From: Actinobacteria bacterium 69-20
GTDB taxonomy: Bacteria; Actinomycetota; Actinomycetes; Mycobacteriales; Nakamurellaceae
Assembly (NCBI GenBank): GCA_001897425.1
Contig: MKSW01000040.1
Span: 74,051-138,050 of the forward strand
DNA length: 64,000 nt
Reading direction: 5' to 3'
Of the stretch, positions 1 to 64,000 are shown piece after piece; within the stretch, counting starts at the first letter, position 1, and every line of letters starts with the position of its first letter. The translations under genes were made by a program, and so were the position numbers. A model generated the notes under the pieces. That model was given only the letters and a program-made list of their open reading frames with translations. It was not told where the DNA came from and did no database searches.

Positions 1-1101
1 GCGCTCGCGACGGCACTGAGGCCGAAAATCGTCAAGCCGCGCGAGCCGCGGAAGCCGCTCTACAGCTCGGAGATCATTGCGGCACTGCGGTTCTGCTGGG
101 CCGTGCTCGGGGCGGCGTCGGGCAAGCGGCTGGGTCCGACGCTGTCGGAACTGGTGCCCGTGCTGCGACACTTCAATGAGCTGGACATTACCGACGGGCA
201 GGCCGCGATGCTGATCCGCATCTCGCCGGCCACGATCGATCGGCGGCTGGCCGCGGACCGGGCCAAGATGGCGCTGAGGGGCCGTTCGCATACCAAGCCG
301 GGGTCGCTGCTCAAATCGCAGATCCCGATCCGCACCTGGGCCGACTGGGACGACGCGAGGCCCGGGTTCGTGGAGATCGACCTGGTCGGCCACGAGGGCG
401 GCAACGCCACCGGCGAGCACGCCTACACGCTCACCGTCACCGACATCGCCACCGGCTGGACCGAGAACCGCTCGGTCCGCAACAAGGCCCGCAAATGGGT
501 CGTGGCCGCGATGGACGACATCGCCCGCATCATGCCGTTCCCGATCATCGGGGTCGACTCGGACAACGGGAGCGAGTTCATCAACCATCACCTTTTGGCC
601 TGGTGCGAGGCACGGGAGATCACCTTCACCCGGGGCCGGCCGAACGTGTCCAACGACGGCGCGCACGTGGAACAGAAGAACTGGGCAGTGGTGCGCACCA
701 TCGTCGGCTACCACCGCTACGACACGCCGGCAGAACTGTTGCTACTCAACGAGATCTGGGCCTTGCAGTCGCTGCTGACGAACTACTTCTACCCGCAGCA
801 GAAGCTGATCTTAAAAGTCCGCGACGGCGCCAAGGTCACCAAAAAGTACGACACCGCCACCACGCCCTACGCCCGCACGAAAACCGACGACACGGTCGGC
901 GCCGAGGACAAGGCGATCCTCGACGACACCTACCCGACGATCAACCCCGCCGCCGTGCAACGACAGATCCAGGCCCTCACCGACAAGCTCCTGAAGATCA
1001 CCACCAGCAAACGCGCCGCCCCGCCGAAACCCCCGGCCGAGCCGAGAACTACGCGCGCATCCCGCAATGAGTCAACGAATCAGATCACGCGCGCATCTTG
1101 A
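1..1101 (+). CDS. DDE (DD35E) transposase, 5' end outside window
   Basis: The reading frame is open from base 1, so the start lies upstream and 366 residues are visible. An integrase-core (DDE, RNase H-like) domain is clear. Numbered from the Met at base 103, the acidic triad is D93 (in VEIDLVGHEGG), D154 (in VDSDNGSEF) and E190 (in HVEQKNW), with 35 residues between the second D and the E. A helix-turn-helix-like stretch with RISPATIDRRL lies before it. The element should cut and rejoin DNA at its own ends. The last codons run into a pair of 11-bp direct repeats that may be the right end of the insertion sequence. The family could be IS481-, IS1202/ISNCY- or Tn552-like; I cannot choose. It sits beside three toxin-antitoxin-like pairs. 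Confidence 0.85.
   Translation, partial: ALATALRPKIVKPREPRKPLYSSEIIAALRFCWAVLGAASGKRLGPTLSELVPVLRHFNELDITDGQAAMLIRISPATIDRRLAADRAKMALRGRSHTKPGSLLKSQIPIRTWADWDDARPGFVEIDLVGHEGGNATGEHAYTLTVTDIATGWTENRSVRNKARKWVVAAMDDIARIMPFPIIGVDSDNGSEFINHHLLAWCEAREITFTRGRPNVSNDGAHVEQKNWAVVRTIVGYHRYDTPAELLLLNEIWALQSLLTNYFYPQQKLILKVRDGAKVTKKYDTATTPYARTKTDDTVGAEDKAILDDTYPTINPAAVQRQIQALTDKLLKITTSKRAAPPKPPAEPRTTRASRNESTNQITRAS
1051..1097 (+). repeat. Direct repeats at the likely right end of the insertion sequence
   Basis: ACGCGCGCATC occurs at 1051-1061 and again at 1087-1097, 36 bp apart, across the last codons of the transposase gene. Repeated short words at an element end are typical transposase binding sites. 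The exact outer boundary and any target duplication cannot be set, because the left end is outside the window. Confidence 0.5.
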
Positions 1102-1163
1102 CACGAGGCAATACGCTCGCGGGTCACAGGTCGGCGGCATGCTGGATCACCGCGCGGGCCGCG

Positions 1164-1484
1164 TTAGGCGACGATTTCGCGGAGCCGTTCGACGTCGGCA
1201 GCGAGGCGCTCTACGGCGTCGTGGACGGTCTGTGTGCTGCTCGCGCCGAGTGCGGCGAGAATCCACCCACGGATGAGTGCCGAGACCGGGACGCCCAGGC
1301 GTGCGGCCAACTGCTCGATCTCGGCTGCGTGCGCCGGGGACAGGCGAGTGGCTATGGTGACGGTCTTGCCGGGTCGTGTCCAGTGGGTGTCGGCGGGCAT
1401 GGGCTCGTCGGCGGTGCGGTCGGCCTCGGATGCGACGGTTTGGACGAGCGTGCGAGCGTCGTCGTGTGAGAGATGGCTAGTCAT
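1164..1484 (-). CDS. Ribbon-helix-helix-type antitoxin (module 1)
   Basis: This 106-aa protein has a predicted ribbon-helix-helix core at residues 40-80: a beta stretch KTVTIATRLS followed by two helices (HAAEIEQLAARLG and SALIRGWILAALG). That is the layout of CopG/MetJ-like antitoxins, which bind their own promoter and neutralise the partner toxin. The chosen ATG at 1484 overlaps the end of the upstream toxin gene by 8 bases, so the two are translationally coupled; a longer frame to 1550 would run deep into the toxin gene. The C-terminal helix (residues 86-106) would be the toxin-binding tail by analogy. The family is inferred from fold pattern and context, not from a diagnostic motif. Confidence 0.65.
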   Translation of the reverse strand: MTSHLSHDDARTLVQTVASEADRTADEPMPADTHWTRPGKTVTIATRLSPAHAAEIEQLAARLGVPVSALIRGWILAALGASSTQTVHDAVERLAADVERLREIVA

Positions 1485-1788
1485 TGCTGGTTCCTTCGTC
1501 CTGGTGTTCGGCGTAAGTGCGGGTGTCGGTGGGATTCGCACGCCAGCCATTGGCGCCCCACCAAGCGCTGGGGCGGTCAGTGCGGTGGACCAGGATCACC
1601 ACCAGGACTGCCCCGGCAGCGGGTGAGTATCCGAGGACTCTGGCACTGACGCCGGATGTGCTCTTGGGATCGGGGTCGGCTATCACGAGGCCGTCGTCGG
1701 CCAACGCCTCGTTCGCCTGTTGGACGGTGGCGCGATGCTTCGCCCACATGTGCCTGGCGCCGTGCCGCCAATCGACATCGAAGTTCAC
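1477..1788 (-). CDS. Putative BrnT-like toxin (module 1)
   Basis: This is a 103-aa protein with a GTG start, first gene of a two-gene unit. It has the pattern W..GA.HMWAKH near residues 7-18, an ADPDPKS segment near 37-43, a hydrophobic strand VLVVILVH, and a terminal NGWRAN..DTRTYAE. This resembles the short BrnT/RelE-like ribonuclease fold by strand order and length, and similar proteins are often found before RHH genes. No catalytic residue can be assigned with certainty. The toxin-first order, overlap with the antitoxin, and the palindrome 8 bp upstream of the start support an autoregulated toxin-antitoxin operon. Confidence 0.6.
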   Translation of the reverse strand: MNFDVDWRHGARHMWAKHRATVQQANEALADDGLVIADPDPKSTSGVSARVLGYSPAAGAVLVVILVHRTDRPSAWWGANGWRANPTDTRTYAEHQDEGTSND

Positions 1789-1795
1789 GGCATCA

Positions 1796-1811
1796 GTTTA
1801 CATCGGTAAAC
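1796..1811. promoter_or_regulatory. Palindromic operator candidate of toxin-antitoxin module 1
   Basis: GTTTAC-ATCG-GTAAAC is a perfect 6-bp dyad that ends 8 bp before the toxin GTG at 1788. It lies where a type II antitoxin normally represses its own operon. It is AT-richer than its surroundings. Confidence 0.55.
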
Positions 1812-1915
1812 GGCGTGCATGCGCTGTTGCGGTCGGGCGGGCGCGGTCTTCCTGGGTGGGCCGGGCACGGGAATAGCGTCATCCCCGGATGTCCGCGCTG
1901 CGGTGCGCACCGTCG

Positions 1916-2242
1916 TCAGGATGCCCGCCGGTGGCGCTCGATGTATTCGTCGAAGGCTTCCCGCCCGATTTCGGCCAGTGGTCGTCCGTCGCGGCTTGCG
2001 ATCTCTTGAAGCGCCTGCCGAGTGCTGGGCGGGACGCGGACGGTCAGGTTTGGGGTGCTACGCCTTTCTCCAGAGAGCGACGGCCGACCCGATCGTGATT
2101 CGTGTATCCGTAGCATGGCGTGCTCCGCGAGTGCCGCGGCACGTGCCTCGGTCAGGCGGCTGCCGTCATCCAGGAAGACTTCTTCGACGTCCAGGTCGAT
2201 GTCGGGGCCGATCTGCTTCTTGGTAAACGTGGGGCGAGCCAT
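1916..2242 (-). CDS. Ribbon-helix-helix-type antitoxin (module 2)
   Basis: This 108-aa protein has two parts. Residues 1-45 (ending AEHAMLRIHE) look like an N-terminal toxin- or dimer-binding segment. Residues 65-105 (NLTVRVPPSTRQALQEIASRDG then AEIGREAFDEYIERH) fit the strand-helix-helix pattern of RHH DNA-binding proteins. A strong ribosome binding site (AAGGAGG, complement of 2250-2256) lies inside the end of the upstream toxin gene, and the ATG at 2242 is one base past that gene's stop. It is expected to neutralise the product of 2244-2456 and repress the shared promoter. Confidence 0.65.
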   Translation of the reverse strand: MARPTFTKKQIGPDIDLDVEEVFLDDGSRLTEARAAALAEHAMLRIHESRSGRPSLSGERRSTPNLTVRVPPSTRQALQEIASRDGRPLAEIGREAFDEYIERHRRAS

Positions 2243-2243
2243 T

Positions 2244-2456
2244 TCATTTCCTCCTTCGGAGCTCGGTGGGCATCACGTGAATCACAAGGAACAGGTCGGG
2301 GCGTTCCACGAGGTAGACCTCCAGTTCGATGCCTCTGTCGTCGGGGCCGATCCATCCGATGCCGTCGTCGTCCACTACCGGGTCCGCCGTGTTCGTGACG
2401 TGCAAGGCATGGGCTTTGCCGACGCGGTGCCGGCGGGCGGAGCGCGTGAACCACAC
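2244..2456 (-). CDS. Putative small toxin (module 2)
   Basis: This is a 70-aa GTG-start protein with the pattern VGKAHALHV, a glycine-poor acidic turn GWIGPDDRGIELEV, and a terminal LFLVIHVMPTELR. Similar very short proteins pair with antitoxins of the neighbour's type and are presumed to be compact BrnT-like ribonuclease toxins. Family membership is from pattern memory only. A perfect palindrome begins 5 bp upstream of the start. Confidence 0.55.
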   Translation of the reverse strand: MWFTRSARRHRVGKAHALHVTNTADPVVDDDGIGWIGPDDRGIELEVYLVERPDLFLVIHVMPTELRRRK

Positions 2457-2461
2457 GGTCT

Positions 2462-2478
2462 ATTTTGCCATGCAAAAT
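2462..2478. promoter_or_regulatory. Palindromic operator candidate of toxin-antitoxin module 2
   Basis: ATTTTGC-CAT-GCAAAAT is a perfect 7-bp dyad in the 108-bp divergent gap between the toxin start (2456, minus) and the membrane-protein start (2565, plus). The placement matches that of the module 1 operator. Confidence 0.55.
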
Positions 2479-2564
2479 GCGGCCACAGGCGTGGTTTTCC
2501 TGGGCGTGGGCGGCGTCCCGCGGCTGGGCGCGTTCGGGCGCCGCCGATCCCGTAGCGTCGACGT

Positions 2565-3419
2565 GTGCAGCCAGACCAGACGTCGACCGTCGGCCCGCTC
2601 GATGCGGCGACCATTCGGCCGGCGCGAACGCTGGTCGGGGCGAAGATGGCGTCCGCGGCCCTGGTCGCGGTTCTCGCGCTGGCGCTCGGCCTGCTGCTCG
2701 CTCCCCGCGTGTTGGCGGGAGTTGGGTTGGTGCAACCGGTTTCGGCGCGTATGACGCTGATCTCGCCACTGCCCGATCGTGGCGCCACGGCCGCGACAGG
2801 AACCGGGTTGGCGGACAGCTGCGTCGCGGCCAGTGTGACGCTCGAGTGGGGGAGCGGGCAGCGTAGAACCGCGCGATGGTGCGTCCCGGCATCCGCACCG
2901 CAGCCGAAAGCCGGTGACACGGTGCGGATCTGGGTGCTGAGCCCGTGGAGCCCGGTCCCGGCGAGCCCGACCGCGCCGTGGTTGGTCTTCGACGTGATTC
3001 TGCTGTTGCTGTTCGGCGTTGGTTCGGCCGGAACCGCTTACTACGGACGGGAACTCGCCGTGCTCGCGGCGCTCGGCAGGCAGGCGATGGCTGCCGCCTC
3101 GGTACACGGGCAGATCGACCGCATCGCCATCAGCCGCGCAGTCTTCGGTAAGGAGGGCCGGGCCACGATCGACGTCGCGCCCGAGGACCGCACGATCCGG
3201 CCGCTCCGCCTCACCCTGCCGGGGCCGGCCGACCGCTCACTCCTCGGCGCGCGGATCACCCTGCGTGCCCCGCGTCGCACGCGCAGCGGAAAGCCCATGG
3301 GCCCATACGTTCTCGTGCGCTCCGCGAACCCGGACGGCGGCGTAACCAAAGGCACCGCGATCGCCGGCCGCCGCATCGCCCTCGGCCGCGCCATGCGGAA
3401 GAACGCGTCACGTCCGTGA
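2565..3419 (+). CDS. Two-TM membrane protein of unknown function
   Basis: I do not recognise this 284-aa protein. A hydrophobic helix at about residues 29-52 (AALVAVLALALGLLLAP) could be a signal anchor. A probably extracytoplasmic segment of about 85 residues with two cysteines (DSCVAAS and ARWCVPAS, perhaps a disulphide) follows, then a second helix at about 142-160 (WLVFDVILLLLFGVGSAG), then a basic cytoplasmic C-terminal half. It starts at a GTG divergent from toxin-antitoxin module 2. The ending (RAMRKNASRP) is strongly basic. Confidence 0.6.
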   Translation: MQPDQTSTVGPLDAATIRPARTLVGAKMASAALVAVLALALGLLLAPRVLAGVGLVQPVSARMTLISPLPDRGATAATGTGLADSCVAASVTLEWGSGQRRTARWCVPASAPQPKAGDTVRIWVLSPWSPVPASPTAPWLVFDVILLLLFGVGSAGTAYYGRELAVLAALGRQAMAAASVHGQIDRIAISRAVFGKEGRATIDVAPEDRTIRPLRLTLPGPADRSLLGARITLRAPRRTRSGKPMGPYVLVRSANPDGGVTKGTAIAGRRIALGRAMRKNASRP

Positions 3420-3504
3420 CGCCCGCTGCTATCCACCACGTGACCGTCGCTGTGTGCACAGCACACGATCACGCGCCTATCGACCTATCGAGCGGGGTGT
3501 TCCA

Positions 3505-3858
3505 TCATTCGGTGGGCGCGCCCTCGTCGAGAAGGGCTGATATTGCGCTGATCAGCCGCGACGAGTCCCGTGATGCAGCCGTCCACACGAGTTCCTGGTC
3601 GATTTCGCCATAACCGTGCACCAAAACATTCCTGAAACCGACGATCTTCGAAACGTCCGGTACGAGCGCGGCAGTTTCGGGATCGATGGTCCGCAGCTGT
3701 GCCAACGCTTCGCCGACGATCGTGAGCTGCCGCTCCACGGCTGATCGGAGCAGGTTGTTCGCCTGGTATGAGGAAAACTCGTCTTGGCCAATGAATGATT
3801 GGGCGGCCCGGGCGGCTTCGCGCGCGTCCCAGAGCAATGCCTTCGACCTAGGCTGCAT
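3505..3858 (-). CDS. hepT: HepT-type ribonuclease/AMPylation-target toxin
   Basis: This 117-aa all-helical protein carries the HEPN active-site motif R-x4-H-x-Y as RNVLVHGY (R76, H81, Y83). HepT toxins are metal-independent RNases and are held inactive by the MntA nucleotidyltransferase, which adds AMP to the motif tyrosine (established for the HepT/MntA family, type VII). The gene overlaps the 3' end of mntA by 11 bp, the usual arrangement of antitoxin upstream and toxin downstream. Length and motif are complete, so the module looks functional. Confidence 0.85.
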   Translation of the reverse strand: MQPRSKALLWDAREAARAAQSFIGQDEFSSYQANNLLRSAVERQLTIVGEALAQLRTIDPETAALVPDVSKIVGFRNVLVHGYGEIDQELVWTAASRDSSRLISAISALLDEGAPTE

Positions 3859-4150
3859 ACAACTCCTCGCGGGTTTCTTCGACGGTGGCGGCGAAGTACG
3901 GATTACGCAGCGCCTCAGGCGATACGAGGTCGACTGAACGACCGAAAAAGTCTTCCAGCGCGTCTTTCAATCCGAAGTATGTCGACAAAGAAGCCATCCC
4001 AGGACGGAATTCTACGAGGAAGTCCACATCCGACCGCTCGGGATCGAATCGGTCCGTGGTTGCCGAGCCGAACACGGCCAGCCGCGCGACGCCGAATTTC
4101 CGGCACAGCGCGGCGATTGCCTCGCGGTCGAGCTCCAATGGCTTGCCCAT
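3848..4150 (-). CDS. mntA: MntA-type minimal nucleotidyltransferase antitoxin
   Basis: This 100-aa protein has the minimal nucleotidyltransferase signature: GS at residues 28-29 in VFGSATTD and the metal-binding DVD at 41-43, followed by the strand FLVEF. It should transfer AMP to HepT and inactivate it. The ATG at 4150 is preceded by a purine-rich site (GGGAGGTGG on the minus strand). It is the first gene of the hepT pair and faces away from the NUDIX gene. Confidence 0.85.
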   Translation of the reverse strand: MGKPLELDREAIAALCRKFGVARLAVFGSATTDRFDPERSDVDFLVEFRPGMASLSTYFGLKDALEDFFGRSVDLVSPEALRNPYFAATVEETREELYAA

Positions 4151-4252
4151 CGGCCGTCCACCTCCCTACACCCGGCCATTATCGCAGGTCGGGTGCTGCG
4201 AGCGGTAGGTTCGGCGAGACAGCCACGGCGATCGCGCTGCTACCGTCGGGGC

Positions 4253-4774
4253 GTGGGTAATGATGCCGTGCATGCGTCCGGAATCGAATCGGCTGAGTCT
4301 GCTAAGGATGGCGCAACTCTCGGGCCGCGCCGCGTCCGCGCGGTGGGGGCGATCGTGTTCGACACTTCCGGGCGGCTGCTCATGGTGCAGCGCGGCCACG
4401 AGCCGGCGAAGGGCCTGTGGGCGGTGCCCGGCGGCAAGGTCGAACCGGGAGAGACCGACGAGCAAGCCGTCGCGCGCGAAATCCTCGAAGAGACCGGGCT
4501 CACGGTCCGGGTCGGCGCACTCGTGGGCTCCGTCGAGAGGCCGGGTGCACCCGGCACCGTCTACGGGATCTTCGACTATGACGCAGTTCTCGTGGCCGAG
4601 CCCGCCCCGTGCAACCCCGCCCCGGGCGACCCTGCCGCGGAGGCGAGTGCGGAGCCCGGCCGCGCCGCCTCGGATGCGGCCGACCTGCGCTGGGTGACCC
4701 GCGCCGAGCTCGAAGCCCTTCCGCTCACGGACGGGCTCCTCGAAGCGCTCCGCAGCTGGGGTCGTCTGCCCTGA
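4253..4774 (+). CDS. NUDIX hydrolase
   Basis: The Nudix box G-x5-E-x7-REILEETGL is complete (GGKVEPGET...REILEETGL), preceded by the strand VRAVGAIVFDTSGRLLMVQRG and the WAVPGG turn. Such enzymes cleave nucleoside diphosphates linked to another moiety, and the substrate cannot be read from sequence. A low-complexity Ala/Pro insert (EPAPCNPAPGDPAAEASAEP) lies before the last helix. The start is uncertain: GTG at 4253 follows TCGGGGC; an upstream GTG at 4193 would add 20 residues with no family resemblance. It is convergent with the chemotaxis receptor. Confidence 0.8.
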   Translation: MGNDAVHASGIESAESAKDGATLGPRRVRAVGAIVFDTSGRLLMVQRGHEPAKGLWAVPGGKVEPGETDEQAVAREILEETGLTVRVGALVGSVERPGAPGTVYGIFDYDAVLVAEPAPCNPAPGDPAAEASAEPGRAASDAADLRWVTRAELEALPLTDGLLEALRSWGRLP

Positions 4775-4789
4775 CGTCGCCCAGCCGCG

Positions 4790-4806
4790 GAACATCGTCA
4801 TATCCG
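4790..4806 (+). repeat. Dispersed 17-bp word, exact copy
   Basis: GAACATCGTCATATCCG lies between the convergent NUDIX and chemotaxis genes. The TATCCGT part recurs at 4829-4835 with similar flanks. Confidence 0.8.
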
Positions 4807-4876
4807 TGGCGCAATTCGCGGTATCCGTAACGCGCCTCAACGCTGTGCTCAGAACGTGACGTTCGGCGGGCGGCGT

Positions 4877-6544
4877 TCAGTACGTGAAAGCGCCGACCTG
4901 GGAACGCAACTCCGCCGACATGCGCGCGAGTTCGTCGACGGCGAACCGGGTTTGCGTCACCGCCTCCATCGTCGACGACGTGGCGACCGCGACACCGCTG
5001 ATGTTCGAGGAGATCTCGCTCGTGCCGGCCGCCGCCTCGGCGACGCTCCGGCTCATCTGCTGCGTGGTGGCGGTCTGTTCCTCTACCGCGGAGGCGATCG
5101 TGAGCGAGAAGTCGTTGATCGAGGAGATTACCGATGCGATCTCGCCGATGGCGTGGACCGCGCTGGAGGTGTCTGCCTGGATCGCCTCCACCCGGGACAC
5201 GATGCCTTCGGTCGCCCGCGCCGTCTCCTGCGCGAGCTCCTTGACCTCGTTCGCCACGACGGCGAACCCGCGTCCCGCCTCGCCGGCTCGCGCTGCCTCG
5301 ATCGTGGCGTTCAGGGCAAGCAGGTTCGTCTGCTGCGCGATCGAGGTGATCACCTTGACCACCGTCCCGATCTCCTGGGACGAGGCTCCGAGCCTCGCCA
5401 CGGTCTCGTTGGTCTGCTCGGCCGCCGACATGGCAGAGGAGGCAACCTTTGCCGCCTCGTTCGCGTTCTCGGCGATCTCGCGGATCGACGAGTCCATTTG
5501 TTCTGCGCCGGCCGCCACCGTATGCACGTTCAGCGACACACCATCGGAGGCCGACGACACGGCGCCGGCCTGCGCGAACGTCTCCTCGGCCGCCGCCGAA
5601 ATCTGCACCGTCGACGCCGAGAGTTCTTCCGCTGAGGCGGCAACCGCTTGCGCGGACGAGGCCACCGCGGCGATCACCTCGCGCACGTTCTGCTGCGCGG
5701 ACGTCAATGCGCTCGCCATCCGGCCGACCTCGTCGGTCGATGTGACGCCGGCCGGAACGGTCAGATCGCGCCGCGCCATGGCCTCCAGCGATTGCTGCAC
5801 CCTCGCGAGCGGACGCCGGATCGCCTGCGCGATCAACAGAGTCAGTATGACGGCGATCGCGCCGCCGATGAGGAACGTGAGGAGCACGGTGACCGTGGCC
5901 CGGGTCGCGCGATCGACGGCGGCGTGGGCCGTCGCGTCGAAGCGCGTGGCGATATCGGACACGGCTCGGTCCAGGCCGGCGCTCGCCCGGTCGCTGAGCG
6001 GCTTGACGGTCGCGCCATCGACCTTTTCGAAGCCGGCCCTGTCGCCGGCCATGACGATGGGCATGAGCACCGTGTCGCGGGCGCGCGTGTACTCCTGCCA
6101 CGCCGTCGTGAACTCGGCCCACCCCGCGTCGCCCTGCAGGCTCGCGCCGAGCGAGTCGATCAGGCGCACGATCTCCACATCGGTGGACGAAATCGCTGAG
6201 AGCCACTGCTGTTTCGCGGCCGGCGCGGTGGTCATCGCGGCGCGTGCGACGGCCTCGCGGTCCTGGGCGACGAGCGTGTCGATCCGGTGCACCGGCTCCA
6301 ACGTGTCCTGCTGCGACTGCGCGATCGCACCCAGGTCGGCGGCGGTGCCGCGAAGGGTGGCCAGCGCCACTCCCGCGCCGGCCACACACACGCAACCGAA
6401 CACGACGAGTACGCCGAGGATCTTGGTCCGGATGCCGCGATTCGCGAGCCACGCACCGATTCGGCTCGTGCGGGGCGTCGGGTGCGCGGTCTCCGCCGGT
6501 GCCCACCGTACGCCGGCTGGGCTGGTTGACGCCGTGTCGCTCAT
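4877..6544 (-). CDS. Methyl-accepting chemotaxis protein
   Basis: This is a 555-aa transmembrane receptor. TM1 spans about residues 42-63 and TM2 about 216-239, enclosing a periplasm-equivalent helical sensor domain of about 150 residues (four-helix-bundle type). A HAMP linker ([19 protein letters not shown]) and a long cytoplasmic coiled coil follow. The signalling hairpin is clear in segments such as [19 protein letters not shown] and [15 protein letters not shown], the CheA/CheW contact region of MCPs. No CheA, CheW, CheR or CheB gene lies nearby, so this is an orphan receptor feeding a distant chemotaxis core. The Ser/Thr/Ala-rich coil has several Glu/Gln pairs that could be methylation sites. 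The gene is divergent from groEL. Confidence 0.92.
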
Positions 6545-6687
6545 CGGCTGCCCGCCTCTTCCCTCGGTCCTTCATCCTGTTCGGCTTCACTCCGCGGAAC
6601 ATGAGCGGAACTTGAGCGGTCGGCGGCACCTGTCCCAGTGCGTGGCGGCTTCCGATGGCGGCCTCCCGGCGGCGGCCACGCCGCCGC

Positions 6688-6704
6688 GAACAGCGTCATA
6701 CTCG
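6688..6704 (+). repeat. Dispersed 17-bp word, exact copy
   Basis: GAACAGCGTCATACTCG lies in the divergent gap before groEL, 39 bp upstream of the first CIRCE arm. A weak facing partner (CGGATATGACGCCCTCC) is at 6721-6737. Confidence 0.85.
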
Positions 6705-6742
6705 GGAGAACCGTATGAAACGGATATGACGCCCTCCGATCG

Positions 6743-6769
6743 CTTGCACTCTCGGGGGGAGAGTGCCAA
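6743..6769. promoter_or_regulatory. CIRCE element 1 (HrcA operator)
   Basis: Arms CTTGCACTC (6743-6751) and GAGTGCCAA (6761-6769) are separated by exactly 9 bp. This matches the CIRCE layout TTAGCACTC-N9-GAGTGCTAA bound by the HrcA repressor. It lies about 200 bp upstream of groEL. Confidence 0.85.
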
Positions 6770-6777
6770 ACTGGTCT

Positions 6778-6804
6778 CTGGCACTCGAGTGCTTCGAGTG
6801 CTAG
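6778..6804. promoter_or_regulatory. CIRCE element 2 (HrcA operator)
   Basis: Arms CTGGCACTC (6778-6786) and GAGTGCTAG (6796-6804) are separated by 9 bp, again a CIRCE layout. The spacer itself begins with GAGTGC, giving a third half-site. Two CIRCE sites with 8 bp between them imply tight HrcA repression at normal temperature, released on heat stress. Confidence 0.9.
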
Positions 6805-6879
6805 GTCTCTTCGGTGAGGGTCGGTCGCGGCCGGGTCGTATGCCCGGTGCGTGCCCGATCCGTCCGTCGCGGGCGCTGA

Positions 6880-8595
<1,716 letters not shown>

Positions 8596-8633
8596 ATCTC
8601 TGTGCCCGTTCGTTTCACGCAGTTCGATCGCAG

Positions 8634-8670
8634 CGGCCCGATACCCCCTCGCGGGGTGTCGGGCCGTTGT
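8634..8670 (+). terminator. Intrinsic terminator of groEL
   Basis: CGGCCCGATACCCC pairs with GGGGTGTCGGGCCG (14 bp, one G-T wobble) around a 5-base loop, then TTGTGTT. It lies 38 bp past the groEL stop and also faces the end of the convergent downstream gene. Confidence 0.85.
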
Positions 8671-8685
8671 GTTGCTCGGCCGAGG

Positions 8686-9558
8686 CTAGCGCCGGCGCCA
8701 GGGGCTGAGTGGCGGCAGCGGCTCTCCGCCGTCGACGATGAGACCCTCGCCGGTGCCGCGCCCGACCAGCCACCACGCGAGGTCGGCCGCGCTGCCGCGG
8801 ACCACCGGCCCGCCACCGCCCACCGTCATGGTTCGACCGTCGGAAACGGACAGCGTCATACCCGTTTCCGGGTCCCGGTCGTATGCCGCCGTATCGAAGA
8901 GGTAGTCCGCGAACTCGCTCGGCCAATTCGCCGGCCGGTAACCGAGACCCAGGTCCGCATGGTGGATCTCGACCTCGCGCCAGCGCATGTACGGGATCTG
9001 CGCCGCATCCATCGCTGGTGCGCCGGGAATGCGCTGGAAGACTCCGTCGACGGACCAGTTCGCGATCGCGTTGCTCGCATCCGCCGCGGCCCGAGTGAAA
9101 ACGTCAATGACGAGGTCCGTGCCGCCCGTCTCTATGCCCCGTTCCGCACTGCCGAGCCCCGCATGGCCGACCGCGTCGAGGGCATCCTCGGGGGTAGGCC
9201 CGGCGCCGAGGTGCGCGGCCAGCATCGACGCGCCCACGGCGACACGGTCCGCGATGCGCGCCGGTGGTTGCGCGGCGAGGCGGTCGATGTCGCCATCGCG
9301 GCGTTCGTTCGACGCATACATGGGCAGCGGATCCGGCTGACCGATCGTGGTGAGCACCCCGGCCAGGCCCTTGGCGTTCAGCGCGAGGTGGGCGAGGACG
9401 TGCGCGCGGCTCCAGCCCGGAAGCACGGACGGCTCAGTGAAGGCGCCCGCCGGCATGGCGTCGATCGTGGCGAGCAGCCGGTCGGTGGCGGCGGCCAGCG
9501 CCGTGATCGCGGTGGCCGTCGGCGGAATCGGTGGCGAGAGAACGGTCATGGCCATCAT
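8686..9558 (-). CDS. Maleylpyruvate isomerase/DinB-like mycothiol-dependent-type enzyme
   Basis: The N-terminal half is a DinB-like four-helix bundle, with LPGWSRAHVLAHLALNAKGL near residues 45-65 and REVEIHHADLGLGY around 190-205. These are the usual metal-binding and substrate positions in the mycothiol-dependent maleylpyruvate isomerase family. A C-terminal SCP2-like segment ends PLPPLSPWRRR. In this family the substrate varies and is often unknown; a role in thiol-dependent isomerisation or detoxification is inference. Three Met codons (9558, 9555, 9549) are possible starts and none has a good ribosome binding site. A one-mismatch copy of the dispersed word encodes the ETGMTLSVSD segment. 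Confidence 0.75.
   Translation of the reverse strand: MMAMTVLSPPIPPTATAITALAAATDRLLATIDAMPAGAFTEPSVLPGWSRAHVLAHLALNAKGLAGVLTTIGQPDPLPMYASNERRDGDIDRLAAQPPARIADRVAVGASMLAAHLGAGPTPEDALDAVGHAGLGSAERGIETGGTDLVIDVFTRAAADASNAIANWSVDGVFQRIPGAPAMDAAQIPYMRWREVEIHHADLGLGYRPANWPSEFADYLFDTAAYDRDPETGMTLSVSDGRTMTVGGGGPVVRGSAADLAWWLVGRGTGEGLIVDGGEPLPPLSPWRRR
8848..8864 (+). repeat. Dispersed 17-bp word, one mismatch, inside a gene
   Basis: GGACAGCGTCATACCCG (A2 to G). Read on the gene's minus strand it encodes TGMTLS. Confidence 0.65.
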
Positions 9559-9657
9559 TCTGGCGCGTCGTCGTTGCACTGTCGCGCGCGCGTCGCTAGC
9601 CTCGTCGGTACACGGGAGAGGAGGTGGTCCGAAGTTGCATAGCTCTAGGACTCGTGA

Positions 9658-9789
9658 GGTGGTTGTCCGCTAGGACGCCACATGCCGGACCTCCGCTGTG
9701 GTGGCCTGGCGCGAGAAGGACAACCACCCGATCCCCGGGCTGCCGACCTTTGTCCCGTCGGCCCGCGTCAAGCGGAGCGGCCCGGGGAT
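9658..9789. other. Structured intergenic region 3' of the XPB gene
   Basis: There are three nested or adjacent dyads. GGTGGTTGTCC (9658-9668) pairs with GGACAACCACC (9718-9728). ATCCCCGGGC (9731-9740) pairs with GCCCGGGGAT (9780-9789), enclosing GCCGAC (9742-9747) with GTCGGC (9757-9762). No T-run follows. It could be a terminator array or the body of a small RNA between two minus-strand genes; no coding gene is supported here. Confidence 0.5.
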
Positions 9790-9799
9790 TGTCCTGCTC

Positions 9800-11464
9800 T
9801 CAGTCCGGGATCTCCGGCAGAGCAGGCCCGAGGATGTCGTCGGCATCGACGATGCGATACGCGTACCCCTGCTCGGCGAGGAACCGTTGCCGATGCGCGG
9901 CGTACTCCGTGTCCACCGTGTCCCGCGAGACCACCGCGTAGAAATGCGCTTGGCGTCCATCGTGTTTCGGGCGGGTGACCCGGCCGAGCCGTTGCGCCTC
10001 CTCCTGGCGGGATCCGAATGTTCCGGACATCTGCACGGCGACCGACGCCTCCGGCAGGTCGATCGCGAAGTTCGCGATCTTCGACACGACCAGCACCGGT
10101 ATCTCGCCGGCGCGGAACGCGTCGAACAGACGCTCCCGCTCGGCGTTCCGGGTCGAGCCCTGCACCACGGGCGCCTGCAACGCCGCCCCGATCTCCTCGA
10201 GCTGGTCCAGATACGCGCCGATCACCAGCCTCGGCTCGTCCGGGTGCCGCGCGAGGATGGCCTCCACCACGGCGATCTTGGTGCGCGCGGTCGAAGCCAG
10301 CCGATACTGCTCCTCCGGTTCGGCCACGGCGTACGCCATGCGCTCGGCCTGCGTCATGGTCACGCGCACCTCGGTGCAGTCGGCCGGCGCGATCCAGCCC
10401 TGCGACTCGATGTCCTTCCACGGCGCGTCGAACCGTTTCGGCCCGATCAGCGAGAACACGTCTGTCTCCCGCCCGTCCTCGCGCACCAGCGTCGCGGTGA
10501 GCCCCAGCCGACGCCGCGACTGCAGGTCCGCCGTCATCCGGAAGACCGGCGCCGGCAGCAGGTGCACCTCGTCGTAGATGATCAGCCCCCAGTCGTGCGA
10601 ATCCAGCAGCGACAGGTGCCGGTACTCGCCGCCGATCCTGCGGATCAGCACCTGGTAGGTGGCGATCGTGACGGGCCGGATCTCCTTGCGGTCGCCGGAG
10701 TACTCGCCGATCTCGTCCTCGGTCAACGTGGTGCGCGCCAACAGTTCTCGCCGCCACTGATGCCCCGCGACGGTGTTCGTCACCAGGATCAGCGTGGTGG
10801 CCTGCGCCCGCTCCATCGCCGCGACACCGACCAGCGTCTTCCCCGCGCCGCAGGGCAGCACGACGACACCGGACCCGCCCTCCCAGAAGCCGTCCGCGGC
10901 CGCCACCTGGTAATCGCGCAGGTGCCAGCCCTCGCGGCGCAGCGTGATCGGATGCGCCTGCCCGTCGACATATCCGGCCTCGTCCTCCGCCGGCCAGCCG
11001 ACCTTGAGCAGCGCCTGCTTCAGCCGCCCGCGCTCGGACGGATGTACGAGAACCGTTGCTGCATCGATCTTCTCGCCGAGCATCGGCGTGATCTTCTTGT
11101 TCCGCAACACCTCTGCCAGCACGGCCGCGTCATTCCCGACCAGCACCAGGCCGTGCGCCGGGTGCGCCTGCAGCACCAGCCGTCCGTAGCGGGACATGGT
11201 ATCCACCACGTCGACCAGGAGTGCTTGCGGCACAGGGAACTTCGACCAGCGGACGAGGGCATCGACCACCTGTTCGGCGTCATAACCGGCGGCACGCGCG
11301 TTCCACAGCGCCAGCGGCGTGATCCGGTAGGTGTGCACATGCTCCGGCGAGCGTTCCAGCTCGGCGAACGGCGCGATGGCGGCGCGCGCCGCCGGCGCAT
11401 TCGCGTGCGCGACCTCCAGCAGCAGCGTCTTGTCCGACTGAACGATCAGCGGCCCATCCGTCAT
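9800..11464 (-). CDS. XPB-type DNA repair helicase (Rv0861c-like)
   Basis: This is a 554-aa superfamily 2 helicase. It has Walker A LPCGAGKT at 203-210, DEVH at 298-301, LTATLVRED with the XPB-typical RED motif at 328-330, and a motif VI-like QRLGRVTRP near 480. The first 170 residues form the N-terminal XPB/damage-recognition domain. Bacterial XPB unwinds DNA 3' to 5' and is thought to act in repair, with a nuclease partner in some lineages. Its partner-like gene, the helicase-associated protein, lies at 15434-17707, as in mycobacteria, but here separated by a second helicase and a nitroreductase. It starts at an ATG with GGAGGAAG upstream. Confidence 0.93.
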   Translation of the reverse strand: MTDGPLIVQSDKTLLLEVAHANAPAARAAIAPFAELERSPEHVHTYRITPLALWNARAAGYDAEQVVDALVRWSKFPVPQALLVDVVDTMSRYGRLVLQAHPAHGLVLVGNDAAVLAEVLRNKKITPMLGEKIDAATVLVHPSERGRLKQALLKVGWPAEDEAGYVDGQAHPITLRREGWHLRDYQVAAADGFWEGGSGVVVLPCGAGKTLVGVAAMERAQATTLILVTNTVAGHQWRRELLARTTLTEDEIGEYSGDRKEIRPVTIATYQVLIRRIGGEYRHLSLLDSHDWGLIIYDEVHLLPAPVFRMTADLQSRRRLGLTATLVREDGRETDVFSLIGPKRFDAPWKDIESQGWIAPADCTEVRVTMTQAERMAYAVAEPEEQYRLASTARTKIAVVEAILARHPDEPRLVIGAYLDQLEEIGAALQAPVVQGSTRNAERERLFDAFRAGEIPVLVVSKIANFAIDLPEASVAVQMSGTFGSRQEEAQRLGRVTRPKHDGRQAHFYAVVSRDTVDTEYAAHRQRFLAEQGYAYRIVDADDILGPALPEIPD

Positions 11465-11493
11465 CGATCCACTTCCTCCTGTCGCCGGCGATC

Positions 11494-11542
11494 CGAGTAT
11501 GACGATGTTCGCGGGCCGACCGCGGGAACAACGTCATACTCG
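11494..11542. repeat. Facing inverted pair of the dispersed 17-bp word
   Basis: Two exact copies face each other 15 bp apart: CGAGTATGACGATGTTC (11494-11510) and GAACAACGTCATACTCG (11526-11542). The inner GCGG/CCGC extends the dyad, so the whole block can form a cruciform. It is the only notable structure in the 210-bp divergent gap between the XPB gene and the second helicase. Confidence 0.9.
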
Positions 11543-11674
11543 CCGGCGCCGCATTCCATTGTGCACATGTCGCGGAGGGCGCACCCTCGCCTCGGTCGGG
11601 CGCGCCTGGCCGGCTCGGTAGCCTTGACCCGTCGGCGACCCGTCGGCCGCGGCCGCGTCGGAGAGGGGGACGAG

Positions 11675-14296
11675 GTGACGATCACGAGCACACCCGTTGC
11701 CCCCGGCCAACTGCGGCCCGCCGAGTCCGCCGAGTCCGGCGCGGACCCCGACGAAATCTACGAAGCGTTCGCCGCGTGGGCCGAGGCCGGCGGGCGACCA
11801 CTGTATCCGCACCAGGACGAGGCAGCACTGTCGCTGGTGACGGGCGACAACGTGGTGCTCGCAACGCCGACCGGCTCCGGCAAGACCATGGTCGCGATCG
11901 CGGCGCTGTACGCGGGCCTGGCGACCGGCCGCCGCGCGTGGTACACGGCACCGGTCAAGGCGCTGGTGAGCGAGAAGTTCTTCGAGATGGTCGACGTCTT
12001 CGGCGCCGACCGAGTGGGCATGCTCACCGGCGACTCGTCGGTGAACGTCGATGCGCCCATCATCTGTTGCACCGCAGAGATTCTCGCCGGCGTGGCGTTA
12101 CGTGGCGGGCGCGACGCCGAGGTGGGCGTCGCCGTTCTCGACGAGTTCCACTATTACGGGGACCGGCAGCGCGGCTGGGCGTGGCAGGTGCCGCTGCTCG
12201 AACTTCCGCAGACGCAGTTCGTGCTGATGTCCGGCACCTTGGGCGACATCACCGCGGTGGCAGACGATCTCACGAAGCGGACCGGCCGGCAGACCGCGTT
12301 GATCACCGGTGTGCAACGCCCCGTGCCGCTGCACTTCGAATACCACCTGTACGACGTGCCGGAGGCGGTGCGCCGGCTCGTCGAGGCGGACCGCGCGCCG
12401 GTGTATGTCGTGCATTTCACGCAGGCTGCCGCCGTGGAACAGGCGCAGGGCCTGGTCGGGCTGGGCCTGGTGAGCCGGGAGCAACGTGACCGGATCGCGG
12501 AGGTGATCGGAGAGTTCCGATTTGCCAAGGGTTTCGGGCGGACGCTGTCGCGCCTGGTGCGGGCGGGGATCGGCGTGCACCACGCCGGGATGCTTCCACG
12601 CTACCGGCGGCTCGTCGAAAGGCTCGCGCAGGCTGGGCTTCTCGCGGTGATCTGCGGGACGGACACGCTCGGTGTCGGCATCAACGTGCCCATCCGCACC
12701 GTGCTGCTGACCGCCCTGGCCAAGTACGACGGCCACCGCTCGCGCATTCTCAATGCGCGCGAGTTCCACCAGATCGCCGGCCGGGCGGGCCGCGCCGGGT
12801 ACGACACCGACGGCTACGTCACGGTTCTCGCGCCCGCTCGCGCCGTGGAGAAGGCCAAGGCCGAGGCGAAGGCGGTCGCCAAGGCCGAGAAGGCCGGGAA
12901 ACCAGGGAAGCCCGGCGGCAAGGCGTCCGCACGGAAGAAGGCGCCGGCCGGCAAGTCCGCGGACGGCGAGATCAGTTGGACCGAGCAGACATTCGACAAG
13001 CTGGTGGCCGCCGAACCAGAGGCCCTGACGCCGCACCTGCGGATCACGCACATGGTGGTGCTGGCCATGCTGTCGCGCGATTCGGACGCGGCCGCGGCCC
13101 TGCGCGAGCTCATCGAGTCCTCGCACGAGCCGCGCCGCCGGCAGATCCAACTCATCCGGCGGACCATCGGCATCGGGCGGTCGCTGCTCGACGCCGGGAT
13201 CGTGCGCCGGCTCGAGGTGCCCGATGCGCGCGGCCGGCGATTCGTGCTCACCGAAGACCTGCAACTGGACTTCGCCCTCGATCAGCCGCTCTCCCCGCTC
13301 GCCCTCGCCGCGATCGAGCTGCTGGACTCCGGGGCCGACGACTACGCGCTCGACGTGATCAGCGTGATCGAGGCGACCCTCCCCGGGCCGACGCCGGTGC
13401 TCGTCGCGCAGCGGAAGCGGGCCCGGGACGAGGCGATGGCCGCGATGAAGGCGGACGGCCTCGAATACGAAGAGCGTATGAACCGCCTGGACGCGATCGA
13501 CTACCCGAAGCCGTTGGCGGACCTGATGGAGGCGGCGTACGAGACGTATCGGCGCGGCCACCCCTGGGTCGCCGAATACCAGGTCGAGCCGAAATCCGTG
13601 ATCCGGGAGATGTTCTCGCGCGCGATGACGTTCTCCGAATACATCGCCGAGTACCAGCTCGGCCGCAGCGAGGGCGTGGTGCTGCGTTATCTCGCGCAGG
13701 GATACCGGGCGCTCCGCCGCACGGTGCCGGTCTCGGCCCGCACCGAGCAGCTCGTCGACATCATCTCCTGGATCGGCGAACTGGTGCGCGGCGTCGATTC
13801 GAGCCTGCTCGCCGAATGGGAGGCCCTGGCGCACCCCGACGAGGACGAGGCCGGGACGGGTGGCGCCGGCGGCGAGGTCCGGCCGGGCACGGCGAGCCGG
13901 GGGATCACGGCGAATCGTCGCGCCTTCACCGTCATGGTGCGCAACGCGATGTTCCGCCGCGTCGAGCTTGCGTCGCGGCGTGCGTTCGATGTGCTCGGCG
14001 ACCTCGACGATGACGGCGGATACGGGGTGGCGCAGTGGCAGTCGGCCATCGAGGACTACTTCGAGGAGTACGCCGACATCGGCATCGGTCCGAACGCGCG
14101 GGCCGCCGAGTTGATCACCATCGTCCCTCCGCAGGTACGGGGCGGCGAGGCAGGACCCGAGACCTGGCACGCGCGCCAGATCTTCGATGATCCTGTGGGC
14201 GACCACGATTGGGGCATCACCGCCGAGATCGATGCCGCGGCCTCCGACGAGGCCGGCGAGCCGGTGCTGCGGATCACCCACGTCGGCCCGCTCTGA
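11675..14296 (+). CDS. Ski2-like DEAD/DEAH-box helicase, DUF3516-type
   Basis: This 873-aa protein has Q-motif-like LYPHQDEA, Walker A TPTGSGKT around 64-71, motif II DEFH at 156-159, SGTLGD as motif III, HHAGMLPRYRRLVE and GVGIN as motifs IV-V, and QIAGRAGRAGYD as motif VI. The C-terminal 400 residues form the domain typical of the DUF3516 helicases of actinobacteria. An Ala/Lys/Pro-rich insert (residues about 390-432) could bind nucleic acid. It probably remodels RNA or DNA; the substrate is unknown. The GTG at 11675 follows GAGAGGGGGA. A longer frame to 9698 only reads antisense through the XPB gene and is rejected. Confidence 0.9.
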   Translation: MTITSTPVAPGQLRPAESAESGADPDEIYEAFAAWAEAGGRPLYPHQDEAALSLVTGDNVVLATPTGSGKTMVAIAALYAGLATGRRAWYTAPVKALVSEKFFEMVDVFGADRVGMLTGDSSVNVDAPIICCTAEILAGVALRGGRDAEVGVAVLDEFHYYGDRQRGWAWQVPLLELPQTQFVLMSGTLGDITAVADDLTKRTGRQTALITGVQRPVPLHFEYHLYDVPEAVRRLVEADRAPVYVVHFTQAAAVEQAQGLVGLGLVSREQRDRIAEVIGEFRFAKGFGRTLSRLVRAGIGVHHAGMLPRYRRLVERLAQAGLLAVICGTDTLGVGINVPIRTVLLTALAKYDGHRSRILNAREFHQIAGRAGRAGYDTDGYVTVLAPARAVEKAKAEAKAVAKAEKAGKPGKPGGKASARKKAPAGKSADGEISWTEQTFDKLVAAEPEALTPHLRITHMVVLAMLSRDSDAAAALRELIESSHEPRRRQIQLIRRTIGIGRSLLDAGIVRRLEVPDARGRRFVLTEDLQLDFALDQPLSPLALAAIELLDSGADDYALDVISVIEATLPGPTPVLVAQRKRARDEAMAAMKADGLEYEERMNRLDAIDYPKPLADLMEAAYETYRRGHPWVAEYQVEPKSVIREMFSRAMTFSEYIAEYQLGRSEGVVLRYLAQGYRALRRTVPVSARTEQLVDIISWIGELVRGVDSSLLAEWEALAHPDEDEAGTGGAGGEVRPGTASRGITANRRAFTVMVRNAMFRRVELASRRAFDVLGDLDDDGGYGVAQWQSAIEDYFEEYADIGIGPNARAAELITIVPPQVRGGEAGPETWHARQIFDDPVGDHDWGITAEIDAAASDEAGEPVLRITHVGPL

Positions 14297-14436
14297 CCGG
14301 CGCACCGTGGCCGCCGACCGAGCACGGAGGCCTTGAGGCGGCGCTGTCAGGGACTTTCGGCCGTGGCCGACCGACCAGCCGACCCCGCATTCTGGCGGCA
14401 GCCGGTATCCGGCCTTCCGGAAGGGGCGCATCGACC

Positions 14437-15417
14437 ATGACCACTGAAGCAAGCCCGCTTTCTGCGGAGCAGATGACGGCAGTGCTGTCCGCGGCAGTGC
14501 GCGCGCCGTCGGTGCACAACAGCCAGCCGTGGCGCTTCCATGTGACGGCGTCCGGGATCGAACTGCACGCGGACCCGGCGCGGCGCCTTCCCATCGCCGA
14601 TCCGGACGATCGCGAACTGCGGATCGCCTGCGGCGCGGCACTGTTCAATCTGCGCCTCGCGCTGCTGCGGGAAGGCGTGGAACCGAGTGTCACGCTGCTC
14701 CCGAACGGGCCCGCCGGCGCCCTGGCCGCCGTCCGGTACGCGGGTGAGGCGCACCTGTCGCCGGCCGACGCCGTCCTGTACGCGGGGATCACCCGGCGCC
14801 GCACCAACCGCAAGCCGTTCGAGGACCAGCCCGTCGACACCGAGGCGCGACATGATCTGGTGCGTGCCGCGGAACAGGGGCACGCCCGCCTTGAGGTGAT
14901 GTCCGACCCGGACGATCGCGCGGCGATGCGCCGCATGCTGCTCGACGCGCACACACAGCAACTCGCGGACCCAGCCTGGGCCGCCGAGTTTGCCGAATGG
15001 GTCGGCCGCTCGCAGGCCGCGCGGGACGGGGTGCGGCTCGCCTCCAGCGGCCCACAGCCGGAACCGCAGGACACCTGGGTGTTCCGCGATTTCGCGCTGG
15101 GGCAGGGCCCGGCCCGCACGCCCGGCAAGGACTTCGAGACGGAACCGATGATCGCCGTGCTCGCGACGTATGTGGACGACGCCTACGCGCAGCTGCAAGC
15201 GGGCGAGGCGCTGCAGCGGGTGCTGCTCACCGCCACATCACTGGGGCTCTCCGCGTCCTTCCTGTCGCAGCTGATCGAGGTGGACCAGGCGCGGAAGGAC
15301 CTGCGGGAATTGCTCGGCGATGCCGTGCATCCCCAGGTGGTGCTCCGGATCGGGTACGGGACGCCGGTGGCGGCCGCGCCGCGCCGCGCGATCGACGATG
15401 TGCTGGATGTCGACTGA
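14437..15417 (+). CDS. Acg-like nitroreductase-family flavoprotein
   Basis: This 326-aa protein begins with the nitroreductase-type FMN segment AAVRAPSVHNSQPWRF, followed by RRRTNRKPFEDQPV. Later elements are GLGLSASFLSQL-like packing (TSLGLSASFLSQLIE) and VLRIGYG near the end. These are the marks of the Acg/Rv2032 family, which binds flavin but has no proven reductase activity; some are dormancy-related in mycobacteria. Length matches that family. The ATG follows GGAAGGGG. It is convergent with the helicase-associated protein, with only 16 bp between stop codons. Confidence 0.85.
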   Translation: MTTEASPLSAEQMTAVLSAAVRAPSVHNSQPWRFHVTASGIELHADPARRLPIADPDDRELRIACGAALFNLRLALLREGVEPSVTLLPNGPAGALAAVRYAGEAHLSPADAVLYAGITRRRTNRKPFEDQPVDTEARHDLVRAAEQGHARLEVMSDPDDRAAMRRMLLDAHTQQLADPAWAAEFAEWVGRSQAARDGVRLASSGPQPEPQDTWVFRDFALGQGPARTPGKDFETEPMIAVLATYVDDAYAQLQAGEALQRVLLTATSLGLSASFLSQLIEVDQARKDLRELLGDAVHPQVVLRIGYGTPVAAAPRRAIDDVLDVD

Positions 15418-15433
15418 CGGGGTGCGGTGCGGG

Positions 15434-17707
15434 TCAGGTCTCGGCGGGCGAGGCGGAGCTGATCCGGTGGATCGTGAACGTGCGCGGCGTCTGGCGTAGC
15501 CGATCGAGGGCCACCATCGTTCCACCGGAGACCACGATGGGGTCGACCATCCTCGTCGAGGTGCCCCCCTCGGCGTCGGCATAGCCGATCCACACGGACC
15601 TGCGTGCCTTCGCCGCCTCGCGCAACACGGCGATGATGCTTCCGGGATCGCTTGCGGCGCCGCGGCTCTCGTCGCCCGCGCGCATGCGCCGGATCACGGA
15701 CTCGACCTGGTCCCGAGACGGCGCCGTGGGCGCCGCGGGGCCGATCCGCGGCGGCACCGTGATCCGCGTTCGCCGCGGCGCGGGCCGGAGGTCCAGGATC
15801 GTTCCGCTCGCGTCCTCGGCAGCCGGTGCGAGGCCCGCCGCGCGCAGCGCTTCGACGAGGGTGGTCAGGTCCACCTGGCTCACCGCCACGGTCGGTGCGA
15901 GGCTCCGCATGCGGATTCCGGCGGCGGCCGCCGCCGCGATGCCCTGGGCGATGAGCCCGGTGTCCTCGCTGTGCATGAACGCTTCGGCGCTACCGGCGCG
16001 CAACACGCCGTGCCGGCGTGCGACGTCGTCGATCAGGTACGTCACGGACTGCGGCACGGGCGTGGCGGAGTGTGCCGCCAGCAGCGCGTGCAGTGACGCG
16101 CCGGTGAAGCCGGCGTCCAGCGCGCGGCGGATGCTCTGCTCGCTGAGCCGATACACCGTCGCGCTGCCCGTCGATTCGACATCTGCGAGTTCCGCCAACG
16201 CCGCGGCGAGGCCGGCGGTCAAGCGGCCCGGCGCGATCAGCGTCAAATCCGCCTGGACCAGCACGGTATCGACCGGATCCGGCAGGGCGCGGTCGAGAGC
16301 GGCCGCCGCGCCTTCGATGTCGTCGCCCAGCAGCGCGCGGCCGGCGGTGGACAACGCGTCGAATGCCACGATCCCGAGTTCGGTCGCCTCGGCCAGGACG
16401 GTGTCGATTTGGGCAGCCGGTCCGGCGCCGTGCTGCAGCGGCGAGCGGTACGCCAGCCGCCGCATGAGACTGGCCTGTGTCGCCGCGAAACCCGGTTCCA
16501 GCGTTGCGATCTCGGTGAGGATGCGCCGCCTTGTGTCCGGCCCACCGCGCCAGTCGGACTGGACCGAGAGCGCGCCGATGATCTTGTCGGCAGCGTCCCG
16601 CCGGCCCACCTGCGCGGGGTTCCGGCGCATGTCGAGCCAGGTTCCGGCGACGAGCGCCCACCCGGCGGGCTCCGCACCGGCCAGGTACGTGTCGGCGGCC
16701 TGGGTCGGCACCCATCCGGCGTGTTCGCCTCGTGGCCCGCGGTGATCGCGGATCACGGCGGGTGCGATCAAACCGGCGCCGTGCAGAACGTCGAGATACA
16801 GCGCGGTGGCGTGGACGTCGAGGTCCAAGCGCTTGCCGAGGCCGCGCACCGCGACGATGCCGATGCCGCCGGTCTTCAGCGCCGGGGCCGGCTCGTTGCC
16901 CAGGATCTCCAGCAGTGCGACGGTGTGGGCATGGCAGGCCAGCGCCTGTCCCGCGGCCGTGCCGTCGACATCCTCGACGGGTGTGGCGTCGAGGAGCGGC
17001 GGATTCGGATCCGCGGGCCCGAGCGGCCGCTCTCCGCGTAGTTCGAGCGCGACCTCGCGCGGCAGCATCACGGTTCCGTCGCCGCGATCGACCAGCAGCC
17101 GCGCCGCGACGAGGCTCGCGATCGTGTCGCCGTGCCGGGAACCGGCTTCGACGCTGCCTACCGGCGGTCCGGGCACCAGACGGCGCAGGATGCCGAGTCC
17201 CGCCTCGCCGACTCCGGCCAGCGCGTGCGCCACTTCCTCGCGCGATAGACCGGCGGCGATCCCGAGGCCGGCTGGATAGCGGCCCAGGGCCTCCCGCACT
17301 GCCGGCGCCGGAAGATACCCACTGGCATCGCCGCGGATCAGTCCCTGCACGTGCAGGCGCGTGAGCGCCGCCTCGACCTCGTCGCGGGTGGCTGGGCCGC
17401 CCAGCAGCCGGTGCACGTCCGCCGCCGACACGGCTTGCGCGCTAGGGGATGTCGAATCGGAATCGCCCGGAACAGCGTCATACTCGACGGTCGGCACGTC
17501 ACCCAATAGCCACACCGCTTGCAGCACCTGAACGCCGAACGCGTCGAGCTGCCCCACCGCGCGGCGGACGGTAGCCGAGCCGTCCATGCGGCGGGCGAGC
17601 GCGGCGAGATCCGGCGGCGCGGGCAACAGCAGATCGGGCCGCGCGGCGAGCAGTTCGGCCAGCTCATCGTTGCTGCGATCGCGCAGCCATTGCAGGGTCG
17701 AGGACAT
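15434..17707 (-). CDS. Helicase-associated protein (Rv0862c-like)
   Basis: This protein of about 757 residues matches the mycobacterial Rv0862c protein in length and location. It starts MSSTLQWLRDRSNDELAEL, has repeated winged-helix-like segments through the middle, and ends with a domain holding VESVIRRMRAG and KARRSVWIGYADAEGG-type strands, also seen in WYL-like ligand modules. It carries the XPB/Ssl2 helicase N-terminal-like domain but no helicase motifs. It is presumed to work with the XPB helicase in DNA repair. The start at 17707 is chosen because upstream sequence has no family resemblance. An exact copy of the dispersed word encodes VEYDAVPGD in a linker near residue 80. Confidence 0.8.
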   Translation of the reverse strand: MSSTLQWLRDRSNDELAELLAARPDLLLPAPPDLAALARRMDGSATVRRAVGQLDAFGVQVLQAVWLLGDVPTVEYDAVPGDSDSTSPSAQAVSAADVHRLLGGPATRDEVEAALTRLHVQGLIRGDASGYLPAPAVREALGRYPAGLGIAAGLSREEVAHALAGVGEAGLGILRRLVPGPPVGSVEAGSRHGDTIASLVAARLLVDRGDGTVMLPREVALELRGERPLGPADPNPPLLDATPVEDVDGTAAGQALACHAHTVALLEILGNEPAPALKTGGIGIVAVRGLGKRLDLDVHATALYLDVLHGAGLIAPAVIRDHRGPRGEHAGWVPTQAADTYLAGAEPAGWALVAGTWLDMRRNPAQVGRRDAADKIIGALSVQSDWRGGPDTRRRILTEIATLEPGFAATQASLMRRLAYRSPLQHGAGPAAQIDTVLAEATELGIVAFDALSTAGRALLGDDIEGAAAALDRALPDPVDTVLVQADLTLIAPGRLTAGLAAALAELADVESTGSATVYRLSEQSIRRALDAGFTGASLHALLAAHSATPVPQSVTYLIDDVARRHGVLRAGSAEAFMHSEDTGLIAQGIAAAAAAGIRMRSLAPTVAVSQVDLTTLVEALRAAGLAPAAEDASGTILDLRPAPRRTRITVPPRIGPAAPTAPSRDQVESVIRRMRAGDESRGAASDPGSIIAVLREAAKARRSVWIGYADAEGGTSTRMVDPIVVSGGTMVALDRLRQTPRTFTIHRISSASPAET
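17470..17486 (+). repeat. Dispersed 17-bp word, exact copy inside a gene
   Basis: GAACAGCGTCATACTCG lies in the linker of the Rv0862c-like gene. On the coding strand it reads EYDAVPG. Confidence 0.85.
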
Positions 17708-17962
17708 CGATGCCACGGTAATCGCTGTCACGGTCAGAGCTGCCACAGTGTTCGTGCCCGTGCCCGAATCTCGGCCCGTACCGCCGTCCGATGGGCGCAT
17801 GGCTGGCGTCCCGGCGAGCCTCGGTTGAGCATGCCGCGCGCATCGGGGACAATGGCAGGCGCAACAGATCGGTCGGCTCGGCAGCAGTCGAGTCGGTGGC
17901 GCGCGTGCGCAATAGGTCCTGCCCAGGGGCGTCCGAGGCCCCGGCAGCTCGAAGGAGGTACC

Positions 17963-18196
17963 GTGGCCCGCCCGGACAAGACTGCTCGGCACGACGGGGC
18001 CGCCCGCATCGACAGGGCTGCGCACACTCAAAAGACCAAGGGCGTCGACCCGACCTGGCCTGCGCACGCGCCCGGGGAGCATCCCGTCACCGAACTCGTT
18101 GCGGCGGTGCAGGGTTCGCTCTCGCCGTACGGCGACACCACCTTCCCGCTGGACAAGACACCCTACGAGCACCCGGTCACGGTGATCAACCGCTGA
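17963..18196 (+). CDS. Conserved 77-aa protein (Rv0863-like)
   Basis: This small hydrophilic protein starts ARPDKTARHDG and ends PLDKTPYEHPVTVINR, with KTKGVDPTWPAHAPGEHPVT in the middle. It matches in size and position the Rv0863 family, found between the helicase-associated gene and the molybdopterin genes of mycobacteria. The function is unknown. The GTG start at 17963 is fixed by AAGGAGG at 17952-17958; longer frames upstream lack a ribosome binding site. It is divergent from the Rv0862c-like gene across a 255-bp gap in which I see no other feature. Confidence 0.75.
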   Translation: MARPDKTARHDGAARIDRAAHTQKTKGVDPTWPAHAPGEHPVTELVAAVQGSLSPYGDTTFPLDKTPYEHPVTVINR

Positions 18197-18214
18197 CCGG
18201 AGTCGGGGCGTCGG

Positions 18215-18231
18215 CGAGTATGACGTTGTTC
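18215..18231 (-). repeat. Dispersed 17-bp word, exact copy supplying a start codon
   Basis: CGAGTATGACGTTGTTC on the plus strand. Its internal ATG (18220) is the best start of the MocA-like gene, giving MTLFPS. Confidence 0.85.
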
Positions 18232-18978
18232 CCGTCCACGCGTCCTCGGATCGCCGGGGTTCTGCTGGCCGCCGGTCTCGGTCGACGGTTCGGCGGGCCG
18301 AAGGCGTTGGCCGACACCGGGAGTGGTCCGTGGGTGCTTCGCGCGCTCGCGACGCTGGGCGCGCTCGATCCGCGCCTGGTGGTGGTCGGCGCCGCCGCCG
18401 ACGATGTGGTGGCGCTGTTGCCTCGGGACGTGGTCCCGGTGAAGAATCCGGACTTCGCAGGCGGAATGGGATCCAGTCTCGCGGCGGCGCTCCGGGCCTT
18501 GCAGGGCGGGCTCGGGGCGGGCTCGGGGGTGGACTCGACGGCGGGCCTGGTGGTGAACTCAGCGGTGGACGCTGCCGTCATCATGCTGGTCGACCTGCCC
18601 GATGTGTCGGAAGCAGTGGTGAATCGGGTGGTGCGCACCGTTCTGGACGGTGCCTGGTCCGCGGCGAGAAACAGTATCGATGACGCGGCGAGCCCCGCTG
18701 CTGGAGGTCCGGATCGATCCAGTGCCGTGTCTCACACCCGTGCGGCCGGCGAAGCCGCGAACAGCGTCATACCCGGTATCCGGTCTGCCCTCGCTCGGGC
18801 CACATTCTCCGGACGGCCCGGGCACCCGGTGCTGATCGGCGCCGATCACTTCGCGGGTGTGCTGGCGGTGTCGACGGGCGATCACGGCGCCCGGGATTAC
18901 CTGGCGACACATCCGGCGCTCGCGGTGGAGTGCGGCGATCTCGCGGGCGGGGCGGACGTCGACCGGCGGTCCGACTAG
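18220..18978 (+). CDS. MocA/MobA-like molybdenum cofactor nucleotidyltransferase
   Basis: This 252-aa protein has the nucleotide-binding signature GVLLAAGLGRRFGGPKAL at residues 14-31, then NPDFAGGMGSSLAAAL and the acidic metal site MLVDLPDV. These are the marks of the MocA-like group, which adds CMP or GMP to molybdopterin before insertion into hydroxylases. It lies near moaC-mog-moaE, and a CoxSLM-type enzyme that would need such a cofactor is 38 kb away. There is an unusual insert of about 50 residues, rich in Ser/Ala, between the catalytic strand and the segment FSGRPGHPVLIG. The insert carries a second copy of the dispersed word (encoding ANSVIPG). There is no ribosome binding site, so translation may be leaderless or coupled. 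Confidence 0.8.
   Translation: MTLFPSTRPRIAGVLLAAGLGRRFGGPKALADTGSGPWVLRALATLGALDPRLVVVGAAADDVVALLPRDVVPVKNPDFAGGMGSSLAAALRALQGGLGAGSGVDSTAGLVVNSAVDAAVIMLVDLPDVSEAVVNRVVRTVLDGAWSAARNSIDDAASPAAGGPDRSSAVSHTRAAGEAANSVIPGIRSALARATFSGRPGHPVLIGADHFAGVLAVSTGDHGARDYLATHPALAVECGDLAGGADVDRRSD
18759..18775 (+). repeat. Dispersed 17-bp word, exact copy inside a gene
   Basis: GAACAGCGTCATACCCG encodes NSVIPG inside an Ala/Ser-rich insert of the MocA-like protein. Confidence 0.85.
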
Positions 18979-19204
18979 CCCGAATAGGCGGTAGGTGGGC
19001 GGATCCGGCACGCGGAACCGCGGGGCACCACGGCGCCGGTCGCCCGCCGGGGCAGAGCCTGGGTCGAGCCGGTCGCCGAGGCCAATGTCACGCCTGATCG
19101 GCCGAGCGGACCGCACATGCCGCGAACTACACTCCGATCATCGTGCCGCTTGATCGCCCGCCGGACGGGGACGCGCGACGGGCGGCGAGAGGAGCGGCAA
19201 GGCG

Positions 19205-20596
19205 ATGGCGATTCCGGGACCTGGGTATTCGATCACCATGCGCATCGAGGCGCCCACGGCGGCGGCGACGGCCGGTGATCTGACGAGCGCGGTCGGGCGT
19301 GCCGGCGGGGTGATCACCGCGTTCGACATCGTGGAGTCGACCGGTGCGTCGATGGTGGTGGACATCTCCGCCAACGCGCTGTCGACCGCCCATGCCGACC
19401 AGATTGCCGACGCCGTCAACGCTTTGGACGGGGTGGAGGTTCGCAAGGTTTCTGACCTGACCTTCCTCATGCACCTCGGCGGGAAGATCGAGGTGAAGTC
19501 GAAGGTCGCGCTGCGCAACCGCGACGAACTGTCCCGCGCCTACACGCCCGGCGTCGCCCGCGTGTGTGAGGCCATCGCCGCGAAACCCGAGGATGCGCGG
19601 CGGCTGACCATCAAGCGGAACACGGTGGCGGTGGTCACCGACGGGACCGCGGTGCTGGGCCTCGGCAATATTGGGCCGAAGGCAGCGATCCCGGTGATGG
19701 AGGGAAAGTCCGCACTGTTCAAGCGGTTTGCCGGGGTCGATGCGTGGCCGGTGTGCTTGGACACCACCGATACCGAGGAGATCATCCGCACGGTGCAGAT
19801 CATCGCGCCGGTCTACGGCGGGATCAACCTGGAGGACATTGCTGCGCCGCGCTGTTTCGAGATCGAGCGCCGGCTGCGAGAAACCTTGGACATCCCCGTC
19901 TTTCACGACGATCAGCACGGCACCGCGATCGTGGTGGTCGCCGCGCTGCGTAACGCGCTGCGGGTGGTGAACAAGAAGATCCAGGACTGCAAGATCGTGG
20001 TGTGCGGCGTCGGGGCGGCCGGCAACGCCATTATTCGGTTGCTCGCGCTGCAACAGCCGGCGGACATTCTCGCCGTGGACCGTACCGGCATCGTCTTCGA
20101 GGGCCGCGGCCAGATGCACCCCTCGCTGGTGGATGTCGCGAAGACCACCAACCGCGACAACGTCTCCGGCACCGTGCACGACGCGATCGACGGCGCGGAT
20201 GTGTTCATCGGCGTCAGCGGACCGAACCTGATCGAGGGATCGGACGTCGCCCGCATGAACTCGAACGCGATCGTGTTCGCGCTGGCCAATCCAACCCCGG
20301 AGATCGACCCGATGGAGGCCCAGGCGCACGCCGCGGTCGTGGCGACCGGCCGTTCGGATTTCCCGAACCAGATCAACAACGTGCTCGCGTTCCCGGGCGT
20401 GTTCCGCGGCCTGCTGGACGCCGCGGTCACCAAGATTACCGACGAGATGCTGTTGGCCGCAGCGGATGCCATCGCCGACGAGGTGGCGCCGGAACAGCTC
20501 AACGCGTCCTTCATCGTGCCGAGCGTCTTCGACGACAAGGTATCGCCGGCCGTGGCGCGGGCGATCGTGGAGCACGCGAGGTCGGCAACGGCGTAA
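19205..20596 (+). CDS. NAD(P)-dependent malic enzyme with N-terminal ACT domain
   Basis: This 463-aa protein starts with an ACT-like regulatory domain (residues about 8-80, beginning [19 protein letters not shown]). The catalytic domain follows, with [28 protein letters not shown], metal-site segment [12 protein letters not shown], and a Rossmann motif [12 protein letters not shown]. It ends [23 protein letters not shown]. It oxidatively decarboxylates malate to pyruvate. The ACT domain suggests allosteric control by a small ligand. The 226-bp gap before it shows no clear regulatory dyad. Downstream moaC begins 42 bp later and may be co-transcribed. Confidence 0.92.
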
Positions 20597-20638
20597 GCGT
20601 GCCGCCGCGGCGGTAGCTGCGGACCGGTGGGGGTGAGA

Positions 20639-21148
20639 GTGACGGGTATGACGGAGTTCTCGGGGCCGGGCGCACGCCTGACGCACGTGGACGAGCACGG
20701 CGCCGCGCATATGGTCGACGTCTCCGGAAAGTCGGTCTCGGCGCGGGTCGCGGTGGCGACCGGCGTGCTGCGCACGACGCCCGAGGTGGTGGAGCTCGTG
20801 CGCTCCAACACGGTCACCAAGGGCGACGCGCTGGCGGTGGCCCGGATCGCCGGAATCATGGCCGCGAAGAAGTGCCCGGATCTGGTGCCGCTGTGCCATC
20901 CAATAGCGATATCCCGTGTGGCGGTGGAGTTTTCGATCGGTGAGAGTGAGATCGGCATCGAGGCGACAGTGGCCACGGCGGACCGCACCGGCGTCGAGAT
21001 GGAGGCACTGACCGCGGTCGCGGTCGCCGGGCTCGCGCTGCACGACATGATCAAATCGGTGGACCCGGCAGCGGTGCTCGACGCCGTTCGAGTGGAGCGC
21101 AAAGAAGGCGGGAAGACGGGGCTGTGGGTGCGGCCGGAGGAGCGGTGA
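20639..21148 (+). CDS. moaC: Cyclic pyranopterin monophosphate synthase MoaC
   Basis: MoaC converts the MoaA product into cyclic pyranopterin monophosphate in molybdenum cofactor synthesis. Family motifs are complete: HMVDVSGK near the start, KKCPDLVPLCHPI, ATADRTGVEMEALTAV and DMIKSVDPAAVLDAV. GTG at 20639 follows GGGGGTGAG; an ATG at 20648, contributed by the dispersed word, is an equal candidate. It is the first of three translationally coupled genes moaC-mog-moaE. Confidence 0.93.
   Translation: MTGMTEFSGPGARLTHVDEHGAAHMVDVSGKSVSARVAVATGVLRTTPEVVELVRSNTVTKGDALAVARIAGIMAAKKCPDLVPLCHPIAISRVAVEFSIGESEIGIEATVATADRTGVEMEALTAVAVAGLALHDMIKSVDPAAVLDAVRVERKEGGKTGLWVRPEER
20643..20659 (-). repeat. 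Dispersed 17-bp word, exact copy at the moaC start
   Basis: CGGGTATGACGGAGTTC on the plus strand; its ATG (20648) is in frame with moaC and would give MTEFSGPG. This is the last exact copy before a 23.7-kb stretch without one. Confidence 0.85.
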
Positions 21149-21699
21149 ACGCAGTGCGCACGGCCGTGGTCCTGGTCGCGTCGACGCGGGCCGCGGCCGG
21201 GGTCTACGCGGACACGGCCGGCCCGCTGATCGCGAACTGGTTGGCGGACAAAGGGTTCGACGTGCGCGGGCCGATCGTGGCGGCCGACGGGGAGCCGTTC
21301 GCCGCGGCGTTGGCCGAGGTGGTCGGAGGGGCGCAGACCGGGAGTGGCGCGGACGTCGTGATCACGTCCGGTGGCACCGGCATCTCGCCGACCGACCGCA
21401 CCCCGCAGGCGACGGCGGCGTTGCTGGACTACGAGATCCCCGGCCTGGCAGAGGCTTTGCGGCGGCGCGGTGTGGACGAGGGTGTACCGACGGCGGTGCT
21501 GTCGCGCGGGCTGGTGGGGGTGGCCGGGCGCACGCTGGTGGTCAACCTGCCTGGCTCGACCGGAGGCGTGCGCGACGGGCTCGCCGTGCTGGACGGGGTC
21601 CTAATGCACGCGTTGGATCAACTCGCCGGCGGTGATCACGTTCGGGCGGGGCATGGCCACCTGCCCAGTGGGCACCGCGGACCGAAGGAGCATGGGTGA
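21145..21699 (+). CDS. mog: Molybdopterin adenylyltransferase (MogA/Mog type)
   Basis: This 184-aa protein activates molybdopterin with ATP before metal insertion. It has TSGGTGISPTDRTPQAT (molybdopterin-binding signature) and NLPGSTGGVRDGL. The GTG start overlaps the moaC stop (GTGA), with GGAGGAG just upstream, so the two genes are coupled. The last 30 residues (HVRAGHGHLPSGHRGPKEHG) are His/Gly-rich and extend beyond the usual fold. Confidence 0.92.
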   Translation: MNAVRTAVVLVASTRAAAGVYADTAGPLIANWLADKGFDVRGPIVAADGEPFAAALAEVVGGAQTGSGADVVITSGGTGISPTDRTPQATAALLDYEIPGLAEALRRRGVDEGVPTAVLSRGLVGVAGRTLVVNLPGSTGGVRDGLAVLDGVLMHALDQLAGGDHVRAGHGHLPSGHRGPKEHG

Positions 21700-22121
21700 T
21701 GGGCAGCGTCATACTCGCGGGGGTGACCGAGACGGCACTGGACCTGGCCGCCCATGAGGATGCCGTGGGCGATGCCGCCGCCGGTGCCGTCGTGTCCTTC
21801 GCCGGAGTGGTGCGCAATCACGACGGTGGCCGCGCGGTGACCGAGTTGGAGTATCACGGGCACCCGTCCGCGCCGGATGTCGTCGCCCAGATCGCCGCCG
21901 ATATCGCGGACCGCACCGGCGTGATCGCGGTCGCCGTCAGCCACCGGGTCGGGATGTTGCATATCGGTGACATCGCCTTGGCCGCAGCGGTTTCCGCAGC
22001 GCACCGGGGCACGGCCTTCTCCGCATGCCGCGACCTGGTCGACGAGGTGAAGCACCGGCTGCCGGTATGGAAGCGCCAGGTGTTCGACGACGGCACCGAC
22101 GAGTGGGTCGGCAGCGCCTGA
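21699..22121 (+). CDS. moaE: Molybdopterin synthase catalytic subunit MoaE
   Basis: This protein of about 140 residues pairs with MoaD to add the dithiolene sulfurs to the pterin. Visible motifs are GAVVSFAGVVRNHDGG, LEYHGHP, VAVSHRVGMLHIGD, SAAHRGTAF and the C-terminal VKHRLPVWKRQVF with the catalytic Lys region. The ATG at 21699 overlaps the mog stop (TGATG), with GAAGGAG upstream. A two-mismatch copy of the dispersed word (21701-21717) encodes the first residues MGSVILAG. The moaD partner is 30 kb away at 51313. Confidence 0.93.
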   Translation: MGSVILAGVTETALDLAAHEDAVGDAAAGAVVSFAGVVRNHDGGRAVTELEYHGHPSAPDVVAQIAADIADRTGVIAVAVSHRVGMLHIGDIALAAAVSAAHRGTAFSACRDLVDEVKHRLPVWKRQVFDDGTDEWVGSA

Positions 22122-22197
22122 CCGCTGGACGAGGCCGTCGGCGCGATCCACCGGCGTTATGGTGGACCGGATTCTGCTGGACCGGGAGGTGCGCGCC

Positions 22198-23388
22198 GTG
22201 GACATCGGAGTGGTGGGTGCAGGGATCGTCGGACTCACCCTGGCGCGCGCATTGACCACGGTGGATCCGGCGAGCCGTGTCACGGTGCTGGAGAAGGAGC
22301 CCGGCATCGGGCGACACCAGACCGGCCACAACAGCGGCGTGGTGCATGCCGGGCTGTACTACCAGCCCGGCTCGCTCAAGGCGCGGCTCTGTTCGCGCGG
22401 GCGCGGCATGATGCGAGAGTACTGTTCCGACAAGGGCATTGCGTTCGAAGAGGCCGGGAAACTGGTGGTCGCCGTCGACGACGGTGAAGTCCCGGGCCTG
22501 AAGGAGATCGAGCGCCGCGCCACCGCGAACGGTGTGCCCGGCCTGCGCTGGATCTCGCCGGCGGAGATGACGGCGATCGAGCCGCACGTGCGTGGCGTGG
22601 CAGCGCTGCACTCGCCACATACGGCGGTGGTCGACTTCCGGCAGGTGGCCGAGGCGGTGGCCGAAGACGTTCAGGCAGCCGGCGGCCAGGTGCGGTTCGG
22701 TGCGGAGGTGCGCGGGATCAAGCGCATCCACGGCAGGGTCGCCGTCCTGGCTGGTGGCGAGGTGCTCAGCTTCGACCGGCTGGTGATCTGCGCGGGCCTG
22801 CAGGGCGATCGGGTAGCGGCCGCGGCAGGGGATGGTGCCGATCCGCGGATCGTGCCGTTCCTCGGCATGTACTACCGGCTGGTGCCGGAGCGGCGAAACT
22901 TGGTGCGGGGCCTCATCTATCCGGTTCCGGATGCGCGGTTCCCGTTCCTGGGCGTGCACCTGACGCGCACCGTGCACGGCGAGGTACTGGTCGGGCCGAA
23001 CGCCGTTCTCGGCCTGGCCCGCGAGGCGTACCGGGCGACCGGCATGCGCCCGACCGACATCGTGTCTACCCTCGGCTGGCCCGGCTTCTACCGGCTCGCC
23101 GCGCGTTACTGGCGCGCGGGAGTGCACGAACTGATCGGCGCGGCGAGTAGGCGTAGGTTCCTGGCTGCCGCGCAGCGATATGTGCCGGAGATCGGCGACC
23201 GCGACATCGACCGCGCCCCACTGGGTGTGCGCGCCCAGGCCGTAGATCGTGCGGGCAGGCTCGTCGACGACTTCGCGCTCAGCGGGTTCTCCGACGTGAT
23301 CGCCGTGCGTAATGCGCCGTCGCCGGCGGCGACGTCGTCCTTCGCGATCGCGGAGTACCTCACGCCGAAGGTGCTGGCCGGACGCTAA
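22198..23388 (+). CDS. lhgO: L-2-hydroxyglutarate oxidase/dehydrogenase
   Basis: This FAD enzyme oxidises L-2-hydroxyglutarate to 2-oxoglutarate. It begins VDIGVVGAGIVGLTLARAL (FAD-binding GxGxxG), followed by the very typical HQTGHNSGVVHAGLYY segment. Later come FLGVHLTRTVHGEVLVGPNAV and a C-terminal NAPSPAATSSFAIAEYL, all LhgO-like. GTG at 22198 is preferred because GGGAGG lies 8 bp upstream; ATG at 22159 would add 13 residues. It lies after moaE, at the left border of the metabolic block that lacks exact copies of the dispersed word. Confidence 0.88.
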   Translation: MDIGVVGAGIVGLTLARALTTVDPASRVTVLEKEPGIGRHQTGHNSGVVHAGLYYQPGSLKARLCSRGRGMMREYCSDKGIAFEEAGKLVVAVDDGEVPGLKEIERRATANGVPGLRWISPAEMTAIEPHVRGVAALHSPHTAVVDFRQVAEAVAEDVQAAGGQVRFGAEVRGIKRIHGRVAVLAGGEVLSFDRLVICAGLQGDRVAAAAGDGADPRIVPFLGMYYRLVPERRNLVRGLIYPVPDARFPFLGVHLTRTVHGEVLVGPNAVLGLAREAYRATGMRPTDIVSTLGWPGFYRLAARYWRAGVHELIGAASRRRFLAAAQRYVPEIGDRDIDRAPLGVRAQAVDRAGRLVDDFALSGFSDVIAVRNAPSPAATSSFAIAEYLTPKVLAGR

Positions 23389-23423
23389 CCGGGGACCGGT
23401 CGGCCAACCGACACGACGTGAAG

Positions 23424-23442
23424 TGTTCAGTATACCTTGACA
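23424..23442 (+). promoter_or_regulatory. Regulon operator, site 1 (monooxygenase promoter)
   Basis: TGTTCAGTATACCTTGACA is a 19-bp near-palindrome with TGT and ACA ends. Its last six bases are a perfect -35 hexamer (TTGACA, 23437-23442). A 17-bp spacer then leads to CATGAT (23460-23465) as -10, so a bound repressor would cover the promoter. The leader to the ATG at 23670 is about 200 nt without another feature. Confidence 0.7.
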
Positions 23443-23669
23443 CCGCAGGTGACCTACGTCATGATGTCCGATAAGACGAAGGTCCCACACTCGCGTGCGC
23501 AGAAGATCCTGTGCTACCGCCTGTGCGAGGTTATTGGCCCGTCCGTAGCGGTGTGGCACCACTGCGCCGCGACACGCATTGCCCCACAACCCATGTGGGC
23601 TTGAGGACGTTGAAACCCAGCGCGACGTCATGGAAACCATCCAGCGCCGCGCTCTGCCTTGGAGGCACT

Positions 23670-25304
23670 ATGACGGAGATACGAAAACCCGTACTCATCG
23701 TGGGCGGGAGCCTGGTCGGCCTCACCACGTCCGCTTTGCTCGGCGCGCACGGCATCGACAGTCTCGTAGTCGAGCGGCACACCGGAACGGCCATCCACCC
23801 GCGCGCCGCGTCCTTCCACCAGCGCACCATGGAGATCTTCCGTACCATCGGGATTGACGAGAAGGTTGAGGCCGCTGCGGATCTCGAGTTCGTCCAGCAG
23901 GGCGCGATCATGGCGGTGGAGACCCTCGCCGGAAAGGAACTGGCGTATTTCCAGGCGAACTACAACTCCGGTGTCGAGCACCTGAGCGCGACGCCGCGCC
24001 TGTTCATCACCCAGATCGGTCTCGAACCCATCCTGCGCGACCGGGCCCGTGAGTACGGCGCCGACATCCGTTTCAATACCGAGCTTGTCGACTTCACGCA
24101 AGACGACGACGGGATCCACGCGACGATCCGCTCCCGCGAGGAGGGGTCGACGAGCATGGTGCATGCGGACTACCTGGTGGCTGCCGATGGCGCGCACAGC
24201 GCAATCCGTGAGCAACTCGGCATCCCGCTGGCGGGTCGCGGAACCTTCGCGAACTGCGTCACGATCTACTTCAAGTCGGACGTGCGCAGCATGATCGGCG
24301 ATCGGAACCTCAGCGTCATCTACGTCAACCATCCGGAGTTCCTGGCCTTCTTCCGGTTCTCGATCACGGCGGATTCCGGGTTCCTGGCAGTCTTCTCGAC
24401 GAAATCGGCCGATGGCACCAAGGACACCAACGTCAGCGCGGACCTCAGCAACGAACGGCTCACCTACTTCGTGCGCACGGCGCTCGGCGCGCCCGCCGAC
24501 TGGCCGATCGAGATCGAGAACGTGCAGAGCTGGGAGGCCTCGGCCGGTTGGGCCACGGCTTTCCGGTCCGGTCGGGTGCTGCTTGCCGGCGACAGTGCGC
24601 ACACCATGCCGCCGACCGGCGGATTCGGTGGCAACACCGGCATCGCGGACGCGCACAACCTGGCGTGGAAACTCGCGCATGTGTTGCGTGGCACGGCCGG
24701 CACGGACCTGCTAGGTACCTACGATGCCGAGCGGCGCCCGAACAGTGCCCTGGTGGCCGAACAGGCCTACGCCCGGTACGTGGCACGGTTGGACCCGGAT
24801 CTGCCGAAGGAGAACCTGGCCGAGGAGCTCGACGACGCCGCTGTGGAACTCGGCGCGGTGTACGGATCGCATGCCGTGATCACCGACGGCTCGGAGCTGC
24901 CGGACACCCACAATCCGCGCACGGGAGTGCTTCTCGTCGGCTCCCGGGCACCGCACGTGTGGCTCGAGCGAGACGGTGCGCAGCTTTCCACACTCGACCT
25001 CGTGCAGCGTGGCTTTTTGTTGCTCACCGGCGCGGACGGCCAGGAATGGTGCGATGCTGCCGCTGTCGTGGGCCGCGAACTCGGAGTCGACGTGAGCGCG
25101 GTGTCGGTCGATTCCGGCGCGGCCGTGAGCGACCCGTCGGGCACCTTCTGCGAGGTCTACGGGATCGAGCCGTCCGGCGCGGTACTCATCCGGCCCGACG
25201 ATATCGTCGCCTGGCGCAGCGTCGGAGCTGGTGCGGATCCCGCCGGCGCCCTCCGCTCCGCGATGACGGCGCTTCTCGCCGTCCCGGCTCCGGCCATGAG
25301 CTGA
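23670..25304 (+). CDS. FAD-dependent aromatic monooxygenase (class A, phenol hydroxylase/MhpA type)
   Basis: This 544-aa protein starts KPVLIVGGSLVGLTTSALLG (FAD dinucleotide site). It has YLVAADGAHSAIREQLGIP (the DG motif) and RVLLAGDSAHTMPPTGGFGG followed by NTGIADAHNLAWKLAHVL (GD motif and flavin contacts). The C-terminal 130 residues resemble the thioredoxin-like domain of the phenol hydroxylase/MhpA group. Such enzymes use NAD(P)H and oxygen to hydroxylate aromatic rings. The ATG has GGAGG 4 bp upstream. The 19-bp operator is upstream and a shared terminator separates it from the convergent amidohydrolase. Substrate unknown. Confidence 0.9.
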   Translation: MTEIRKPVLIVGGSLVGLTTSALLGAHGIDSLVVERHTGTAIHPRAASFHQRTMEIFRTIGIDEKVEAAADLEFVQQGAIMAVETLAGKELAYFQANYNSGVEHLSATPRLFITQIGLEPILRDRAREYGADIRFNTELVDFTQDDDGIHATIRSREEGSTSMVHADYLVAADGAHSAIREQLGIPLAGRGTFANCVTIYFKSDVRSMIGDRNLSVIYVNHPEFLAFFRFSITADSGFLAVFSTKSADGTKDTNVSADLSNERLTYFVRTALGAPADWPIEIENVQSWEASAGWATAFRSGRVLLAGDSAHTMPPTGGFGGNTGIADAHNLAWKLAHVLRGTAGTDLLGTYDAERRPNSALVAEQAYARYVARLDPDLPKENLAEELDDAAVELGAVYGSHAVITDGSELPDTHNPRTGVLLVGSRAPHVWLERDGAQLSTLDLVQRGFLLLTGADGQEWCDAAAVVGRELGVDVSAVSVDSGAAVSDPSGTFCEVYGIEPSGAVLIRPDDIVAWRSVGAGADPAGALRSAMTALLAVPAPAMS

Positions 25305-25327
25305 CCGCACGCGCGCGGTGAAGCGAC

Positions 25328-25365
25328 GGAGCCCCCGGTCGGCTGCCGGGCCGACCGGGGGCTCC
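25328..25365. terminator. Bidirectional terminator between monooxygenase and amidohydrolase
   Basis: A perfect 15-bp stem, GGAGCCCCCGGTCGG (25328-25342) with CCGACCGGGGGCTCC (25351-25365), around an 8-base loop. It sits between the stop codons of two convergent genes. No T-run follows on either side. Confidence 0.85.
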
Positions 25366-25385
25366 GCTGATTCCGTGCTGGCCGA

Positions 25386-26816
25386 TCAGCCGACCGGGGC
25401 GTCGCTCTTCCGGTATTGGTACGGATTCGTGAGGATCTCGGTTTCCGGGATATCCGGGAACATGCCGGCACGCCACGTTTCTGCGCCGAGCTGACCGCTC
25501 AGGAACTCCACCGTGTCGGCGATCTGCGATTTCACCGACGCCAGATTCCCGGCGACCAGTTTGCCGTCCAATTTCACCGGTGCACCGCCGACCAGCACGG
25601 TGTGCACGTCGCCGCGGCCGGCCTGGTACACGACATGGCCGTATGGGTTGATCACCGGGATCATGGTGGGGGAGTCGTCGTTCTTGATCAGCACGACGTC
25701 GGCGAGCTTGCCGGGCTCGAGACTGCCTACCTGGTCCCACTTTCCGAGCGCCTTGGCGCCGCCGCGCGTCGCCCAGTCGACCACATCCTCGACCCGCAGC
25801 TTGAGGTGGGTGATGGTTTCGCCGTTTTGGTGGGCGGTGTGGTGCTCCATGGCGCGGTCGGCGCCGATCGTCGCACGCATGGCGGAGAACATGTCCGCGC
25901 TCATCCAGACGCTCGTATCGATCGAGAGCGACGGCTGGATGCCGTGCTGCCGGATCCGGTTCGACGGCGGATAGCCCTGCCCGCAGGTGGTCTCGCTCTC
26001 CGTGGCGAGTGAGGCAACGCCGCCGGTGGCCGCGATCATGGCAAGTGAGTCGTCGCTGAGCGAGGCGCAGTGCACGTAGATGGTGCCCGGTTCCATGACG
26101 CCCGCGTCGTACATCTCCTTGACGCCTGCGTCGTTGGTCGCGCCCCACACACCGGCGTGCGTCGTCACCGTGACGCCGAGATCCTTGGCCGCCTCGAAGG
26201 CTGCGCGCTCCGGGAAGGAAGGATCCTCCGGGACGTCGAAAGCGATTTGCGCGCCGAACATCTGGGAATCGTCCCGGGCGCGTTCGATGACGCGGCGGAC
26301 CGCCGGATCATGCGTCCACTGCGCGGGCGGCGCGGTGATGTTTCCGTATGCCAACACGTAGCGGCCGGGGGAGGAACGTAGCGCGTCGAGCGCGGCCTCG
26401 CCGTGCTCGGGGGTGCGCAGCCCGTGCGACCAGTCCACGCTCGTGGTGACCCCGGACTCCACCGCGTCCAACGCCGAGAGGAGGTTCCCAGCCGCCACGT
26501 CCTGCGGGCGGAACTTCATCCCGTGCTCGAGGTAGTACCACACGAAGTACTGCGTCAGCGTCCAGTCCGCACCGTACGCGCGCATCGCCGTCTGCCACAT
26601 GTGACGATGGGTGTCGATCATGCCCGGCATGAGAATCCCGCCCTGGGCGGAGATCTCGGCCGTTCCGTCCGGAACCGTGAGGTTCGGGCCGACCTGAGCA
26701 ATCTTCCCGTCGATGACGAGCACGTCGCCGTCGGGGATGACGGTGTGGGCGTCATCCATCTGGAGCACAGTCCCATTGCGGAAGACAATGGGCTGGCCGG
26801 GTGTGATGTGTGACAT
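25386..26816 (-). CDS. Amidohydrolase-superfamily hydrolase (deaminase/chlorohydrolase subgroup)
   Basis: This 476-aa TIM-barrel hydrolase has the metal site MIDTHRHMW (H70, H72), a further metal-type His in VTVTTHAG, IYVHCASLSDDS with the next conserved His, and an Asp in LSIDTSVW. It ends with the usual second beta-sandwich strand (GKLADVVLIKNDD...VYQAGRGDVHTVLVGG). This is the guanine deaminase / S-adenosylhomocysteine deaminase / atrazine chlorohydrolase-like subgroup, acting on C-N or C-Cl bonds of N-heterocycles. The substrate cannot be named. The ATG at 26816 has AGGAGG upstream. Operator site 2 lies 113 bp upstream. Confidence 0.88.
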   Translation of the reverse strand: MSHITPGQPIVFRNGTVLQMDDAHTVIPDGDVLVIDGKIAQVGPNLTVPDGTAEISAQGGILMPGMIDTHRHMWQTAMRAYGADWTLTQYFVWYYLEHGMKFRPQDVAAGNLLSALDAVESGVTTSVDWSHGLRTPEHGEAALDALRSSPGRYVLAYGNITAPPAQWTHDPAVRRVIERARDDSQMFGAQIAFDVPEDPSFPERAAFEAAKDLGVTVTTHAGVWGATNDAGVKEMYDAGVMEPGTIYVHCASLSDDSLAMIAATGGVASLATESETTCGQGYPPSNRIRQHGIQPSLSIDTSVWMSADMFSAMRATIGADRAMEHHTAHQNGETITHLKLRVEDVVDWATRGGAKALGKWDQVGSLEPGKLADVVLIKNDDSPTMIPVINPYGHVVYQAGRGDVHTVLVGGAPVKLDGKLVAGNLASVKSQIADTVEFLSGQLGAETWRAGMFPDIPETEILTNPYQYRKSDAPVG

Positions 26817-26928
26817 TCGCGGCTCAACCTCCTGGAGTTTGTTCCTCCGCGGCGAACGGCACCTGGTGACGCCGGTTCGCCGACGGTCCGAGTCGATGTG
26901 ACCGATTCGGCATGGACTATGAGCGAGA

Positions 26929-26947
26929 TGTTAATTTATACTGAACA
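26929..26947. promoter_or_regulatory. Regulon operator, site 2 (amidohydrolase/GNAT)
   Basis: TGTTAATTTATACTGAACA on the plus strand, AT-rich and the most symmetric of the four copies. It lies between the divergent amidohydrolase (start 26816) and GNAT (start 27026), so it could control both. Confidence 0.75.
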
Positions 26948-27025
26948 GCCTGTCTAGGGTTGCGCGACGAATTCCGGCCGTCCGGATCGCTGCGTGATGT
27001 GAGCGCGCCCTGGCATGATGTCGCG

Positions 27026-27601
27026 ATGGACGTGTACGCGTCGACCGACCGGTTGACCCTACGGCGATTCACCGGAGATGACGTCGATCTGCTGGTGGGC
27101 CTGGATTCGGATCCTCAGGTCATGTTCTATATCAACGGCGGCGTGCCCACTTCGCGGCACGAGATCGAGACCGATGTTCTCCCAGCATTTCTCGGGCACT
27201 ATCAGCGGTGGCCGGGATACGGATTCTTCGCCGTCCTGGAGCGCGCGAGCGGCGACTTCGTCGGCTGGGTGCATCTGCGTCCGGAGCCCGGCAACGCCGA
27301 TGACGAACCAGAGCTGGGCTACCGGCTGCGCCGAGCCTCGTGGGGAAAGGGATACGCCACGGAGGCGTCCCGCGCGGTCGTGGCACGGGCCTTTGCCGAG
27401 TTCGGTGCGCTCCGCGTCGTCGCCAACACGATGGCGGTCAACGCAGCGTCCCGGCGGGTCATGGAGAAGACGGGGCTGCGCTTCGTCCGCATGTTCCACG
27501 CGGATTGGCCGGTCCGCATCCCTGGTGACGAGTTCGGCGACGTCGAATATGCGGTCACGCGCCAGGAGTGGGAGGCAGCCGGGGCTACACGTCGTCGATG
27601 A
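27026..27601 (+). CDS. GNAT-family N-acetyltransferase (RimJ/RimL-like)
   Basis: This 191-aa protein fits the RimJ/RimL-like acetyltransferase pattern: TDRLTLRRFTGDDVDLLVGL at the start, ELGYRLRRASWGKGYATEASRAVV (acetyl-CoA loop), and VNAASRRVMEKTGLRFVR. It uses acetyl-CoA to acetylate an amine; the substrate is unknown. The ATG at 27026 has only a weak ribosome binding site. Its 3' end overlaps the 3' end of the convergent XRE-cupin regulator by 17 bp. It shares the intergenic operator with the amidohydrolase. Confidence 0.85.
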   Translation: MDVYASTDRLTLRRFTGDDVDLLVGLDSDPQVMFYINGGVPTSRHEIETDVLPAFLGHYQRWPGYGFFAVLERASGDFVGWVHLRPEPGNADDEPELGYRLRRASWGKGYATEASRAVVARAFAEFGALRVVANTMAVNAASRRVMEKTGLRFVRMFHADWPVRIPGDEFGDVEYAVTRQEWEAAGATRRR

Positions 27602-28298
27602 CGACCCAGATGCCTACGGCGGTCACGTCGCCGTCATTGCGAAAGCGGTGCGGTGTGCTGGACCGGAAACTCACGGCGTCGCCGGATGTCAGTGTCCGTT
27701 CCAGATCGCCGAGCTGCATGACGAGTTCGCCCGACAGCACATACCCGTATTCGGTGCCCGGGTGGCTCATCAACTCGCCGGTGCTCGATGCGCTGCCGGG
27801 CTCGTAGGAGATCCGCAAGAAGTCGACGCGCTGACCGGGGATCTGGCCCATGACCTCCCATACCACGCCCGAGTCGAGCGTGATCGCCTCGCGCGTACCC
27901 GGTGTCGTGACCGGGGAATCGACGACGGTGCCGTCCGTGCTCGCAATACTGCCGGAATCCGGCGTCGGCACCTGTGTCGGCGCCGTTCGCTCCGCGACGG
28001 GGTTGAGCGCGATCATGGCCGCGAGGCCGGCTGTTGCGACAGGGTACTGCCCCGGAACGACGTCATCTCCGTTCGGCTCGCTAGGTGATTCGAGGAGATC
28101 GGACACCGGGACGCCCAGGGCGCCCGTGATCGCATAAAGCGTGCTGACACTGGGCCGCAGCCTGCCGGTTTCGATCTGCGACACCAGACTCGCCGAGACG
28201 TTGGCCTGCCGCGCGAGGGCTCGCAAGCTGGTTCCGCGCTCCAATCGCACCGCTCGGATCCGCTGACCGATCGGCGGAATATGTACCTGTCCCATCAC
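27585..28298 (-). CDS. XRE-family regulator with C-terminal cupin sensor
   Basis: This 237-aa regulator has an N-terminal HTH_3 domain at about residues 8-68, with SLRALARQANVSASLVSQIE as the helix-turn-helix and GRLRPSVSTLYAITGALGVP after it. A C-terminal cupin follows at about 145-237 (TEYGYVLSGELVMQLGDLE and DAVSFRSSTPHRFRND). Between them is an unusual linker of about 70 residues rich in Pro/Thr/Ser. Proteins of this type repress catabolic or transport genes and release DNA when the cupin binds a small ligand. It is divergent from the M24 operon, with operator site 3 in the gap, and is the most likely regulator of all four operator copies. The start is GTG 28298 or ATG 28295. Confidence 0.9.
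   Translation of the reverse strand: MMGQVHIPPIGQRIRAVRLERGTSLRALARQANVSASLVSQIETGRLRPSVSTLYAITGALGVPVSDLLESPSEPNGDDVVPGQYPVATAGLAAMIALNPVAERTAPTQVPTPDSGSIASTDGTVVDSPVTTPGTREAITLDSGVVWEVMGQIPGQRVDFLRISYEPGSASSTGELMSHPGTEYGYVLSGELVMQLGDLERTLTSGDAVSFRSSTPHRFRNDGDVTAVGIWVVIDDV
28055..28071 (+). repeat. Dispersed 17-bp word, one mismatch, in the XRE-cupin linker
   Basis: GAACGACGTCATCTCCG; on the coding strand it encodes NGDDVVPG in the linker between HTH and cupin. Confidence 0.5.
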
Positions 28299-28383
28299 GC
28301 CCCCGACTCACTTCTGCCAAGGCTGCGATCCGTCCGTCGGAACACTTGACCGCCACCAGGGAGCAATCTACAGTGCTGGTAAC

Positions 28384-28402
28384 TGTTCAGTATGTCTAAA
28401 CA
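28384..28402 (+). promoter_or_regulatory. Regulon operator, site 3 (M24 operon/XRE regulator)
   Basis: TGTTCAGTATGTCTAAACA lies in the 156-bp gap between the XRE-cupin gene (minus) and the M24 hydrolase gene (plus), 53 bp before the latter's ATG. It shares the first 10 bases TGTTCAGTAT with site 1 and has the same ACA end. Confidence 0.75.
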
Positions 28403-28454
28403 TCTAGCGCGTGGGAGCGGCCGCGGCGATATCGCTTCGCGGAAGGAGCGTCAT

Positions 28455-29786
28455 ATGACCGTTCGAACCTTCGGCACCAACGCCGTCGACTGGGAACAAC
28501 GTATCGACCTGGATCGCCTGCGCACCGAACGGCTGGCGAGACTCCGTGCCACGCTTGACGCTTCGGAACTCGGGTCGCTTCTCACCTTCGATTTCGCGAA
28601 CATCCGGTACATGACGGCGACGCACATCGGCACGTGGGCAATGGACAAGCTGATCCGCTTCGCGGTACTTCCTCGCGGCGGCGATCCGGTGCTGTGGGAT
28701 TTCGGGTCGGCGGCCAAGCACCATCAGTTGTTCAACCCCTGGCTCGATGGCGACAAGCGCGCCCGCGCAGGCATTTCCACGCTGCGGGGCGCCTTCAACC
28801 CGGAAGCCGGCATCGCCGAAGATGTCGCCCAGAAGGTCGCCACGGTGCTGCGCGAGCACGGGCTGGCTGATGCGCCGATCGGCGTGGACCTGGTCGAGAT
28901 GCCAATTCTCGCGGCGCTGCAGGCCGAGGGGCTCACGGTGGTCGACGGCCAGCAGGTATTCCTCGAGGCGCGGAAACACAAGACGGTGGACGAGATCTCG
29001 CTGCTCACCCAGGCCTGCTCGATGGTGGACGCGGCCTACGAGGACCTCTACGAGTTCCTGCGGCCGGGGGTGCGTGAGAACGAGTGTGTGGGCGTGGTTT
29101 CCAAGACGCTCTACGATCTCGGCAGCGAATACGTGGAGGGTGTGAACGCGATTTCCGGCGAACGCTGCTCACCGCACCCACATGTGTACTCGGACCGGTT
29201 GATGCGGCCGGGCGACCCGGCGTTCTTCGATATCCTGCACAGCCACATGGGCTACCGCACCTGCTACTACCGATGCTTCGCCGTCGGCAGCGCCTCGCCG
29301 GCGATGCGGGATGCCTACACCCGCTGCCGCGAGTACATGGACGAGGCGATCGCGCTGGTCCGGCCGGGCGCGACGACGGCGGACATCGTCTCGGTGTGGC
29401 CCACGGCGCAGGAGTTCGGGTTTCCCAGCGAGGAGGCGGCGTTCGCATTGCAGTACGGCCACGGTGTGGGGCTGTCGATCTGGGAGAAGCCGATCTTCTC
29501 GCGGTTGGTTTCGCTCGACCACCCCGAGACCCTTGAGGAAGGAATGGTTTTCGCGCTGGAGACATATTGGCCGGCCGGAGACGGCTGGTCGGCAGCCCGC
29601 ATCGAGGAGGAGGTCGTGGTGACCGCCGACGGCTGCGAGGTCATCACCAAGTTCCCCGCTGAGGAGCTGCTGGTGGCCGGTCGCCGGTACTGGTCGGTCA
29701 GTGGGCCGTTGCCGAGTATCCGGGAATCGCAATCGCATCTGAACACGGCTGCCGGGCGCGGCGAGAAGAAGGGAGCCCATTCGTGA
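28455..29786 (+). CDS. M24-family (creatinase/prolidase-fold) hydrolase
   Basis: This 443-aa protein has the N-terminal creatinase domain (SLLTFDFANIRYMTATHIG) and the C-terminal pita-bread domain. Conserved late elements are present: YGHGVGLSIWEKPIF (His), EEGMVFALETYW (Glu) and ARIEEEVVVTADGCEVIT (Glu). In the first metal cluster, FFDILHSHMGYRTCYYRCF has one Asp where M24 peptidases have two spaced Asp ligands, and the second is lost. That points to an altered-metal or metal-free C-N hydrolase rather than a peptidase, as in creatinases or DddP-like relatives. It is the first gene of a six-gene operon behind operator site 3, with a strong AAGGAG ribosome binding site. Confidence 0.85.
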   Translation: MTVRTFGTNAVDWEQRIDLDRLRTERLARLRATLDASELGSLLTFDFANIRYMTATHIGTWAMDKLIRFAVLPRGGDPVLWDFGSAAKHHQLFNPWLDGDKRARAGISTLRGAFNPEAGIAEDVAQKVATVLREHGLADAPIGVDLVEMPILAALQAEGLTVVDGQQVFLEARKHKTVDEISLLTQACSMVDAAYEDLYEFLRPGVRENECVGVVSKTLYDLGSEYVEGVNAISGERCSPHPHVYSDRLMRPGDPAFFDILHSHMGYRTCYYRCFAVGSASPAMRDAYTRCREYMDEAIALVRPGATTADIVSVWPTAQEFGFPSEEAAFALQYGHGVGLSIWEKPIFSRLVSLDHPETLEEGMVFALETYWPAGDGWSAARIEEEVVVTADGCEVITKFPAEELLVAGRRYWSVSGPLPSIRESQSHLNTAAGRGEKKGAHS

Positions 29787-30679
29787 CCGATCACCTCGTC
29801 GCCCGCGCCGCCGATGCGGTGTGGTTGCCGGCGGGCGGCGCACTCGTGGATGCCACCGGCTACCTGGGCTGGTCCGCTGTCGGCGCCGAGAGCGCCGCCG
29901 TGCACACGGGTTTCGGCCTCGGAAGGATGAACCCGGGCGGCCGAATCCCCTGGCATGTGCATTCCTACGAGGAGAGTCTGCACGTCACCGCCGGCGAGGT
30001 GATCGTGCAGACTCCGGAGGGCGCGGTGCTGCTTGCCGCCGGCGACTACGGGCTCATCCCGATCGGGGTGCCGCACGCGCTGCGCAACGTGGGGACGGCG
30101 CGTGCGGAGTGGGCCCGCTGCTCCGCTCCCGCTCCGCGGGCGGCGCATCACGGCGATACCGAGGCCGTTCCGGCCCGGCCCGATGTCGCCCCGATCCGTG
30201 TTGATGTCCGCGATCCGCGTACCCGCAACTTCGGGCACGTCGCGCCGGAGCACATGGATCGGGACCGGCAGGGACAGGAGAACCTCGCCGTGTCGGCGTC
30301 CATGCGCACGGCTCTTCTTGTCTACAGCGGGATCTCGCTGAAGATGATGGTGGACACCGATCTCGGCGCCACCCAGGCCAACATGTTCATGGTGCAGTAC
30401 GAGCCGGGCGGGCTAGCCTCGCCGCACGACCACCCGCTGGAGGAGACCTACTACGTGACGGACGGAAGCGTGCTCGCGACGTTCGACGGGACCGAATACG
30501 ACTTGCACGCGGGCGATATCGCCTGGGCCGGTGTGGGTTGCGTGCACTCGTTCCGCAACATCACCGACACCACCGTGACGTGGCTGGAAACCCAGTCCCC
30601 ACTGCCTCCGTTGCGGCATGCCTACCGCTTCATGCGCGACTGGGACTACCTACGGGACGCCTTGAAATCGGAATCCTGA
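29783..30679 (+). CDS. Bicupin protein
   Basis: This 298-aa protein carries two cupin domains. The first has IPWHVHSYEESLHVTAGEVIV and PIGVPHALRNVG. The second has SPHDHPLEETYYVTDGSVLA and GCVHSFRNI. The His/His/Glu/His metal sets are present in both. The layout resembles bicupins such as ureidoglycine aminohydrolase or ring-opening dioxygenases, but no substrate can be assigned. The GTG start overlaps the stop of the M24 gene (GTGA), so the two are made together and may act in sequence. Confidence 0.82.
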   Translation: MTDHLVARAADAVWLPAGGALVDATGYLGWSAVGAESAAVHTGFGLGRMNPGGRIPWHVHSYEESLHVTAGEVIVQTPEGAVLLAAGDYGLIPIGVPHALRNVGTARAEWARCSAPAPRAAHHGDTEAVPARPDVAPIRVDVRDPRTRNFGHVAPEHMDRDRQGQENLAVSASMRTALLVYSGISLKMMVDTDLGATQANMFMVQYEPGGLASPHDHPLEETYYVTDGSVLATFDGTEYDLHAGDIAWAGVGCVHSFRNITDTTVTWLETQSPLPPLRHAYRFMRDWDYLRDALKSES

Positions 30680-30724
30680 ACACCGACGACGGACACACCC
30701 CCCACGAAACGGAGCAGCTTCGTC

Positions 30725-31411
30725 ATGACCACGGTAGTGATCGGCGGAACCGCCGGTATTGGCTTGGAATTCGCGCGGTCTCGGGCGGCAGCGGGGCGCG
30801 CTGTAGTGATCTCCGGTCGGGATGCGGACCGCGCGAACAAGGCCGCGGCCGACATCGGTGCCCGCGCCGTCATCGTCGACCTGGCCGATCCGAAGTCCAT
30901 TGCCGGCGCTCTGGCCGGTGTGGGCAACGTCGATGAATTGGTCTTGCTCGCCATCGATCGTGACAGCAATAGCGTCAAGGGCTATGACATCGATCGGGCG
31001 ATCGGGCTCACCACGATCAAGCTGGTCTCGTATATCGAGACGGTGCATACGCTCCTTCCGCGGATGACGCCGGATGCCGCGGTCGTGCTGTTCGGTGGCC
31101 GCGCGAAGGACAAGCCGTACCCGGGGTCGACCACCGTGTCCACGATCAACGGCGGCGTGATCGGCATGGTGAATACGCTGGCGATCGAGCTGGCGCCCAT
31201 CCGGGTCAACGCGATCCATCCCGGCATTGTCGGCGACAGTCCTTACTGGGCAGCCAAACCCGTGGAGCTGCTAGACGGGTATCGCGCACGCACCCCGACC
31301 GGTGTGCTGGCCACCATGGCCGATGTGGTCGACGCGATCGACTTCCTGCTGCGCAACAAATCCATGAACGGTCAGCAGATCGGCATCGACGGCGGCTGGA
31401 TGTTGACGTGA
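30725..31411 (+). CDS. SDR-fold protein lacking the catalytic Tyr-x3-Lys
   Basis: This 228-aa Rossmann protein has VVIGGTAGIGLEFARSRAAAG at the start (TGxxxGIG type) and LAIELAPIRVNAIHPGIVGD late. Aligned on that late segment, the position of the catalytic Tyr-x3-Lys reads VSTIN (V138, N142), so both Tyr and Lys are lost. It may bind NAD(P)(H) without classical SDR chemistry, or use another mechanism. It closes with GQQIGIDGGWML as normal SDRs do. It is 45 bp after the bicupin gene and its stop overlaps the next start. Confidence 0.85.
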   Translation: MTTVVIGGTAGIGLEFARSRAAAGRAVVISGRDADRANKAAADIGARAVIVDLADPKSIAGALAGVGNVDELVLLAIDRDSNSVKGYDIDRAIGLTTIKLVSYIETVHTLLPRMTPDAAVVLFGGRAKDKPYPGSTTVSTINGGVIGMVNTLAIELAPIRVNAIHPGIVGDSPYWAAKPVELLDGYRARTPTGVLATMADVVDAIDFLLRNKSMNGQQIGIDGGWMLT

Positions 31412-32400
31412 CAGTTCCACAAGCCGGCGGCAAGGCGCTCGTCGGGTCACCTTCCGGTTTGATCGAGCATGACGTCGTTCTGGCATCGGCCGGTCTGCCG
31501 CGCGTAGCCGTGCTCGGGATGGGCCGGATGGGCGGCGCGATGGCGAAGCGCCTGCGGGAGAAGGGTTTCCCGGTCGCCGTCTACAACCGCAACGCCGACC
31601 GTGCCCGGGAGGTCGCCGGCGAGATCGGTGTCGCGGTGCTGGACAGTCCAGCGGCGGCGGGCCGGTGGGTCGCGGGCGACGGCGGAAGCAACGGGGCGGC
31701 ATTTGGCGTCGTGCTCACCTCGCTCGCGGACGATAATGCCTGTCGCGCGGTGTATCTCGGCCCGAACGGGCTCGTATCGGGACCCGGTGCCGGCACCGTC
31801 GTCTGCGATACCTCCACCATCGACCCGGACACTGCGCGGGAGTTGGCCGCGGCCGTCGCCGAGCGCGGCGCGACGATGCTGGACAGCCCCGTGTCCGGGA
31901 GCGTGCCCGCGGCGCTTTCCGGCGGGCTCACCGTGATGGTCGGCGGGCCGGAATCTGCGCTTGAGAATGCGCGGCCGGTGCTGGAGGCGATCGGGCGCCG
32001 GGTGGTGCACGTAGGCCCGTCGGGCGCCGGGGCCGTCGTCAAGCTCGCCGTCAACAACGTCGTCCATGCACTCAACCAGGCGCTCTCCGAGTCGATCGTG
32101 CTCGCCGAAAAGGCCGGTGTCGATAGGGCCGTGTTCTATGACGTCATCGCCGACAGCGCCGCGGCGGCCCCGTTCGTCGGCTACAAGCGGGCCGCCTTCG
32201 AGCACCCCGAGAACGCGCCGGTCGCGTTCAGCCTCGACCTGGTGGCGAAAGACCTCCGGCTGATCCTCGCCCTCGCCGAGCGGGTCGGAGCCGCGATGCC
32301 CGCGGCTCAGGCTGCCAGTTCCGCTGCGGCCGAGGCGATCTCGCACGGCTTCGGCGACTCCGACATGAGCTCCATGGCCCGCCACCTGCGTGACGCTTGA
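31408..32400 (+). CDS. Beta-hydroxyacid dehydrogenase (3-hydroxyisobutyrate dehydrogenase-like)
   Basis: This 330-aa protein has the Rossmann motif VAVLGMGRMGGAMAKRL, VVCDTSTIDPDTARELA, the substrate loop DSPVSGSVPAALSGGL and the catalytic-Lys helix GAVVKLAVNNVVHALNQAL. It should oxidise or reduce a beta-hydroxyacid with NAD(P). Some 30 residues at the N-terminus precede the usual start and carry a one-mismatch dispersed word (31464-31480). The GTG start overlaps the SDR stop. Confidence 0.87.
   Translation: MTVPQAGGKALVGSPSGLIEHDVVLASAGLPRVAVLGMGRMGGAMAKRLREKGFPVAVYNRNADRAREVAGEIGVAVLDSPAAAGRWVAGDGGSNGAAFGVVLTSLADDNACRAVYLGPNGLVSGPGAGTVVCDTSTIDPDTARELAAAVAERGATMLDSPVSGSVPAALSGGLTVMVGGPESALENARPVLEAIGRRVVHVGPSGAGAVVKLAVNNVVHALNQALSESIVLAEKAGVDRAVFYDVIADSAAAAPFVGYKRAAFEHPENAPVAFSLDLVAKDLRLILALAERVGAAMPAAQAASSAAAEAISHGFGDSDMSSMARHLRDA
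31464..31480 (-). repeat. Dispersed 17-bp word, one mismatch, in an N-terminal extension
   Basis: CGAGCATGACGTCGTTC on the plus strand encodes IEHDVVLA in the segment before the Rossmann fold of the dehydrogenase. Confidence 0.5.
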
Positions 32401-32465
32401 GGCCACGGGCCGCGCCCCTCGGTGCGGCTCCGATCCAACCCGCACCCACGACGACGGAGGTCGAC

Positions 32466-32858
32466 ATGGCCCTAACGGTTCACGACTGGTTGGAAGGCTA
32501 CAAGAGCGCCTGGGAGGAGCGCGATCCCGAAGCGGCCGCAGCGCTCTTCACGCTGGACGCGCTCTATCGCGAACAGCCCTATCAGGCGCCCTTCGAAGGG
32601 CGCGCGGGCGTTCGCGCGTACTGGGCCGAGGTAACCGCGACGCAGAGCGGAGTCCGATTCCGCTACGGCACGCCCATCGTCACCGCCGACCGTACCGTCG
32701 TCGAATGGTGGGTGACGATGCAGAATGGCGGCGCCGATGTGACGCTGGCCGGCATTTTCCTGCTGCGTTTCGACAGCAGCGGCCTCTGCAGCGATCTCAT
32801 CGAATACTGGCACTTCAGCGAGGGCCAGGTGGAGCCCTACCCGCACTGGGGGAGCTGA
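32466..32858 (+). CDS. NTF2/SnoaL-like protein
   Basis: This 130-aa protein fits the cone-shaped NTF2/SnoaL fold: an N-terminal helix WLEGYKSAWEERDPEAAAALF, LFTLDALYREQPYQAPFEGR, then antiparallel strands ending DLIEYWHFSEGQ. Such proteins bind small hydrophobic ligands and some are isomerases, cyclases or hydratases. ATG 32466 has GGAGG upstream. It is the fifth gene of the operon. Confidence 0.8.
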   Translation: MALTVHDWLEGYKSAWEERDPEAAAALFTLDALYREQPYQAPFEGRAGVRAYWAEVTATQSGVRFRYGTPIVTADRTVVEWWVTMQNGGADVTLAGIFLLRFDSSGLCSDLIEYWHFSEGQVEPYPHWGS

Positions 32859-32863
32859 CGGCC

Positions 32864-33760
32864 ATGTCGCTGATCGTCACCGGAGCCAGCGGACACCTGG
32901 GCACCGCGGCGGCCGAGCGGGTCATCGCACTGCGCGGCAGCTCCGCAGACCTCGTGTTGGTCAGCCGCCGGCCGGCCGCGATCGCGGAACGATTCGACGG
33001 CGCCGACATCCGGCACGGCGATTTCGCCGACCCGGCCGGCCTGGTTGAGGCATTCCGCGGTGGAGACCGGATGCTGCTCATCAGCGCCGACAACATCCAA
33101 GCCCGCGCCGCGTGGCACGCGGCGGCGATCGACGCGGCGAAAGCCGCTGGGGTGCAACACATCATCTACACGTCGATGATCGAGCCGGGTGCGGGCAACC
33201 CGGCGCTCATCGCGGACAGCCACCGCGCCACCGAGCAGCACCTGCGTGCCAGCGGCATCGGCTGGACGGTCCTGCGCTGCGCGTTGTACTCCGATTTCCA
33301 GGTCTTCGAGGCGGCCGAAGCGGTTGCCAGCGGCCAGTTCCGGCACAACCGCGGCGACGGCAGATGTTCCTACGTCGCGCGCGCAGACTGCGCGGCTGTC
33401 GCGGCGGCGGTCCTCACCTCCGACAATCGCAGTGGCATAGTGGATGTCACCGGCCCCGACGCGTTGGATGCGACCGATCTTGCAGCGCTCTACGCGACCG
33501 TCGGCCGGGCGGAGGTAGCGCCGGTGAGCGTCACCGACGAGGAGCTGGCGGCGGCTCTGCGACCGGCCGATGGCGCAGATCCGGACGGTCACGCGCAATA
33601 CGGTGCGGCGCTGGCGGTCTCGCTCGGGCGTGCGATCCGTGAGGGGTACTTCGGAGCCGTGACGGGCGCCGTCGCCGAAATCACCGGCCGGCGGCCGGCC
33701 AGCGTGGCCGACCTGCTGCAGCGGGAGGCGTCGACGGTGCGAGCGCTCTCCGGGCGGTAG
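32864..33760 (+). CDS. NmrA-like NAD(P)-binding protein
   Basis: This 298-aa protein starts MSLIVTGASGHLGTAAAERV (GxxGxxG) and has HIIYTSMIEPGAGNPALIAD followed by HRATEQHLRASGIGWTVLRC. That is the NmrA/QOR2-like atypical SDR pattern, used by quinone reductases and redox sensors. It could reduce a quinone made by the monooxygenase, which is inference. It starts 5 bp after the NTF2-like gene and ends the operon. Confidence 0.85.
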   Translation: MSLIVTGASGHLGTAAAERVIALRGSSADLVLVSRRPAAIAERFDGADIRHGDFADPAGLVEAFRGGDRMLLISADNIQARAAWHAAAIDAAKAAGVQHIIYTSMIEPGAGNPALIADSHRATEQHLRASGIGWTVLRCALYSDFQVFEAAEAVASGQFRHNRGDGRCSYVARADCAAVAAAVLTSDNRSGIVDVTGPDALDATDLAALYATVGRAEVAPVSVTDEELAAALRPADGADPDGHAQYGAALAVSLGRAIREGYFGAVTGAVAEITGRRPASVADLLQREASTVRALSGR

Positions 33761-33765
33761 CCCGC

Positions 33766-33782
33766 GAACTACGTCATAGCCG
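33766..33782 (+). repeat. Dispersed 17-bp word, one mismatch, after the operon
   Basis: GAACTACGTCATAGCCG begins 5 bp past the NmrA-like stop. A short hairpin CAGCCG/CGGCTG (33841-33859) and a repeated GGCCCTCAGC follow before the convergent permease stop at 33866. Confidence 0.55.
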
Positions 33783-33865
33783 AGACGCCGGGCGCCGCAT
33801 CGGATACCGCCGGTAGCTCGTGGCCCGCAGTTTTGGCCCTCAGCCGTGGACCTCGGCTGTGGCCC

Positions 33866-34879
33866 TCAGCTTTGGCGCAGCCGCGACCACGCGTCGGTGC
33901 CGACCGCGACCAGCAGGATGATGCCGAGGGTGATCTGCTCGTAGAGCGGGTCGAGCCCGAGCAGGTCGAAGCCGTTGCCCACCAACGCGATGAACAACAC
34001 GCCGACCACGGTGCGCCAGATCGCGCCGGCGCCGCCGAGGATCGATGTGCCGCCGACCACGATCCCGGTCAACACCAGGAACGTCAGGGTGTTGCCGCCG
34101 GACGACGACTGCGCGCTGAGAACCCTTGAGGTGTCGATGATCCCGCCGAGCGCGGCGGCGGCGCCGTTGATGGTGAAAGCGAGGATGACGACGAAGTTGA
34201 TACGGACACCGGCCAGTCGCGCAGCCTGCGCGTTGCCGCCGGCGGCGTAGATGTAACGGCCGTTGGTGGTCCGCGACAGCAGCAGGCCCAGCACGATGAT
34301 CACGGCGAGCGCGAGCCAGATCGACATCCGCACACCGAGGAACTGAGTCTGGGCGATCTTCGCGTAGGCCGGCTGGTTGGTGAGAACGATGAGGTTGCCG
34401 TTCGACAGCTTCGCCGCGATCCCGCTGAAGATGAGCGCGGTGGCCAGCGTCGCGATGAGCGAATTGACCCGGAAGAAGGTGGTCACAATGCCGTTGATCA
34501 GGCCCGCGACGATGCCCAGCGCCATGCCGGTGACGATGCCGAGCGCGACGCCGTGGCTCACCGCGACCTGCGCAGAGACCACCGCCGATAGGGCGTAGGT
34601 GGCGCCGACGGACAGGTCGATCCCGCCGGCGATCAGCACGAGCGTGCTGGCCACCGCGATGATCAGCACGGCCGACTGCTGGTCGGCGATATTCAGCAGG
34701 TTGCTGGTGGTCAGGAAGGGCCCGCTCGCCACCGACAGTACGACGAACAACACGACGAAGGGCACCACGATGGCGGCGGACCGCCAGGATCGGATGTGCA
34801 ACGCCTCCGATATGCCGGTGCGTGCGCCGGCTGGCGGCAGCTCGCTGTGCGTTTCGGGAGTCTTGGTGTTCGTTGTCAT
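33866..34879 (-). CDS. Ribose-type ABC transporter permease
   Basis: This 337-aa permease has about 8-10 transmembrane helices and the RbsC-family signature LVLIAGGIDLSVGATYALSA. Further marks are NSLIATLATALIFSG and GGTSILGGAGAIW. It forms the membrane channel with the ATPase and binding protein encoded upstream. The ATG overlaps the ATPase stop (ATGA). The substrate is not necessarily a sugar; in this family it may also be a purine or another polar molecule. Regulation is presumed through the operator before the binding-protein gene. Confidence 0.93.
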   Translation of the reverse strand: MTTNTKTPETHSELPPAGARTGISEALHIRSWRSAAIVVPFVVLFVVLSVASGPFLTTSNLLNIADQQSAVLIIAVASTLVLIAGGIDLSVGATYALSAVVSAQVAVSHGVALGIVTGMALGIVAGLINGIVTTFFRVNSLIATLATALIFSGIAAKLSNGNLIVLTNQPAYAKIAQTQFLGVRMSIWLALAVIIVLGLLLSRTTNGRYIYAAGGNAQAARLAGVRINFVVILAFTINGAAAALGGIIDTSRVLSAQSSSGGNTLTFLVLTGIVVGGTSILGGAGAIWRTVVGVLFIALVGNGFDLLGLDPLYEQITLGIILLVAVGTDAWSRLRQS

Positions 34880-36450
34880 GATGATGCCTTCTCCGGCTCC
34901 GCGCGTGTGGGCCCCGCCTGTTCGGCGAAGGCAGCGGTCAACACAGCCTGGTTCGTCATCTCCGAGCCGCTCAGTTCGGCGGCCACTCGCCCGCCGCGGA
35001 TGACGACGACGCGGTGGGCGAGCCCCAGCACCTCCTCGATGTCCGAGGAGATCACCAGTACTCCGACCCCACGGGTGGCCTGCTCCACGAGCAGGTCGTA
35101 AATGGCGCGGCGCGAGCCGACGTCGACGCCGCGGGTCGGCTCGTCGGCGATCAGCATGCAGGGCCGGCAGAGCAGGGCGCGCGCGAAGAGCACCTTCTGC
35201 TGGTTCCCGCCCGACAATGCCGATACCGGAACGGAATTCCGCGCCGCGCGGACGGTCACCGAGGCAAGCGCGTCGGACGCGGCTTTCCTTTCGGGCCCGC
35301 GCCGGATCCAGCTGCCGACGCTGAACGAGCGCAGGCTCGCGAGCGTGGCGTTCTGGGTCACCGACCGGTCCAGGAAAAGGCCCTGCTCCTTGCGCGACTC
35401 CGGCACCAGGGCCACCCCGCGGCGCAGCGCGACGGTCGGCGAGCGGCCGTATAGCCGCTCGCCGCGGACGGCGACCGTCCCGGCCGTGGCTCGCGCCGCA
35501 CCGAGGATCGCGTGCGCGATCTCGCTTCGACCGGCGCCGACAAGCCCTGCGAGACCGACGATCTCGCCGGCATGGACGGTCAGGTCGACACCGTTCACTC
35601 CCGGCGCGCGCAACCCGCTCACCTCGAGCACCGGGGGCGAACCGTTGGGCGCGTCCGGCTTGGCCGGAAACACCGAACCGAGGGTGCGGCCGAGCATCCC
35701 CTCGATCAGCGAACTCTCGGTCTCCACCGCGGACGGGCCGGTGCGCACCAGGTGGCCGTCACGCAGGATGGTCACGGTGTCCGCGAGGCTCAGCACCTCC
35801 TTCAAGAAGTGCGAGACGAAGAGCACCGTCCGCCCCGTGCGGGCGAGAGTGCGCACCACCTCGTGCAGCCGCTGCACGTCCGAGCCGCTGAGCGCCGCCG
35901 TCGGCTCGTCCATGATGATCAGCGACGCGCGGCGAGACAGCGCCCGCAGGATCTCGACCTTCTGCCGGTCGGCGGTGCGCAAGGTGGACACAACCGCATC
36001 CGCCTTGAGGTCGAACCCCGCTTCCGCGACCAAGGTGTTGAACTGCGCTCGCAGCGCGCGGCGGCGGATGAAGCCGCCGCGCCGGGGCTCGGAGCCGAGG
36101 AACACGTTCTCGGCGACCGTCAGACTCGGTACCAGCTCGAGTTCCTGAGCAATGCTCGCGATGCCGCGGGCGAGGGCGTCGCGGGGGGAGTGCAGGATCG
36201 CCGGCGTACCGTCGATCCGCACTTCCCCCGCGTCCGGCATGATCAGCCCGGCGATCACCCGGCTGAGAGTGGACTTCCCAGCACCGTTCTCGCCGACGAG
36301 TGCATGGACCGAGCCGCGCGCGATGCTCAGGTTGACCCCGGACAGGGCGCGCACCCCGCCGAAGCCCTTGTCCACGGCGACGATGTCCACGTAGGACTTT
36401 GCGGTGGGTGCGCTACCCGCGGCCACGGTGCTCGTCCCCTGACCGTCCAT
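34876..36450 (-). CDS. Ribose-type ABC transporter double ATPase
   Basis: This 524-aa protein has two fused nucleotide-binding domains, as in RbsA. The first has Walker A GENGAGKS at 53-60 and IIMDEPTAAL, with a degenerate signature RTADRQKVEILRAL. The second starts LEVSGLRAPGVNGVDL and has LSGGNQQKVLFARALLC and IADEPTRGVD. As in many family members, the second Walker A (GLVGAGRSE) is degenerate. It powers uptake through the adjacent permease. It lies 50 bp downstream of the binding-protein gene. Confidence 0.94.
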   Translation of the reverse strand: MDGQGTSTVAAGSAPTAKSYVDIVAVDKGFGGVRALSGVNLSIARGSVHALVGENGAGKSTLSRVIAGLIMPDAGEVRIDGTPAILHSPRDALARGIASIAQELELVPSLTVAENVFLGSEPRRGGFIRRRALRAQFNTLVAEAGFDLKADAVVSTLRTADRQKVEILRALSRRASLIIMDEPTAALSGSDVQRLHEVVRTLARTGRTVLFVSHFLKEVLSLADTVTILRDGHLVRTGPSAVETESSLIEGMLGRTLGSVFPAKPDAPNGSPPVLEVSGLRAPGVNGVDLTVHAGEIVGLAGLVGAGRSEIAHAILGAARATAGTVAVRGERLYGRSPTVALRRGVALVPESRKEQGLFLDRSVTQNATLASLRSFSVGSWIRRGPERKAASDALASVTVRAARNSVPVSALSGGNQQKVLFARALLCRPCMLIADEPTRGVDVGSRRAIYDLLVEQATRGVGVLVISSDIEEVLGLAHRVVVIRGGRVAAELSGSEMTNQAVLTAAFAEQAGPTRAEPEKASS

Positions 36451-36500
36451 CGCCCGTCCTCGATCCGTACCGTCGATTTCCGCCTATGACGTAGCAGCGA

Positions 36501-37658
36501 TCAGCCGGGCCATTCCGCGGTGAACTGGCTGGCGTTCCCCTTCGTGACGATGCCGTTGTTGGGGAGATCGGCCGCCGGATCGACGGCGCCCTGGTCTTGA
36601 CCGGTGCGGATCGCCGTGATGAGCGCCTTCATACCCAGCCGACCGGTCGAGGCGGGCGCCTGCGCGACGTCCGAGTACCAGCCGCCGCTTGCCACTCCGG
36701 CGACCGCCGCCGCGCTGGCACCGTAGCCCACGAGCAGGATCTGGCCGGTCTTCTTCGCGGCGGCCAGTGCCTCGACAGCGCCCTCGATACCCTGGTCGGA
36801 GCCGACGATCAGGCTCAGATTCGGCTGCGCTGTCATCATGTTCTGCGTCGCGGACAGTCCGCCGGCAGGCGTGAAGTAGCTCTGCCCCTCGGCGACCACC
36901 TTGACCGATGGGGTCTGTTTGATCGCCGCAGTGAACGCGTCGTTGATCGCGACATCCAGTGTGGACGCCTTGATGTCGTACAGGTACCCGACGTTGCAGG
37001 GATTCAGGTTCTTCGAGGCGCACGCCTCGACCACCTGCTGGCCCATCTTGGTGCCGATCACGGTGGGCACCATGATGACGTTGGCCGACAGCCCCGGCAC
37101 CTGCACGTCGCCGATCGAGTAGTCCGAGCCCATCACCTGGTCGATGTTCACCACTTTGATGCCCTTCGCGGTCGCCTGCGAGACGAGGCTGGTCAAGCCG
37201 GTGCCGAGGATCGGCTGCGTGATGATGCCCTGGTACTTACCGGACGTGATGGCGTTCTGGAACTGGCTGAACTGGGTCTTCGCATCGTTGTTCGCGTCGA
37301 ACACCGTCACCTTGGCGTTGTTGTCGGCGGCGACCGCCTGCGCGGCGGCCAGCATCGGTGCGTCGTAGGAGTTGGCCACCGCAAACGACAGGTATGCGAT
37401 GTTGATCGGCTGGTCATTGGTCGTCGGGGCGGCCGACCCGCTCGGCGAGCCGCTGCCAGCATCCGCCGAACTCGGCGAACTCGATCCACTCGACACGCTG
37501 GATCCCGCGTCGCTGCTCGCCGAGCTATCGTTCGTTCCCGAACTGGGCCCCGGGCTCGTTCCCGAGCTCGCGGCTGAACTACAGCCGGCCATGGCGACGA
37601 TCGCGGCGACCGCGATGATCACATGCGCGACATTCCTTCGTTTCCATACTCGGAACAT
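36501..37658 (-). CDS. Periplasmic-type sugar/small-molecule binding lipoprotein
   Basis: This 385-aa protein has a lipoprotein signal: basic residues WKRR, a hydrophobic stretch VIIAVAAIVAMAG and Cys26. A Ser/Gly-rich tether of about 50 residues follows, then a RbsB-type binding domain (NIAYLSFAVANSYDAPMLAAA, LIVGSDQGIEGAVEAL, VGYGASAAAVAGV). It captures the substrate outside the membrane for the permease and ATPase. ATG 37658 is chosen because AAAGGGAA lies upstream and the signal peptide begins there. Operator site 4 is 114 bp upstream. Confidence 0.92.
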   Translation of the reverse strand: MFRVWKRRNVAHVIIAVAAIVAMAGCSSAASSGTSPGPSSGTNDSSASSDAGSSVSSGSSSPSSADAGSGSPSGSAAPTTNDQPINIAYLSFAVANSYDAPMLAAAQAVAADNNAKVTVFDANNDAKTQFSQFQNAITSGKYQGIITQPILGTGLTSLVSQATAKGIKVVNIDQVMGSDYSIGDVQVPGLSANVIMVPTVIGTKMGQQVVEACASKNLNPCNVGYLYDIKASTLDVAINDAFTAAIKQTPSVKVVAEGQSYFTPAGGLSATQNMMTAQPNLSLIVGSDQGIEGAVEALAAAKKTGQILLVGYGASAAAVAGVASGGWYSDVAQAPASTGRLGMKALITAIRTGQDQGAVDPAADLPNNGIVTKGNASQFTAEWPG

Positions 37659-37771
37659 GAGGTTCCCTTTCTTCAGGACAACCTTCTTGGCGATGTGCCT
37701 TACTCGGGGCGCCATGTGCCCATGAGCGGATCATGAAAGCACTACGTGACCGTGTTCTGATGATGCGACGG

Positions 37772-37790
37772 TGTTAAGCAATAGTCAACA
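37772..37790. promoter_or_regulatory. Regulon operator, site 4 (ABC transporter)
   Basis: TGTTAAGCAATAGTCAACA shares TGTTAA, the central ATA and AACA with site 2 at identical spacing. It is flanked by G and C that extend the dyad to GTGTT/AACAC. It lies in the promoter region of the binding-protein gene. Confidence 0.6.
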
Positions 37791-38347
37791 CTCTGTCGGA
37801 AAGATTTTCAGTGCGCTCTACCCGCCATTATTTCGTGGGCAGCATAATACGATGCCTGAGCATTTCCTCGCTCGGCATTCATTCACTATGAGCGCGCTCG
37901 AACGCGCAGGATGCCGCTTCCTCAAAGCGGCATCACTAGGTGATGACGTCTCCCTGATGGTCGTGTGACGTGGGGTAATGGTTCACGCGATAGTCCTCGA
38001 GGCTGAACGTGCAATGCGCGTGCATGCGCGGCTCGATACACCTTCAAGACCCGCCGCCAGTCGGGCCGCAGTACCTTAAGGATCACTTCTTCGAGGTAGC
38101 GTCTCGCCAGCATCAGAAATGTCGGAGTGGCGCCCGGTTGTTATTTGATCCAGACCGCAAGCGACCTTCCGGCGGAGTCGCGCCAGACAGAATTGGCGAC
38201 ACGCCGAAGAATTGTCGCGCAGCAGAAAAACGGCGCGTCCTTGTCGGTACGGGCGAACAGAGCCGAACAATGGCCGAGGGTATTCAGTCGCTCGGAGCGC
38301 CAGATGACGCATTCAGCTGTGTCGCCGAAAGGGGTGAGTGTGCTGTC
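37791..38347. other. Gene-free, less GC-rich stretch
   Basis: No convincing gene is seen between the transporter promoter and the GntR stop. The stretch is visibly less GC-rich than the rest. A perfect hairpin GATGCCGCTT/AAGCGGCATC lies at 37910-37934. Short minus-strand frames (37922-38113, 38076-38312) have no ribosome binding site and no recognisable domain; a decayed gene is possible. Confidence 0.5.
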
Positions 38348-39046
38348 TCAGGTCACGTCATCACCCCCCGCCTCTACATCGAAGACCTCGGGATGAAGCG
38401 CCAGCGAGATGCGGGTGCGGCGGATGTGTGCGGTGAGAAAACGCTCGCCGTCGGAGATATCGCGCCGCCGAATCGCATCGATGAGCAGACGGTGCTCGGC
38501 GTTGACCACCCACATGCGCTGCGGACCGGTGACCCGCACGAAGGCACGCCGGTACGACTGAGTGGTGTCCCAGAAGCGCTGCACCATTCGGTTCAGCTCC
38601 GCGATCGGGTTGCCCGCGTAGCAGAGCAGGTGAAGTTCCCGGTCGAGCTCCAGGAATCGATCCTGGTCGTCGTTCGATTCGATCTCACGCTGCAGCGCAT
38701 CGATATCGTTGAGCACGTTGGCGTCCAGGTGCGGGATGCTCTCGGCCAGCGCCAGTGGTTCGAGTCGCTCCCGCATCTTGTAGATGGCCTCGCATTCGGC
38801 GAGGTCGAGCCGGGACACCCACGCGCCACTACTCGCTTTGAGCTGGATCAGGCCCTGGGAATGCAGGATTCGCAAGGCTTCTCGGACCGGCAGCCGACTC
38901 GCGCCGAACTGGGCGGCAACCTCCTCCTGGCGAATCCGCTCACCCGGTTGAAGTACGCCGGACAGGATGTCCTCCCGCAGTTGGCCGGCGATGCGCTGGC
39001 TGGCGACCGTTGAGGTGCTGACGGTTTGGATGACGTCGCTCGTCAC
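38348..39046 (-). CDS. GntR-family regulator, FadR/FCD type
   Basis: This 232-aa regulator has an N-terminal winged helix at about 14-80 (QRIAGQLREDILSGVLQPGE, then QFGASRLPVREALRIL) and an all-helical FCD effector domain with the metal-type residues in DRELHLLCY, NAEHRLLIDAI and TAHIRRT. The GTG at 39046 overlaps the stop of the VOC gene (GTGA), with AAGGAG upstream. It likely binds the ATTGGATCCAAT-like palindromes 630-770 bp upstream and controls both its own VOC-GntR unit and the divergent E1-E2 genes. The effector may be a small organic acid. Confidence 0.9.
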   Translation of the reverse strand: MTSDVIQTVSTSTVASQRIAGQLREDILSGVLQPGERIRQEEVAAQFGASRLPVREALRILHSQGLIQLKASSGAWVSRLDLAECEAIYKMRERLEPLALAESIPHLDANVLNDIDALQREIESNDDQDRFLELDRELHLLCYAGNPIAELNRMVQRFWDTTQSYRRAFVRVTGPQRMWVVNAEHRLLIDAIRRRDISDGERFLTAHIRRTRISLALHPEVFDVEAGGDDVT

Positions 39047-39609
39047 GTCGTCTCCTTCGTCGTGACGTCGCCGGCTGGCACCGCGGTCCCTGCGGCGGCC
39101 TTCTCGGCGAGGTAGAAGGCGCGGCCGTGGGGGTAGGAGACGAGCTCGAACTGGAGGCCCCACGGGGCCAGAAAATACACCCAGCGCTGGCCCAGGTGCG
39201 GGCCTGAGCTGACCGTCGGCTCCCCCAACACGGTGACGCCCTGTTCGCGCAGGTAGGCGACAGCGGCGTCGAGATCGTCGACGTACAAGGCGATGTGGTG
39301 TCCACCGACATCGCTGTTGCGCGGAGGATCGGTGCGTTGGTCAGGAGCGGTGTACTGGAAGACCTCGAAGACGGGGGAGCCGCCGCAACGGAAGAAGCGT
39401 AGTTCCGGGCAGGCCGCGCGCGGGTGGATATTCAGGTGCTCGGTCATCCAGTTGCCGGTCTCGTCGACCATCGGGCCGAGGGAGTAGAGGTATTCGCAGC
39501 CCAGCACGTCGACGAGAAACCGCGTGGCCTCCTCGAGATCGGGCACCGTGATCCCGACGTGGTCCATGCGCGCCAAACCGGGTAGTCCGCCGGTAGATGC
39601 GTCCGTCAT
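39043..39609 (-). CDS. VOC (glyoxalase/bleomycin-resistance fold) protein
   Basis: This 188-aa protein has two VOC modules: DHVGITVPDLEEATRFLVDVLG and, after the FFRCGGSPVFEVFQYTAP segment, HHIALYVDDLDAAVAYLREQGV with LQFELVSYPHG at the end. The His/Glu pairs (H17, the E in FEVF, the second-module H, the E in FELV) fit a metal centre used by lyases, epimerases and dioxygenases of this fold. It is coupled to the GntR gene. A role in making a 2-oxoacid for the E1-E2 complex is only inference from context. Confidence 0.83.
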   Translation of the reverse strand: MTDASTGGLPGLARMDHVGITVPDLEEATRFLVDVLGCEYLYSLGPMVDETGNWMTEHLNIHPRAACPELRFFRCGGSPVFEVFQYTAPDQRTDPPRNSDVGGHHIALYVDDLDAAVAYLREQGVTVLGEPTVSSGPHLGQRWVYFLAPWGLQFELVSYPHGRAFYLAEKAAAGTAVPAGDVTTKETT

Positions 39610-39679
39610 CTGTGCACCTCGATGAAGCTCTTCGGCTCGCTGATCCGCCCGTGCTCGGCTCATCAGACCTCGGGGATCG

Positions 39680-39710
39680 ATTGGATCCGATGATCGCGGT
39701 TGGATCCATT
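39680..39710. promoter_or_regulatory. Tandem GntR-type operators upstream of VOC-gntR
   Basis: ATTGGATCCGAT (39680-39691) and GTTGGATCCATT (39699-39710) have centres 19 bp apart, about two helical turns. Both contain the TTGGATCC core and are near palindromes of the type bound by FadR/VanR-like GntR proteins. Confidence 0.7.
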
Positions 39711-39807
39711 GTGTTAGGTTGCAGTAGAGGATGCGCGTCATAAAGCAGCCTGTCAAGCCCCTATCGACAAGCCGCCACATCCCGACTACAGTCGGCGCAA
39801 CGATGCG

Positions 39808-39819
39808 ATTGGATCCAAC
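39808..39819. promoter_or_regulatory. GntR-type operator upstream of E1-E2
   Basis: ATTGGATCCAAC holds the perfect 10-bp palindrome TTGGATCCAA. It lies 99 bp before the E1 ATG and 109 bp from the centre of the nearest tandem site, so looping between sites is possible. Confidence 0.7.
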
Positions 39820-39917
39820 CAAGACCAAGGCTGAGCCGCTTGCCGGTCGGAGCGCGATGCGGCCGGCGACGGTGCCCGGCCGGAGAACGGCGTCATCCCG
39901 GCAGAAAGGTCGCGCAG

Positions 39918-42101
39918 ATGAGCAGTCTGACCAACCTCACCGCATCCGAGCCCTGGGTCGAACTCGCCGTCACCGACGAGGACTGGGACGCGGCCGACCC
40001 GCAGCTGCTGAAGGCCATATTCAGCCAGCTGGTGTTGATCCGGTCCTTCGAGGAATACGTGCTCACCCTGGCGGGCGAGGGACTGGTGCACGGACCCGCT
40101 CACTCGAGCATCGGTCAAGAGGGCGGTGCCGTGGGCTCCATCCTCCCGCTGCGCACCGCCGACACCGTCAACGGCTCACACCGAGGGCACCATCAGTTCC
40201 TGGCCAAGGCCCTCGGTCACGTCGCGCCGGACGGCATCGACCCGACAGCGGAGCTGCCGCCCGCCGTCCGCACCGTGTTACAACGCAGCCTGGCCGAGAT
40301 CTGCGGTCTGGCAAGGGGTTACTGCCGCGGCCGCGGCGGCTCCATGCACCTGCAGTGGAAGGAAGCCGGGGCCATGGGCACCAATGCCATCGTCGGTGGC
40401 GGCGTGCCACAGGCGCTGGGATTCGCGTTCAGCCACAAGCGAGCGGGAACGGATGCGGTGTCGGTCACGTACTTCGGCGACGGCGCCATCAACATCGGCA
40501 GCGTCCTGGAATCCTTCAACTTGGCGGCGGCGTGGTCGCTGCCGGTGTGTTTCTTCGTGGAGAACAACCTGTACGCGGTCTCGACCCACGTCGACGAGTC
40601 GGCGGCGGAGACCCGGCTGTCGGCGCGCGGACCCGGCTTCAAGATCCCGAGCTGGCGGGTCGACGGAATGGACCCACTCGCCGTGCACACGGCCATGGCG
40701 CAGGCGCTGGACGTCATGCGCAACGGCGGCGGCCCCACCCTCATCGAGGCCGAGGTCTATCGGTATTTCCACCAGAACGGCCCGTTCCCCGGCAGCGCCT
40801 TCGGATATCGCAGCAAGAAGGAAGAGCAGGCCTGGCGGGCGCGAGACCCGTTGGCACGCACCGAGGATCACCTGGTCCGGCGCGGGATCCTGACGCGCGC
40901 GCAGGTCGATTCCGCCGTCGAAAGTGCAAAGTCCACCATGGCGGCGATCGGTGATGAGCTCACCGAACCGGTGGCGGGCGGCAAGCCCGGCAAGCGACAG
41001 ATCAAGCCGTCCGAATGGCCCGACCCGTCGTTCGTCGACGTGGGCATCCGCGGCGACCTGTCCGAGTTCGCGGGCGCGCCGATGGCCGACTGGGACACGT
41101 TCACCGGCGAGATGGCAGACCGATCCTTCATCGAGGTGGTCGCCGAGGTGATGGGCGCCGCGATGGACGCCGACGAGCGCATCGTGATCCTCGGCGAGGA
41201 CGTGCACCGGTTGGCCGGCGGCACCAACGGCGCGACGAAGGGCCTGCCGGAGAAGTACCCGGACCGCGTGTTGGGCACGCCGATCAGCGAGAATGCGTTC
41301 TCCGGAATGGGCGGCGGCATCGCCCTGGACGGCCGCTACCGGCCGGTGGTCGAGCTGATGTACGCGGACTTCCTGTGGGTGGCGGCGGACCAGCTCTTCA
41401 ACCAGATCGGCAAGGCGCGACACATGTTCGGCGGCGACAGCGCGGTACCGGTGGTGTTCCGCGCCAAGTCCGCAGCCGGCGCCGGTTACGGCTCGCAGCA
41501 CTCCATGGACCCTGCGGGCATCATCGCGACCTCGCCCGGTTGGCGGATCGCTGCTCCGACAACGCCTTTCGACTACGTCGGCATGATGAACAGCGCGCTT
41601 CGCTGCCAAGATCCGGTCTTTGTGATCGAGCACGTCGACCTGTACTCCTCGACCGGCCCCGGACCGGTCAAGGATCTCGACTACTGCATCCCGATCGGCA
41701 AGGCGCATGTGCGGCGGGAGGGCAGGGGCATCACCGTGCTCACCTACCTGTCGATGGTGCGGCATTCGCTGCAGGCGGCCGAACAGGTTCCGGAGGCGGA
41801 CGCCGAGGTGATCGACCTCCGGTGGCTCGACCGCGCAAGCGTCGACTGGGACACCATCGGGGAGAGCGTCAAGAAGACCAACAACGTACTCATCGTGGAA
41901 CAGGGAGCGCTCGGGACCTCTTATGGGGGTTGGCTTTCCGACGAGATCGGGCGGAGGTTCTTCGACTGGCTCGACCAACCGGTGCAGCGGGTGACGGGCA
42001 GCGTCGCGTCGCCGAGCATCAGCAAGGTCCTCGAGCGCGCCGCGATCGCCCGGACCGAAGAGGTGGTCGACGCGCTGCGTGAATACAACCCTCGCCGCTG
42101 A
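39918..42101 (+). CDS. Fused E1 alpha-beta subunit of a 2-oxoacid/acetoin-type dehydrogenase
   Basis: This 727-aa protein joins both E1 chains. Residues 1-about 370 are E1 alpha: GSHRGHHQFLAKALG, RGRGGSMHLQW, and the thiamine diphosphate site YFGDGAINIGSVLESFNLA with VENN. Residues about 400-727 are E1 beta: SFIEVVAEVMGAAMDADERI, GEDV, PISENAFSGMGGGIALDG and MYADFLWVAADQLFNQIGK. It decarboxylates a 2-oxoacid or cleaves acetoin and passes the acyl group to lipoyl-E2. Substrate unknown. It is followed at 31 bp by its E2. No E3 (lipoamide dehydrogenase) is present here, so one from elsewhere must be used. Confidence 0.9.
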   Translation: MSSLTNLTASEPWVELAVTDEDWDAADPQLLKAIFSQLVLIRSFEEYVLTLAGEGLVHGPAHSSIGQEGGAVGSILPLRTADTVNGSHRGHHQFLAKALGHVAPDGIDPTAELPPAVRTVLQRSLAEICGLARGYCRGRGGSMHLQWKEAGAMGTNAIVGGGVPQALGFAFSHKRAGTDAVSVTYFGDGAINIGSVLESFNLAAAWSLPVCFFVENNLYAVSTHVDESAAETRLSARGPGFKIPSWRVDGMDPLAVHTAMAQALDVMRNGGGPTLIEAEVYRYFHQNGPFPGSAFGYRSKKEEQAWRARDPLARTEDHLVRRGILTRAQVDSAVESAKSTMAAIGDELTEPVAGGKPGKRQIKPSEWPDPSFVDVGIRGDLSEFAGAPMADWDTFTGEMADRSFIEVVAEVMGAAMDADERIVILGEDVHRLAGGTNGATKGLPEKYPDRVLGTPISENAFSGMGGGIALDGRYRPVVELMYADFLWVAADQLFNQIGKARHMFGGDSAVPVVFRAKSAAGAGYGSQHSMDPAGIIATSPGWRIAAPTTPFDYVGMMNSALRCQDPVFVIEHVDLYSSTGPGPVKDLDYCIPIGKAHVRREGRGITVLTYLSMVRHSLQAAEQVPEADAEVIDLRWLDRASVDWDTIGESVKKTNNVLIVEQGALGTSYGGWLSDEIGRRFFDWLDQPVQRVTGSVASPSISKVLERAAIARTEEVVDALREYNPRR

Positions 42102-42132
42102 CCGGCGCCGACCTTTCGACGGGAGTGCTTCG

Positions 42133-43494
42133 ATGCCTTCACTGCTTCGCATGCCCGCACCGGCCGCCGGTGCGGAAGAGGCCATGCTCTTGGAATGGTC
42201 GGTCGACGAGAAGGCCGAGTTCGCCGAGTCCGACGTGCTGCTGGTGATCGAGACCGACAAGGCCGTGATCGAAGTCGAGGCGGAGTCCGACGGGGTGCTG
42301 CATCGTCGGCTGGTGCCGGCCGGCGAACGGGTGGCGGTCGGCACGCCGCTCGCCGTCATCGGGTCCCCGGGCGATAGCGCGGAGGTGATCGCGGGCCTCG
42401 TCGCGCAGGCGTCCGGCGGTCAGGCAGCAAGTGAACCGCCTATGACGAAGGATCCGGTCCCAGCCCCTCCGACAGCGCTCGCCCCCGCCGCGCCGGCCCC
42501 GACCGGGCCTGTTCCGCAGGCTGTTGGAACGTCGATCGACGGTGCGGCATCGCGCGACATCGCCGGATACGGAAGGATTTTCGCCAGCCCGATAGCGCGC
42601 CAAATGGCGAAGACCGCCGGGATCACGCTGACGGAACTCGCCGGAACCGGCCCCGGCGGCCGGATCGTGCGCCGGGATGTGGAGGCCGCTGTAGCGCGGC
42701 GCGACAGTTCGTCGGCGCCGGCTGCATCGGCTCCCGCAGGTGCCCCCGCAAGCGGATCCGCGCCGAGCGCTCGGCGGACGGGCGCGGCGGACCGAACCTT
42801 TACCGACGAGCCGCATTCCAAGGTTCGCGCCGCCATCGCCTCCCGGCTGACCTTCAGCAAGCAAACCGTCCCGCATTTCTACGTGCGGGCGACGCCACAG
42901 GTCGATGCGCTCCTGGCGCTGCGGGCGGAGCTCAACTCTGGTCGCGTGGATGGCGAACCGAAGGTGTCCGTCAACGATCTCGTGGTGCGCGCCGTGGCGC
43001 GTGCCCATCGCCTGGTGCCGGCCATGAACGTCACCTTCGGAGACACCGCCACGAGGCACTACGACTTCGTGGACGTGGCCGTCGCCATCGCCACCGACGG
43101 CGGCTTGGTCACGCCCGTGCTGCGCGATGTGGATCGATTACCGCTCAGCGAGATTGCCGCTGCCACCGCCGATTTCGCCAGCCGCGCGCGGAACGGAAGG
43201 CTCCGCCAGCAGGAGCTGGAGGGCGGCAGCATCACCGTCACCAACCTCGGCATGTTCGCCGTCGAGGAGTTCGCCGCCATCATCAACCCACCGCATTCGG
43301 CGATCCTGGCGGTCGGTGCGGCCCGCCTCGAACCGGTGGCGGTGGAGGGCGCGAACGGACCCGAACTCGCGGCGGCACGTGTCATGCACCTGGTGCTGTC
43401 CGTCGACCACCGCGCGGTCGACGGCGCTCTCGCCGCACGCTGGATGGCCGCCCTCACCGACTTGCTCGAACACCCGGTCCGCATTCTGACCTAG
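42133..43494 (+). CDS. Lipoyl E2 acyltransferase of the 2-oxoacid/acetoin dehydrogenase
   Basis: This 453-aa protein has a lipoyl domain with ETDKAVIEVE (lipoyl Lys43), a Pro/Ala linker, the E1/E3-binding domain (IFASPIARQMAKTAGITLTE and GTGPGGRIVRRDVEAA), another linker, and a catalytic domain ending with SVDHRAVDGALAARWM, where His and Asp of HxxxDG act in acyl transfer. The lipoyl region departs from the usual DKA pattern only slightly. It moves the acyl group from the fused E1 to CoA. Confidence 0.92.
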   Translation: MPSLLRMPAPAAGAEEAMLLEWSVDEKAEFAESDVLLVIETDKAVIEVEAESDGVLHRRLVPAGERVAVGTPLAVIGSPGDSAEVIAGLVAQASGGQAASEPPMTKDPVPAPPTALAPAAPAPTGPVPQAVGTSIDGAASRDIAGYGRIFASPIARQMAKTAGITLTELAGTGPGGRIVRRDVEAAVARRDSSSAPAASAPAGAPASGSAPSARRTGAADRTFTDEPHSKVRAAIASRLTFSKQTVPHFYVRATPQVDALLALRAELNSGRVDGEPKVSVNDLVVRAVARAHRLVPAMNVTFGDTATRHYDFVDVAVAIATDGGLVTPVLRDVDRLPLSEIAAATADFASRARNGRLRQQELEGGSITVTNLGMFAVEEFAAIINPPHSAILAVGAARLEPVAVEGANGPELAAARVMHLVLSVDHRAVDGALAARWMAALTDLLEHPVRILT

Positions 43495-43600
43495 CGGACC
43501 GGCGGCCCCTGTCCCCGGAGGTCCGAACCCCCGGACGGTCCGAACGCCTGCCCCATTGACAGACACCGCTCAAGGTTCGTCGTCGCGGCAGCTGCATTCG

Positions 43601-43639
43601 CATCCACATGATGGGAAGATGTATGCATGTCTGTGGATG
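43601..43639. promoter_or_regulatory. Inverted repeat over the start of the DUF433 antitoxin gene
   Basis: CATCCACA (43601-43608) and TGTGGATG (43632-43639) flank the ATG at 43627. A repressor bound here would block initiation, which suits an autoregulated toxin-antitoxin operon. Confidence 0.4.
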
Positions 43640-43866
43640 TCAGCCGCCTCGACCGAATCACCGTGAACACGGATATATGTCACGGTAAGCCGACGATCCG
43701 CGGGATGCGGATCCGTGTGCAGGATGTTCTCGAGTTGCTTGCGTCGGGGATGAGCTACGAAGAGATCATGAGCGATTACGACGAGATTGAACGTGAGGAC
43801 ATCCTTGCCGTGCTTGAGTTCGCGTCGCTCGACTCCGCCGCTCGCATCCGTCGATTCGCCGCATAG
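43627..43866 (+). CDS. DUF433 antitoxin (VapB-like)
   Basis: This 79-aa protein is a typical DUF433 member: RITVNTDICHGKPTIRGMRI then VQDVLELLASGMSYEEIMSDY and a final ILAVLEFAS. The fold is a small helix-turn-helix and it usually precedes a DUF5615 PIN-like gene. It is expected to bind the toxin and the shared promoter. Confidence 0.85.
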   Translation: MSVDVSRLDRITVNTDICHGKPTIRGMRIRVQDVLELLASGMSYEEIMSDYDEIEREDILAVLEFASLDSAARIRRFAA

Positions 43867-43896
43867 CGGCGGCCGCGGATGACGTGGACGTAGACA

Positions 43897-44259
43897 GTGG
43901 CCGCATTCCTCGTCGACCAGCAGTTGCCGTTACGGTTGGCACGGTACCTCGGGGAACGGGGGCACGACGCTCGACACATCAAGGAGTACCCGAGCGGCGC
44001 GACGCTGCGCGACTCGGACGTCACCGCGATCGCGGATCGCGAGTTCCGCATGGTAGTCACCAAGGATGACGACTTTCGGGTATTACACCTGACTCGGCAG
44101 CATCCGGCGCAGCTCCTGTTGGTCACCTGCGGGAACATATCCACGCCGGACCTCCTGGCGCTGGTCGACCGCCATTATCGTGATCTGGCGGCGGCCGTCG
44201 AACAATACCGATTCGTTGAATTGCACCGCGCCGGCGTCTTCATTCATGATCCGAGTTGA
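43897..44259 (+). CDS. DUF5615 PIN-like toxin
   Basis: This 120-aa GTG-start protein has FLVDQQLPLRLARYLGERGHDA at the start, ATLRDSDVTAIADREFRMVVT and the acidic KDDDF. These are the conserved acidic residues of the Mut7-C/DUF5615 PIN-like nucleases. It is the likely RNase toxin of the pair. The gap to the antitoxin is 30 bp. Confidence 0.82.
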   Translation: MAAFLVDQQLPLRLARYLGERGHDARHIKEYPSGATLRDSDVTAIADREFRMVVTKDDDFRVLHLTRQHPAQLLLVTCGNISTPDLLALVDRHYRDLAAAVEQYRFVELHRAGVFIHDPS

Positions 44260-44332
44260 CTTTGGGCACGGAATGGAGATGCGTTCGGTCGCCGGTTATC
44301 GACGGGCGCCCAGTGTCCGTCCTCATTGCCGC

Positions 44333-44349
44333 CGAGTATGACGTGGTTC
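44333..44349 (-). repeat. Dispersed 17-bp word, exact copy
   Basis: CGAGTATGACGTGGTTC on the plus strand, in the gap after the DUF5615 gene. It is the first exact copy after the 23.7-kb stretch without one. Confidence 0.85.
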
Positions 44350-44437
44350 GGGTGCGGGCTCGGATCGCCGTGATCAGTGCGCCCTCGGCGGAGCACAATG
44401 GGCATGGCACGCGGAGGTGCCACGGAAGGTGACGGCA

Positions 44438-44812
44438 ATGGGATCGGATTCGGCTCACGGCACTCATACAGGCACGCAGACGGTCAGGCAAACCGCCTCC
44501 GGCGCGCCGACTCAGGCGCAGCGCATGCGGGCGGCGGTAGACAGCGCGGTGGCGCTCGGCCCCGGTTTCCTGCGCGGCGAGGTCGACCCCGACACGATGG
44601 CTAACGCCATGGTCGCGGCGGTCCGCGATTACGTCGAGCGGGACAAGGCCGCGGGTGGCGACGGCCGGCCCACGGACGCTCAGGCGCGGCACCTGTACCC
44701 GGCGCTCGAGGAGCTGATGACGTGCGGCTCGGGCTATCTCGCCGGGCGGTGCGACGCGGACTGCGTCGCGCGCACCATGACCGAGATGGTGCACGAATTC
44801 GCCGCGAGCTGA
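44438..44812 (+). CDS. Small unknown protein with C-terminal cysteines
   Basis: I do not recognise this 124-aa protein. It has a Thr/Gly-rich start, a helical middle (MRAAVDSAVALGPGFLRGEVDP and MANAMVAAVRDYVERDKAA), and a C-terminal set of cysteines (LMTCGSGYLAGRCDADCVAR) that could bind metal or form disulphides. The ATG at 44438 has GGAAGG upstream. No operon partner is evident. Confidence 0.6.
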   Translation: MGSDSAHGTHTGTQTVRQTASGAPTQAQRMRAAVDSAVALGPGFLRGEVDPDTMANAMVAAVRDYVERDKAAGGDGRPTDAQARHLYPALEELMTCGSGYLAGRCDADCVARTMTEMVHEFAAS

Positions 44813-45317
44813 CCGCCACGCGGGGCGATCCCCTGTCATCAGACCTTCGTCGCAGCCGCAGCACGCCGCATCGAACATCCTGCGGCGCTTGACGTTCGCG
44901 CCTGCCGATGCTGTTGCCCGGCAGCGTGTATGACGACGTTCGCGCCCAGGCGCCCGGCAGTATCGGGTCGGGCCAGGCCCGAGGACAGCGTCATATCCGA
45001 TGCGTCCGCCGGAGAGGTGGCCCGTCGATCGTGAACCGGGTGCACGATCGAGCATCGCCGTCGTCGATCCCTGGCACCCCAACATGTTTGCGCTACCCGC
45101 CGGCGGACCGCGCCGAGCATCCGCGGACGGCTGTGGTCACGACACGCCGGATCGATGACGCCGCAGGGCTATCTGAGTTCGGCCTGGTGACACGGCACGG
45201 CGGGCTGGCCCACGTCCCGGATCCCACGAGGTCGGCGACAGCGCCTGTATCGTCGCCGGTGAACGCAGGGCGGCCGCGACTGTCGCGACGGCGCACGAGC
45301 AGAGGAGTGTGGAAACG
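44813..45317. other. Intergenic stretch with an inverted pair of the dispersed word
   Basis: No gene is supported here. CGTGTATGACGACGTTC (44925-44941, one mismatch) faces GGACAGCGTCATATCCG (44983-44999, one mismatch) across 41 bp. The rest shows no other structure. Confidence 0.6.
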
Positions 45318-46352
45318 GTGGGCAGGCACTCACGCGGTGCGATCCAATCGCACTCGACGGCTGAGGGCCCGTCGGCCCGATCCGGCGCCGATGGCGCTGC
45401 GCTCTTCGGGGCTCCGAGGCCCGGGAATGCCTTCGGGGAAGCAACTTTGACCATCGAGGGGTTGAGCAAGAGGTTCGGCCCGGTGATCGCGCTCGACGAC
45501 ATGACGTTCGATGTGCGCGCTGGGGAGATTTTCGGCTTCGTCGGGTCGAACGGCGCCGGGAAGACGACGACCATGCGCATCATCCTGGGGGTGCTGTCGG
45601 CTGATTCCGGACGGGTGAGCTGGGCCGGCCACGAGGTCGACTTCGCCAGCCGTCGGCGGATCGGGTACATGCCCGAGGAGCGCGGCCTGTATCCGAAGAT
45701 GAAGGTCGGCGAACAGCTCATCTACCTGGCACGGTTGCACGGGATGTCGCATTCAGACGCCGTTGCCGCGGCGCGCAAGTGGACGGAGCGACTCGGTGTG
45801 GCATCACGCTGGGGCGACGACGTGCAGAAGCTGAGCCTCGGGAATCAGCAACGCGTGCAGCTGGCCGCGGCGCTGATCCACGACGCGGCGATCCTCGTTC
45901 TGGACGAACCGTTCTCGGGCCTCGACCCGGTGGCGGTGGATGTGATGAGCCGGGTGCTCCGGGAGCGGGCGGACGCGGGCGTGCCGGTGATCTTCTCCAG
46001 CCACCAGCTGGATCTCGTGCAGCGGGTCTGCGATCGCGTCGGGATCGTGAAGTCCGGTCGGATGGTGGCGTTGGGCACGGTCGACGAATTGCGCTCCGGT
46101 GCCGCCGCGCAGCTTGTGGTGACGGCTCCGGCGGCGCCGCCGGGGTGGGCAGCCGCGATCGACGGTGTGACGGTGCTGGCCGAACAAGCCGGCACTGCGA
46201 CGCTCTCGCTCGGGCGCGGTGTCGACGATCAGGCGGTGCTGCGAGCGGCGCTGGCGACCGGTCGGGTGACCGAGTTCGCCTGGCGTAGACCCGATCTCAC
46301 GGAACTCTTCCGGCATGTCGTGACGGCGCACACCGCGGAGGAGGCGGCATGA
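45318..46352 (+). CDS. ABC transporter ATP-binding protein (exporter type)
   Basis: This protein of about 344 residues has LTIEGLSKRFGPVIALDDM, Walker A VGSNGAGKTTTM, Q-loop GYMPEERGLYPKM, the signature LSLGNQQRVQLAAAL and Walker B ILVLDEPFSGLDPVAVDV. The MPEERGLY segment and the C-terminal extension resemble NatA/YhaQ-type sodium or drug export ATPases. The first 45 residues are unlike the family. GTG 45318 is preferred over 45309, which leaves too little room after the AGAGGAG site. It is coupled to the permease by an overlapping stop and start. Confidence 0.88.
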   Translation: MGRHSRGAIQSHSTAEGPSARSGADGAALFGAPRPGNAFGEATLTIEGLSKRFGPVIALDDMTFDVRAGEIFGFVGSNGAGKTTTMRIILGVLSADSGRVSWAGHEVDFASRRRIGYMPEERGLYPKMKVGEQLIYLARLHGMSHSDAVAAARKWTERLGVASRWGDDVQKLSLGNQQRVQLAAALIHDAAILVLDEPFSGLDPVAVDVMSRVLRERADAGVPVIFSSHQLDLVQRVCDRVGIVKSGRMVALGTVDELRSGAAAQLVVTAPAAPPGWAAAIDGVTVLAEQAGTATLSLGRGVDDQAVLRAALATGRVTEFAWRRPDLTELFRHVVTAHTAEEAA

Positions 46353-47635
46353 TGGAACAGTCCACGATCGGGGCGACGGAGCGGGCGGGATCACCGGTGA
46401 CCGGCGGTGGGGCGCGCCCACCGGTGGACCCGTCCGCCGTCACACGCATGGGCAGTATCTCGTCCATCCGCCTGATCGCGGCGCGGGAATTGGTGACGCG
46501 GCTCCGCACCAAGGCGTTTCGCGTGATGACCGCCATCGTGCTGTTCGTGATCGTCGCGACGGTGCTGGCGTTCCACCTGCTGCCGGGGCTCGGTTCCAGC
46601 ACCCAGTCGGTCGGCGTGGTGGGCGGAAAGGACGTCACGCAACAGCTGCAGTCGGCGGGAACTGCTGTCGGGCTGGAGATCTCGGCGTCGACGGTGGCGG
46701 ACGAGGCGGCGGGCCGGGCGGAGGTGGCGAGCGGCACGCTGAGCGCGCTTGTCGTGGCATCGCCCACTGGCGGCCTCACCGTGGTGGTCGATAAGACTCT
46801 GGACCCGACGCTTCGCGGCGCGCTCACAGTGCTCGCCCGAAACCTGGTTCTGAACGACGAGATCCGGTCCCTCGGTGGCGATCCCGCGACGGTGAGCGCC
46901 ACCGTCGCCCATGCGGGGCTCGAGGTCCAGGCGCTGCACCCGCCGCGCACCTACAACGTGCAGAACCTGGTGCTCGGTGGCGCGGCCGGGATCCTGATCT
47001 ACCTCTCGCTGATGGTCGGTGGCCAGATGGTCGCCCAAGGGGTGGTCGAGGAGAAATCCTCCCGCGTGGTCGAGATCCTGCTGTCCGCCGTACGGCCGTG
47101 GGACCTCATGACGGGCAAGGTGCTGGGAATCGGCGCGCTCGGGCTGATCCAGATCGTGCTGTACGGGGTGGTCGGCGCGGGGCTCGCGGTGGCGCTCGGA
47201 ACGATCACGCTATCGATCACGGCGGCAGCGGGAACCGTTGCGTGGCTTGTGGTGTGGTATCTGATCGGGTTCGTGATGTACGCATTCGTATTCGCCGGCG
47301 CGGGCGCGCTCGTCTCCCGGCAGGAGGACGCGGCCGGGGTCATCATGCCGGTAACGAGCTTCGTGATCGTGGGCTACGTGATCGGCATCTCGATCCTGCC
47401 GGGCGACCCGTCCAACAGCTTCGCCGAGGTGATGTCGGTGATCCCGCTGTTCGCACCGACGCTCATGCCGATGCGCCTGGCGATGGGCGGCGTGCCGGCG
47501 TGGGAGGCAGCGCTGTCGCTCGTGCTCGCGATCGCCATGATCCCGCTGCTGGCCGCGCTCGCCGGGCGTGTCTACCGCAATGCCGTGATCCACATCGGGG
47601 CCCGGGTGTCCCTGCGCAAGGCGCTGGCGCGCTGA
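46349..47635 (+). CDS. ABC-2 type permease (NatB/YhaP-like)
   Basis: This 428-aa membrane protein has one TM helix near residues 58-80 (VMTAIVLFVIVATVLAFHLL), a large extracytoplasmic domain (about residues 85-205), and five or six TM helices in the C-terminal half (LVLGGAAGILIYLSLMVGG, AAGTVAWLVVWYLIGF and so on). The segment VVEEKSSRVVEILLSAVRP is typical of NatB-like exporters. It forms an export pump with the ATPase, with which it overlaps by 4 bp (ATGA). Confidence 0.9.
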   Translation: MMEQSTIGATERAGSPVTGGGARPPVDPSAVTRMGSISSIRLIAARELVTRLRTKAFRVMTAIVLFVIVATVLAFHLLPGLGSSTQSVGVVGGKDVTQQLQSAGTAVGLEISASTVADEAAGRAEVASGTLSALVVASPTGGLTVVVDKTLDPTLRGALTVLARNLVLNDEIRSLGGDPATVSATVAHAGLEVQALHPPRTYNVQNLVLGGAAGILIYLSLMVGGQMVAQGVVEEKSSRVVEILLSAVRPWDLMTGKVLGIGALGLIQIVLYGVVGAGLAVALGTITLSITAAAGTVAWLVVWYLIGFVMYAFVFAGAGALVSRQEDAAGVIMPVTSFVIVGYVIGISILPGDPSNSFAEVMSVIPLFAPTLMPMRLAMGGVPAWEAALSLVLAIAMIPLLAALAGRVYRNAVIHIGARVSLRKALAR

Positions 47636-47715
47636 GCATTTCGCCGCGCGCGGGCATGGCCGGGAGCGGCTCATCGGGGGCACGGTGGCAGCGTCCCCGG
47701 CCCGGCGCGCAGCGC

Positions 47716-47732
47716 GAACAGCGTCATACCCG
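47716..47732 (+). repeat. Dispersed 17-bp word, exact copy
   Basis: GAACAGCGTCATACCCG lies between the exporter permease and the next gene. Confidence 0.85.
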
Positions 47733-47780
47733 GCCACTATGCGGCGGCTGGCGAGGCATCGCCGGACGTACGGTTGCCTT

Positions 47781-48827
47781 ATGGGATCAGCGGAGGCAAT
47801 GCACACCGCACAGCAGAGTACGTACGTCGAGGGCGGCAAGGAGTTCGCCCGCGACACGAGATATATCGAGACGCGGATTACCGCGGACGGCCGCGACGGA
47901 TACCCGGTCGAGCCCGGTCGGTACCGGTTGGTCGCGGCCCGCGCGTGCCCGTGGGCGAACCGCGTTATCATCGTGCGGCGGCTGCTGGGGCTGGAGCCCA
48001 TGCTCTCGATGGGCCTGTGCGGGCCGACGCACGACAAGCGAAGCTGGACATTCGATCTCGATCCGGGCGGCGTGGATCCGGTGCTCGGCATCGAGCGGCT
48101 ACAACAGGCGTACTTCGCGCGGTTCCCGGATTACCCGAAGGGGATCACGGTTCCGGCGATTGTCGACGTGCCGACCGGTCAGGTGGTGACGAACGACTTT
48201 CCGCAGATGACGATCGATCTGCAGACGCAGTGGTCGGACTACCACCGATCGGGGGCGCCCGATCTGTACCCCGAGGCGCTGCGCGGTGAGATCGACGATA
48301 TCGCCCGGGCGGTGTATCAGGATGTGAACAACGGCGTCTACCGTTGCGGTTTCGCCGGGTCGCAGGAGGCGTACGACAGCGCCTATGACGCGCTCTTCGC
48401 GCGGCTCGACTGGCTCTCGGATCGGCTCGCCACCCGGCGGTACCTGGTGGGCGAGGCGATCACCCTCGCCGACGTCTACCTGTTCACGACGCTGGTCCGG
48501 TTCGACGCGGTCTACCACGGCCACTTCAAGTGCAACCGCACCAAGCTCACCGAGATGCCGGTGCTGTGGGCGTACGCGCGAGATCTGTTCCAGACACCGG
48601 GTTTCGGCGACTCCGTCGACTTCGTGCAGATCAAGCGGCACTACTACATCGTGCACCGCGACATCAATCCGAACGGGATCGTGCCGAAAGGCCCCGACCT
48701 GTCCGGGTGGTTGACACCGCATGGGCGAGAAGTGTTGGGCGGCAGCCCTTTCGGCAACGGAACGGCGCCCGGGCCGGTGGCGGCCGGCGAGGAGGTTCCG
48801 CCGGGGCACGGCGCGCAGGTCGGGTGA
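47781..48827 (+). CDS. Glutathionyl-hydroquinone reductase-like (Xi-class GST fold) protein
   Basis: This 348-aa protein has the catalytic Cys in ARACPWANRVIIVRRLLG (C56), PTHDKRSWTFDLDPGG, and the C-terminal helical domain with YLVGEAITLADVYLFTTL and RFDAVYHGHFKCN. These are marks of Xi-class glutathionyl-hydroquinone reductases; in actinobacteria, mycothiol probably serves as the thiol. It removes thiol adducts from hydroquinones. The start is uncertain: ATG 47781 has no ribosome binding site, and ATG 47799 is too close to GGAGG. Confidence 0.88.
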   Translation: MGSAEAMHTAQQSTYVEGGKEFARDTRYIETRITADGRDGYPVEPGRYRLVAARACPWANRVIIVRRLLGLEPMLSMGLCGPTHDKRSWTFDLDPGGVDPVLGIERLQQAYFARFPDYPKGITVPAIVDVPTGQVVTNDFPQMTIDLQTQWSDYHRSGAPDLYPEALRGEIDDIARAVYQDVNNGVYRCGFAGSQEAYDSAYDALFARLDWLSDRLATRRYLVGEAITLADVYLFTTLVRFDAVYHGHFKCNRTKLTEMPVLWAYARDLFQTPGFGDSVDFVQIKRHYYIVHRDINPNGIVPKGPDLSGWLTPHGREVLGGSPFGNGTAPGPVAAGEEVPPGHGAQVG

Positions 48828-48874
48828 CGTCTGCGCGGGCAATCCACCGTCTGCCCGATGATCACGGCTGTTGA

Positions 48875-49156
48875 TCAGGGCTGATCGCGCAGCGGGAATC
48901 GTGCGGCGCGCCGCGGCGGGGGCGGCGGTACTGTTTTCGCCCGGGTCACCGTCGAGAGCGGCAGCGTCACCGAGCCGGTGCGAGTCACGACCGTGTACGT
49001 CAGGTCGTCGCGGCCGACGAGATCGCCGAGTGCGTCATGGAATCCGTCGTCCTCACGTCGCCGCACCACAACTCGGGTCCCGAGCGGTAGCGCGCGCAGG
49101 AACTCGACAGCGGCCAATCCCTCGGGCACACCGCCGAAACTACTCGGCGGAGGCAC
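48875..49156 (-). CDS. Small SH3-like domain protein (Rv0428c N-terminal type)
   Basis: This 93-aa protein reads ALPLGTRVVVRRREDDGFHDALGDLVG then TYTVVTRTGSVTLPLSTVTRAKTVPPPPP. The same small beta-barrel pattern precedes the acetyltransferase domain of Rv0428c-like proteins, but no acetyltransferase follows here. It is often annotated as putative acetyltransferase, which the sequence does not support. It lies just downstream of the aminotransferase, in the same direction. Function unknown. Confidence 0.6.
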   Translation of the reverse strand: MPPPSSFGGVPEGLAAVEFLRALPLGTRVVVRRREDDGFHDALGDLVGRDDLTYTVVTRTGSVTLPLSTVTRAKTVPPPPPRRAARFPLRDQP

Positions 49157-49185
49157 CGCCCCTGAAAGCTGCCTGGCCCCGGCAG

Positions 49186-50274
49186 CTACCCGCGGATCGC
49201 CGCGAGCGCCGCATCCACGTCTGCCTGTGTCGTGTAGAGGTGGAACGCGACCCGGACGCGCCCGTCCATCACGGTGAACCGGATCCCCGCGGCACGCATC
49301 CGGTCGGCCGCATCAATCGGCAGCGCCACGGACACGATCGCCGAATTCGACGCCGCAAGCCCGACTCCCGCGCGAAACCTGTTGGCCAGCGTGAGATCGT
49401 GCTCGTGGATCGCCGCGACGCCGACCGCCCGGATCACCTCCAGCGCCGGCGCGGTGCCGACCCAGGAGTGCCACGCGGGGGAGATGTCGTACGCGCGCGC
49501 ATCTGGGGCGAGCCGCAGTGGCATGCCGTAGTAGGCGCCGGCCGCCCCCGCGTACCAGCCGGCGGCCAGCGGCCGCAGCCGCGCCACGAACTCCGGATGC
49601 CGCGCGGAAAGCCGCGGGTGCATGGTCAGGAAGGCCGAGCCGCGCGGCGCGCACAGCCACTTGTACGCGTGCGCCGAGAGGAAGTCGACGTCCGTCGCGT
49701 CCAGCGGCAACCAGCCGGCCGCTTGCGTCGCGTCGACGTGGATGACGCTGCCTGTGTGCCGGGCTCGCTCCGAGATCGCCGCGATGTCGGCGACTTCGCC
49801 CGTCGCGGACTGCACGGCGGACACGCTCACCAGGAACGTGTCGGTGTCCATGGCGTCGGCCAGCGCGGCGAGAGGCGCTGTCCGCACGCGGATCCCGCGG
49901 TCGGCGTGTACGGCGAACGGGAAAACCCCTGAGGTGAACTCGATATCGGGCACCAGTACGGTCGCGCCGTCCGGCACGGCGGCCGCCACCGGGGCGAGCA
50001 ATTGCGAGACCGCGGCACCGGTGACCACCTGCTCGGCCGGGATGCCCATCAGATCCGCGAACAGGTCACGGGACGCGTCGACCGATTCGGCCCACGGTCG
50101 CCACGATCCGGCACCCGCGCGCCACTCGTCCAATGACTTCTGCATCGCCTCCCACGCCGGCCGGGGCGGCGGCCCGTACGAGCAACTGTCCAGGAACCCC
50201 GGCGTCACATCCCAGAGTGCGGCGGCATCGATGAGCGACAGAGGTGTGGGGGAGGACAGCGTCATACCAGTCAT
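49186..50274 (-). CDS. Class V aminotransferase/cysteine desulfurase-fold enzyme
   Basis: This 362-aa PLP enzyme has the cofactor Asp in VIHVDATQAAGWLP (D181) and the PLP Lys in LSAHAYKWLCAPRG (K205). The N-terminal DSCSYGPPPRPAWEAM segment and AYYGMPLRLAPDARAYDISP fit the egtE/kynureninase-like aminotransferase V group. There is no Cys loop for desulfurase activity. The start region carries a two-mismatch dispersed word (50254-50270) giving MTGMTLSS. Confidence 0.85.
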   Translation of the reverse strand: MTGMTLSSPTPLSLIDAAALWDVTPGFLDSCSYGPPPRPAWEAMQKSLDEWRAGAGSWRPWAESVDASRDLFADLMGIPAEQVVTGAAVSQLLAPVAAAVPDGATVLVPDIEFTSGVFPFAVHADRGIRVRTAPLAALADAMDTDTFLVSVSAVQSATGEVADIAAISERARHTGSVIHVDATQAAGWLPLDATDVDFLSAHAYKWLCAPRGSAFLTMHPRLSARHPEFVARLRPLAAGWYAGAAGAYYGMPLRLAPDARAYDISPAWHSWVGTAPALEVIRAVGVAAIHEHDLTLANRFRAGVGLAASNSAIVSVALPIDAADRMRAAGIRFTVMDGRVRVAFHLYTTQADVDAALAAIRG

Positions 50275-50345
50275 TTCACCATCCGCCCGCCGGCCACGCC
50301 TGCCTGCGGTGACCCGGCACTCTCCGCTGCCGGGGCGTCAGACGC

Positions 50346-50382
50346 CGATGGCCGCGACCCGGGGATCGGGTCGCGGCCATCG
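50346..50382 (-). terminator. Terminator of the proline-rich membrane protein gene
   Basis: A perfect 15-bp stem, CGATGGCCGCGACCC (50346-50360) with GGGTCGCGGCCATCG (50368-50382), and a 7-base loop. It lies 12 bp past the stop of the minus-strand gene 50395-51138. Confidence 0.85.
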
Positions 50383-50394
50383 AACGCCGGAACG

Positions 50395-51138
50395 TTACAG
50401 GTTCGCCGGCCCGGGGAGCTTCGGCAGCGTCCAGCCGGGCTGCTTCTGCCCCCACAACCACACGAAGTAGGTCTGCGCGGCGGACACGATCAGGCACACC
50501 CAGATCCCGAAGCCCGGCCCCGCGTACGACGTCGCGAAGTTCTCGATGAGGGCGATGAGCGTGATCAGGAAACCGGCTCCCGCGCCGAGCGCCAGGAACA
50601 TGGGCTTGATCTGCGGCAGCGCCTGCCCCATCAGCGACCGCATGGCCACGACGACGCCGACCGCGACGCCGAGAACTGTTGCGATCCACCAATACTCATG
50701 CCACGCGCCCCAGGAGTAGCTGACACCGAGCAGGCCCGAGCTGAACGTCAGCCAGCCGAAGAAGCTGAAGATGAACAGCACGACCGCCGAGCCCATGATG
50801 ATCCAGTCGCTGGTCGTCGCCTTGGACGCGTCGAACTGCATGCCCGGCCCGGCCGGTGGCTGCCCGGGCGGCGGATATCCCCCGGGAGGCGGCGGAGGTG
50901 GGTACCCCCCCGGCGGCGGGTAACCCGGCTGGCCCCCGGCAGGTGGCGGCGGGTAACCGGCCGGCGGTGGCGGCGGTGGGTAACCGCCGGGCGGCGGAGC
51001 GTATCCCGGTGGCGGCCCTGCCGGCGCTCCGCCCGCAGGAGGAGCCGCAGCAGGGGGCGGCGGCGTCTGCGGTGCGGACTGACCGCCCGACTCTTCGGGT
51101 GCCGGCGGCGGATAGCCGCCGGGTGGTGGCTGTGTCAC
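50395..51138 (-). CDS. Proline/glycine-rich N-terminal, four-TM membrane protein
   Basis: This 247-aa protein has about 105 residues of Pro/Gly/Tyr-rich repeat (GGYPPPPPP, GYPPP units), then four TM helices (IIMGSAVVLFIFSFFGWL, WWIATVLGVAVGVVVAM, FLALGAGAGFLITLIALI, GIWVCLIVSAAQTYFVWL). Proteins of this design are common in mycobacteria and relatives, and some have DUF-type domains linked to the cell envelope or division. The function is unknown. GTG 51138 has AGGAGG upstream. A strong terminator follows. Confidence 0.8.
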   Translation of the reverse strand: MTQPPPGGYPPPAPEESGGQSAPQTPPPPAAAPPAGGAPAGPPPGYAPPPGGYPPPPPPAGYPPPPAGGQPGYPPPGGYPPPPPPGGYPPPGQPPAGPGMQFDASKATTSDWIIMGSAVVLFIFSFFGWLTFSSGLLGVSYSWGAWHEYWWIATVLGVAVGVVVAMRSLMGQALPQIKPMFLALGAGAGFLITLIALIENFATSYAGPGFGIWVCLIVSAAQTYFVWLWGQKQPGWTLPKLPGPANL

Positions 51139-51312
51139 TCGTTCCTCCTGTATATGGCGGACTGCGGGCACGCTCACGTGACCTACGAGCGCATCCACTG
51201 CGCAGAAGGTAGCGTGCGCGTGGCCCCGGCGGAAGTGCCCACGCGGAGTTGTCGCCAGAATGTCGCAAATTACCGACGCGCGGTACTTTGTCGTGGTCGG
51301 TCGGCACGTGCG

Positions 51313-51699
51313 TCACCCACCCGCGAACGGCGGCAGGATGTCTAGTTGGTCCCCGTCGGCCATGGCTTCGCCGCGGTCGTGCACGGCGACCTCGTTGTGC
51401 AGGTAGCTGCACCTGGTCAGGACGCGTTCGAGCTCCGCCCCGTGCGCGGACGTGGCCGCTCGGAGCACCGTGTCGACGGTCGCCGGCGCCGGGACCGTGA
51501 CAGGCTCCTCGTCGATGCCGGAGGCTGCGCGGGCGGCCGCGAAATACCGCACGGTCACCGTTGTCGTCGCTGTCGCTGGCGATGCTGCCGCCGGTGTCTC
51601 CGCCGGGTATGACGCTGTTCGCGCCGAGGCGCGGTGCGCGTTCGGAGGCGTGATGCCCGGGTTCTCGGCGGCGGATGTTGATACGTCGACGGCGGCCAT
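51313..51699 (-). CDS. moaD: Molybdopterin synthase sulfur carrier MoaD, with N-terminal extension
   Basis: The C-terminal 80 residues are a normal ubiquitin-like MoaD: TVTVRYFAAARAASGIDEEPV, VLRAATSAHGAELERVL, LHNEVAVHD, and the terminal DQLDILPPFAGG with the required Gly-Gly that is thiocarboxylated. The gene as called adds about 48 Ala/Thr-rich residues that are not part of the fold and carry an exact dispersed word (encoding RTASYPAE). A shorter GTG start at VTVRYF is possible but lacks a ribosome binding site. It is divergent from the MoxR-like gene. Its MoaE partner is at 21699. Confidence 0.88.
   Translation of the reverse strand: MAAVDVSTSAAENPGITPPNAHRASARTASYPAETPAAASPATATTTVTVRYFAAARAASGIDEEPVTVPAPATVDTVLRAATSAHGAELERVLTRCSYLHNEVAVHDRGEAMADGDQLDILPPFAGG
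51604..51620 (-). repeat. Dispersed 17-bp word, exact copy in the MoaD extension
   Basis: CGGGTATGACGCTGTTC on the plus strand; on the gene strand it encodes NSVIPG in another frame but is read as TASYPAE. Confidence 0.8.
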
Positions 51700-51774
51700 G
51701 GCGCCACCATAGCCGCCCTGCCTTTGTGCACTCCTGCCGAGCGCGTCGCGGGTGACATGGGCCATAGTGGGGGC

Positions 51775-52665
51775 GTGAACCCATTCGCCGATCCCGATTC
51801 GCTGGCGCGCGCGCTCGAGTCGACCGGATACCTGCCGGACGCAGGCATCGCGACCGTCGCATACCTCGCGCAGGCGCTCGGCCGCCCGCTGTTCCTGGAG
51901 GGCGAGGCGGGGGTCGGCAAGACGTCCCTGGCGGCGGCGTTGGCCGAGATCCGCGGATCGGAGCTTATCCGGCTGCAATGCTACGAGGGCATCGACGCGT
52001 CACAAGCGTTGTACGACTGGGACTTTCCTCGTCAGGTGCTGCATCTGCGGGCGGTGGAGGCGGTCGGCGGGCTCACCGGCGGCGACGCTGACCTGGCCGC
52101 GGTGGAGCAGGCCCTCTACAGCGAGCGGTTCCTGCTGGCGCGGCCGATCCTGGCGGCGTTGCGCACGCCCGGCGCGGTGTTGTTGATCGACGAGATCGAC
52201 CGCGCCGACGACGAATTCGAGGCGTTCCTGCTGGAGGTGCTCTCGGAGTTCGCGGTCACCGTGCCGGAGCTCGGCCGCATCGCCGCGGCGACGCCGCCGC
52301 TCGTGGTGCTGACGTCCAACCGGACGCGCGAGGTACACGACGCGCTCAAGCGCCGCTGCCTCTATCACTGGGTCGAACATCCTTCGCTGGAGCGGGAAGT
52401 CGCGATCCTCAAGCGCAGGCTCCCGGAGATCACGGAGGCCCTCGCGCGCGAGGTCGCGTCGGCCGTCGGCAAGCTGCGCGAGGCGGATCTGCTGAAACCG
52501 CCGGGGGTTTCGGAATCACTGGATTGGGCGCGGGCGCTGAACGCCTTGGGCGCCGCACATCTCGATACGGGGGCCGTGGCGCTGACGCTCGGCGCCGTGC
52601 TGAAGTACCGGGAGGACACGGCGCGCGTGGAATCCGCCGGGCTCGAGAAACTGCTGGCGCTGTAG
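51775..52665 (+). CDS. MoxR/CoxD-type AAA ATPase
   Basis: This 296-aa AAA protein has Walker A GEAGVGKT (43-50), Walker B AVLLIDEIDRAD, sensor 1 VVLTSNRTREVHDALKRRC and sensor 2 region. CoxD-type ATPases, with CoxE, help assemble the Mo-Cu centre of CO dehydrogenase and related enzymes. It is followed by a CoxE-like VWA gene and an XdhC/CoxI-like gene, so a maturation role for the CoxSLM-type enzyme 5 kb away is likely. GTG 51775 is preferred; ATG 51757 is possible. Confidence 0.88.
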   Translation: MNPFADPDSLARALESTGYLPDAGIATVAYLAQALGRPLFLEGEAGVGKTSLAAALAEIRGSELIRLQCYEGIDASQALYDWDFPRQVLHLRAVEAVGGLTGGDADLAAVEQALYSERFLLARPILAALRTPGAVLLIDEIDRADDEFEAFLLEVLSEFAVTVPELGRIAAATPPLVVLTSNRTREVHDALKRRCLYHWVEHPSLEREVAILKRRLPEITEALAREVASAVGKLREADLLKPPGVSESLDWARALNALGAAHLDTGAVALTLGAVLKYREDTARVESAGLEKLLAL

Positions 52666-52687
52666 GCGATCTCGTGAGTGATTCCCC

Positions 52688-53890
52688 GTGATGCGGATCG
52701 CCGGCGGCGCCGCGAGCGATATCGGCGTGAACCACGCCGACGGACGGGCCCGCGGTGTTGACGGTGCCGGCGGTGCGGTGCGCGATGCCACGGGGGTTTT
52801 CGTCGGCTTCGCGCGCACGCTGGCGGCCGCGGGGTTGCCCGTCGGCCCGGGACGCACGGCCGCGTTCCTCGCGGCGATACACGCCTTGGAGGCGGCGAAC
52901 CCGCGGGACGTGTACTGGGCCGGCCGATGCACCATGGCGGCAGAGCCGGACGACCTCCCCGTCTATGACGCCGTCTTCGCCGCCTACTTCTCCGGGCGGA
53001 CGCGGAACTCGCTGCGGCCCCGGCAGCGCACGCTGCAGACGACGGTGCCGCTGCCGGCGCGGGACGACGAGACGACCCCTGACGCCGATGCGGCCGATCA
53101 GCAAGATTCGCCGATCGTCCGGGCCAGGGCCACCGAGAAGGAGAGCCTGCAACATCGGGACATGGCCCGGCTCACCGCCGAGGAACGCGCCGAACTCGCG
53201 GCGATGATCGCGCTACTCCGGCCGGGGCTGCCGACGCGTCGATCCAGGCGGCGGCACGCCGCGAACCAGGGCGCGATCGATCGGCGGCGCACCATGCGGG
53301 CGATGCTGGTAGCCGGCGGCGAACCCGGACGGCCCGCGCACCAGCGTGCGGGCCGCCGGCCGCGGCGCGTCGTCCTGCTGGTCGACGTGTCCGGCTCGAT
53401 GGCACAGTACGCAGATCCGTTGCTGCGGTTCGCGCACGTGCTCATCCGGCATCGGCCGTGGGCGACCGAGGCGTTCACGATCGGCACCCGGCTCTCTCGC
53501 GTTACCCGGGCACTTGCCCAGCGGGATCCCGATACGGCGCTGCGCGCCGCGAACGACGTCATACCCGATTTTTCCGGTGGAACGCGACTCGGGGAGGTTC
53601 TGAAGGCGTTCAACGACCGCTGGGGACAGCGCGGCACGGCCCACGGCGCGGTCGTGGTGATCTTCTCCGACGGCTGGGAGCGAGGATCCTGTGACCTTCT
53701 CGCCGAGCAGGTCGCGCGACTGCAGCGGCTGGCGCGGTCGGTGGTGTGGGTCAATCCGCACAAGGGGCGCGATGGTTATCTGCCTGTGCAAGCGGGCATC
53801 GTGGCGGCACTGCCGTACGTTGACCATTTCGTGGCGGGGCACTCGCTGGCCACGCTCGAGGAACTACTGGAGGTGATCCGCGGTGCGTGA
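52688..53890 (+). CDS. CoxE-like VWA-domain protein
   Basis: This protein of about 400 residues starts with an Ala-rich segment (FVGFARTLAAAGLPVGPGRT) typical of CoxE, then a basic middle (LLRPGLPTRRSRRRHAANQG), then a VWA domain with the metal motif LLVDVSGSMAQYADP. It ends EELLEVIRGA. CoxE acts with CoxD in maturation of the molybdenum centre. An exact dispersed word encodes RAANDVIPDF within the VWA region. It overlaps the next start by 8 bp. Confidence 0.88.
   Translation: MMRIAGGAASDIGVNHADGRARGVDGAGGAVRDATGVFVGFARTLAAAGLPVGPGRTAAFLAAIHALEAANPRDVYWAGRCTMAAEPDDLPVYDAVFAAYFSGRTRNSLRPRQRTLQTTVPLPARDDETTPDADAADQQDSPIVRARATEKESLQHRDMARLTAEERAELAAMIALLRPGLPTRRSRRRHAANQGAIDRRRTMRAMLVAGGEPGRPAHQRAGRRPRRVVLLVDVSGSMAQYADPLLRFAHVLIRHRPWATEAFTIGTRLSRVTRALAQRDPDTALRAANDVIPDFSGGTRLGEVLKAFNDRWGQRGTAHGAVVVIFSDGWERGSCDLLAEQVARLQRLARSVVWVNPHKGRDGYLPVQAGIVAALPYVDHFVAGHSLATLEELLEVIRGA
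53551..53567 (+). repeat. Dispersed 17-bp word, exact copy inside the CoxE-like gene
   Basis: GAACGACGTCATACCCG encodes NDVIPD. Confidence 0.85.
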
Positions 53891-55046
53891 CGTGCTGGAC
53901 GATCTGCTGCGGTGGTGGGAGGCCGGGGACTCGGTAGGGGTCGGGACGGTGGTCGGGACGTTCAAGTCGGCGCCCAGGCCGGCCGGGGCGGCGATGCTCG
54001 TCGGCCCGGAGGGGACCGCGGTGGGATCCGTGTCCGGCGGCTGTGTCGAGGGGGCCGTGTACGAGTCCGCGTCGAGCGCGCGCGACGGGGGCGACGCGGT
54101 GCTCACCCGATTCGGGGTATCGGACGGCGATGCGTTCGCGGTCGGATTGACCTGCGGCGGGATCATCGACGTGTTCACGGAGCGGTTCTCGCGTGCGGAC
54201 TTCCCGGAGTTCGGGGAGCTGGCGGCGTCCATCAAATCGGACGAGAGGGTCGCGCTGGCAACGATTGTCGCGGGTAGACCGGATCAAGTGGGGCGGCACC
54301 TGGTGATCTGGGAGGACCGGTCGGCGGGGTCGCTCGGGTCCGAGCGGATCGACCACTCCGTCCGTGCCGACGCGCGGGGGCTGCTGGCCTCGGGTCGGAC
54401 GGCGACGTTGACGTACGGGCTCGACGGCGAACGGATGGATTCCGGGCTGCAGGTCTTCGTCGCGGCGTTCGCGCCGGCGCCGCGGATGCTGGTATTCGGA
54501 GCCATCGACTTCGCGACGGCCGTGGCACGGATCGGCACGTTCCTTGGATATAGGGTCACGGTGTGTGACGCGCGGCCGATCTTCGCGACGAAGAAGCGGT
54601 TCCCCGAGGCCGATGAGGTGATCATCGACTGGCCGCACCGGTACCTAGAGAAACAGGTCGAGTCGGGTGCGTTGGACGCGCGCACGGTGATCTGTGTGCT
54701 GACGCACGACCCGAAGTTCGACGTCCCCGCGCTGAAGGTGGCGCTGCCGCTGGATGTCGCGTTCGTCGGGGCGATGGGGTCGCGGCGCACGCACTTCGAC
54801 CGGCTGGAGCGGTTGCGGGCGGCGGGCGTGCCGGAGTCGGACATCGCCAAGCTGGTCTCGCCGATCGGGCTGAACCTGGGCGCGCGCACTCCGGAGGAGA
54901 CAGCGGTATCGATTGCGGCGCAGATTATCTCGCGGACGTGGCGCGGCGACAACGCGCCGCTGTCGGACGGCGATGGGCCGATCCACACGGAGCGCATCGC
55001 CGAGGCCGACGTGGTCCCCGAACCGGTTGCTGCCCGGCACGGGTAA
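53883..55046 (+). CDS. XdhC/CoxI-family molybdopterin maturation protein
   Basis: This 387-aa protein has an N-terminal XdhC domain (GDSVGVGTVVGTFKSAPRPAG, GSVSGGCVEGAVYE, GLTCGGIIDVF) and a C-terminal Rossmann domain (RMLVFGAIDFATAVARIG, VGAMGSRRTHFDRLERL). XdhC binds sulfurated molybdenum cofactor and inserts it into hydroxylases. It is coupled to CoxE-like by overlapping frames. The usual GxGxxG is replaced by GAIDFA. Confidence 0.9.
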   Translation: MRDVLDDLLRWWEAGDSVGVGTVVGTFKSAPRPAGAAMLVGPEGTAVGSVSGGCVEGAVYESASSARDGGDAVLTRFGVSDGDAFAVGLTCGGIIDVFTERFSRADFPEFGELAASIKSDERVALATIVAGRPDQVGRHLVIWEDRSAGSLGSERIDHSVRADARGLLASGRTATLTYGLDGERMDSGLQVFVAAFAPAPRMLVFGAIDFATAVARIGTFLGYRVTVCDARPIFATKKRFPEADEVIIDWPHRYLEKQVESGALDARTVICVLTHDPKFDVPALKVALPLDVAFVGAMGSRRTHFDRLERLRAAGVPESDIAKLVSPIGLNLGARTPEETAVSIAAQIISRTWRGDNAPLSDGDGPIHTERIAEADVVPEPVAARHG

Positions 55047-55136
55047 CGGGGGGACGGTTCAGAGCGGTCCACGCGGGGGCGGCTCGTGCCGGGGGTGGCC
55101 CGTGCCGGGGCGGCTCGTCGGGCGGCGGCGGGCCGA

Positions 55137-56183
55137 CTATCCCCCGATGTAGCTCATCTCAACGTGGTGGCCGGACCGCCGCAACTGCTCCGTCAGCGAG
55201 GACCGGACCTCGGAGTAGTGGTCGTCGCGGGCCCGCCAGATCGACGCCATGGCCGCCTCGAGTTCCGCGTCCGCGGCGCCGCCACGCATCAGGCCGCGCA
55301 GATCGTGCCCGTGATCGGCGAAGAGGCAGGTGTAGAGCTTTCCCTCGGTGGAGATCCGCACCCGGGTACACGTACCGCAGAACGGCGCGGTGACCGATGA
55401 GATCACGCCGATCTCGCCACCGCCGTCGACGTAGCGCCAGCGCGCTGCGACCTCGCCCACGTACTCGGAGGGCACCGGCTCGATCGGCAGCACGGCGTTG
55501 ATGCGTTCCACGACCTCGGCCGAGGGGACGACGTCGTCCATGCGCCAGCCGTTGGTGGTGCCCACGTCCATGAACTCGATGAACCGCACCACGAAACCGG
55601 TCCCGTGGAAATGTTGCGCGAGCGAGACGATGTCCTGATCATTCAGGCCGCGCTTGACCACGACGTTGATCTTGATCGGGCCGAGGCCCACCTCCTGTGC
55701 TACCTCGATACCGTGCAGCACCTTCGCGACCGGGAAGTTGACGTCGTTCATCGCGCGGAACGTGGCGTCGTCGAGGGAATCGAGCGAGACCGTGACGCGC
55801 TTGAGCCCCGCGTCGTACAGGGACTGCGCCTTGACGGCGAGGGCGGACCCATTGGTGGTGAGCGCGATGTCGATCGATTCGCCGGTGGGCGTGCGCAGCG
55901 CCGCGAGTTCGGCGACCAACGCCTCGAGGCCCTTCCGCAGCAGCGGTTCGCCGCCCGTCAGCCGGATCTTGCGCACGCCATGGGCGACCCCGATGCGTGC
56001 CAGCCGGGTGATCTCCTCGAACGTGAGGATCTCGGCGCGGTCCATGAAGGCGAAGTCGCGGCCGAAGACCTCCTTCGGCATGCAGTACACGCAGCGGAAG
56101 TTGCATCGGTCGGTGACGGAGATCCGCATATCGCGCATAGCGCGGCCGCGGGTGTCGATCACGGGATGCCGTTCACCAGCCAT
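55137..56183 (-). CDS. moaA: GTP 3',8-cyclase MoaA
   Basis: This 348-aa radical SAM enzyme has CNFRCVYC (C27, C31, C34) for the SAM cluster, [19 protein letters not shown], and the C-terminal cluster Cys in [21 protein letters not shown]-type spacing. It ends with Gly-Gly as required for activity. It starts molybdenum cofactor synthesis. It is transcribed against its neighbours XdhC and fdhD. Confidence 0.96.
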
Positions 56184-56326
56184 GGAAATAGGGTAAGCGC
56201 AATAAACACGGCGCGCTCCGGGACATATGCCACACCGGTGCCGGGACCGATGGCACAGGTGGGGGCAGACTGGAGTCGATGCCGGATCGCCGGGGGTGCT
56301 GGCGGCCAGGCGGCGAGAGGATCGAC

Positions 56327-57157
56327 ATGGGCCGGATCACGGTGCGGCGCCGGGTGGTGCGTCACGAGGTCGGTGCACCGACCGTGCGCGCGGAGGACAC
56401 GCTCGTCGTCGAGGAGCCGCTGGACATCCGGGTGAACGGGAAGCCGCTGACGGTCACGATGCGCACGCCGGGCAACGACGTGGAACTCGCGATCGGATTC
56501 CTGCTCGCCGAGGGGATCATCGCCTCCGGGGAGGACGTCTTCTCCGGCGAGTTCTGCCCCGGTGCGACGGATGGTGGTCTGAACACCTACAACGTGCTGA
56601 ACATGACCCTGGCGCCCGGGGTCGCCGCCCCGGCTCCCGGCCTTGCCCGAAACTTCATCACCGCGAGTTCCTGTGGGGTGTGCGGGAAGTCGAGCATCGA
56701 CGCGGTGCGGACCTCGTCGCGTTTCGCGGTCGCCGACGACCCGCTGCGGCTGACGTCGGAGGCTGTCGCGCAGTTGCCGGCCAGGCTGCGCGCGGAACAG
56801 ACGGTGTTCGACAGGACCGGTGGGCTGCATGCCGCGGGTTTGGTCGACGGCTCGACCGGGCGCTTGCTCGCGGTCCGCGAAGACGTCGGCCGCCATAACG
56901 CGGTGGACAAGGTCATCGGCTGGGCCGCCTCGCATCGCGGCCTGCCGCTATCCGGGACGGTGCTCGTGGTATCGAGCCGGGCGAGCTTCGAACTCGTCCA
57001 GAAAGCTTATATGGCGGGGATTCCCGCGCTGGTCGCGGTCTCGGCGCCATCGTCGCTCGCCGTCGAGTTCGCCGTGGAAACGGGTATGACGCTGATCGGG
57101 TTCGTACGGGATTCGTCCATGGTGGTGTATTCCGGCGCGCACCGGGTCACGGCCTGA
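56327..57157 (+). CDS. fdhD: Formate dehydrogenase accessory sulfurtransferase FdhD
   Basis: This 276-aa protein has the sulfur-relay Cys motif [13 protein letters not shown] (C116, C119), [18 protein letters not shown] and [18 protein letters not shown]. FdhD moves sulfur from a desulfurase to molybdenum cofactor for formate dehydrogenase. No formate dehydrogenase lies in the window. A one-mismatch dispersed word (57081-57097) encodes TGMTLI. Confidence 0.94.
57081..57097 (-). repeat. Dispersed 17-bp word, one mismatch, in fdhD
   Basis: CGGGTATGACGCTGATC on the plus strand; it faces the exact copy at 57157 across 59 bp. Confidence 0.65.
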
Positions 57158-57173
57158 ACATCGTCATACCCGA
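57157..57173 (+). repeat. Dispersed 17-bp word, exact copy over the fdhD stop
   Basis: GAACATCGTCATACCCG starts on the last base of the fdhD stop codon. The following 245 bp to coxS hold no gene. Confidence 0.85.
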
Positions 57174-57418
57174 TGAGCCGCGCACGGAGGGGGTGCCGCC
57201 GCCGCGACCGGACTCACGTCCGCGCCGCCGGTGAACGCCCGGCGCTACACGCGCGACTGAGGAGCGAATCGGCGCTAAACGCCGCATTTGCGGAATGCCT
57301 CCGCTATCTGTTGCGGAGCCTTCGGGCGCAGTGCATCGTCATGTGAAGCGGGTCACCCTCGCGGACGGTTCGGGAGCCGGAGGGTGCCGGATGTCGTCTC
57401 ACCGGTAAGGGAGAGTTG

Positions 57419-57904
57419 ATGGCGAAGATCACCGTCGCGGTGGATGGAACCACCTACCAGGACGAGGTGGAGCCGCGTATGTTGCTCGTCCAATACTTAC
57501 GCGAAAAGGTCGGCAAGACAGGCACTTTGGTCGGATGCGATACGTCCAACTGCGGCGCCTGCACGGTGCTGTTCGACGGCGTCAGCGTGAAGTCGTGCTC
57601 GGTGCTGGCGGTGCAGGCGGACGGCCACGAGGTGACGACGATCGAGGGTCTGGCCGGGATCAACGGGGAGTTGCATCCCGTCCAGCAGGCCTTCCACGAC
57701 AAGCACGCGCTGCAGTGCGGCTACTGCACCCCGGGCATGATCATGCGGTCCGTCAGCCTGCTGAAGGAGAATCCGCACCCGACCGAGGCCGAGATCCGCG
57801 AGGGCCTGAACGGAAACCTGTGCCGCTGCACGGGATATCAGAACATCGTCGCGGCCGTGCAGCAGGCGGCCGACGCGCTCGCGACCGCAGGAGGTGCCCG
57901 ATGA
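57419..57904 (+). CDS. Molybdenum hydroxylase small subunit (2Fe-2S, CoxS type)
   Basis: This 161-aa protein has two 2Fe-2S sites: C40, C45, C48, C60 ([13 protein letters not shown]) and C100, C103, C135, C137 (QCGYCTPGM and [11 protein letters not shown]). It passes electrons from the Mo centre to FAD. AAGGGAGA precedes the ATG. It is coupled to the large-subunit gene by ATGA. Confidence 0.95.
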
Positions 57905-60330
57905 CCACCACCGAAGCCCCACCCGCGGAGATCGGCCGGCCGCGCACCCGCAAGGAAGACCAGCACCTGATCACCGGCCACAGCACGTTCACCGACAGCA
58001 TGGTGCTGCCGGGGATGGTGCACCTGGCCATGGTCCGCTCACCGCTCGCGCACGCAACGATCACGTCGATCGACACGACGGCCGCGCGGAAGGCTCCGGG
58101 GGTCGTCGGGGTATGGACCGGGCGCGATTTCCCGGAACAGGGCGGCCTCGCCTGCGCCTGGCCGATCACGCCGGACATGAAATCGCCTGTGCACCTGCCG
58201 GTCCCAACCGACACGGTGAACCATGTCGGCGAGATCGTCGCGGTGATCGCGGCACGCACCAAGGCCGAGGCGGTGGACGCCGTCGAGCTGGTCGACGTGC
58301 AGTACTCCGAACTGCCGGTGGTCACGGATCTCGCCGCTGCGCGCGACGGCAGCGCGCCGGTGATCCACGGCGATCTCGGCACGAACGTCTCGGCGACGTG
58401 GGTGTTCGACTCCGGCGCGGCGGGAACCGGCGGCGACGCCTCGGCGGCGATCGAGGCGGCACGCAGCGACCCGGACCAGATCGTCGTCGAGCGGACCTTC
58501 CGGCAGCAGCGCCTGATCCCTGCCTACATGGAGCCGCGCTCCACGGTGTGCGATCCCAACGGCGCGGGGGACCAGATCACGATCTGGTCGGCCACCCAGA
58601 TCCCGCACATCCTGCGCACCATGCTCACGCTCTCCCAGGGGATTCCGGAGGGCAAGTTGCGCATCATCGCGCCGGATGTGGGCGGCGGCTTCGGCGGGAA
58701 GCTCGAAGTGACCCCGGAGGAGGTCGCGACCATCATGGTCGCGCGCCAGCTCGGCAAGCCGGCCAAGTACACCGAGACCCGCTCCGAGACGATGATGGCC
58801 GCGCATCACGGGCGGGACCAGATCCAGCACCTGACGATGTCCGCCCGGAAGGACGGCACCATCACCGGTTTCGACGTGGACCTGACCGCGAACATGGGCG
58901 CGTACCTGGCGCTCGTCGGGCCGGGCGTGCCGATCCTCGGCGCGTTCATGTACAACGCGATCTACAAGATCCCGGCCTACCGGTTCAGCTGCACGAACGT
59001 CTTCACCAACGAGGTGATGACGGACGCCTACCGGGGCGCCGGCCGGCCGGAGGCCACGTTCGCGATCGAGCGGATGATGGACGAGCTCGCCACCGAACTC
59101 GGCATGGACCCGATCGAGGTGCGCCGCCGGAACTGGATCCGGCACGAGGAGTTCCCGTTCACCACGGTCGCGGGGCTCACCTACGACTCAGGCAACTACG
59201 AGGAGGCGACCGACAAAGCCTTGCGGCACTTCGGATATGACGATCTTCGCGCCGAACAGCAGCGACGCCGCGAGAGCGGAGACCGAATCCAGCTCGGCAT
59301 CGGCACCTCCACGTTCACCGAGATGTGTGGGCTCGCGCCGTCGCGCGTGCTGGGATCGCTGTCCTACGGCGCGGGCGGCTGGGAGGCGGCCTCGATCCGT
59401 ATGCTGCCGACCGGCGTGGTCGAGGTGGTGACGGGGATCTCGCCGCACGGCCAGGGGCACGTGACGGGCTTCTCGCAGATCGTCGCGGACCGGCTCGGGG
59501 TGCCGTTCGAGAACGTGAAGATCCTGCACGGCGATACCAACATCTCCGCAAAGGGCCTGGACACCTACGGTTCTCGCTCGCTCGCGGTCGGCGGCATCGC
59601 GGTGGTCAAGGCGGCGGACAAGGTGATCGCCAAGGCGAAGACCATCGCGGCGCACCTGCTGGAGGCGTCCGAGGACGATATCGACTTCGCGCACGGTAGC
59701 TTCACCGTCCGCGGCACCGAGAGCTCGGTGACCATCGGCGATATCGCGTTGGCGACCTTCACCGGGCACAACCTGCCGGACGGGGTGGAGTCCTCGCTCG
59801 ACTCGGAAGCCGTGTTCGACCCGGAGAACTTCTCCTTCCCGCACGGCACCCATCTGTGCGCGGCCGAGGTGGACACCGAGACCGGCAAGGTCACCATCCG
59901 CAAGTACGTCGCCGTGGACGACGTCGGGGTCGTGATCAACCCGCTGCTGGTGGACGGCCAGGTGCACGGCGGGCTCGCGCAGGGCATCGCGCAGGCGCTC
60001 TACGAGGAGGCGCAGTACTCGGCGGACGGTCAGCTCACCTCGGGGACGTTCGTCGACTACCTGGTGCCGAGCGCGGTCGACCTGCCGGACTACATCACCG
60101 ACAAGACCATCACGCCGTCGACCTCGAACCCGTTGGGCGTCAAGGGCGTCGGCGAGGCGGGCACCATCGCGTCCACGCCGGCCGTGGTCAACGCGGTGCT
60201 GGACGCGGTGCGCCAGTTCGGCGTGGCCGACATCCCCATGCCGATGACGCCGGCGCGGGTGTGGCAGGCGATCCAGGACGGAAGTACTGCGGCAGGCTCG
60301 AACTCTTCAAGCACGGGAGGTGCGGCATGA
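57901..60330 (+). CDS. Molybdenum hydroxylase large subunit, form II CoxL type
   Basis: This 809-aa protein has the molybdopterin-binding xanthine dehydrogenase-type domains: [34 protein letters not shown] at 376 on, [16 protein letters not shown], and [22 protein letters not shown] with the catalytic Glu. The active-site loop reads AYRGAGR, the form II mark, and not the AYxCSFR of proven (form I) CO dehydrogenase. It therefore may act on CO weakly or not at all, and more likely on another substrate such as an aldehyde or N-heterocycle. A near copy of the dispersed word is at 59232. Confidence 0.93.
59232..59248 (-). repeat. Dispersed 17-bp word, one mismatch, inside coxL
   Basis: CGGATATGACGATCTTC on the plus strand encodes FGYDDLRA. 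Confidence 0.5.
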
Positions 60331-61178
60331 TCCCCGCGTCGTTCGATTACACGGCGCCGACCACGCTGGCCGACGCGCTGGCCGCCCTGGCACAGGGCGG
60401 CGATGACGCGAAGATCCTGGCCGGCGGCCAGTCGCTGCTCCCGGTGTTGAAGCTGCGGATGGCCGCCCCGGGGCTCCTCATCGACCTGGGGAAGATCGAT
60501 GAGCTGCGCGGCGTGCGGATGGAGGGCGACACCATCGTGGTCGGCGCCATGACGACCCACCACGACGTGATCGCAGATCCGCTCGTCCGGGAACATCTTT
60601 CGTTGCTGGCCAAGACCACGGAGCAGGTGGCCGACGCGCAGGTGCGCTACCGGGGGACGCTGGGCGGCGCGCTGGCCCACGCCGATCCGGCCGGTGACCT
60701 CGGCGCCGTGGCGGTCGCGCTGGATGCCCAGATGCGCATCGCCGGGCCGAACGGATCTCGGTCGGTGCCGGCGTCGCAGTTCTTCACGGACTACTTCACC
60801 ACGGCCCTCGCGGAGAACGAGATCCTCACCGGTATCGCGTTCGATTCGTTCGCCGGGTGGGGCGCGCATTACGAGAAGTTCCACACGGTCTCGCAGGCGT
60901 GGTCGACGGTCGCGGTCGCCGCGGCGGTGCTCGTCGCGGGGGGAACGGTGACGGCGGCGCGGGTCGCGCTCACCAACATGGGCCCCACGCCGATCCGCGC
61001 GCGGGGCGTCGAGGCCGCATTGATCGACGGCCCGGCCTCCGATGACGCCGTTCGCGCTGCCGCGCTGGCGGCGACGCAGGGGACCGCGCCGGTGGACGAC
61101 GCGACGGCGCCGGCCGCGTATCGGTCGCACCTGGCCCAGGTGCTCACCGGCCGGGCGGTGCTCGCCGCGGCCGGCTGA
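60327..61178 (+). CDS. Molybdenum hydroxylase FAD subunit (CoxM type)
   Basis: This 283-aa protein has the FAD motifs ILAGGQSLLPVLKLRM and RYRGTLGGALAHADPAGDL, and a C-terminal CO dehydrogenase flavoprotein domain (FHTVSQAWSTVAVAA). It completes the S-L-M enzyme, passing electrons onward. The ATG overlaps the coxL stop. Its stop lies inside a large hairpin. Confidence 0.94.
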   Translation: MIPASFDYTAPTTLADALAALAQGGDDAKILAGGQSLLPVLKLRMAAPGLLIDLGKIDELRGVRMEGDTIVVGAMTTHHDVIADPLVREHLSLLAKTTEQVADAQVRYRGTLGGALAHADPAGDLGAVAVALDAQMRIAGPNGSRSVPASQFFTDYFTTALAENEILTGIAFDSFAGWGAHYEKFHTVSQAWSTVAVAAAVLVAGGTVTAARVALTNMGPTPIRARGVEAALIDGPASDDAVRAAALAATQGTAPVDDATAPAAYRSHLAQVLTGRAVLAAAG

Positions 61179-61209
61179 GGTAGGCCGCGCCGCGGCCGTC
61201 TCAGCCGGC
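61170..61209. terminator. Bidirectional terminator over two stop codons
   Basis: GCCGGCTGAG (61170-61179) pairs with CTCAGCCGGC (61200-61209), enclosing GGCCGC/GCGGCC. The TGA stops of the convergent coxM-type gene and the 61201-61512 gene are part of the two arms. Confidence 0.8.
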
Positions 61210-61512
61210 GAGCGCGAGAGCCAACCGGCCGAAGGCGCGCTGGCGGGCGACCGACGGCTCGTGACGATCCGCGAGGACCTGGATCAGGACGGGGCACAGG
61301 CCCTTGCGGGTGGCGGCGTCGACGAGCATCTGCGCGGTATCTTCATGTGCGCCGATGCCATCCTCGTCCACGGCGAAGCCGAGTCGGATGAGCGCTGCCG
61401 CGTCCAACAGCTCGCGCTGCGGCAGGGGCGACACGGGGCGACGAGAGATGCGCCCCGTCGTGGGAGTGGCGGCGGTGATCGGCGCGGCGGTGAGTGTCGC
61501 TGTGAGTGTCAT
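61201..61512 (-). CDS. Small unknown protein
   Basis: I do not recognise this 103-aa protein. After an Ala/Thr-rich start it reads LLDAAALIRLGFAVDEDGIG, then HEDTAQMLVDAATRKGLCPV and LIQVLADRHEPSVARQRAF, all helical. The ATG has AGGAGG upstream, so the gene is likely real. It is divergent from the LysR gene and could be its target. Confidence 0.65.
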   Translation of the reverse strand: MTLTATLTAAPITAATPTTGRISRRPVSPLPQRELLDAAALIRLGFAVDEDGIGAHEDTAQMLVDAATRKGLCPVLIQVLADRHEPSVARQRAFGRLALALAG

Positions 61513-61628
61513 GGCGGCCTCCTCGGCAGCTCGGTGTCAGGCGATCCGGCTGTTCTCCCTTCTGACGCTAGGCAGTGAGGTCTAATAGTTCTAACGATTA
61601 ATACTGCTACTTAGGTTAAGATCTGCTT

Positions 61629-62693
61629 ATGTTAGTTCGTGACCGGCGCCATCAGCCCGACGATCAGATCCCTGGTGTGGCGACGGCAACAACACGTCCC
61701 GCCCCGACGCGGGCGCCGGCGGGAACGGCACCTGCTGCGCAGAGCCCAGAGCCGATCCGCGTACGCGACCTGGATACCCGGCTGCTGCTGACATTCCGGG
61801 CGGTTGCGGCGGAACGCACCTTCGGCCGCGCGGCCACGCGGCTGGGATATACCCAGTCCGCGGTGAGCCAACAGATCGCCGCTCTCGAAAAGGTATTGGG
61901 CGCGGACGTTTTCGATCGGCCGGGAGGGCCACGACCGGTGCAACTGACACCGCTCGGGGGGCTGCTCCTGGAGCGCACCCAGGACCTGCTCGCGGTCCTG
62001 GAGTCGATCGCGACGGACGTGCAGCACTACCGCACCGGCGATCTCGGCCGCATCGACGTCGGAACGATTCAAAGCATTTCGACGGCGCTGCTGCCCACCA
62101 TCCTGCGGCGCATCAAGGCGGAGCGGCCCGGCCTCGATATGCGGCTGGAGGAGCGGTATGAGGAGACCGAACTGATCGACCGCGTCCTCGCCGGTGATCT
62201 CGACCTCACCTTCCTGGTGAACGGTGATGCGCCCGGCCTGCAGCGCATCGACGTGCTGGTTGATCCGTATGTCGTGGTGGCCCGCTCCGGTGACGTCGGT
62301 CCCGGCGCGATCGGCGTGCAGCGGCTGTCGGCCGGGCCGCTCATCGGCCAGGTGGCGAGCACCTGCCAGGACGATATCGACGACAAGTTGCGAGCGGCCG
62401 GCTGCGATCCCGACTACGTGTTCCGCAGCGCGGACAACGGCGTCGTGATCTCCATGGTCCGCGCCGGGCTGGGCCTGGCGCTGCTGCCGCGGCTGGCGGT
62501 CCTCGACGAACTGGACGATCCGCGGCTGGCGATCCGAACCCTGGATCCGCCGATCCCGGCTCGTGTGCTGCGGCTCGCGTGGCGCCGGGACCGCGAACTC
62601 TCGGCCGCAGCGACGCGATTTCGCACCATCGCCATCGAGGTCGCGGCAGAACTCGGCCATCGACACCCAATTCTCGCCCCTAACATAGAGTAG
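61629..62693 (+). CDS. LysR-family regulator
   Basis: This 354-aa regulator has the winged helix-turn-helix at about residues 48-110 (LLTFRAVAAERTFGRAATRLG, TQSAVSQQIAALEKVLGADV) and a substrate-binding domain (IDVGTIQSISTALLPTILRR). The N-terminal 45 residues before the HTH are low complexity, so a later start is possible. The AT-rich gap upstream (61560-61628) has TAATAGTTCTAACGATTAAT, a LysR-type imperfect dyad. It likely controls the divergent small gene and perhaps the Mo-hydroxylase genes. Confidence 0.88.
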   Translation: MLVRDRRHQPDDQIPGVATATTRPAPTRAPAGTAPAAQSPEPIRVRDLDTRLLLTFRAVAAERTFGRAATRLGYTQSAVSQQIAALEKVLGADVFDRPGGPRPVQLTPLGGLLLERTQDLLAVLESIATDVQHYRTGDLGRIDVGTIQSISTALLPTILRRIKAERPGLDMRLEERYEETELIDRVLAGDLDLTFLVNGDAPGLQRIDVLVDPYVVVARSGDVGPGAIGVQRLSAGPLIGQVASTCQDDIDDKLRAAGCDPDYVFRSADNGVVISMVRAGLGLALLPRLAVLDELDDPRLAIRTLDPPIPARVLRLAWRRDRELSAAATRFRTIAIEVAAELGHRHPILAPNIE

Positions 62694-62712
62694 TCGAGCA
62701 GACACGTTGTGC

Positions 62713-62718
62713 TAAAAT
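62713..62718 (+). promoter_or_regulatory. -10 element of the GGDEF gene
   Basis: TAAAAT follows the LysR gene. Its place favours a start for the next gene at 62757 rather than 62709. Confidence 0.45.
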
Positions 62719-62756
62719 CTGGTGTCACTTCAACGGGGGAACTGGGAGTCGCGCCG

Positions 62757-63929
62757 GTGGAGCTCATGCGCCCGTCCCTGACGCGATGGACGGCTGAGCT
62801 GGTCGACCAGGTTCAGGAGCAGCGGTTCCGCAGCTACAACCTGCGCACGCAGCGCCGCACCGCATTCGCCACCCTCGTGGTGATCCTCACCGCGAACCTC
62901 CTGACGTTCGGCTACTACTTCCTCGGCGCCCATGTCGCGATGACCCCGTGGCACATCACCGCGCAGCTCGGGGCGACCGCCGTGGGCATCGGGCTCCTGT
63001 GGGGGCTGGCCCGCGAACGTCGTCATACCTGGTTGCTGTACTTCGTTGCGGGTGCGGTTGTCCTGCTCACGGCACTCATCGCCGTCGTCATCGCGACCGG
63101 CGTGGGCATGGGATTCCACGGCGCGATCCTGGTGATCGGCGGCGTCGCCGTCATCTACCTGACCGTCCCGCTGAACCTGGTCGGTGTCACGGGATGCGCG
63201 CTGCTGTATTCGGCGGTCACCATACCGCTCTGGCTTCCCACCGTGGCGCCCGGCGGCGACGTCGATGTGGCCTACACGCTGATGGCGACGGTGGTGGCCC
63301 ATGTGCTCAGCTTCATCGAGGCGCGCCGCGCGCAACGTGAGCGCCGGGTGCTGTTCGCGCAACGCGAGACGCTGCTGGCCATGTCCGCGGTCGATCCGCT
63401 CACCGGCCTGATGAACCGTCGGTCGGTGGACCTCGAACTCCACCGCGCCTGGGCCTACTGGAAGCGCACGAGCACGCCGCTGTCCGTCCTGATGATCGAC
63501 ATCGACCACTTCAAGGCGCTCAACGACAGCCAGGGCCACGTGGCCGGTGATCACGCGCTGCGGCTCGTCGCCGACCTGGTGCGCGGGGCGATGCCGATGG
63601 TGCCCGGTCAGGTCGCCGGACGATACGGCGGTGAGGAGTTCATCTGCCTGCTGCCGGGGCTGCCCATCTCCGAGGCGACCGTGGTGGCCGGGAAGATCCT
63701 GTCGAGCGTGCGCCACATCGCGATCCCGCTGACCGCGACGCCGGGCGGCCGCGCCATCCTGACCGTGAGCATCGGCGTAGCGTCGGCCACGCCCGGAATG
63801 GCGCAACCGGAGGATCTGATAGCGGCCGCGGACGGGCAGCTCTATCGCGCCAAGAACGACGGCCGCAACTGCGTGCGTGCGGCGCCCACCGGCTTCCCCC
63901 GGCAGGTGAAGCGGCGCGTCATCGCCTGA
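62757..63929 (+). CDS. GGDEF-domain diguanylate cyclase, membrane-bound
   Basis: This protein of about 390 residues has five or six TM helices in the N-terminal half (TLVVILTANLLTFGYYFL, AVVLLTALIAVVIATG and so on), then a coiled linker and a GGDEF domain with DPLTGLMNRRSVD, MIDIDHFKALNDSQGH and the active-site RYGGEEF. It makes cyclic di-GMP from two GTP and could tie in with the motility implied by the chemotaxis receptor. GTG 62757 has GGGAG 8 bp upstream. No EAL domain is present. A one-mismatch dispersed word is at 63015. Confidence 0.93.
   Translation: MELMRPSLTRWTAELVDQVQEQRFRSYNLRTQRRTAFATLVVILTANLLTFGYYFLGAHVAMTPWHITAQLGATAVGIGLLWGLARERRHTWLLYFVAGAVVLLTALIAVVIATGVGMGFHGAILVIGGVAVIYLTVPLNLVGVTGCALLYSAVTIPLWLPTVAPGGDVDVAYTLMATVVAHVLSFIEARRAQRERRVLFAQRETLLAMSAVDPLTGLMNRRSVDLELHRAWAYWKRTSTPLSVLMIDIDHFKALNDSQGHVAGDHALRLVADLVRGAMPMVPGQVAGRYGGEEFICLLPGLPISEATVVAGKILSSVRHIAIPLTATPGGRAILTVSIGVASATPGMAQPEDLIAAADGQLYRAKNDGRNCVRAAPTGFPRQVKRRVIA
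63015..63031 (+). repeat. Dispersed 17-bp word, one mismatch, in the GGDEF gene
   Basis: GAACGTCGTCATACCTG encodes ERRHTW. Confidence 0.6.
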
Positions 63930-63934
63930 TCAAC

Positions 63935-63951
63935 CGGGTATGACGCTGTTC
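63935..63951 (-). repeat. Dispersed 17-bp word, exact copy
   Basis: CGGGTATGACGCTGTTC on the plus strand, 6 bp past the GGDEF stop. The remaining 49 bases show nothing else. Confidence 0.85.
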
Positions 63952-64000
63952 GTGGCCGCGCCGATTCGTACACCCTGACGCGGGCGGGCCGTGCTCCCTA

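Follow-up and report, generated by a model that had tools for sequence, protein, structure and literature searches.

Three VanR-type palindromes between divergent VOC-gntR and E1-E2 operons of a soil actinobacterium as candidate operators of the adjacent FCD-type GntR regulator

The window analysed here, a 64 kb stretch of DNA from a soil actinobacterium (genus Nakamurella), contains two divergent gene pairs, one encoding a VOC family protein and a GntR-family regulator, the other the E1 and E2 components of a 2-oxoacid dehydrogenase. Three palindromes had been proposed between them, at 39680-39819, and all three sequences were found at these positions. Could they be the operators through which the regulator controls both gene pairs?

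The genes and the palindromes of the locus

The features of the locus are listed below; distances to predicted starts assume that transcription begins 7 bases after the -10 hexamer.

38348-39046, minus strand: regulator of the GntR family, 232 aa, carrying an FCD domain (both Pfam domains, GntR and FCD, score above cut-off)
39043-39609, minus strand: VOC family protein, 188 aa (Pfam Glyoxalase_4/Glyoxalase), first gene of the VOC-gntR operon
39680-39691, no strand: candidate operator 1, ATTGGATCCGAT, outer site on the VOC side, midpoint at about +35 relative to the predicted start of VOC-gntR
39699-39710, no strand: candidate operator 2, GTTGGATCCATT, inner site on the VOC side, midpoint at about +16 relative to the predicted start of VOC-gntR
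39728-39756, minus strand: predicted VOC-gntR promoter, TTGACA-17-CATCCT, matched by the scan in the sister species, with the same hexamers in the window
39764-39792, plus strand: predicted E1-E2 promoter, TCGACA-17-TACAGT, the one match of a consensus scan (shuffles give 0.1)
39808-39819, no strand: candidate operator 3, ATTGGATCCAAC, on the E1 side, midpoint at about +14 relative to the predicted start of E1
39918-42101, plus strand: E1 of a 2-oxoacid dehydrogenase, 727 aa, in which alpha and beta are fused (Pfam E1_dh, Transket_pyr, Transketolase_C)
42133-43494, plus strand: dihydrolipoamide acyltransferase E2, 453 aa (Pfam Biotin_lipoyl, E3_binding, 2-oxoacid_dh)

The VOC and gntR genes overlap and form one operon, the GTG start codon of gntR sharing bases with the VOC stop codon as GTGA. 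Both domains of the regulator scored over their cut-offs, the N-terminal GntR winged helix with 63.8 bits (PF00392) and the C-terminal FCD domain with 67.7 bits (PF07729). The motifs LDRxxH, EHR and HIRRTR, which we take to carry the Asp and the three His conserved as metal ligands in FCD domains, are retained in nearly all of 30 aligned homologues.

All three palindromes lie just 3' of the two predicted back-to-back promoters and differ from ATTGGATCCAAT by one or two bases. Operators 1 and 2 are 19 bp apart from centre to centre, so that the "two helical turns" of the original prediction are only approximate (1.8 turns), while the 109 bp given for the third palindrome, near the E1 promoter, matched the distance from operator 2 (10.4 turns). 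The outer pair, operators 1 and 3, is separated by 128 bp, near 12 turns.

Within the window, the pattern TTGGATCC occurs only at these three operators. Its four strand-matches are equalled or exceeded in 10 of 100 shuffles, a count that ignores clustering. Genome-wide it is present at about 50 places in 4.48 Mb, and the chance expectation for three of them within 138 bp is about 6e-5 per genome. The stricter pattern WTTGGATCCRAY was found, genome-wide, only at operators 1 and 3. No enrichment of the 10-mer TTGGATCCAA with up to two mismatches was detected across the window (9 against 11.5 expected), indicating that the signal lies in the cluster and its conservation and not in general abundance.

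Conservation of the site together with the regulator

Relatives carrying gntR were gathered from the same order and from named genomes, giving 22 VOC-E1 intergenic regions, of which 20 are distinct (the duplicates being L012 = L024 and L017/L033). The window and most relatives have the regulator in one of two divergent arms and the sites between the arms. A site with a TGGATCCA core was present between VOC and E1 in all 22 regions. The suggested check, whether the sites are conserved next to orthologous gntR-VOC and E1-E2 genes, is thus positive in 20/20 distinct loci. A site with at most one mismatch to ATTGGATCCAAT occurred in 15 of the 22 regions (mean of shuffles, 0.005), and one with at most two mismatches in 20 (shuffles, 0.16). 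At the three-mismatch level, one site was counted in L013 and L034, three in Nakamurella and two elsewhere. The exact ATTGGATCCAAT, present in G122, L020, L025, L028, L029 and L065, is also the consensus of the relatives' sites. Ochrobactrum carries ATTGTATCCAAT and ATTGGATACATT between E1 and VOC.

As controls we used seven loci from an independent VOC search, in genomes giving no gntR hit at 1e-30 (G220, G017, G080, G158, G032, G152 and G053). All have E2 at least in part; G080 and G032 are of the same genus as the window, and two of the seven loci are divergent like that of the window. The site was absent from all seven of these VOC-E1 loci when 8-12 kb was read around each. The association of site and gntR gave a Fisher p of about 1e-6, uncorrected for phylogeny, and p-values taken over relatives overstate the evidence, since these share ancestry. 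The converse arrangement was met in Actinoplanes (L028), where gntR stands without VOC or E1, adjoining molybdenum-hydroxylase-like genes, and yet has next to it two exact ATTGGATCCAAT sites spaced 52 bp. Together with the seven site-less controls, this locus indicates that the site goes with the regulator rather than with the enzyme genes.

The motif was absent from three alphaproteobacterial homologues with 43-50% identity (L066, L068 and L069) and is thus not universal in the wider family. In one of them, on the Salipiger abyssi plasmid pPABY2 (L066), a VOC-GntR pair without TTGGATCC lies beside pqqABCDE and an ABC transporter. A phylum-wide gntR search returned no further locus.

Likeness to VanR, predicted promoters and spacing of the sites

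The palindromes had been described as fitting FadR/VanR-like operators. For VanR the fit is exact at the level of the consensus, since the VanO operator of Caulobacter crescentus, which contains a BamHI site (PMC4920640), is ATTGGATCCAAT (PMC7970624), but it is only partial for FadR regulators in general, whose usual boxes are TKGT/ACMA (PMC4494728), whereas the sites read here are TTGG/CCAA. VanO operators have been placed 3' of promoters in engineered use, as the present sites lie 3' of predicted starts. The targets differ. VanR controls vanillate demethylase; here E1-E2 and VOC take its place, and no vanAB genes were seen beside the locus. By analogy, the regulator may work like VanR at the DNA level, a likeness that concerns the operator sequence and carries no claim of orthology to VanR. 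A search for a published synthetic VanO promoter among E. coli genomes, with an approximate query sequence, found nothing.

The layout, with the regulator in one arm, the enzymes in the other and at least two palindromes between, is that of FadR-subfamily divergons. One established class of this subfamily has two sites at a constant distance, which has been interpreted as cooperative control of the two operons (Suvorova et al. 2015, PMC4494728); the Nakamurella locus differs in having three sites, with TTGG/CCAA half-sites.

Comparison with the sister species (G122/L024, a Nakamurella MAG whose GntR is 94% identical to that of the window, the ground for placing the host in this genus) located the conserved bases. 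All four promoter hexamers are identical (24/24 bases), as are 33/36 operator bases, but only 64/97 positions in the stretch between operators 2 and 3. Operator 2 is unchanged (12/12), the counterpart of operator 1 is ATTGGATCCAGT, and that of operator 3 is the exact ATTGGATCCAAT, as in several relatives. The VOC-gntR promoter, with its weak -10 hexamer CATCCT, is a tentative assignment, and promoter scans in more distant relatives gave an inconsistent picture.

On this sequence evidence we estimate a probability of about 0.9 that the adjacent FCD-type GntR protein, acting as a repressor, uses the three palindromes as its operators; it would switch both its own operon and E1-E2. The regulator would bind as a dimer at each site, in the early transcribed region: on operator 3 for the E1-E2 promoter, on operators 1 and 2 for the VOC-gntR promoter, back to back with it. 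As long as no effector is present, both operons, and with them the regulator's own gene, would stay off. The repressor would be released by an effector that the FCD domain binds together with a metal and that is probably a carboxylate akin to the substrate of the dehydrogenase. The proposed GntR control of both divergent units is supported by the presence of sites at two predicted divergent promoters. Cooperation between dimers on the two sides, which would sit on the same face of the helix, is probable and may involve a short loop; the DNA looping originally suggested is plausible in view of the phased sites in relatives.

Alternatively, the sites may act independently, operator 3 on E1-E2 and operators 1 and 2 on VOC-gntR, as separate roadblocks. 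Each set stands at its own predicted promoter, the distance in Nakamurella is large (109/128 bp), and independent sites form the larger published class of FadR-subfamily divergons (71/100, PMC4494728). However, paired sites in relatives keep spacings of 62-66 or 73-76 bp (6 or 7 turns), with 52 bp (5 turns) in L028 and 83 bp (8 turns) in L067, and the outer pair in Nakamurella (127/128 bp) is also near 12 turns. Measured on a 10.5 bp helix, these spacings fall close to whole numbers of turns (R=0.82), with p about 2e-7 if each locus counts as independent and 0.007 if each value is used once. This speaks for cooperation on the same face or a small loop, although the spacings of operator 2 (19 and 109 bp), not being integral numbers of turns, fit less well. 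Separate action of the sites is thus a possibility to be taken seriously, if a somewhat doubtful one.

Activation, rather than repression, of one operon is improbable. Some FadR-type regulators both activate and repress, but sites 3' of the predicted starts occupy the position of a repressor. It is more improbable still that another FCD-GntR protein binds these sites in place of the adjacent one: the host genome has 18 FCD-type regulators, but site presence tracks this gntR orthologue, including at L028 where gntR is alone. That the palindromes arose by chance, or as functionless BamHI-type sequences (the window has 33 copies of GGATCC), has a negligible probability and is already contradicted by the footprint: the extended 10-12-mer forms a cluster nowhere else, is retained in several families and goes together with the regulator. 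Repression by the adjacent regulator is the reading we retain, and the sequences lend good support to an ordinary type of switch, in which the locus would be a self-regulating FCD-GntR divergon whose operators are of the VanR type.

Candidate regulon and its meaning

Sites were also found before other genes. Plasmid pR1CP1 of Rhodococcus opacus 1CP (L064) has two pairs. The sites of one, between E1 and gntR, are spaced 64 bp; those of the other, spaced 62 bp, stand where an SSADH-lpdA (E3) operon begins, and the second of them overlaps the annotated SSADH start. A site precedes an MFS transporter in Citricoccus (L065) and an aldehyde dehydrogenase (ALDH) in Streptomyces NBC_01450 (L070), and a pair precedes a second VOC in G077. 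In the Nakamurella genome, three TGGATCCA-like places (C2:57360, C3:338324 and C42:8242) were rejected, none being clearly upstream of a related catabolic gene, as was a TTGGATCC site near an FCD regulator at C37, which falls within an open reading frame and whose palindrome does not extend further.

Several neighbouring genes deserve mention in their own right. Genes for 2Fe-2S and molybdopterin-binding (xanthine dehydrogenase-like) subunits lie 3' of gntR in L025, L027, L028, L029, L030 and L035, followed in several of these loci by a carboxymuconolactone-decarboxylase-like gene; both were named by eye from translations. In the window, a ribose/arabinose-type ABC transporter (permease, ATPase and binding protein, 33866-37655) directly adjoins gntR, with no TTGGATCC site before it; its ATPase and binding protein are present in the sister species too. 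Further along, at 28392-32400, lie in a row an M24 metallohydrolase, a bicupin, an SDR and a 3-hydroxyisobutyrate-dehydrogenase-like gene. The metallohydrolase is DddP-like, with 130 of 600 bits, far under the DddP cut-off. The site-bearing VOC of L071 is likewise adjoined by M24, cupin and ALDH-like genes (assigned by eye), which suggests a single catabolic locus.

In the library of papers searched, none dealt with this gene set. We lean, with some reserve, towards a so far undescribed regulon, widely spread in actinobacteria and partly in alphaproteobacteria, in which helically phased VanR-type operator pairs would control the fused-E1 2-oxoacid dehydrogenase, VOC, SSADH-E3, a molybdenum hydroxylase and transporters of a catabolic pathway. 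The identity of the operator with VanO, which is used in synthetic biology, possibly calls for caution over orthogonality. The natural spacing variants (about 5, 6, 7, 8 and 12 turns) offer material for studying cooperation between FCD-GntR dimers. For a 2-oxoacid dehydrogenase locus occurring in several actinobacterial families, the palindromes provide a precise candidate operator, which may be used to define the regulon of this uncharacterised pathway, and the same motif flags further candidate pathway genes, namely SSADH, E3 and a transporter.
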